Positions 1 through 22,226 of a stretch of 22,226 bases of DNA are shown here, one piece after another (within the stretch, counting starts at the first letter, position 1; each line of letters opens with the position of its first letter). A program made the translations under genes and the position numbers. Source of the stretch: Microthrixaceae bacterium. GTDB taxonomy: Bacteria > Actinomycetota > Acidimicrobiia > Acidimicrobiales > Acidimicrobilacustridaceae. The stretch is from NCBI GenBank assembly GCA_023264915.1, contig JAHFUU010000002.1, positions 1 through 22,226 on the forward strand, written 5' to 3'. A model generated the notes under the pieces. That model searched no databases. It worked only from the letters and a program-made list of their open reading frames with translations, and was not told the origin of the DNA.

Positions 1-1043
1 GATGCGGCCCAGCACCGCCCACGCCAACCGGTCGGCGCCGGCAAGGTTCAGGTGGATGTTGTCACCTGCTCGCACAACACGCGACTTCCCGTCGGCGAAG
101 GGCAGGCTGAGCGAGTAGTTGCCGCCGGAGTCAGAGAAGTAGGGCCAAGAGTCGAAGTAGGTGACCCACGGGCGCTTGGATGCCTCGGACCAGTAGATGA
201 AGTTGAGCTTGTCCATCCCTTCGACCCCTGAGGTCGGGCCCATGATGAGCGCCCCCACCCATATCACCAGCCGGTCGTTGTCGGGGCTTCGCAGGAGATC
301 CATGGTGTCAGCGACCCGCTTGCGGTACTCGGCCAGCCATTCGGGGCTGTAGCGCTTGAGGCCTCCCTTGTTGGGCAGGGGGATGTTCTGCGCGTCGTTC
401 GCCCCGAACATGACGATCATGACGTCCGGGTCCTGGGACGGCACCACCTCGCGTGCGAGGTGCTCTGGCCAGTTGAAGTAGTCCGGCCGCGACAGGCCAG
501 TGGACACGCGCGAGTCCAGGGTCGGTGTGAACAACCCGGTCGAGGAAGCCACCCGTTCCATCGACGGCCCGAACGCTCCTGTGATCGAGTCCCCACCGAT
601 CCACAGCTTCAAGGGGCTTCCCGGGACTGGCGCGCGCACGGCCGGCTTCGCCGGCTTGGGCGGGGTGGTGCCGGCCGCCACCGATCGTTGTTGCTGCTCA
701 GCCTCACGCTGTTGGGCAAGGAGCTCATCGGTGGATATCCCCGAGGATCGGTTCTTCCCGAGCGCTTCGTCGAGTTGGTTGCGGGGATCGCTCAGGTGCA
801 GCCATGACGACATCGTCGAGACAGCTCCCGCGACGCTCTGACGCCAGCAGCCGTCACATGCCGCGTTGGCTCGGCTCTTGCGTTCAGTGGCACTCGCGTT
901 CATGAACATGGCGATCACCAGCGCGAGGACGATCACGGCCAGCACGAGCCCGGCTGGCATCGTGCCGTCCTCGGCAGCGCGAACCGGCCGCAGGAGGATC
1001 CGCCAGCTGGGCCGCGTTCGGGTCCCGCGGGGAAGCGCTGCCA
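1..1043 (-). CDS. Membrane-anchored SGNH (DUF459-like) esterase/O-acyltransferase, 3' end beyond window
   Basis: Translated from the minus strand; the frame stays open to the window edge, giving 347 residues with the C-terminus missing. Residues 30-48 form one hydrophobic segment, followed by a Ser/Gln/Pro-rich linker to about 145, so the enzyme domain should lie outside the membrane. SGNH blocks are clear: GGDSIT with nucleophile S153, GAND at 214-217, and DNIH with D328 and H331. The family includes partners of MBOAT acyltransferases that pass an acyl group to a polysaccharide or peptidoglycan, and also simple esterases. The MBOAT gene lies 107 bp upstream on the same strand, which favours the transfer role. 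ATG 1043 is chosen because an in-frame stop lies shortly upstream and TAACGT lies 7 nt before the start, suggesting a leaderless transcript from its own promoter. Family assignment is firm; the substrate is unknown. Confidence 0.88.
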
Positions 1044-1050
1044 TCGGGTG

Positions 1051-1056
1051 AACGTT
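1051..1056 (-). promoter_or_regulatory. Leaderless -10 element (TAACGT) of the SGNH gene
   Basis: On the minus strand TAACGT matches the actinobacterial TANNNT -10 pattern and is followed by exactly 7 nt before ATG 1043, placing the transcription start at or next to the start codon. No Shine-Dalgarno sequence is present between them. Inferred from geometry only. Confidence 0.45.
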
Positions 1057-1150
1057 AGTGGCGTGCCGCGCACTTCACGGTGCGCCCCGGGATCGTCGTC
1101 GCAGGTGCGCCGAACTGGTCGCATCTGTGGTGGCGACCTGACAGGACCTC

Positions 1151-2911
1151 TCAGAACTGGAAGTAGATGAACGGTGCCACACCTTCGGGGCCGAGGGCAT
1201 CGACCGCGACGAGGCCCAGACCCAGGACCAACCCCTGGATGACTGGCTGGAGCTGTGCGAACCGCTCTGACGCGCGTTCGGGTACCGCTGGTGGCACGAA
1301 CTGGGAGGCGATGCTCACGGCGACGAGTGACGCTGCCAGCACGAGCGACCCTGTCGGGATGGATTGGGTCCCGTCGCCGCCGCCGACCAGGGCACCGAGG
1401 ACGGCGAAGGCGTCACCGACCGACGGCGCTCTGAAGAACACCCAGGCAAGGCACACCACTCCGAAGGTCAGGAACCACTTCAGGATCGGAGCGGCGGCCG
1501 GTGGGCTCCTGATCGGTTCTCGTTCAGCCCGGGCCTGCCTCGCGCGACGTTCCGTGGCGAGGGCCCCGCCGTGTATCCCTCCCCAGATGATGAAGGTGCC
1601 GTTCGCACCGTGCCAGAGACCACCGAGCAACATCGTCAACACAAGATTGACATAAGTCCTGAGAGGCGTGCCACGGTTGCCGCCGAGGGGGATGTACAGG
1701 TAGTCGCGGAGCCACCGCGAGAGCGTCATGTGCCAGCGCCTCCAGAAGTCCTGGAACGAAAGAGCGCGGTAGGGAGCGTCGAAGTTCTGCGGCAGACGTA
1801 TGCCGACCAGCAACGCCACGCCGATCGCGATGTCGGTGTACCCGCTGAAGTCTGCGTAGATCTGGATCGCGTACCCGAGGATGCCCAGCGCGACCTCGGT
1901 TCGTGTGTGCGACCCGGGCAGCGCGAAGACCGGGTCGACGACCGTGGCGGCAAGGTAGCTCGACACGACCACCTTCTTGACCATGCCCCGGACGATCAAC
2001 ATGAAGGCCTCGGCTGATCGAACCCGGCGCGGGTCCGCCACTGCGTCGAGTTGCGGGACGAACTCCGACACGCGCACGATCGGCCCCGCCACGAGGTGGG
2101 CGAAGAACGTCAGGTAGACGGCGAAGTCGAGTTGCGGCACCGGAGCCTGGGTCCCGCGGCCGACGTCGACGACGTAGCTGATCGCCTGGAAGACGAAGAA
2201 CGACACAGCGATCGGCAGCACGATCGTCAACACCGGCCGGCTCACGGCCAGGCCCAAGTTCTCGAGGCGCGCCAGGAAGAAGTCCAGGAAGAAGTTCGTG
2301 TACTTGAAGTAGCCAAGCACGCACAGGTTGATCGCGACGGCGCTTCGCACGATCCAAGCGCTGGTCCGGGTGCGCGCTCGGCTGGGACCGAGAGCGGCGA
2401 AGGTCGCCCGCGCAAGTGCTGCGTTGACGAACACGATGCCGAGAAGGACGAACAGGAAGCGCCAGTTCTGGTCCGCGGCCTCCGGGTACCAGTCGCCGAG
2501 CTTGGCGTTGCCCAGCACGATCGCAGCACAGATCCCATATGGGATGGCGAAGGCCGCAGGGTGGGTGGTCCGGCGCGCCGACGTGCTGGGTCGGGCGCCT
2601 GCCCTTCCTGTGCTCGTTGCGCCGCGCTCGCCTCTTGCCAGGGTCTCACCTGCGGAGCCCTCGAGGTTGGTGACCTCGGGGGCGCCGAAGCCGATCCGGA
2701 CCAGGCATGTCGTCGCGATCGCCGTGGCGGCCAGCATCGCGGAAGCCGCGGGGTTGAAGAGGGTGTGCCGGGGGTTCAGCGGGTCGAGGTAGAACCAGCA
2801 GCTCGAGAAGAAGATGAACCACCGCCACAGCCGGCGGTTGGGGCGAAGCAGCCAGCTACCCGCGAGAACGACGACGAAGAAGACCGCGAAGTCAACAGTG
2901 GGGAACAGCAT
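1151..2911 (-). CDS. MBOAT family O-acyltransferase (AlgI/PatA-like)
   Basis: 586 residues, multi-pass membrane protein. The N-terminus MLFPTVDFAVFF is the usual AlgI-type start and fixes ATG 2911. The MBOAT core follows: YADFSGYTDIAIG at about 352-364, FWRRWHMTLSRWLRDYLY from 389 with H394, and GGLWHGAN with the invariant catalytic H434. The family moves acyl groups, usually acetyl, across the membrane onto secreted polysaccharide, teichoic acid or peptidoglycan, with an SGNH protein finishing the transfer outside. Such a protein is encoded directly downstream (1-1043). An unusual feature is a hydrophilic Gly/Ala/Arg/Thr/Ser-rich stretch at about residues 79-118 between early transmembrane helices. 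No ribosome-binding site is obvious. The family call is very secure; the acceptor polymer cannot be told from the sequence. Confidence 0.95.
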   Translation of the reverse strand: MLFPTVDFAVFFVVVLAGSWLLRPNRRLWRWFIFFSSCWFYLDPLNPRHTLFNPAASAMLAATAIATTCLVRIGFGAPEVTNLEGSAGETLARGERGATSTGRAGARPSTSARRTTHPAAFAIPYGICAAIVLGNAKLGDWYPEAADQNWRFLFVLLGIVFVNAALARATFAALGPSRARTRTSAWIVRSAVAINLCVLGYFKYTNFFLDFFLARLENLGLAVSRPVLTIVLPIAVSFFVFQAISYVVDVGRGTQAPVPQLDFAVYLTFFAHLVAGPIVRVSEFVPQLDAVADPRRVRSAEAFMLIVRGMVKKVVVSSYLAATVVDPVFALPGSHTRTEVALGILGYAIQIYADFSGYTDIAIGVALLVGIRLPQNFDAPYRALSFQDFWRRWHMTLSRWLRDYLYIPLGGNRGTPLRTYVNLVLTMLLGGLWHGANGTFIIWGGIHGGALATERRARQARAEREPIRSPPAAAPILKWFLTFGVVCLAWVFFRAPSVGDAFAVLGALVGGGDGTQSIPTGSLVLAASLVAVSIASQFVPPAVPERASERFAQLQPVIQGLVLGLGLVAVDALGPEGVAPFIYFQF

Positions 2912-2981
2912 TCTGGTTGGCGCCGACGTTCAGCTCGTGCGGACGCCTGACCCTACCCGCCTCGGCCGAGACCCAACGATG

Positions 2982-3899
2982 TCAGGGAAGCCAGCAGTCG
3001 GTGATTGCCGTGGCGGCGGTGCTGTTGGCTACCGAAGGGAGGCCGTACATGTCCTCGATCGTTCGCAGGATGCTGTAGTGGTTGATCGTCTCGGTGTAGG
3101 TGCCGGCAGAGACCTTCTCGCCGTAGAAGATCGTGGCTATCTGGTTCGACGAGGAGTAGTCGTCCTCGTCGAAGGTGACGATGAGGAGGCTGTTGTGGGT
3201 CTTGGCCCACTGCGCGTAGCCGTCGATGTTGTTCTGAAGCCACGTGTCGCCCTGAGCGATCGTGCCGTTGTGCATGTCGTCGATCTGGTTCGGGACCACG
3301 AACGACACGGCGGGCAACGTCGAGTAGTCGGTTGGGAACGCCGAGAACGGCTGGTTCGACTCGGCGGGCACGTTGGAGAAGTCAACCCATGGGTTGTGCT
3401 TGCGTTGGTAGCCGTCGCTGCCACCGTTGCTGCAAGCCGTCGAGCCTGCCGCAGGGAGCGTCTCGGAGTAGCCGACGAAGGTCTTGGAGGCAGCGATCAA
3501 CTGTGCGCCGAGGTTGTCAGTCGAATAGGGGGAGCCTCCAGGGGGGCATGCATCGTCGGTGACACCCTGGTTGGTTCCCGAGAAGAGGGCGAGGTAGTTG
3601 GGCTGGCTCGGGTGATGGGTGCCGAAGGACTGGGTGAACAGAGCACCGCCGGTCGCGAGCGAGTTGATGTAAGGCGCCGACGGGCTGCCGATGATCGAGG
3701 ACTCCGAGTGGTTCTCCTCGACCACGACCACGACGTGGTCAGGATGGGTGAGCCCCCCGACGGGCACCGTCGTCGAAGTTGTGGTGGTGGTGTCAGGCGG
3801 TGGGGGAGCGACGCAGGCCGTCACCTGGATGCCGACAGCCGCGACACCGCCCAAGGCAAGGATGGGAAAGAGCCTTTTGGTGAGCCTCGAGATCGTCAT
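2982..3899 (-). CDS. Secreted lipoprotein, phosphoesterase family (acid phosphatase/phospholipase C-like)
   Basis: 305 residues. The N-terminus has basic residues, a hydrophobic stretch (11-25) and a lipobox-like V-T-A-C ending at C29, then a Thr/Pro-rich tether, so the protein is probably lipid-anchored outside the membrane. The catalytic domain has the phosphoesterase (PF04185-type) pattern: HVVVVVEENHS (E62, N63, H64), THHPSQPNY (94-102), a DDMHNGT block (207-213), TFDEDD (242-247) and a C-terminal NHYSILRTIED. These enzymes are metal-dependent phosphomonoesterases or phospholipases C; the length is closer to the acid phosphatases. The start is ATG 3899 because GGAGG lies about 6 nt upstream; the reading frame extends to 4043 but would overlap the divergent gene. 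The exact substrate is unknown. Confidence 0.9.
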   Translation of the reverse strand: MTISRLTKRLFPILALGGVAAVGIQVTACVAPPPPDTTTTTSTTVPVGGLTHPDHVVVVVEENHSESSIIGSPSAPYINSLATGGALFTQSFGTHHPSQPNYLALFSGTNQGVTDDACPPGGSPYSTDNLGAQLIAASKTFVGYSETLPAAGSTACSNGGSDGYQRKHNPWVDFSNVPAESNQPFSAFPTDYSTLPAVSFVVPNQIDDMHNGTIAQGDTWLQNNIDGYAQWAKTHNSLLIVTFDEDDYSSSNQIATIFYGEKVSAGTYTETINHYSILRTIEDMYGLPSVANSTAATAITDCWLP

Positions 3900-3994
3900 C
3901 TGTGCCTCCGCCGGGTGCAGCCCTGGTCTGGTTGCACGAAACATGTCCAGGCTAGCCGAATGGTCGACCATCGGCAGGCCCGGCGCCAGTGATG

Positions 3995-4000
3995 TAGAAC
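3995..4000 (+). promoter_or_regulatory. Possible leaderless -10 element (TAGAAC) of the GH4 gene
   Basis: TAGAAC ends 7 nt before ATG 4008. It matches TANNNT except for the last base. There is no ribosome-binding site before this ATG, so a leaderless start would explain translation. Weak evidence. Confidence 0.25.
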
Positions 4001-4007
4001 GCCTCTC

Positions 4008-5429
4008 ATGACCGAAGACTCCGACCCGAACGAGGCTGGCCATTCAGCCCACATCCACCGAGCGCAGGCCAGGGGACTGGCAGGCGAGATGCCGCGCCCG
4101 ATACGGGTCACGATGCTGGGCGCGGGCAGCATGTTCACCCCCGAGCTCGCCCGTGACCTGTTTGCCATCCCCGGTGGTGCCGGTGGGACCATCGCCCTCG
4201 TCGACGTGGATCCCGAGCGTCTCGACGCGATGGCCAAGGTGCTGGAGCGCCAGACAGAGGAGCTCGGGGTCGCCGAGGCCTGGACGATAGAGGCGCACCT
4301 TGACCGCAGGGAGGCTCTTGCAGGAAGCCACTACCTCGTCAACTGCATCGAGGTGAGCGGCACCTCCTGCGTCCGGTTCGACAACGACATTCCAGCCAGC
4401 TACGGGGTTGACCAGTGCATCGGCGACACCGTGGGTCCGGGGGGCCTGTTCAAGGCGCTTCGCACCATCCCGGTGTGGCTTGATGTTCTGGCAGACGCCG
4501 AGGATCTCTGCCCCGACGCGCTCGTGCTCAACTACACGAACCCGATGAGCATGATGTGCCTGGCGTCAGCCCGGGCGTCGTCGATGGCCGTGGTCGGACT
4601 CTGCCACTCGGTCCAGGGCACGAGCATGGTGCTCGCATGGCGTTGTGGGGTCCGCTACCGCGACCTCACATGGGCATGTGCCGGCATCAACCACCTCAGC
4701 TGGTTCACGACGCTCGAGCACGACGGTCGTGATCTCTACCCGATCCTGTTCGACAAGGCCGAACGTGATCTTCGGGGTGATCCCGCTGACCCCAACGACG
4801 CGGGGGACCTGGTCCGCAAGGACATGATGCTGCACTTCGGTGCCTTCATCACCGAATCGAGCGGTCACCTGTCCGAGTACGTCCCCTACTACCGCAAGCG
4901 TCCCGATCTCATCGAGCGGTACTGCAGGCCCGGCTATGACGGCGGCTCTTCGTTCTACGCCGACAACTGGCCGGCCTGGCGCGAGCAGGCCGACCGCGAC
5001 CGCGAAGCATTGCTTGCCGGTGACAGCGCGTTCGAGTCCAAGAGGAGCTGGGAGTACGCATCCTGGATCATCGAGTCGCGCGAGAAGTCGGTGCCGTACC
5101 GAATCCACGGGAACGTGCCGAACACCGGCGGGCTCATCGAGAACCTTCCCCACGACGGTGTCGTCGAGGTTGCGTGCCTCGTCGATCACAACGGAGTGTC
5201 ACCGACCCGATACGGGCGCCTCCCCCCACAGATGGCCGCGATCTGCGCGGCCAACATGGCCATGTACGACCTGGGGGCCCAAGCGGGCATCGAGCGTTCC
5301 ACCGAGCTGGCGATCCACGCACTCCTGCTTGATCCGTTGACCGCTGCGGTGTGCTCGCCTGCCGAGATCAAGTCGATGACGTTGGAGATGTTCGAAGCCG
5401 AAGCTGATTTCCTCCCCGGTTTCACCTGA
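4008..5429 (+). CDS. Glycoside hydrolase family 4 (alpha-galactosidase/alpha-glucuronidase/6-phospho-glycosidase type)
   Basis: 473 residues, near the family's usual 430-480. GH4 enzymes cleave glycosides by an NAD+- and Mn2+-dependent oxidation-elimination mechanism in the cytoplasm. The Rossmann start is visible (VTMLGAGSMFTPEL, GAGS at 38-41, then a VDVDPERL acidic loop), as is the NYTNPMS block (175-181). The metal ligands are C199 in GLCHSVQ and H229 in AGINHLSW. The C199/H229 pair and the NPMS block resemble MelA/LplD-like members, but substrate and the need for a 6-phosphate cannot be settled by eye. ATG 4008 gives about 27 extra residues before the usual start; ATG 4089 (residue 28) is the alternative. 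No sugar transporter is next to it, so it seems a stand-alone gene. Confidence 0.93.
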   Translation: MTEDSDPNEAGHSAHIHRAQARGLAGEMPRPIRVTMLGAGSMFTPELARDLFAIPGGAGGTIALVDVDPERLDAMAKVLERQTEELGVAEAWTIEAHLDRREALAGSHYLVNCIEVSGTSCVRFDNDIPASYGVDQCIGDTVGPGGLFKALRTIPVWLDVLADAEDLCPDALVLNYTNPMSMMCLASARASSMAVVGLCHSVQGTSMVLAWRCGVRYRDLTWACAGINHLSWFTTLEHDGRDLYPILFDKAERDLRGDPADPNDAGDLVRKDMMLHFGAFITESSGHLSEYVPYYRKRPDLIERYCRPGYDGGSSFYADNWPAWREQADRDREALLAGDSAFESKRSWEYASWIIESREKSVPYRIHGNVPNTGGLIENLPHDGVVEVACLVDHNGVSPTRYGRLPPQMAAICAANMAMYDLGAQAGIERSTELAIHALLLDPLTAAVCSPAEIKSMTLEMFEAEADFLPGFT

Positions 5430-5503
5430 CGGAGCTGTGCCCGGAGCCGACGAGTCAACTTCGCCTGAGCTCTCATCGGCAGGGCCCGGGTGCGAGCCGT
5501 CTA

Positions 5504-5518
5504 CGGGGCTTGGCCCCG
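5504..5518 (+). terminator. Short GC hairpin downstream of the GH4 gene
   Basis: CGGGGC (5504-5509) and GCCCCG (5513-5518) form a perfect 6-bp stem with loop TTG, about 75 bp after the GH4 stop and before the next gene on the same strand. There is no U-tract, so it could slow or end transcription only weakly. Confidence 0.35.
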
Positions 5519-5607
5519 GCCCGACGAGTTGATGTGATCGGGATGCGATCCGCGACCCCTCATCTGTAGAACTTGACTCGCGCTTCACGTGATTCAACCT
5601 TTGAGGA

Positions 5608-6567
5608 GTGCTCGACCCTCGGCTCGTCCCGCTCGTTCGCCTCGGAAGGCTCGCTGGAAGGGGTGAGCTGTCCCTGCCGATGGCAGTTCGCCGTGCCCGC
5701 GGTGCTCGGCTGTCACACAGCGGCGCGGCCCTGGTCATCCGCGGCGAGCCAGAGCCTGCGAGCACCTCTCACGTGTTGGTTCCGGTCGACGGTGGCAGGA
5801 TCCTCGTCAGGCTGTACGTGCCTCACGGGATCGGTTCGTTCCCGTTGCTTGTGTTCCTTCACGGCGGCGGATGGTGCACGGGCACGCTCGACGAACGTGA
5901 CCAGCGTTGCCGCGCCATCTCTGCGGGAGCGCGATGCGTCGTCGCGTCGGTCGACTACAGGCTGGCACCCGAGAACCAGTATCCGACCGCACCCGAGGAT
6001 TGCTACTGCGCGCTCGAGTGGTTGGTCGCCAACGCGTCCGAGGTCGATCGCAACGTCGACTTCACCATCGACCCGGACCGCGTGGCAATCGGCGGCGAGT
6101 CCGCCGGAGCCAACCTGGCTGCGGTCGTGTGCTTGATGGCGCGTGATCGGCAAGGCCCACAGATCTGCCACCAGTGGCTCGATGTGCCCGCCACCGACAT
6201 GACCCTGTCCCAGAGCGGCTACCGCGAGGTCCCTGACGGCTACCTGCTCGACCGGGCGGTCATAGATGACTACATCGACCACTACGTCTCCGACCCGGCG
6301 CAGGTGACCGAGCCTTACTGCTCACCACTGCTGGCTGATGACCTCTCGGGCCTGCCGCCAGCTTGGATAATGACCGCCGAGCTCGACAAGCTCCGTGGCG
6401 ACGGCGAGGCATATGCCGCAGCGCTGGTCGCCGCCGGCGGCCGAGCTCAGCATGTGCGCCTGGAAGCGAACATCCATGCGTCGTTTGCGCTGACCAGGCT
6501 GTTGCCGTCGTCTCGCCGGTACCAAGCTGACGCGATCGCTGCTCTGGAGGCCGCATTTTCTGGTTGA
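5608..6567 (+). CDS. Alpha/beta hydrolase, HSL-type esterase/lipase
   Basis: 319 residues. It carries the hormone-sensitive-lipase family signatures: HGGGW oxyanion loop (85-89), DYRLAPE (116-122), GESAG with nucleophile S165, acid D260 in AELDKLRGDGEAYA, and H290 in ANIHAS. These are cytosolic carboxylesterases for short- to medium-chain esters. The start is GTG 5608; an in-frame TGA at 5602-5604 forbids anything earlier, and the encoded LDPRL start is typical of the family. GAGGA is present but only 0-1 nt from the GTG, so ATG at residue 25 is possible though it would lose the cap start. It lies alone between the GH4 gene and convergent tetR genes. Confidence 0.92.
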   Translation: MLDPRLVPLVRLGRLAGRGELSLPMAVRRARGARLSHSGAALVIRGEPEPASTSHVLVPVDGGRILVRLYVPHGIGSFPLLVFLHGGGWCTGTLDERDQRCRAISAGARCVVASVDYRLAPENQYPTAPEDCYCALEWLVANASEVDRNVDFTIDPDRVAIGGESAGANLAAVVCLMARDRQGPQICHQWLDVPATDMTLSQSGYREVPDGYLLDRAVIDDYIDHYVSDPAQVTEPYCSPLLADDLSGLPPAWIMTAELDKLRGDGEAYAAALVAAGGRAQHVRLEANIHASFALTRLLPSSRRYQADAIAALEAAFSG

Positions 6568-6640
6568 GCCGGGGAGCTGGTCATCGGCCGGGCAACCAGT
6601 GGAGCCGTCTCGGGCTGGCGCGAGTCATGCCTTGAATGGT

Positions 6641-7300
6641 TCAGCCCGGCGGGCGGATCATCAGGTCGAAGGCTTCGACGACACCGCTGATGTGGCGAGC
6701 CGTGGCAGAGGATCCCGATTGGATGGTGGTGAAGAGCAGACCCATCACGATCGACTCGATGCCCGCGGCGAGGACGTCAGGCTCGAAGTCAGAGCGCACA
6801 TCTCCGTCGTGTTGTGCTTGGGTGAGCGCGCCAGCTACCAGATCGCTGAAGCGGCTGAGCGCTGGTAGCTCGACCAGGCGCGGTACCTCGTCGGGCTCCA
6901 TCCCGGCCAGGATCCGGCGGGCCAGGGGATGGCTCGGCAGGACCATGACGGCGTGAACGACCAGCGACGGGATCAGCTCGCGTATGCCGGTTCCGGTGAC
7001 AAGTGCCGAGACCTCGTCGATCATCCCTCCCGCGTCCGCGTCGACAGAGGCGCGGAAAAGAGCCTCCTTGTTGTCGAAGTAGGCATATGCCGCCGCTTGG
7101 GTGAGCCCCGCGGAACGTGCGATCTCAGAGACCGATGTGCCCCTGTAGCCGCGGCTGCCGAACCGTTCGATGGCAAGTTCGAGGATGCGTCGGCGGGTTC
7201 GCTCGCCCTTGGTCTCGCGGCCCTCGTCCGCGCCGTCCGCACCCTCGTCCGAGTCAGTCCCGGAACCGGGCTCGACCAGCCGCTCGACCAGGTCAGTCAT
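6641..7300 (-). CDS. TetR family transcriptional regulator, copy 1
   Basis: 219 residues. An acidic N-terminal tail (about 1-30) precedes the TetR DNA-binding region: KGERTRRRILELA, then RGYRGTSVSEIARSAGLTQ and AAAYAYFDNKEALF (about 50-80). The C-terminal ligand/dimer region is hydrophobic and resembles no named subfamily I can pin down. The start is ATG 7300 because GGAG lies about 10 nt upstream; the frame runs to 7351 but the added residues are Arg/Cys-rich and unlikely. It is closely similar in the DNA-binding part and general layout to the next gene (7490-8170), same strand, 189 bp away, so the two look like a tandem duplication. Its target may include the inverted repeat at 7402-7437. 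Confidence 0.93.
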   Translation of the reverse strand: MTDLVERLVEPGSGTDSDEGADGADEGRETKGERTRRRILELAIERFGSRGYRGTSVSEIARSAGLTQAAAYAYFDNKEALFRASVDADAGGMIDEVSALVTGTGIRELIPSLVVHAVMVLPSHPLARRILAGMEPDEVPRLVELPALSRFSDLVAGALTQAQHDGDVRSDFEPDVLAAGIESIVMGLLFTTIQSGSSATARHISGVVEAFDLMIRPPG

Positions 7301-7401
7301 CGAGTTCCGTCTCCTGCAAGCCCGACAGCTTCGGCCGATCCGCGCCCGCATGGGCGAGAGTTGTCACGAGGTCATCCTAACGAATAATCAATAATCTGGC
7401 T

Positions 7402-7437
7402 AGATCTGTAGATTCCGGGGTTGCGGGAGACAGATCT
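7402..7437. promoter_or_regulatory. Inverted repeat upstream of tetR copy 1, possible operator
   Basis: AGATCTGT (7402-7409) and ACAGATCT (7430-7437) are exact inverted copies 20 bp apart, in the AT-richer patch between the two tetR genes. A TAGGAT hexamer on the minus strand close by (about 7373-7378) could be the -10 of tetR copy 1. It shares no half-site with the 8308 operator. Short and possibly chance. Confidence 0.3.
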
Positions 7438-7489
7438 CTGCCCGGTCCGGAGCAGCATCCGGCGGTGACGGCCCCCCTCGCTGCGGTGG

Positions 7490-8170
7490 TTACGGCTGAC
7501 TCGCCTGCTCGGCTGTCGCGCCCCGCAAGGGGGAGGAGCCGTTCTGCGGCGGCCTCAGCACGGCGTCGAATATGGACAGCACACCCATCTGCCTGCGGGC
7601 CTCGGTGCTGCTCCCGACCTGCACGATGCTGAGCATCAGGCTCAAGATGATCGTCTCGGCTCCATTGGAGAAGGCCTCGGCGTCAAGGTCGCTGCGGACC
7701 TGCCCGGTCGACTGGCCCTCGCGAACGCGAGCCGCGATCGTGTCTGTCAGGTGCGCTAGGGCCGGGAGGTTGATCAACCGCTTCAAGGCGTCAGGCTCGT
7801 GTCCGCCGAGCACCCTCTTGACCAGGGGATGCGTCTCGAGGTTGCCGATGAAGAAGATGAGCAGCATTGGCACCAGCTCGTTGGGCGGGATGCCGGCACC
7901 CTGGGCGACTGCCTCCGTTATCGCCGCATCCGCGTCGGCGTCCACAGCGGCATCGAACAGGGCTTCTTTGGAGTTGAAGTACGCGTACGCCGCGGCCTGG
8001 GTGAGACCCGCGGCCCTGGCTATCTCTGACACCGAGGTCGCCCGGTAGCCGCGGTCACCAAATCGAGCGATGGCGATCTCGAGCAAGCGCTTCCGGGTCC
8101 GCTCGCCCTTGGTCGCACGTTCGGCGTCCTCAGGTAGAGTCCCGATGTCCTCTGAATAGGTGCTGGTCAC
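7490..8170 (-). CDS. TetR family transcriptional regulator, copy 2
   Basis: 226 residues. The TetR DNA-binding region is clear: TKGERTRKRLLEIA, RGYRATSVSEIARAAGLTQ and AAAYAYFNSKEALF (about 20-72). It matches copy 1 almost residue for residue there and more loosely in the ligand domain, which has a run of hydrophobic residues (VPMLLIFFIG). The start is GTG 8170, supported by GAGGAG 4 nt upstream; the frame runs to 8290 but that would begin inside the promoter. Upstream are a -35/-10 pair (8281-8310) and a 23-bp operator (8308-8330) that overlaps the -35, so autorepression is likely. The same half-site occurs upstream of the lipid operon (16980-17038), making this protein the best candidate regulator of that operon. 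Confidence 0.93.
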   Translation of the reverse strand: MTSTYSEDIGTLPEDAERATKGERTRKRLLEIAIARFGDRGYRATSVSEIARAAGLTQAAAYAYFNSKEALFDAAVDADADAAITEAVAQGAGIPPNELVPMLLIFFIGNLETHPLVKRVLGGHEPDALKRLINLPALAHLTDTIAARVREGQSTGQVRSDLDAEAFSNGAETIILSLMLSIVQVGSSTEARRQMGVLSIFDAVLRPPQNGSSPLRGATAEQASQP

Positions 8171-8280
8171 ACGTCTCCTCGATCCCGGGCGATGTGGGCC
8201 CGCCGGGGCCCACGAGAGCGGGTCTTTGCGTGGTGAGCTGAAGCGCTTGAGGTCACCGTACGCCAAATCCCTCCAGAAAA

Positions 8281-8310
8281 TCGATAACAAGCACTATTTC
8301 ATCTAATCAA
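8281..8310 (-). promoter_or_regulatory. Predicted promoter of tetR copy 2
   Basis: On the minus strand TTGATT (8310-8305) and TATCGA (8286-8281) are separated by 18 nt, a fair sigma-A-type match. The -35 lies at the edge of the palindromic operator 8308-8330. The predicted transcript would have a leader of about 105 nt with a GAGGAG before GTG 8170. Confidence 0.45.
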
Positions 8311-8330
8311 TAGGTCTATAAGACCTATTG
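8308..8330. promoter_or_regulatory. Perfect palindromic operator, probable TetR binding site
   Basis: Arms CAATAGGTCT and AGACCTATTG are exact inverted copies with spacer ATA. The site sits between the divergent tetR copy 2 and the ORF at 8363, overlapping the predicted -35 of tetR (TTGATT, minus) and a TTGAAA (8328-8333, plus) that could serve the ORF. Size and placement are those of a TetR autoregulatory operator. The half-site ATAGGTC recurs at 16980-17038. Confidence 0.75.
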
Positions 8331-8362
8331 AAATACTGATTCCTCTGGTTCATCTTGGCTAC

Positions 8363-8635
8363 ATGACCCTCACCATCACCAACAGCTGGCACGATGGCCG
8401 GCCCCAGCATGGTGTCGGGACGTGCGCCGACGGAGTGGACGAAGAGCTGCATGCCTTGCAGCGGGCCGTTGCAGAGGCCCGCCGCCACTCGTGGAACGAT
8501 CCCGATCCAATCGAGCACGAGCTCGAGAACTTCCTCGCAGCTCTGTCACGCTCCAGCACTGCGAGCCCGGACCGGTTCATCCCGCCGGTCCAGCACAGCC
8601 GAAGGCACAACGCCTGGCGAGAAGACGCGAGCTGA
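8363..8635 (+). CDS. Small hypothetical protein, divergent from tetR copy 2
   Basis: 90 residues, hydrophilic, His- and Arg-rich, no signal peptide or membrane segment. The middle (about 27-60) looks helical and amphipathic (EELHALQRAVAEA, EHELENFLAALS). I do not recognise a family. Third codon positions are strongly GC, which supports coding. No ribosome-binding site precedes ATG 8363; TTGAAA (8328-8333), a 17-nt spacer and CATCTT ending 6 nt before the ATG could give a leaderless transcript. If so, the operator at 8308-8330 would control it together with tetR copy 2. It ends 183 bp before a convergent gene, with a strong hairpin between. It might be a regulon member or a chance ORF. Confidence 0.5.
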   Translation: MTLTITNSWHDGRPQHGVGTCADGVDEELHALQRAVAEARRHSWNDPDPIEHELENFLAALSRSSTASPDRFIPPVQHSRRHNAWREDAS

Positions 8636-8730
8636 TCCAGGGCACGACCACGAACTACGAGGGAGCAAGACGCTTGATCGGTCGGTGGGCGGCGGCCCAC
8701 CGGCTGATCGAGTGAACCCCAACGGTGTTT

Positions 8731-8771
8731 CGACGCCGGGTGCTCGTATGAGGGGCGAGCATTCGGCGTCG
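8731..8771. terminator. Long hairpin between convergent genes
   Basis: Arms 8731-8746 and 8756-8771 pair over 16 positions. Two of these are G-T pairs, which remain pairable in RNA read from the plus strand. The loop is 9 nt (TATGAGGGG). It lies between the ends of the 90-aa ORF and the convergent 105-aa gene, the right place for a terminator. There is no U-tract. Confidence 0.55.
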
Positions 8772-8790
8772 TTACGCGTCCCTGCTCGTA

Positions 8791-8811
8791 GGGCCGGCGG
8801 TGTGCCGGTCC
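8791..8811. terminator. Second GC hairpin just after the 105-aa gene
   Basis: GGGCCGGC (8791-8798) and GCCGGTCC (8804-8811) pair over 8 positions with one wobble and loop GGTGT. It begins 8 nt beyond the minus-strand stop at 8819, so it probably ends that transcript. Confidence 0.4.
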
Positions 8812-8818
8812 ACGGCGG

Positions 8819-9136
8819 TCAGAGCAGCCGGAGCTGCTCGGTGCGAGCTGCGCGTGCGGACAGCGGCTCCCAGGTCTTGGCTCCCCTAGGGCCGCTGGCT
8901 CGAACCTCGACGAGCTCGATCGGGATCGAGCGGGCCGCACCTTGGTCATCGTGAAGTCCCACGCTGCCATCCTTCTCACGACGCTTCACCGTCGCGGGCT
9001 TCCATCGTTCGGTGTCGCGGCGCCTGAACCGCACGGCTTCACCCTTCCGCAGGCCCAGCTCGGCGAGCCCTGGGTCATCGTCATGGCCGCCGAGTGCTTG
9101 GCTGGCACGGGTGGGCTCACCCCGGCCACGGCTCAT
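8819..9136 (-). CDS. Small basic protein with a possible SH3/Tudor-like fold
   Basis: 105 residues. The first 25 are low-complexity. From about 30 the pattern is GEAVRFRRRDTERWKPATV, then DGSVGLHDDQGAARSIPIE and LVEVR: alternating short strands with turns, as in SH3- or Tudor-like barrels that bind nucleic acid or protein. The end is WEPLSARAARTEQLRLL. This fold suggestion is inference from pattern only; I cannot name a family. ATG 9136 follows a weak GAGGCGG about 9 nt upstream. It is a single gene downstream of the SDR on the same strand, 130 bp away, followed by hairpins. Strong third-position GC and the regular motif spacing support a real gene. Confidence 0.7.
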   Translation of the reverse strand: MSRGRGEPTRASQALGGHDDDPGLAELGLRKGEAVRFRRRDTERWKPATVKRREKDGSVGLHDDQGAARSIPIELVEVRASGPRGAKTWEPLSARAARTEQLRLL

Positions 9137-9266
9137 CGCTCGGCCCGCCTCGAGCGCGGGAAGGCCAGGCCCGTCGCCGTCCCCGGCCCACCGAGCCGAC
9201 GGCTGGCGTGGGTGGGCGCGGCAACACCGCCCTGCCCGCGCCTGAAGGCGGCCCGGGCCGGGGGGT

Positions 9267-10046
9267 TCATGGTTGCACCGTGCCGAAGAAGCGAGCCTGC
9301 AGCCGTCTCATCCCCGACAGCCACCGGTCATAGTCGGCGGCCTTCCTGCGGAAGTACTCCAGCACCTCGGGGTGAGGCAGGATCAAGAAGCTCTCGTCGT
9401 CCAACCCAGCGACCACGGCATCGGCCACATCGGCTGGCGACAGCATGCCGTCGACGCCTGCGACACCGCCGCCGTCGATCCCCGCTGTCATGTTCGTCGC
9501 CACCGCCTGAGGGCAGAGCGCAGACACCTTCAGACCCTGGTCACCGTATGTGATCGCCAGCCACTCGGCGAACGCCAGAGCGGCGTGCTTGGTGACCGAG
9601 TAGGGAGCTGAGCCGATCTGGGTCAGCATGCCAGCTGCCGAAGCGGTGAACAGGATGTAGCCGTTGCCCCGCCCGACCATCAGAGGTACGAGCGAACGTG
9701 CAGCCCAAACGTGTGCCATGACGTTGACATCGAAGATGTGCCGCCATCGGTCGTCCTCGACCTGCTCGTTGCCGATCACAAGGATCCCGGCATTCGAGCA
9801 GAACAGGTCGATCGGGCCAGCCTCGCGCTCGACACGGTCGACCAGGGCAGCGACCTCGGCCCCGTCGGAGACGTCGACACGGGCAGCGATCCCGCCGATG
9901 GCCTCAGCTGCGGCGGCGGCCGCATCGCCGTCCAGATCCGCAACGGTCACGGTCGCCGCTCCTTCGGCAGCGAAGCGCTCAGCGAGCCCTCGACCTATTC
10001 CGTGAGCGCCGCCGGTGACCACGATGTTGGAGCCTTCGATCTGCAT
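9267..10046 (-). CDS. Short-chain dehydrogenase/reductase (SDR)
   Basis: 259 residues, classical SDR. TGGAHGIG (11-18) binds the cofactor dinucleotide, VADLDG follows strand 2 (D37 suggests a preference for NAD(H)), SNAG is at 84-87, N108 in DVNVMAH, S136 in TASAAG, and Y149/K153 in YSVTKHA. These oxidise or reduce alcohol/ketone groups in the cytoplasm; the substrate is unknown. It follows the LLM oxidoreductase by 48 bp on the same strand, so co-transcription is possible, but TACCAT lies 7 nt before ATG 10046, suggesting a leaderless promoter of its own. The C-terminal tail contains a phenylalanine/tyrosine-rich stretch (YFRRKAADYDRWL) usual for this subgroup. Confidence 0.95.
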   Translation of the reverse strand: MQIEGSNIVVTGGAHGIGRGLAERFAAEGAATVTVADLDGDAAAAAAEAIGGIAARVDVSDGAEVAALVDRVEREAGPIDLFCSNAGILVIGNEQVEDDRWRHIFDVNVMAHVWAARSLVPLMVGRGNGYILFTASAAGMLTQIGSAPYSVTKHAALAFAEWLAITYGDQGLKVSALCPQAVATNMTAGIDGGGVAGVDGMLSPADVADAVVAGLDDESFLILPHPEVLEYFRRKAADYDRWLSGMRRLQARFFGTVQP

Positions 10047-10053
10047 CGGAGCG

Positions 10054-10059
10054 ATGGTA
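10054..10059 (-). promoter_or_regulatory. Leaderless -10 element (TACCAT) of the SDR gene
   Basis: TACCAT on the minus strand is followed by 7 nt and then ATG 10046. It fits TANNNT with the leaderless spacing; no ribosome-binding site is present. Confidence 0.45.
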
Positions 10060-10094
10060 GGCGTCCGGCGGCCTTCCGTTGGCGCCCGCAGCGA

Positions 10095-11096
10095 TCAAGA
10101 ACCGGCCGCAGCGCTCATCGTGTCGCGCACCACTGCCATCCGGTCAGGACCCCAGGGAAGCGGCATGATGATGGGGACCTCGACACCCTGGTCGAAGTAG
10201 TCCTGCACGGTTGCCCGGACATGGGCTGCGTCTCCCATGACGTCGATCGCATCGATCATCCGTTCAGAGATCGCACCCAGAGCGCCAGCGCGATCCTTGG
10301 CGGCGTGACGTTCGCGCACCTCGGCTACCTCCTCCACGAAGCCCGCGTTGGAGAAGTTGTTGGCATAGGCCTCGACGACCGCGTACGAGAACAGGTCACG
10401 GCGAGCCAGGTCCATGCCCTCGTCCCGATCGCAAACGCCCACGTGCACGTACCCGTATATCCGGCAATGGCCGCCGTCTGTCCGCTGGCGCTCGCCGGCG
10501 CGGACATGGTCGACAGACCAAGGGACATGCGAGGCGGGAAGGTAGTTGAGAAGGACCCCGTCGGCGACCTCGCCGGCGAGAGCCAGCATCTTGGGGTTCA
10601 GTGCTCCGACAGCGATCGAGGGCTTCCTGTCAGCCAACCGCACGCCGAGACGGAACCGGCGGCAATGGTAGAAATCACCGTCGAAGGTCACTGTCTCGCC
10701 GCTGAAGCATTGGCGAAGGAGCTCGACATACTCGCGGATCTGCGCCAGGGGCCGGTCGCCGAACGGGGCGCCGTGCCATTGTGAGATGACCACGGGCGAG
10801 GAGATCCCGACGCCCAGGATGATCTCTCGATCGGGATGAAGCGCCTGGAGCGTGGCGGCCCCCATCGCTGCGAGCATCGGCGTGCGCAGGCCCGTTGCGA
10901 TGACCCCTGTGCCAAGGTCCAGCGACGGTTCCGCCGCACCTGCTGCCGCGAGGGTCGAGAATGCCTCGAACCCGATCGTCTCGGCGGTCCAGAACGAGCA
11001 GTACCCCAGCTCGCGGGCGTGACGGGCTGCTTCGAGCCCCGCCTCGACGCCCAACGTCTGGAAGCTGGCAAAGGTGATCCCGAGGGGTTCCGGCAT
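10095..11096 (-). CDS. LLM-class flavin/F420-dependent oxidoreductase
   Basis: 333 residues. It has the luciferase-like TIM-barrel pattern: GITFASFQTLG at the start, ARELGYCSFWTAET (28-41), LDLGTGV, TPMLAAMGAATLQALHPDREIILGVG in the middle, then a RYVELLR-type helix with FDGDFYHCRRFRL and PSIAVGALNPKMLALAGEVADGVLL. In actinobacteria this branch most often uses coenzyme F420, but FMN use cannot be excluded by eye. It starts 26 bp after the kinase gene and precedes an SDR by 48 bp, so the two redox enzymes may act in one pathway. TAGGGT lies exactly 6 nt before ATG 11096, indicating a leaderless start independent of the kinase. Confidence 0.93.
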   Translation of the reverse strand: MPEPLGITFASFQTLGVEAGLEAARHARELGYCSFWTAETIGFEAFSTLAAAGAAEPSLDLGTGVIATGLRTPMLAAMGAATLQALHPDREIILGVGISSPVVISQWHGAPFGDRPLAQIREYVELLRQCFSGETVTFDGDFYHCRRFRLGVRLADRKPSIAVGALNPKMLALAGEVADGVLLNYLPASHVPWSVDHVRAGERQRTDGGHCRIYGYVHVGVCDRDEGMDLARRDLFSYAVVEAYANNFSNAGFVEEVAEVRERHAAKDRAGALGAISERMIDAIDVMGDAAHVRATVQDYFDQGVEVPIIMPLPWGPDRMAVVRDTMSAAAGS

Positions 11097-11102
11097 GGCC
11101 GA

Positions 11103-11108
11103 ACCCTA
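11103..11108 (-). promoter_or_regulatory. Leaderless -10 element (TAGGGT) of the LLM gene
   Basis: TAGGGT on the minus strand, 6 nt (TCGGCC), then ATG 11096. It lies in the 26-bp gap after the kinase stop. The same hexamer precedes GTG 17294. Confidence 0.5.
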
Positions 11109-11122
11109 CCCAGCCCGGAAGC

Positions 11123-12574
11123 TCAGAACGATCCGGACTTGGTGAGGGTGTACCTGGCTGCTGAACGGCCCGAGCCCCGGTAGCTCACCACGGCTGTGAA
11201 GTCGCCACTGTCGTCACTCCCGCATCCCGGCTCGTCGATGGTCACCCTGGCTTGCCGTGTCGCACCGGTGACCTCGGTGCCGAGGGACGAGCCACGGCTG
11301 TCCAGGACCTCCAGCGACATCGTCGTGCCCGGCGGCGCCGTCAAGGCGATCGCCACCTGCCCGTCGCACCCCAGGCTGAAGCTGTCATCGACGTGGAACG
11401 GGTAGCGATCGACGTCGGTGGCGGGAACCAGGTTGGCCCCGTTGACAGCCCTCTCCAGGCGTTGGCCGTCAATGGCGTCCGGCGCCGCCTCGCAGCCATT
11501 GGCTGCGTTCTTGTCGTAGTCGTCGTGATCGTTGGTGCAGCGGGTCCCGTCTGTGTTGGCAGCGGCCGGCTTGCCACAGGGTTGATAGGCCAGATCCACA
11601 CAGGGTGCCGTCGTGGGCGCGGCACTGGTCGGCGCGGGGATCGTGGGCGACGCAGCCGTGAACTGCTCAGAGGTCAGATCTGATGCTTGTGTCGACCCGA
11701 GTCGCCAGCCCAGGAGAGCCGCGCATGCAACGCACGCTGTGAGACCGACCGCGCCGGCAGCTCTCCAGCCTGCCCGCCGCCGCGGGCGGGCAGCGAGGCT
11801 TCGAGCGACCATGGCCGAGGCCGCAGCGGTCGGACGCCTGTCCGGGTTGGGCCGCAGGAGGGGCCTGAGGATCCGGGCAACGCGCGGGTCGAGCCCCTGG
11901 GGGAGCGTCTCGACCTTGCCGTTGGAGGCACGACCGATGGCGACTCGCGCATCAGCGGTGCCGTAGGGGCGCTGACCGGTGGAGGCGAACAGCAAGGTGG
12001 CACCCAGCGCGAACACGTCGGTGGCCGGGGTGGACGGCTCACCACGGGCTTGCTCTGGGGCCATGAAGTCCGGAGTGCCAAGGATCGCTCCGGTGACCGT
12101 CAACCCCGAGGTCGCGTCCCGGAACGAGGCAATTCCGAAGTCGCTGAGGAACGGCCGGCCATCGAGGTCGAACAGAACGTTCGCCGGCTTGATGTCGCGA
12201 TGGACGATCCCGCTCCGGTGAGCGTGGGCCAAAGCGTCCAGAAGTGGCCCTGCAATTGCCAGGACCTGGTCTGGCCGTAGCGGCCCATATGCTCGTACCT
12301 GCTCTGAGAGCGTCCCGCCGGCAAGGTACGGCATGACGAGGACGAGATCGTCTCCGTCGTCGATCAAGCCCAGCAAGGGCACGACGTGGGGGTGACGGAG
12401 CCGCCCGAGCGCAGCAGCTTCGCGCCTGACCCGAGCTCTGGCACGGGCGATCTCACCCGCACTGCCACACAACGCCAACCGCTTCAGGGCGACCGCATGA
12501 CCGCGATCGTCCAGCGCGAGGTCGACGACGCCCATGCCTCCGCGGCCCAGTCTCTGCTGCAACAAGTAGCCCAC
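11123..12574 (-). CDS. Transmembrane Ser/Thr protein kinase (Hanks type) with Cys-rich/PPC-like ectodomain
   Basis: 483 residues. Kinase domain about 1-262: glycine loop GRGGMGVV (10-17), K31, HRDIKPAN (125-132, catalytic D127), DFG (145-147), GTPDFMAPE (166-174). A single transmembrane helix spans about 272-291. Outside, a Pro/Thr/Ala spacer leads to a cysteine-containing block (C325 to C361, ending NAANGCE) and then a beta-rich domain, about 385-480, that looks like a bacterial pre-peptidase C-terminal (PPC) module. It is not the PASTA type, so it probably senses something other than muropeptides. The start is GTG 12574: an in-frame TAG lies 12 nt upstream, and the glycine loop starts unusually close to the N-terminus. 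TAGCCT (12584-12589, minus) is a possible -10. No cognate phosphatase gene is nearby. Confidence 0.95.
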   Translation of the reverse strand: MGYLLQQRLGRGGMGVVDLALDDRGHAVALKRLALCGSAGEIARARARVRREAAALGRLRHPHVVPLLGLIDDGDDLVLVMPYLAGGTLSEQVRAYGPLRPDQVLAIAGPLLDALAHAHRSGIVHRDIKPANVLFDLDGRPFLSDFGIASFRDATSGLTVTGAILGTPDFMAPEQARGEPSTPATDVFALGATLLFASTGQRPYGTADARVAIGRASNGKVETLPQGLDPRVARILRPLLRPNPDRRPTAAASAMVARSLAARPRRRAGWRAAGAVGLTACVACAALLGWRLGSTQASDLTSEQFTAASPTIPAPTSAAPTTAPCVDLAYQPCGKPAAANTDGTRCTNDHDDYDKNAANGCEAAPDAIDGQRLERAVNGANLVPATDVDRYPFHVDDSFSLGCDGQVAIALTAPPGTTMSLEVLDSRGSSLGTEVTGATRQARVTIDEPGCGSDDSGDFTAVVSYRGSGRSAARYTLTKSGSF

Positions 12575-12894
12575 CGAACATGCAGGCTAGTGGGGTTCTC
12601 CCGGCAGTCCCACGCGCGCCGCCGATCGTGTCGCCAGCCTTGCTGGCCGATCGAGCGTTGCCGACCAGCGTCGTTGTCGTGCGGCCGGCACGGATGCGGC
12701 GTTCCCACGTTCCAGGTTCGTGAAGCTCGGCTGAATTGGCAAAGGTGATCGGCCGGAGGGGCCGACCGTGGCTATGGTGGGGCCAGAACCAGGCCCTTCA
12801 GAAGTCACATCCGGATCCCGGAACAGATCCTCCAGCGTGGTCGTTTGTGAGATCAGCCAGGGTTCGCGCACAGGCCTCAGGAGACGAGAGCGAG
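12575..12894. other. 320-bp divergent intergenic region between kinase and 58-aa gene
   Basis: No convincing coding region on either strand. It must hold the promoters of both flanking genes. Visible elements are TAGCCT (12584-12589, minus) close to the kinase start, and a hairpin TCGGCC/GGCCGA (12749-12754 and 12760-12765) with a TATGGT (12773-12778) just after it on the plus strand. A plus-strand frame is open from 12736 but its first 53 codons do not look like protein. Confidence 0.4.
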
Positions 12895-13071
12895 ATGACC
12901 CAGACGACCGAGCCAGACATCATCCACGAGGCGCTTGCCGTCATCGACAAGGGGCTCACCGACATGCAACAGCGCAGGTTGGTGTCCACCGACGAGGTAG
13001 CCGATCTCCTGCTCGACGTCCGGATGTTGCTCTCAACTGAGTCTGATGGCGACGAGGTCTCCCCCAACTGA
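12895..13071 (+). CDS. Small acidic hypothetical protein, divergent from kinase
   Basis: 58 residues, acidic, no cysteines, no membrane segment. It looks mostly helical: IIHEALAVIDKGLTDMQ, then LVSTDEVADLLLDVRMLL, then a polar tail. I do not recognise a domain; it may be a small adaptor or regulator, which is speculation. ATG 12895 is chosen because AGGAG lies 11 nt upstream and because the protein character begins here, although the frame is open further 5'. A strong terminator-like hairpin (13118-13142) follows 46 bp after the stop, which supports a real short transcription unit. Its position opposite the kinase gene could mean a shared regulatory region. Confidence 0.68.
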   Translation: MTQTTEPDIIHEALAVIDKGLTDMQQRRLVSTDEVADLLLDVRMLLSTESDGDEVSPN

Positions 13072-13117
13072 TCCATCAGGGACCGGCTCCCGACGAGCCC
13101 ACATCACAGATCCATCC

Positions 13118-13142
13118 AACGCCCCGGTGACGCCGGGGCGTT
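13118..13142. terminator. Perfect 10-bp stem terminator between convergent genes
   Basis: AACGCCCCGG (13118-13127) and CCGGGGCGTT (13133-13142) are exact inverted copies with loop TGACG. It follows the 58-aa gene and faces the 3' end of WS/DGAT at 13270, so it could act in both directions. No long U-run follows. Confidence 0.65.
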
Positions 13143-13269
13143 GCAGTTCACGAGCTTGGCCAAGATCAGTCGGGTGCCATGTGCAGAGCTGCGGTCACCT
13201 CAGTGAGGACGGGACGTGGGCGACAGCCGAGCGGCGTCATTCTGCACCGGACCAGCCGGCACGAGGCTC

Positions 13270-14718
13270 TCAGCCCGCGGCCGCGACGAGCTCGTCGTAG
13301 GACTCGGCGATGGCATCACGCAGACGGGCTGGATCTTGGACTGCCCCCGTGTCCACGTGCAGGCCCATGTTGAGCACGCCCCGGTAGGACATCACCGTCA
13401 GGTTGAAAGCAGTGCCAGCGAGCGGCCCGAGCGGGTAGTTCGCTTCGATCAGGCCACCTGCGATGTAGAGGTCGAAGGGGGCTGCACGCAGGTTGGATGT
13501 CGTGAAGTCGACGGTCTCGACCTGCTGGCGAGCGAATCGGACCAGCACCGATGTCGGCAAGACGTTGATGAACCCTGCGAGGGGTTCGATGATGCCTATG
13601 GCCTTCTCTCCCTTGGTGGCGGTGAGCCTTTCGTGCACGGCGGCGAACTGCGCTGCCGGGTCGTCATCCCATGCAGGAACCAACCCGCGTGTCGGGACGA
13701 ACGAGTTGCCGCCTGAGGAGTCGTCGGTACGGGTGCTGATGGGCATGGCCATGCGAAGCGTCGCGATCGGCGACCCCTGGTCGCGGTGGTATCGGCCGGC
13801 CCCGCGGGCGGCACCTGTCACGAAGAAGTCGTTGACGCTGCCCCCGAAGGTCTTGGCAACCCTCTTGGCATCATCGAGAGGCACGTCGATCGCCTCGAGG
13901 TGCCGGCGCAGGGTCCTATGACCCCAAAGTGGGGAGTGAGCGCTGTCGGTGACGGTGAGCTGGCGGACCGCCGAGCGTGCCGTCTCGACCAGGTCAGAAC
14001 CCACTGATCGGAGGCGGTCGGGATGGGTCGCCAGCTCAGCGGAGTTCGCGAGCGCTCGCTGGCCGACTCCCATGGTGCGGCGCCACCCGTGGCTGAGCGT
14101 GTCAGCAGCTGTGGCCAAGATGTTCGAGGCTGCCGTCTGCTCGGCGTCGATGTCGTAGGTGTCGACGTCGGGTGCGTCACGCGTGAGATCTATGAACTGC
14201 TCCGACATGCGGATCCCGCCCTCGCCGTCGGTGATGGTGTGATGCATCTTCTGGAGGATCGCTGCACGGCCACCCTCGAGCCCTTCGATGACATAGAACT
14301 CCCACAAGGGGCGCGTGCGATCGAGGGGATCGAGGACCAGCATCGTGGACATGTCGAAGAGCTGGCGTCGCGTCCCGGGCGGGGGCACAGCGATTCGGCG
14401 CACGTGGTAGTCGATGTCGAAGTCCGGATCGTCATGCCATTCCGGTGGCGCCAGGCGGCCGAGCGCCGGGACGACCTTCTGGTGCAGGCGCGGGATCTTG
14501 TGCACCATCCGGATCAGGCGGCGACGGTAGCGATCGAAGTCAGGAGACCGGTCGAGGATGGTGATGCTGCCGAAGGTCGAGGACAGGTACGGGTCCTTCT
14601 CCACGTTCCACATCATCGCTTCGACGTCGGTCATGCGCCGCTCGTTGTGGACGGTCCTCTCGCGAGGCCCCCGCGGCTTCGTCTCGGGATGCCCGCTGTC
14701 TGCTTCGGTTTCAGCCAT
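13270..14718 (-). CDS. Wax ester synthase/diacylglycerol acyltransferase (WS/DGAT)
   Basis: 482 residues from ATG 14718. The defining HHTITDG active-site motif (HHxxxDG; H159, H160, D164, G165) is present, preceded by PLWEFYVIEGLEGGRAA. A second family block, GGSVNDFFVTGAARG, and a C-terminal LYIAGGLIEANYPLGP region follow. These enzymes join fatty acyl-CoA to diacylglycerol or fatty alcohol at the inner face of the membrane, making triacylglycerol or wax ester storage lipid. It is the last gene of a minus-strand cluster with PAP2, hydrolase and an unknown protein, 178 bp after PAP2. The start is uncertain: 14730 and 14634 (MTDVEAMMWNV, the position where most family members begin) are alternatives; the frame upstream to 14958 overlaps PAP2 and is rejected. 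Confidence 0.94.
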   Translation of the reverse strand: MAETEADSGHPETKPRGPRERTVHNERRMTDVEAMMWNVEKDPYLSSTFGSITILDRSPDFDRYRRRLIRMVHKIPRLHQKVVPALGRLAPPEWHDDPDFDIDYHVRRIAVPPPGTRRQLFDMSTMLVLDPLDRTRPLWEFYVIEGLEGGRAAILQKMHHTITDGEGGIRMSEQFIDLTRDAPDVDTYDIDAEQTAASNILATAADTLSHGWRRTMGVGQRALANSAELATHPDRLRSVGSDLVETARSAVRQLTVTDSAHSPLWGHRTLRRHLEAIDVPLDDAKRVAKTFGGSVNDFFVTGAARGAGRYHRDQGSPIATLRMAMPISTRTDDSSGGNSFVPTRGLVPAWDDDPAAQFAAVHERLTATKGEKAIGIIEPLAGFINVLPTSVLVRFARQQVETVDFTTSNLRAAPFDLYIAGGLIEANYPLGPLAGTAFNLTVMSYRGVLNMGLHVDTGAVQDPARLRDAIAESYDELVAAAG

Positions 14719-14752
14719 CAAGTCATCCATCCGACGATCGTCCAGGGACCAT

Positions 14753-14775
14753 TCGGTGATCGGCGCTCGGTGATC
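14753..14775. repeat. Direct repeat TCGGTGATC x2 upstream of WS/DGAT
   Basis: TCGGTGATC occurs at 14753-14761 and 14767-14775, 14 bp apart, in the spacer before the WS/DGAT start. It could be a regulator half-site pair or chance. Confidence 0.3.
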
Positions 14776-14896
14776 ACCCACGCTGGGAAGTGTGTACCGA
14801 CCAGCCAGGCTAGGGCAGCGGACCGGTCCACGCTCACGCCGGTTGTTCAAGGGGCCAGAGCTCGTGGATCTGGCCAGAGAGATCGGCCCGGCAGAG

Positions 14897-15562
14897 TCAA
14901 CGCTGTGGCCGTGGGATCGGCCACAGCTTCCGGGCGACGATGCCCAGAGCCGCGCCAACGGCCAGCCCGCCGATCACGTCAGATGGGTGGTGGATCCTCA
15001 CATAGACGCGGCTCGTCGCGACGAGGATGCCCATGCCGAAGTACGCGGGCGCGAACCGGCTGTCCTCAGAGAGCAGGAAGGAGGCCAGCATCGCCGAGCT
15101 GGAGTGCCCGCTCGGGAAGCTGGTCGTCAGCGGTATGCGGATGTGATAGGGCCTGTCGGTCTGGACGACCGGACGCTCCCGCTTGAACAGGGACTTGACC
15201 ATCCCGTTGATCACCACCGACTCGATGCCGAGCAGCGTGAACAACCGAATGGCTCTTTGGATGTCGCGATCTGACCGTAGAGCCTTGACCGAGCCGATGA
15301 GCAGCCAGATCAATCCGAAGTCCCCGAGCTCGGTGGCGGCATAGAAGACGCGGTCATATGGCTCGCGCCCGCGCCACCGATCCAGCAAGGCGCTCGCTCG
15401 CGCATCCATACGACCGATCAGGCTCAGGTCGTGGGGAAGACCGACGTGGTGAAGGGCTTCGTCCGGTGCCGGCTGGAGCGTCTCGATGCCGTCGTTGGTG
15501 AGGCCATCGAGGTCCTCGTCGTCTAGGGCTCCCAAGGGCTTGATCTGATCGGGGTCAGGCAC
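14897..15562 (-). CDS. PAP2-family lipid phosphatase
   Basis: 221 residues, with a soluble acidic N-terminus (about 1-60) and hydrophobic helices after it. All three phosphatase motifs are present: KSLFKRERP (K123-P131), FPSGH (149-153) and SRVYVRIHHPSD (S184, R185, H191, D195). Family members remove phosphate from phosphatidate, or from prenyl or undecaprenyl diphosphates, at the membrane. Because the next gene is WS/DGAT, the likely job is phosphatidate to diacylglycerol, feeding triacylglycerol synthesis; that is inference. GTG 15562 is 9 nt after the hydrolase stop, and TAACCT overlapping that stop lies 6 nt upstream of the GTG, so translation may be coupled or leaderless. A 9-bp hairpin spans its last codons (14902-14927). 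Confidence 0.92.
   Translation of the reverse strand: MPDPDQIKPLGALDDEDLDGLTNDGIETLQPAPDEALHHVGLPHDLSLIGRMDARASALLDRWRGREPYDRVFYAATELGDFGLIWLLIGSVKALRSDRDIQRAIRLFTLLGIESVVINGMVKSLFKRERPVVQTDRPYHIRIPLTTSFPSGHSSSAMLASFLLSEDSRFAPAYFGMGILVATSRVYVRIHHPSDVIGGLAVGAALGIVARKLWPIPRPQR
14902..14927. other. Hairpin at the 3' end of the PAP2 gene
   Basis: GCTGTGGCC (14902-14910) and GGCCACAGC (14919-14927) are exact inverted copies with an 8-nt loop. The hairpin lies in the final PAP2 codons before the WS/DGAT spacer. It might protect or trim the upstream mRNA, or simply reflect codon choice. Confidence 0.3.
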
Positions 15563-15568
15563 GGCGCA

Positions 15569-15574
15569 AGGTTA
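15569..15574 (-). promoter_or_regulatory. Possible leaderless -10 element (TAACCT) of the PAP2 gene
   Basis: TAACCT on the minus strand overlaps the TAA stop of the hydrolase (15572-15574) and is followed by 6 nt before GTG 15562. It would allow PAP2-WS/DGAT transcription apart from the upstream genes, but translational coupling is an equally good reading. Confidence 0.35.
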
Positions 15575-16426
15575 GGCGGGCATGGCCCGCGTGATGGCCG
15601 TCGCTATCCCGTCGGGATCCTCCAGCGGACCGAAGTGGCCGAGCGCGGGGTGCTCTTCCAGTCGAGCATCGGGCAACGCTGCCGCCACGGCCGGCGCGAG
15701 CGTGGCGGGCCCGTGGCCGTCGTCGAAGCCGCGTGCCACGGTGACCGGGCAAGGTACCTCTCCCAAGCGTGAGAAAGCGCTGTTGCGAGCGCCCATCTCG
15801 AAGGTGGACGCCTCGGTGTCTGGCCGGCACTTCAGCCTGACCGAGCCGTCGGGCTCGAGCGCGAAACCAAAGTCGACATATGCGCGGAGCGCGTCTGGGT
15901 GCAAGACGTTGAGCGGGGGCTTCGATGCGTAGTTGTCATAGGCCGCATCGAGGGACTCGAAGGTCGTGCGCCGCCGCCTGGCACCTTCTGCGAGCGGGTT
16001 GGCTGCGGATCGGGCCATCCCTGCCATGGGAGGGATCACGATCGGCTCGAAGAGGTAGAGGGAGGAGAACGTCCCGTGCATGGCCTGCTCGGCCAGCAAG
16101 AGCGCGGCACCGCCTTTTGAATGTCCGGCTGCTCTGACCTCGTTGAGCCCGAGCCCTTCGACCGCAGCGAGGACATCTTCGCCGAAGCCGTGCCAATCGA
16201 TGTCCAGCATGTCGGGGCGGGTCGAATCGCCATGGCCCCGGAAGTCCAAGGCGTAGCAGTGGAAGGTCAGGCGCTCAGCGACAGGTTGCCAGACACGGCC
16301 GTGGAAGCCCGTGGCGTGGCACAACAGCAGGGGTGGGCCTGCGCCGCCCAGGTCGTGGATGGCGATCTGCACCCCGTCTGTCGAGCCCACCATCATCGGC
16401 GGTCCAGCCCTTGCCCAGCTCGGCAT
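15572..16426 (-). CDS. Alpha/beta hydrolase
   Basis: 284 residues. The fold's motifs are clear: LLLCHATGFHGRVW oxyanion region (33-46), DFRGHGDS (61-68), nucleophile S103 in AGHSKGG, an acid in GFDDGHG (D235 or D236), and H264 in ALGHFGPLEDP. The Lys after the nucleophile (GHSKGG instead of GHSMGG) is characteristic of one actinobacterial subgroup. Substrate unknown; its place next to PAP2 and WS/DGAT suggests a lipid or ester. It is 58 bp downstream of the unknown 156-aa gene and 9 nt before the PAP2 start, hence likely one operon. ATG 16426 is used; ATG 16396 or 16393 would remove 10-11 residues that look like untranslated leader. Confidence 0.92.
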   Translation of the reverse strand: MPSWARAGPPMMVGSTDGVQIAIHDLGGAGPPLLLCHATGFHGRVWQPVAERLTFHCYALDFRGHGDSTRPDMLDIDWHGFGEDVLAAVEGLGLNEVRAAGHSKGGAALLLAEQAMHGTFSSLYLFEPIVIPPMAGMARSAANPLAEGARRRRTTFESLDAAYDNYASKPPLNVLHPDALRAYVDFGFALEPDGSVRLKCRPDTEASTFEMGARNSAFSRLGEVPCPVTVARGFDDGHGPATLAPAVAAALPDARLEEHPALGHFGPLEDPDGIATAITRAMPA

Positions 16427-16484
16427 CCACGCTCAAGTGCAGTCCAGTGCGGGCAGGCAGTGGGCTGAGGTGCCTGCGGGGCGC

Positions 16485-16955
16485 TCAGCTTGGGGTGTGT
16501 GGTGTTGCCGGGCTGGGATCGCACAGGTCGATTCTGTCACCTGCGGGCACCAACCCAACCCTCCATGTGCCGAGCAGGCCGCGCCGGAGGAGGTCGCGGA
16601 TGACGCCCAGAGCACGATCGTCGACCACGCGCCGCCCCTCGCAGATGGTGTCGTGCAACAAGTCGATGGGCACGACCGCCTCTGCCGCGCGTGCGGTGCC
16701 CATGCCCATGGACACGAGCAAGGTGTCCACGAAGGGAACCCAGCTCAGGTGGTCAGCAAGCCCCGATCGGATGTCAGCGGCGAGATGGCTGACGGTGAAT
16801 GCTGCCTCGTGCTGTGTCGACGAGCTGGTGACGCCGAGCAGCACGAACACGCCGGCGGGACCGGCGACGAGCCGAGCCCGGTCGTGGCTTGCGACCGCGA
16901 AGTTGCCTGGGAGGGAGGCCAAGGCTTCGTCGATGCTGTTCAGCGTCTCGGTCAC
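16485..16955 (-). CDS. Hypothetical protein heading the lipid operon (weak NERD-like pattern)
   Basis: 156 residues from GTG 16955 (TTG 16961 is the alternative). No signal peptide or membrane helix is certain. The stretch RLVAGPAGVFVLLGV (about 28-42), a later hydrophobic VPFVDTLLVSMG and the helical RALGVIRDLLRRG recall nuclease-related NERD proteins, but the catalytic Asp/Glu-Lys residues are not evident, so I regard it as unknown. It is the first gene of the minus-strand cluster leading to hydrolase, PAP2 and WS/DGAT. Three 18-bp operator-like palindromes (16980-17038) end 25 nt upstream of GTG, so this promoter is the one the predicted repressor would block. TACCTT (16960-16965, minus) is a possible -10 but is slightly too close to the GTG. 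Confidence 0.72.
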   Translation of the reverse strand: MTETLNSIDEALASLPGNFAVASHDRARLVAGPAGVFVLLGVTSSSTQHEAAFTVSHLAADIRSGLADHLSWVPFVDTLLVSMGMGTARAAEAVVPIDLLHDTICEGRRVVDDRALGVIRDLLRRGLLGTWRVGLVPAGDRIDLCDPSPATPHTPS

Positions 16956-16979
16956 GTGCAAGGTATCGGATCTTCTGAT

Positions 16980-16997
16980 ATAGGCCTTTAGACCTAT
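16980..16997. promoter_or_regulatory. Operator-like palindrome A
   Basis: ATAGGCCTTTAGACCTAT, 18 bp, symmetrical apart from a C/T difference within the half-sites and the central bases. Its right half is identical to the half-site of the 8308-8330 operator. It is the site nearest the lipid operon start codon (25 nt). Confidence 0.6.
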
Positions 16998-16999
16998 TG

Positions 17000-17017
17000 G
17001 TGGGCCGTACGACCTAT
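17000..17017. promoter_or_regulatory. Operator-like palindrome B
   Basis: GTGGGCCGTACGACCTAT, 18 bp, imperfect palindrome around GTAC, starting 20 bp after site A. It forms with site C a perfect inverted repeat of 17-bp arms (17001-17017 and 17021-17037) with spacer ATC. Confidence 0.65.
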
Positions 17018-17020
17018 ATC

Positions 17021-17038
17021 ATAGGTCGTACGGCCCAT
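17021..17038. promoter_or_regulatory. Operator-like palindrome C
   Basis: ATAGGTCGTACGGCCCAT, 18 bp, the mirror image of site B, starting 21 bp after it. The three sites repeat every 20-21 bp, that is two helical turns, so bound dimers would line up on one face of the DNA. Confidence 0.65.
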
Positions 17039-17172
17039 AGCCTACCAGAACGGGAGCGGGGAGGGATGGGCGGCGGTGGCACTCGTGAACGGCAGCGAGC
17101 GGTCGGTTCATGCAGAACCAGGTGGCGGCGCCCACGGTGCGCCGGCTGGTGGGCCGTCCACTGGTCCCGGCT

Positions 17173-17247
17173 AGTCACTCGCAGGTCGCCGTCTGACCTC
17201 CCTGCCCAGTCACGCTGGTCGCCGTTCGAGCGTTCCCGGCCAGTCAC
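17173..17247. repeat. Imperfect 34-35 bp tandem repeat
   Basis: AGTCAC occurs at 17173, 17208 and 17242, and GGTCGCCGT at 17184 and 17218, giving a period of 34-35 bp. The first two units share AGTCAC followed by GGTCGCCGT; the third is partial. It lies in the non-coding leader before GTG 17294. Function unknown. Confidence 0.45.
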
Positions 17248-17280
17248 CTCACCCGGCAGGCCGGGGCCGAGCCCCGTTAG

Positions 17281-17286
17281 TAGGGT
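17281..17286 (+). promoter_or_regulatory. Leaderless -10 element (TAGGGT)
   Basis: TAGGGT, 7 nt, then GTG 17294, with no ribosome-binding site in between. This supports GTG 17294 over the longer frame as the real start. Confidence 0.5.
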
Positions 17287-17293
17287 TGACGCC

Positions 17294-18277
17294 GTGGGAA
17301 CGACTCGACCCGGGCAAGGCGCTTGCAGCGGATCCATCGACAGCCTGCTTTCGGTCTGGGGGCAACATCTCGGCCGCCGGGTCTGGGGTACCCGGTGGCG
17401 ATCGGCGAGCAAGGCCCGAGATCCGGCCGTGGGGTCCGCGCCCAGCAGCCAGCTGGCTTCCTGGCTTGCCGAGCTGGCCAGCGTGCCAAGTGGTGTTGCG
17501 CTCGCGTACCTGCCGGCCACCGGAGGGATCAATGCTCGCACCCGCGAGCAGCTGATCCTGGCGGTCTGTGAGGTCAACGGCACGCGCCGTTCCGCCTGGG
17601 TGCATGGCGCGTGGCTCGACTTCTTGGGGCGGCGCGATCCCGACGAGGTGCTCGGTCCGCTCTTTGACTACGCGAGGTCCTGCGCGGAGGCCGGGCACCC
17701 GCTTGACACGACGACGCTCGACGCCGTGTTTCCCCGCCCCGTCGTCCGTTCGGTTCGTGCGACGGTCGCCCGCGCTGAGCTTGCCGGGCTGGTCGACACC
17801 GCGGCCGATGGTCTGATCGAGACGACCCGTGGACGACGGCCATTCTCGTTCGGCGGCCTGGCCAAAGGGGCAGCCCTGGTCGCTGCCACCCTTCCGATGA
17901 CGGTGCCGACGGTTGCCGCCGCCACCGCGATGCGCGCCCTGGACATCCTCGCTCCCTCGATGCCCGAGATCGACACTCCACCAGGAACTGACTCTGACCT
18001 GATGGTCGACCTTGCAGCGCAGGCAGTGCCGGCCTACCTGGGCAACACGATCTTGAGAACCGGTCTGGTGTGGTCGCCGGTGAGCATCTCGATCGCCTTC
18101 CGGATGGAGGGCAAGGCATTCACCCTGACGGTCGGCCGCGGGGCCGTGAGCGTGCGACAAGGGGTCAGCCGTCGAGCGCTCGTGGTCATCGACGGCGGGC
18201 TCGACTCCATGCTCAAGGTCGTCGCCAGTCGAGTGGCCGGCGAGCTCACGAACCCGCGCCCGCTGCGCAGTCGCTGA
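17294..18277 (+). CDS. AhpD/carboxymuconolactone-decarboxylase-like protein lacking active Cys, with SCP2-like C-terminus
   Basis: 327 residues from GTG 17294, chosen for the leaderless TAGGGT 7 nt upstream and because the frame before it does not look like protein. Residues 83-110 follow the AhpD/CMD helix pattern (TREQLILAVCEVNG then AWVHGAW), keeping E93 and H104 but with T97 and S100 where the family has its two redox cysteines. A Gly/Ala-rich hydrophobic segment (187-212) could be membrane-associated. The tail (about 235-320) resembles SCP2-type sterol/lipid carrier domains: ISIAFRMEGKAFTLTVGRGAVSV, then ALVVIDGGLDSMLKVV. It is divergent from the lipid operon and convergent with the acyl-CoA dehydrogenase, fitting a lipid-related role. 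Function is not established; domain calls are by pattern. Confidence 0.78.
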   Translation: MGTTRPGQGACSGSIDSLLSVWGQHLGRRVWGTRWRSASKARDPAVGSAPSSQLASWLAELASVPSGVALAYLPATGGINARTREQLILAVCEVNGTRRSAWVHGAWLDFLGRRDPDEVLGPLFDYARSCAEAGHPLDTTTLDAVFPRPVVRSVRATVARAELAGLVDTAADGLIETTRGRRPFSFGGLAKGAALVAATLPMTVPTVAAATAMRALDILAPSMPEIDTPPGTDSDLMVDLAAQAVPAYLGNTILRTGLVWSPVSISIAFRMEGKAFTLTVGRGAVSVRQGVSRRALVVIDGGLDSMLKVVASRVAGELTNPRPLRSR

Positions 18278-18295
18278 GCCTTTCCCGAGCGTGCC

Positions 18296-19492
18296 TCAGC
18301 GGAAGGCGTTGAGGCCCGTGATCGCCTGCCCGAGCACGAGCGTGTGGATCTCGTTGGTCCCCTCGTAGGTGTACACGGACTCGAGGTTGTTCATGTGTCG
18401 GATCACTGGGTACTCGAGAGTGATCCCGTTGGCACCGAGAACTGATCGAGCCTCCCGGGCCACCCATAGGGCCTCGCGGACGTTGTCCATCTTGCCGAAG
18501 CTCACCTGGGCAGGCGACAGCCGACCCTGGTCCTTCAGGCGTCCGAGGTGCAGGGCCACCAGCGTGCCCTTGTTGACGCGCACCATCATCTCGACCAGCT
18601 TCCGCTGCGTGAGCTGGAAGGCCGCTATCGGACGGCCGAACTGCGATCGCTGAGCGCTGTAGGCGAGTGCCGCCTCGTAGCAGGCCCGGCCGGCGCCTAC
18701 GGCGCCCCACAGGATGCCGAAGCGGGCCTCGTCGAGGCAGGACAGCGGACCGCGAAGCGACGACACCTCGGGCAGCCGCAACGAGTCCGGCAGCCTGAGG
18801 TCATCGAGGACGAGCTCTGAGGTGACCGATGCACGCAACGAGACCTTCTTGCGGACGTCATGGGTGCTGAACCCCGGGGTGTCAGTCGGGACGATGAACC
18901 CGGCATAGTGCGAAGCTTCATCGGGAGTTCGGGCCCACACGATCGCAACGTCCGCGATCCCGCCATTTGTGATCCACATCTTCGAGCCGTTCAGCACCCA
19001 GTCAGAGCGCTCGCGCCGAGCCACGGTCCGCATCGAGGAAGGGTCGCTTCCCGAGTCGGGTTCGGTGAGCCCGAAGCATCCGATGATCTCGCCTGCGGCC
19101 ATCGGCGGGAGCCACTGCTGTTTCTGCTCCTCTGAGCCGAAGCGCCAGATCGGGAACATCGCGAGGGACCCCTGCACCGATACGAACGAGCGGGCACCGC
19201 TGTCGCCCGCCTCGAGCTCCATGCACGCCAGCCCATATGCCACAGCGCTGGTGCCGGCGCAGCCGTAGCCCTCGAGATGCATGCCCAGCAGGCCGAGGGC
19301 CCCCATCTCCTTGGCGATCTCGGCAGGGAAGGTGCCCTGCTCGAACCAGTCAGCCACGTCGGGGACGATGCGGTCGTTGACGAACTTCCTCACCGTGTCA
19401 CGCAGCAGGCGCTCGTCGTCGTCGAGCAGCGAGTCGATTTCGAGGAAGTCGGCGGCGTGCGGCGCCCCCGCGGGATCGTGTGATGTGCTCAT
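18296..19492 (-). CDS. Acyl-CoA dehydrogenase, glutaryl-CoA dehydrogenase type
   Basis: 398 residues. The family blocks are CFGLTEPDSGSDP (139-151), WITNGG (173-178), RSQFGRPIAAFQLTQ (282-296) and YTYEGTNEIHTLVLGQAITG (374-393). The base E377 lies in YEGT, the isovaleryl/glutaryl-type location being elsewhere in other ACADs only for long-chain forms. R101 in ARSFVSVQ sits where glutaryl-CoA dehydrogenase uses Arg to hold the free carboxylate, and E94, S105 and Y376 occupy the other expected places. The enzyme should oxidise and decarboxylate glutaryl-CoA to crotonyl-CoA in lysine/tryptophan breakdown, using FAD. ATG 19492 is used; the frame extends to 19939 but overlaps the divergent gene. 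No partner (electron transfer flavoprotein or CoA-transferase) is adjacent. Confidence 0.9.
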   Translation of the reverse strand: MSTSHDPAGAPHAADFLEIDSLLDDDERLLRDTVRKFVNDRIVPDVADWFEQGTFPAEIAKEMGALGLLGMHLEGYGCAGTSAVAYGLACMELEAGDSGARSFVSVQGSLAMFPIWRFGSEEQKQQWLPPMAAGEIIGCFGLTEPDSGSDPSSMRTVARRERSDWVLNGSKMWITNGGIADVAIVWARTPDEASHYAGFIVPTDTPGFSTHDVRKKVSLRASVTSELVLDDLRLPDSLRLPEVSSLRGPLSCLDEARFGILWGAVGAGRACYEAALAYSAQRSQFGRPIAAFQLTQRKLVEMMVRVNKGTLVALHLGRLKDQGRLSPAQVSFGKMDNVREALWVAREARSVLGANGITLEYPVIRHMNNLESVYTYEGTNEIHTLVLGQAITGLNAFR

Positions 19493-19840
19493 GGCGTTGT
19501 GGACCCCCCGGGTCGAGACTCGTGCGCGTCGTGGTGGGGTCAGGATGACCCACGCCGCAGACCTGCTCAAGTCCTGTCGAGGCGGCGATCGGCGCAGCCG
19601 CCAAGAGGCCAGGGCGCGGATGCCTTGGGCACAACCCGAATCGCGGAACAGCGTGGCACGGCGCAGCCTCCCGGGCCGCGGTGCACAGCCTGTCGCGACG
19701 ATCACCGATCCTTGTTGGTACCTTTGCCGCATGAGCCTCCCCAGCCGGGCCTTGATCCGCTCCTTCTCGCGTGCACGGGCGGAATCCATGGCCCATGCCA
19801 GAGTCGATCCTTGCGGGACCGGGTCAGAGAGGACGGAGTC
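19493..19840. other. 348-bp divergent region before the phosphatase gene
   Basis: The first part (19493-19718) holds nothing I recognise: long frames cross it on both strands but translate to Arg/Pro-rich sequence and are extensions of neighbouring genes. The second part holds a TACCTT -10-like hexamer and a 37-codon ORF that overlaps the phosphatase start. Confidence 0.5.
19719..19724 (+). promoter_or_regulatory. Leaderless -10 element (TACCTT) of the leader ORF
   Basis: TACCTT followed by 6 nt (TGCCGC) and ATG 19731. This would make the transcript begin at the leader ORF and continue through the phosphatase gene. Confidence 0.45.
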
Positions 19841-19844
19841 GTGA
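19731..19844 (+). CDS. Possible 37-aa leader peptide overlapping the phosphatase start
   Basis: 37 codons, Ser/Arg/Ala-rich (MSLPSRALIRSFSRARA at the start), no recognisable domain. ATG 19731 lies 6 nt after TACCTT, the leaderless spacing. Its TGA (19842-19844) overlaps the GTG of the next gene in GTGA, the classic translational-coupling overlap, and the GGACGGAG ribosome-binding site of that gene lies inside its last codons. It may be a leader peptide or coupling ORF rather than a functional protein; chance cannot be ruled out at this length. Confidence 0.4.
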   Translation: MSLPSRALIRSFSRARAESMAHARVDPCGTGSERTES

Positions 19845-21394
19845 CCGGTGCCGAGCCCCTTGCCCAGCCCGGGACCGACGAGCACCGTCTGCATGTGGAC
19901 CAGGCCGAGAGGGCCCTGCTCGACGCTTCGATGGCCCACATCGTGGAGATGGTGCTACGGCAGGTCGACGAGGACACCTACGAGGTGGCCGCCGAGGACG
20001 GGCGGGTACGGTTCGAGCGAGCTCCGCAAGGCAACGGGTGGAGCTTCGGTGTGCTCGATCTGCAGGGGCGAAACCCGCTTGCCATCCAGGAGGCCAGCCG
20101 GTTCTCCCCCCTCCGAGACGAGGCCTCGAACCCCTTTCCCGATCGCACCGAGAACTCCTACCCGTTCGCGTACGAGCAGGTCGCTCAGATCTTCGACTCC
20201 CCGTCGGCACCTGACCTCGTCTCGATCCACACCTCCGCCCACAACTGGGCCGACCAGGGAGGCCACGTCGGCGAGCACGGGTCGATAGATGTGGTCCAGT
20301 CCCGGGGCCCGTTCATCATCGCCGGCGCAGGTGTAAAGAGATCGGGCATGATCGCCGAGGCCTGCCGGGTCGTCGACATCGCGCCAACGGTCCTCGCTCT
20401 CCTGGGTGTTGAGCCACGGCGAGGCATCGGGTTGAACGGCCAGGCCAGGGACGATGCCCTGCTGGCGCGCCAGGACGGAGAGCCGCTGACCCAGCTGCTC
20501 GACGGGCACGGTTCCCCGCCTGAGCACGTCGTTGGTTTCCTGCTCGACGGAGCCAACGCCAACGTGCTCTATGACATGGCGACCAGGGGTGAAGCTCCCA
20601 ACGTCGCCCGATTGCTCGAGATGGGGACCGCACTTGGACATGGCGCGATGTCGTCGTTGCCAACGGTCACGCTTGCGAACCACACCTCCATCCTCACCGG
20701 CGCACATCCCGGCCATCACGGGATCTTGAACAACGCCTGGTACGACCGGGCGAGGCGCGAGCAGGTCATCACCAACTCGCCCGCGCACTGGATCACCTCG
20801 ATGACCCACCTCGACCCGCGAGTCGAAACGCTGTTCCAGGCAGTCACCCGCAGCTTCCCGGGCGAGATCGCAGTCAGCATCAACGAGCCCTGCGACGTGG
20901 GTGCTGACCATTCGGTGTTCGAGATGATGCGGCGAGGTGAGCCGATCTTCAGGCCTCCTCCGCTTGATGAGCTGCCCCACACGACCAAGCGGTTCGTCCG
21001 CCCGGTCAAGGAGTACAAGTGGTCATCTCTGGTCGATCACACTGGTCTCGATCAGTTCCTCGGAATCTGGTCAGGTCACTATGCCGAGACCGAATGGCCA
21101 ATCCCCAAGTTCACGTGGATGAACTTCTCGCTCACCGACGCCGCCTTCCACGAGGGCGGCCCGTACTCCGAGATCGCCGCCGCCAGCGTTCATGACACCG
21201 ATGCTCGAATTGGCGAGGTGCTCGACGCTGTCGAGCGGGCCGGCGTGTTCGAGGAGACGGCGTTCTTCCTGACAGCCGATCACGGTATGGAGGAGTCCAA
21301 CGTCGAGTGCACCGGCAACTGGGCCGACGCCCTCGACGAGTCCGGAGTCGCCTACCGCGACGAGGGCTACAGCTTCATCTACGTCAACCCCTGA
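19841..21394 (+). CDS. Alkaline-phosphatase-superfamily phosphodiesterase/nucleotide pyrophosphatase with permuted motif order
   Basis: 517 residues from GTG 19841, which has GGACGGAG just upstream; the frame open from 19499 is not protein-like before it. The catalytic core is of type I phosphodiesterase kind: FLLDG (D236), PTVTLANHTSILTG (nucleophile T277, N280), NFSLTDAAFHEGGP (D433, H437) and TADHGMEES (D480, H481). The segment that normally follows TADHGM, with the last metal His and the vdxxPTvLallG ending, is instead near the N-terminus: GGHVGEHGS (140-148), RGPFIIAGAGV, VVDIAPTVLALLGVEP (177-192). The protein then stops soon after TADHGM. So all metal ligands seem present but in circularly permuted order. 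No signal peptide is visible, so it is probably cytoplasmic. Substrate unknown. Confidence 0.88.
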   Translation: MTGAEPLAQPGTDEHRLHVDQAERALLDASMAHIVEMVLRQVDEDTYEVAAEDGRVRFERAPQGNGWSFGVLDLQGRNPLAIQEASRFSPLRDEASNPFPDRTENSYPFAYEQVAQIFDSPSAPDLVSIHTSAHNWADQGGHVGEHGSIDVVQSRGPFIIAGAGVKRSGMIAEACRVVDIAPTVLALLGVEPRRGIGLNGQARDDALLARQDGEPLTQLLDGHGSPPEHVVGFLLDGANANVLYDMATRGEAPNVARLLEMGTALGHGAMSSLPTVTLANHTSILTGAHPGHHGILNNAWYDRARREQVITNSPAHWITSMTHLDPRVETLFQAVTRSFPGEIAVSINEPCDVGADHSVFEMMRRGEPIFRPPPLDELPHTTKRFVRPVKEYKWSSLVDHTGLDQFLGIWSGHYAETEWPIPKFTWMNFSLTDAAFHEGGPYSEIAAASVHDTDARIGEVLDAVERAGVFEETAFFLTADHGMEESNVECTGNWADALDESGVAYRDEGYSFIYVNP

Positions 21395-21430
21395 CCCTGT
21401 GCCGCTGTACCGGCGACTGGCCTTGCCATC

Positions 21431-21490
21431 GGCGAGTGCCGCCCCGGCGCCCTGTCCACTCGCCGTTGTCGAGCGCTCCTGCTCGACAAC
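21431..21490 (+). terminator. Two contiguous hairpins after the phosphatase gene
   Basis: GGCGAGTG (21431-21438) pairs with CACTCGCC (21457-21464), and directly next to it GTTGTCGAGC (21465-21474) pairs with GCTCGACAAC (21481-21490) with a 6-nt loop. All arms are exact. They lie 36 bp after the phosphatase stop and end 27 bp before the DoxX-like start, so they probably end the upstream transcript. No U-tract follows. Confidence 0.5.
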
Positions 21491-21505
21491 TCACGGGGGA
21501 TGCGC

Positions 21506-21511
21506 TACGAA
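21506..21511 (+). promoter_or_regulatory. Possible leaderless -10 element (TACGAA) of the DoxX-like gene
   Basis: TACGAA, 6 nt, then ATG 21518. It departs from TANNNT at the last base. It is the main reason to prefer 21518 over ATG 21500. Confidence 0.25.
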
Positions 21512-21517
21512 CCGGCC

Positions 21518-21955
21518 ATGACTTCTACTGACCAGATGTCCCGTCAAGCCGATGAAGCAGCTGGTGTGCCGGCACCCGACCTGCTCGTGGACCGCAGTGC
21601 CCGTGGGTTGGCCGGGTTGTTGATCGTGGCTGGGATCATGCACTTCCTCGTCCCGTCGCCATATGAGCGAATCGTGCCGGCGTGGGCGGGTGACCCCAAG
21701 CGTGCGGTTCGCTGGAGCGGCTGGGCCGAGCTCGCTTGTGGATCGCTGGTCGCGGTGCCTGGCAGCCGTCGCCTCGGGGCCTGGGCCTCGCTGGTCCTCC
21801 TGGTGGCGGTGTACCCGGCGAACATCAAGATGGCTCTGGACGCTGGCCGTCCGCACGATGCCATGTCATGGGGGGCATGGCTACGGCTGCCACTTCAGGT
21901 TCCCCTTTGGTGCCTGGCGGTTCGCGTCGCCAAGCGCGCTTCGCGGCCGGCCTGA
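21518..21955 (+). CDS. DoxX-like small membrane protein
   Basis: 145 residues with four hydrophobic helices (about 28-45, 66-80, 86-104, 120-138). It has the DoxX-like signatures GIMHFLVPSPYERIVPAW (39-56), WSGWAELACG (67-75), and YPANIKMALDAG (99-110). The family is of poorly defined function, linked to membrane redox or quinone-associated processes in a few members. ATG 21518 is used; ATG 21500 in the same frame would add six residues but sits directly against a G-run. It is preceded by terminator-like hairpins and ends 15 bp before the convergent SDR gene, so it is probably transcribed alone. Confidence 0.88.
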   Translation: MTSTDQMSRQADEAAGVPAPDLLVDRSARGLAGLLIVAGIMHFLVPSPYERIVPAWAGDPKRAVRWSGWAELACGSLVAVPGSRRLGAWASLVLLVAVYPANIKMALDAGRPHDAMSWGAWLRLPLQVPLWCLAVRVAKRASRPA

Positions 21956-21970
21956 TCCCGATCCGACCAC

Positions 21971-22226
21971 CTACCCCCAAAGCGACAGGCCCCCGTCGAC
22001 AAGCACCACCTCGCCGGTCATGTAGCGAGCGGCGGCGACGTCCGCGATGACCGTGGCGATGTCCTCGGGCTCTGCCGAGCGGCCCAAGGGTGCCCGCTCG
22101 GCCACCATCTCATGGACTGGCCCCCAGTCCTTGGTCCAGGGGGTGCGCACCAGCCCAGGTGCAACGGCGTTGATCCTGACCTCGGGGCCGGAGACATGCG
22201 CTAGCAGCCGCGTGAGATGGTTGAGG
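21971..22226 (-). CDS. SDR family oxidoreductase, C-terminal fragment (5' part beyond window)
   Basis: The window ends inside the gene; 84 C-terminal codons are visible, ending at TAG 21971-21973. The text RINAVAPGLVRTPWT, then APLGRSAEPEDIATVI and YMTGEVVLVDGGLSLWG is the standard end of classical SDR enzymes: the PG motif after strand 6, the loop that covers the substrate, and the TGxxxxVDGG terminus. Cofactor and catalytic motifs lie outside the window, so the substrate and cofactor cannot be judged. It is convergent with the DoxX-like gene. Confidence 0.93.
   Translation of the reverse strand, partial: LNHLTRLLAHVSGPEVRINAVAPGLVRTPWTKDWGPVHEMVAERAPLGRSAEPEDIATVIADVAAARYMTGEVVLVDGGLSLWG

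Follow-up and report, generated by a model that had tools for sequence, protein, structure and literature searches.

The window analysed here, a stretch of 22,226 nucleotides, is contig C198 of a 3.17-Mb, 577-contig, 72%-complete genome (G000, below the window's own genome). On its minus strand, orf158 (16485..16955, starting with GTG at 16955 or with TTG at 16961) heads a series of genes for an alpha/beta hydrolase (15572..16426), a PAP2-family phosphatase (14897..15562), a WS/DGAT acyltransferase (13270..14958), a protein kinase (11123-12574), a luciferase-like monooxygenase (10095-11096) and an SDR (9267-10046). Judging from strand and gene order, the whole series from orf158 to the SDR may be co-transcribed. 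The order of the last three genes (9267..12574) is largely retained in the related loci L018, L021 and L022. At L017 there was no match to the kinase, and orf158 is again the first gene, with tandem palindromes directly upstream. Diverging from the cluster is a gene for a 327-residue protein (17294-18277) that has no Pfam or NCBIfam match and has relatives in L017 and L022.

Orf158, too, is without a match in Pfam or NCBIfam. Its predicted structure (pLDDT 83.4) resembles restriction-endonuclease-like folds at middling Z-scores (9.1 for the top match, 7.7 and below for the rest), a likeness of a model that shows no function. The WS/DGAT protein scores 301 bits against TIGR02946, just under the cut-off of 310, and its true start probably lies downstream, because the homology of its closest relatives begins at residue 77-108. 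The six closest named relatives are 50-72% identical (three MAGs labelled Acidimicrobiales and three entries with wider actinobacterial labels); the remaining 62 of the 68 loci are distant, at 25-31% identity, and many belong to Proteobacteria. The operon encodes a WS/DGAT and other probable lipid enzymes, and the cluster is probably one for fat storage.

Upstream of orf158 lie three 18-bp palindromes, which the initial annotation had reported and which are present as described, their starts 20 and 21 bp apart. The proximal palindrome, A (16980..16997, minus strand), reads ATAGGTC-TAAA-GGCCTAT toward the operon; its TAAA centre coincides with a putative -35 element and recurs in 8/8 orthologous promoters. 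Palindrome B (17000..17017, minus strand) starts 20 bp upstream of A, and palindrome C (17021..17038, minus strand) lies beyond it. That B and C together form an inverted repeat also holds: it spans 17001-17037, with 17-bp arms and a 3-bp loop, and is the longest inverted repeat found in the window. Arms of 17 bp were reached in 0/200 first-order Markov shuffles, the shuffle maximum being 15. The heptamer GACCTAT/ATAGGTC occurs six times in the window (8310, 8322, 9992, 16991, 17011 and 17021), against a mean of 0.73 and a highest count of 5 in 200 shuffles.

By protein homology, orf158 was found in eight of 37 family genomes, the window's own included, and the promoters of these eight loci were compared; L017 and L110 (G029) share the DNA upstream of orf158 and were counted once. 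All eight carry GGYC-TAAA-GRCC, followed by 11 nt and then CGATR. The string used to align the rows gave exactly one match in each locus, and it partly fixes the mean pairwise identities of the core (0.86) and of TAAA (1.0). Mean pairwise column identity is high in CGATR (0.89) and low in the 11-nt spacer, which has drifted (0.29), and in the upstream flank (0.27). A second exact GGNC-N4-GNCC, the counterpart of B, stands at -19/-20 in 6/8 promoters; G026 has it at -31, and G028 has an imperfect version. Only the window's own genome showed a third exact site within the 52 nt examined. At the level of sequence, conservation, spacing and palindromy are direct observations; the sites are indeed phased palindromes in front of the orf158/hydrolase/PAP2/WS-DGAT cluster, as the annotation had it, and the orthologous promoters show them to be conserved. 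The exact composite was present in three of 395 genomes of the class (the window's own, G027 and G033), each time as an orf158 promoter, in a sample that left out the other five orf158 genomes; with at most one mismatch it was present in 13 of the 395, against 3 for the control.

The elements within this composite resemble those of a flagellar/WhiG-type promoter. A putative -35 TAAA (16987..16990, minus strand) lies inside palindrome A, 16 nt from a putative -10, TCCGATAC (16963..16970, minus strand), and the orf158 promoters as a group fit TAAA-N16-NNCGATR. FliA promoters of E. coli have N15 spacing. As described in PMC8325347, the flagellar consensus of -35 TAAA and -10 GCCGATAA is common to WhiG. 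TAAA is matched in 8/8 orf158 promoters and so is CGATR at the -10, with the exact GCCGATAA in G036 only. A search of the window's own genome with TMAA-N16-KHCGATAV returned the orf158 promoter as its sole match (control 0).

A cognate sigma factor is present, since the product of a gene on contig C407 matches the WhiG equivalog NF004935 at 369.7 bits (cut-off 343). FliA_WhiG matches over the cut-off occur in 13/37 family genomes, the strong match in G028 being fragmented. Flagellin_N had no match in the 37 family genomes, 22 of which are at least 90% complete and at most 5% contaminated. The RsiG motif was found in none of the 15 sigma loci examined; the account in PMC8325347 gives twin-motif RsiG in three of four Acidimicrobiales species. 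The window's own genome also encodes a second sigma factor of the FliA_WhiG family (G000:C543:1749-2414, 202 bits, just over the cut-off), which has over-cut-off counterparts in seven relatives.

The boxes themselves match the register of NarL/LuxR-type sites, GGNC-N4-GNCC in phased copies. On contig C175 of the same genome, the gene for a response regulator with receiver and GerE domains (4010-4657, minus strand) is flanked by genes for a GAF/HisKA_3 kinase and an Flp_Fap protein on the same strand. Orthologs of this regulator (at least 78% identity, the one in G029 being partial) are found in exactly those 13 of the 37 genomes that have sigma matches over the cut-off. Of these 13, eight have orf158, as do 0 of the other 24. 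The presence of these genes and their co-occurrence are seen directly in the genomes; the 13 span ten genera, and because the 24 without them represent only two genera (g2 and g9), the pattern may reflect few events. In g2, 20/21 genomes match the DNA-binding part of the regulator alone (residues 151-215, 68-80% identity), usually within a short open frame; the 11 such loci scanned (L152-L162) gave no palindrome over the threshold.

The gap between the regulator and flp genes carries the same kind of box. When the gaps were scanned by script with a matrix built from 17 orf158-promoter sites and no others, a palindrome stood exactly 21 bp before CGATR in nine of the 13 genomes (G000, G022, G023, G024, G026, G027, G028, G029 and G033); the conserved box thus adjoins the regulator gene in the window's own genome and in eight more. 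Its score is weak in G029 and modest in G026 and G028. Shuffles equalled the best score in 0/500 trials in ten of the 12 genomes scored, in 9/500 in G025 and in 22/500 in G029. By eye, G034 has an imperfect palindrome, G035 has one 21 bp from CGATC, and G036, which was not scored, has one at 22 bp; the G025 gap has no palindrome. The flp -35 regions (TACG, TCAA and TAAG by eye) fit TAAA poorly. On the flp side the palindrome sits one helical turn further from CGATR than at orf158 (21 versus 11), and the distances of 11, 21, 31 and 52 are all near whole helical turns.

We propose that A, B and C are candidate sites for a dimeric response regulator of the NarL/LuxR type, most likely the C175 regulator, which by its conserved position beside such a box would be the best candidate binder. 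Measured from the CGATA -10 of a flagellar/WhiG-class promoter, they would stand 11, 31 and 52 bp upstream and face roughly the same side of the helix, and the middle of palindrome A would serve as the -35 TAAA of that promoter. Because the pair of palindrome and CGATR also precedes the flp pilin gene, we suggest that the lipid operon belongs to a small WhiG and response-regulator regulon that includes Flp pili. We favour, with moderate confidence, a WhiG-type promoter under the control of a response regulator and the placement of the lipid operon in the pilus regulon; the use of WhiG itself at the orf158 promoter is suggested by the form of the promoter and the presence of the sigma factor. 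As to sign, activation seems the better guess, since at flp the palindrome immediately precedes the -35 region and the distances of 11, 21 and 31 all fall near helical phase. At orf158 the site overlaps the -35, so repression may operate there.

How far such a regulon might extend cannot be read from the palindrome alone. At up to two mismatches, ATAGGYCNNNNGRCCTAT occurs at 21 places in the window's own genome, A, B and C included, against 12 for a reversed-pattern control. Seven relatives hold 21 exact palindromes (control 5), ten of which belong to orf158 or flp. Of the other 11, six lack a CGATR in the nearest 60 bp, in two it lies at 12 nt inside a coding start, and one each has it at 3, 22 and 36 nt; these 11 remain mostly unexplained. 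Because of the ratio of 21 to 12, and because the extra sites mostly lack a rightly spaced CGATR, a regulon defined by the palindrome alone was rejected and we claim no long list of targets. The flanking genes scanned at C252 (MurT, CobO), C149, C193, C314, C442, C485, C457 and C460 are therefore not claimed. On C460 (L089:4045-4089), two palindromes lie 27 bp apart, with CGATG 3 nt after the second, next to a stretch of N. By eye, a palindrome precedes CGATA by 29 bp at a DUF4328/zinc-ribbon gene on the own contig C311, and G026 and G029 show a similar layout upstream of a zinc-ribbon-like start.

Outside the family, the one-mismatch composite has ten matches, which were set aside. Those in L184 and L187 fall, by eye, inside ABC-transporter coding sequence; those in L182 and L183 precede a hydrolase-like protein (by eye). 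L185 and L186 come from two genomes of a different family in the class; there the composite precedes a 487-residue protein that appears Hpt-like by eye. G138, also from outside the family, has a palindrome at L188 that is flanked by a response regulator (42% identity) on the CGATG side and by a weak flp-like match (E 0.006) on the other. Because this composite reads toward the regulator and away from the pilin, L188 gives no support to the flp arrangement and was rejected as a further case of it.

Two known systems invite comparison. The WhiG/RsiG regulon of Rubrobacter radiotolerans likewise combines an actinobacterial WhiG-class sigma factor, flagellar-type promoters (-35 TAAA, -10 GCCGATAA) and pilus genes, and predicted WhiG promoters lie at type IV pilus genes in the Rubrobacter data of PMC8325347. 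Here, by contrast, the pilin is of the Flp type, a response-regulator-like palindrome stands at the promoter, and the regulon would take in a lipid operon. A literature search of incomplete coverage found no published description of a composite promoter of the orf158 type.

The second comparison is with the dormancy regulons of OsdR and DevR (DosR); the DosR regulon of M. tuberculosis includes the WS/DGAT gene tgs1. OsdR and DevR are NarL-family regulators with palindromes of the GGCC-N4-GGCC type, and the register of the OsdR consensus given in PMC5069765, AGGGCCGATCGGCCCT, matches that of our boxes by eye. The differences are that the C175 regulator is nearer VraR, that the half-sites here are TAGGYC, that one site adjoins a pilin gene and that the promoters look WhiG-type. 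In a PDB search the regulator scored 160.9 bits against VraR and 123.2 bits against DevR. It was thus rejected as a DosR/DevR ortholog, and we claim a likeness to DosR in the box only. The recognition helix reads KTVKNH in the C175 regulator and KTVKNY in DevR; helices like KTVKNH are common in the NarL family.

Another NarL-type regulator could occupy A, B and C while the WhiG-type promoter holds, since the window's own genome has six strong and three weak GerE matches. The kinase/regulator pair on C193, which a two-mismatch site adjoins, is one example, and a protein missing from the 72%-complete assembly would be another. However, the regulator whose adjacency to the site is conserved across genera is that of C175, and we consider a different binder rather unlikely.

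Another possibility is that the regulator sites are real but that a housekeeping sigma factor reads the promoter. TACCTT (16965-16960) fits a TANNNT -10 at leaderless spacing from the GTG at 16955, and by eye it is found in G029 as well. The other six promoters lack it, while CGATR stands at 11 nt in 8/8, and we judge this reading unlikely.

The initial annotation had instead ascribed the sites to TetR: in that reading, tetR copy 2 (or copy 1) uses one common operator to repress its own gene and the lipid operon alike. Autoregulated operators of the TetR family are indeed palindromic and promoter-near, and one such site lies at 8307..8331 (minus strand; TCAATAGGTC-TTATA-GACCTATTGA), beside tetR copy 2 (7490..8290, minus strand), whose best NCBIfam match is ScbR-like at 53 bits against a cut-off of 150. 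Two adjacent tetR genes occupy 6641-8331, and the pair is found together with the operon genes in L017 and L018 too. The annotated 7-mer half-site is literally shared between this site and A/B/C within the one window, but the spacer is 5 nt at tetR and 4 nt in A/B/C. The copy 2 site (CAATAGGTC...CTAT) is independently kept in 6/6 orthologous loci (L018 and L195, from G027, share one site and were counted once); CAATAG...CTAT is constant there, the inner bases vary, and in four of the six the right half is no longer GACCTAT. In A/B/C-type sites it is the outer base that varies, while GGYC/GRCC and the 4-bp spacer are kept. The two kinds of site thus share neither spacing nor conserved bases, and the tetR2 site appears to be separate from the A/B/C system. 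Further, orf158 sites of the form GGYC-N4-GRCC occur in two genomes, G028 and the 79%-complete G036, that gave no close match to tetR2 (43% identity at best, none at E 1e-30). Spacing, conserved bases, the separate conservation of the tetR2 site and this distribution do not support binding of either TetR to A/B/C; the TetR explanation is probably wrong, and we regard it as very improbable.

We give least credence of all to the idea that B and C are a transcription terminator or a chance GGCC-rich hairpin: the 17-bp stem with its 3-nt loop, and the moderate frequency of such palindromes in this GC-rich genome (21 versus the control's 12), would permit it, but the repeat lies between divergent genes both here and in L017, no T-run follows it (by eye), and a phased second palindrome persists in 6/8 promoters despite diverged letters.

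If a response regulator does gate a WhiG-type promoter here, these genomes would offer an experimentally testable WhiG regulon apart from sporulation and flagella, in a large group whose members are mostly uncultured. An operator centred on the -35 of an alternative sigma factor would be a clear example of a single site at which two signals are read, and surface pili would be linked to lipid storage. More tentatively, as a reading that is less likely than not, we suggest that in Acidimicrobiia in which flagellin was not detected, WhiG (possibly held by RsiG/c-di-GMP) and a two-component regulator may converge on composite promoters whose -35 element lies within the regulator's palindrome, so that Flp pili and neutral-lipid storage would be switched together as one lifestyle programme.
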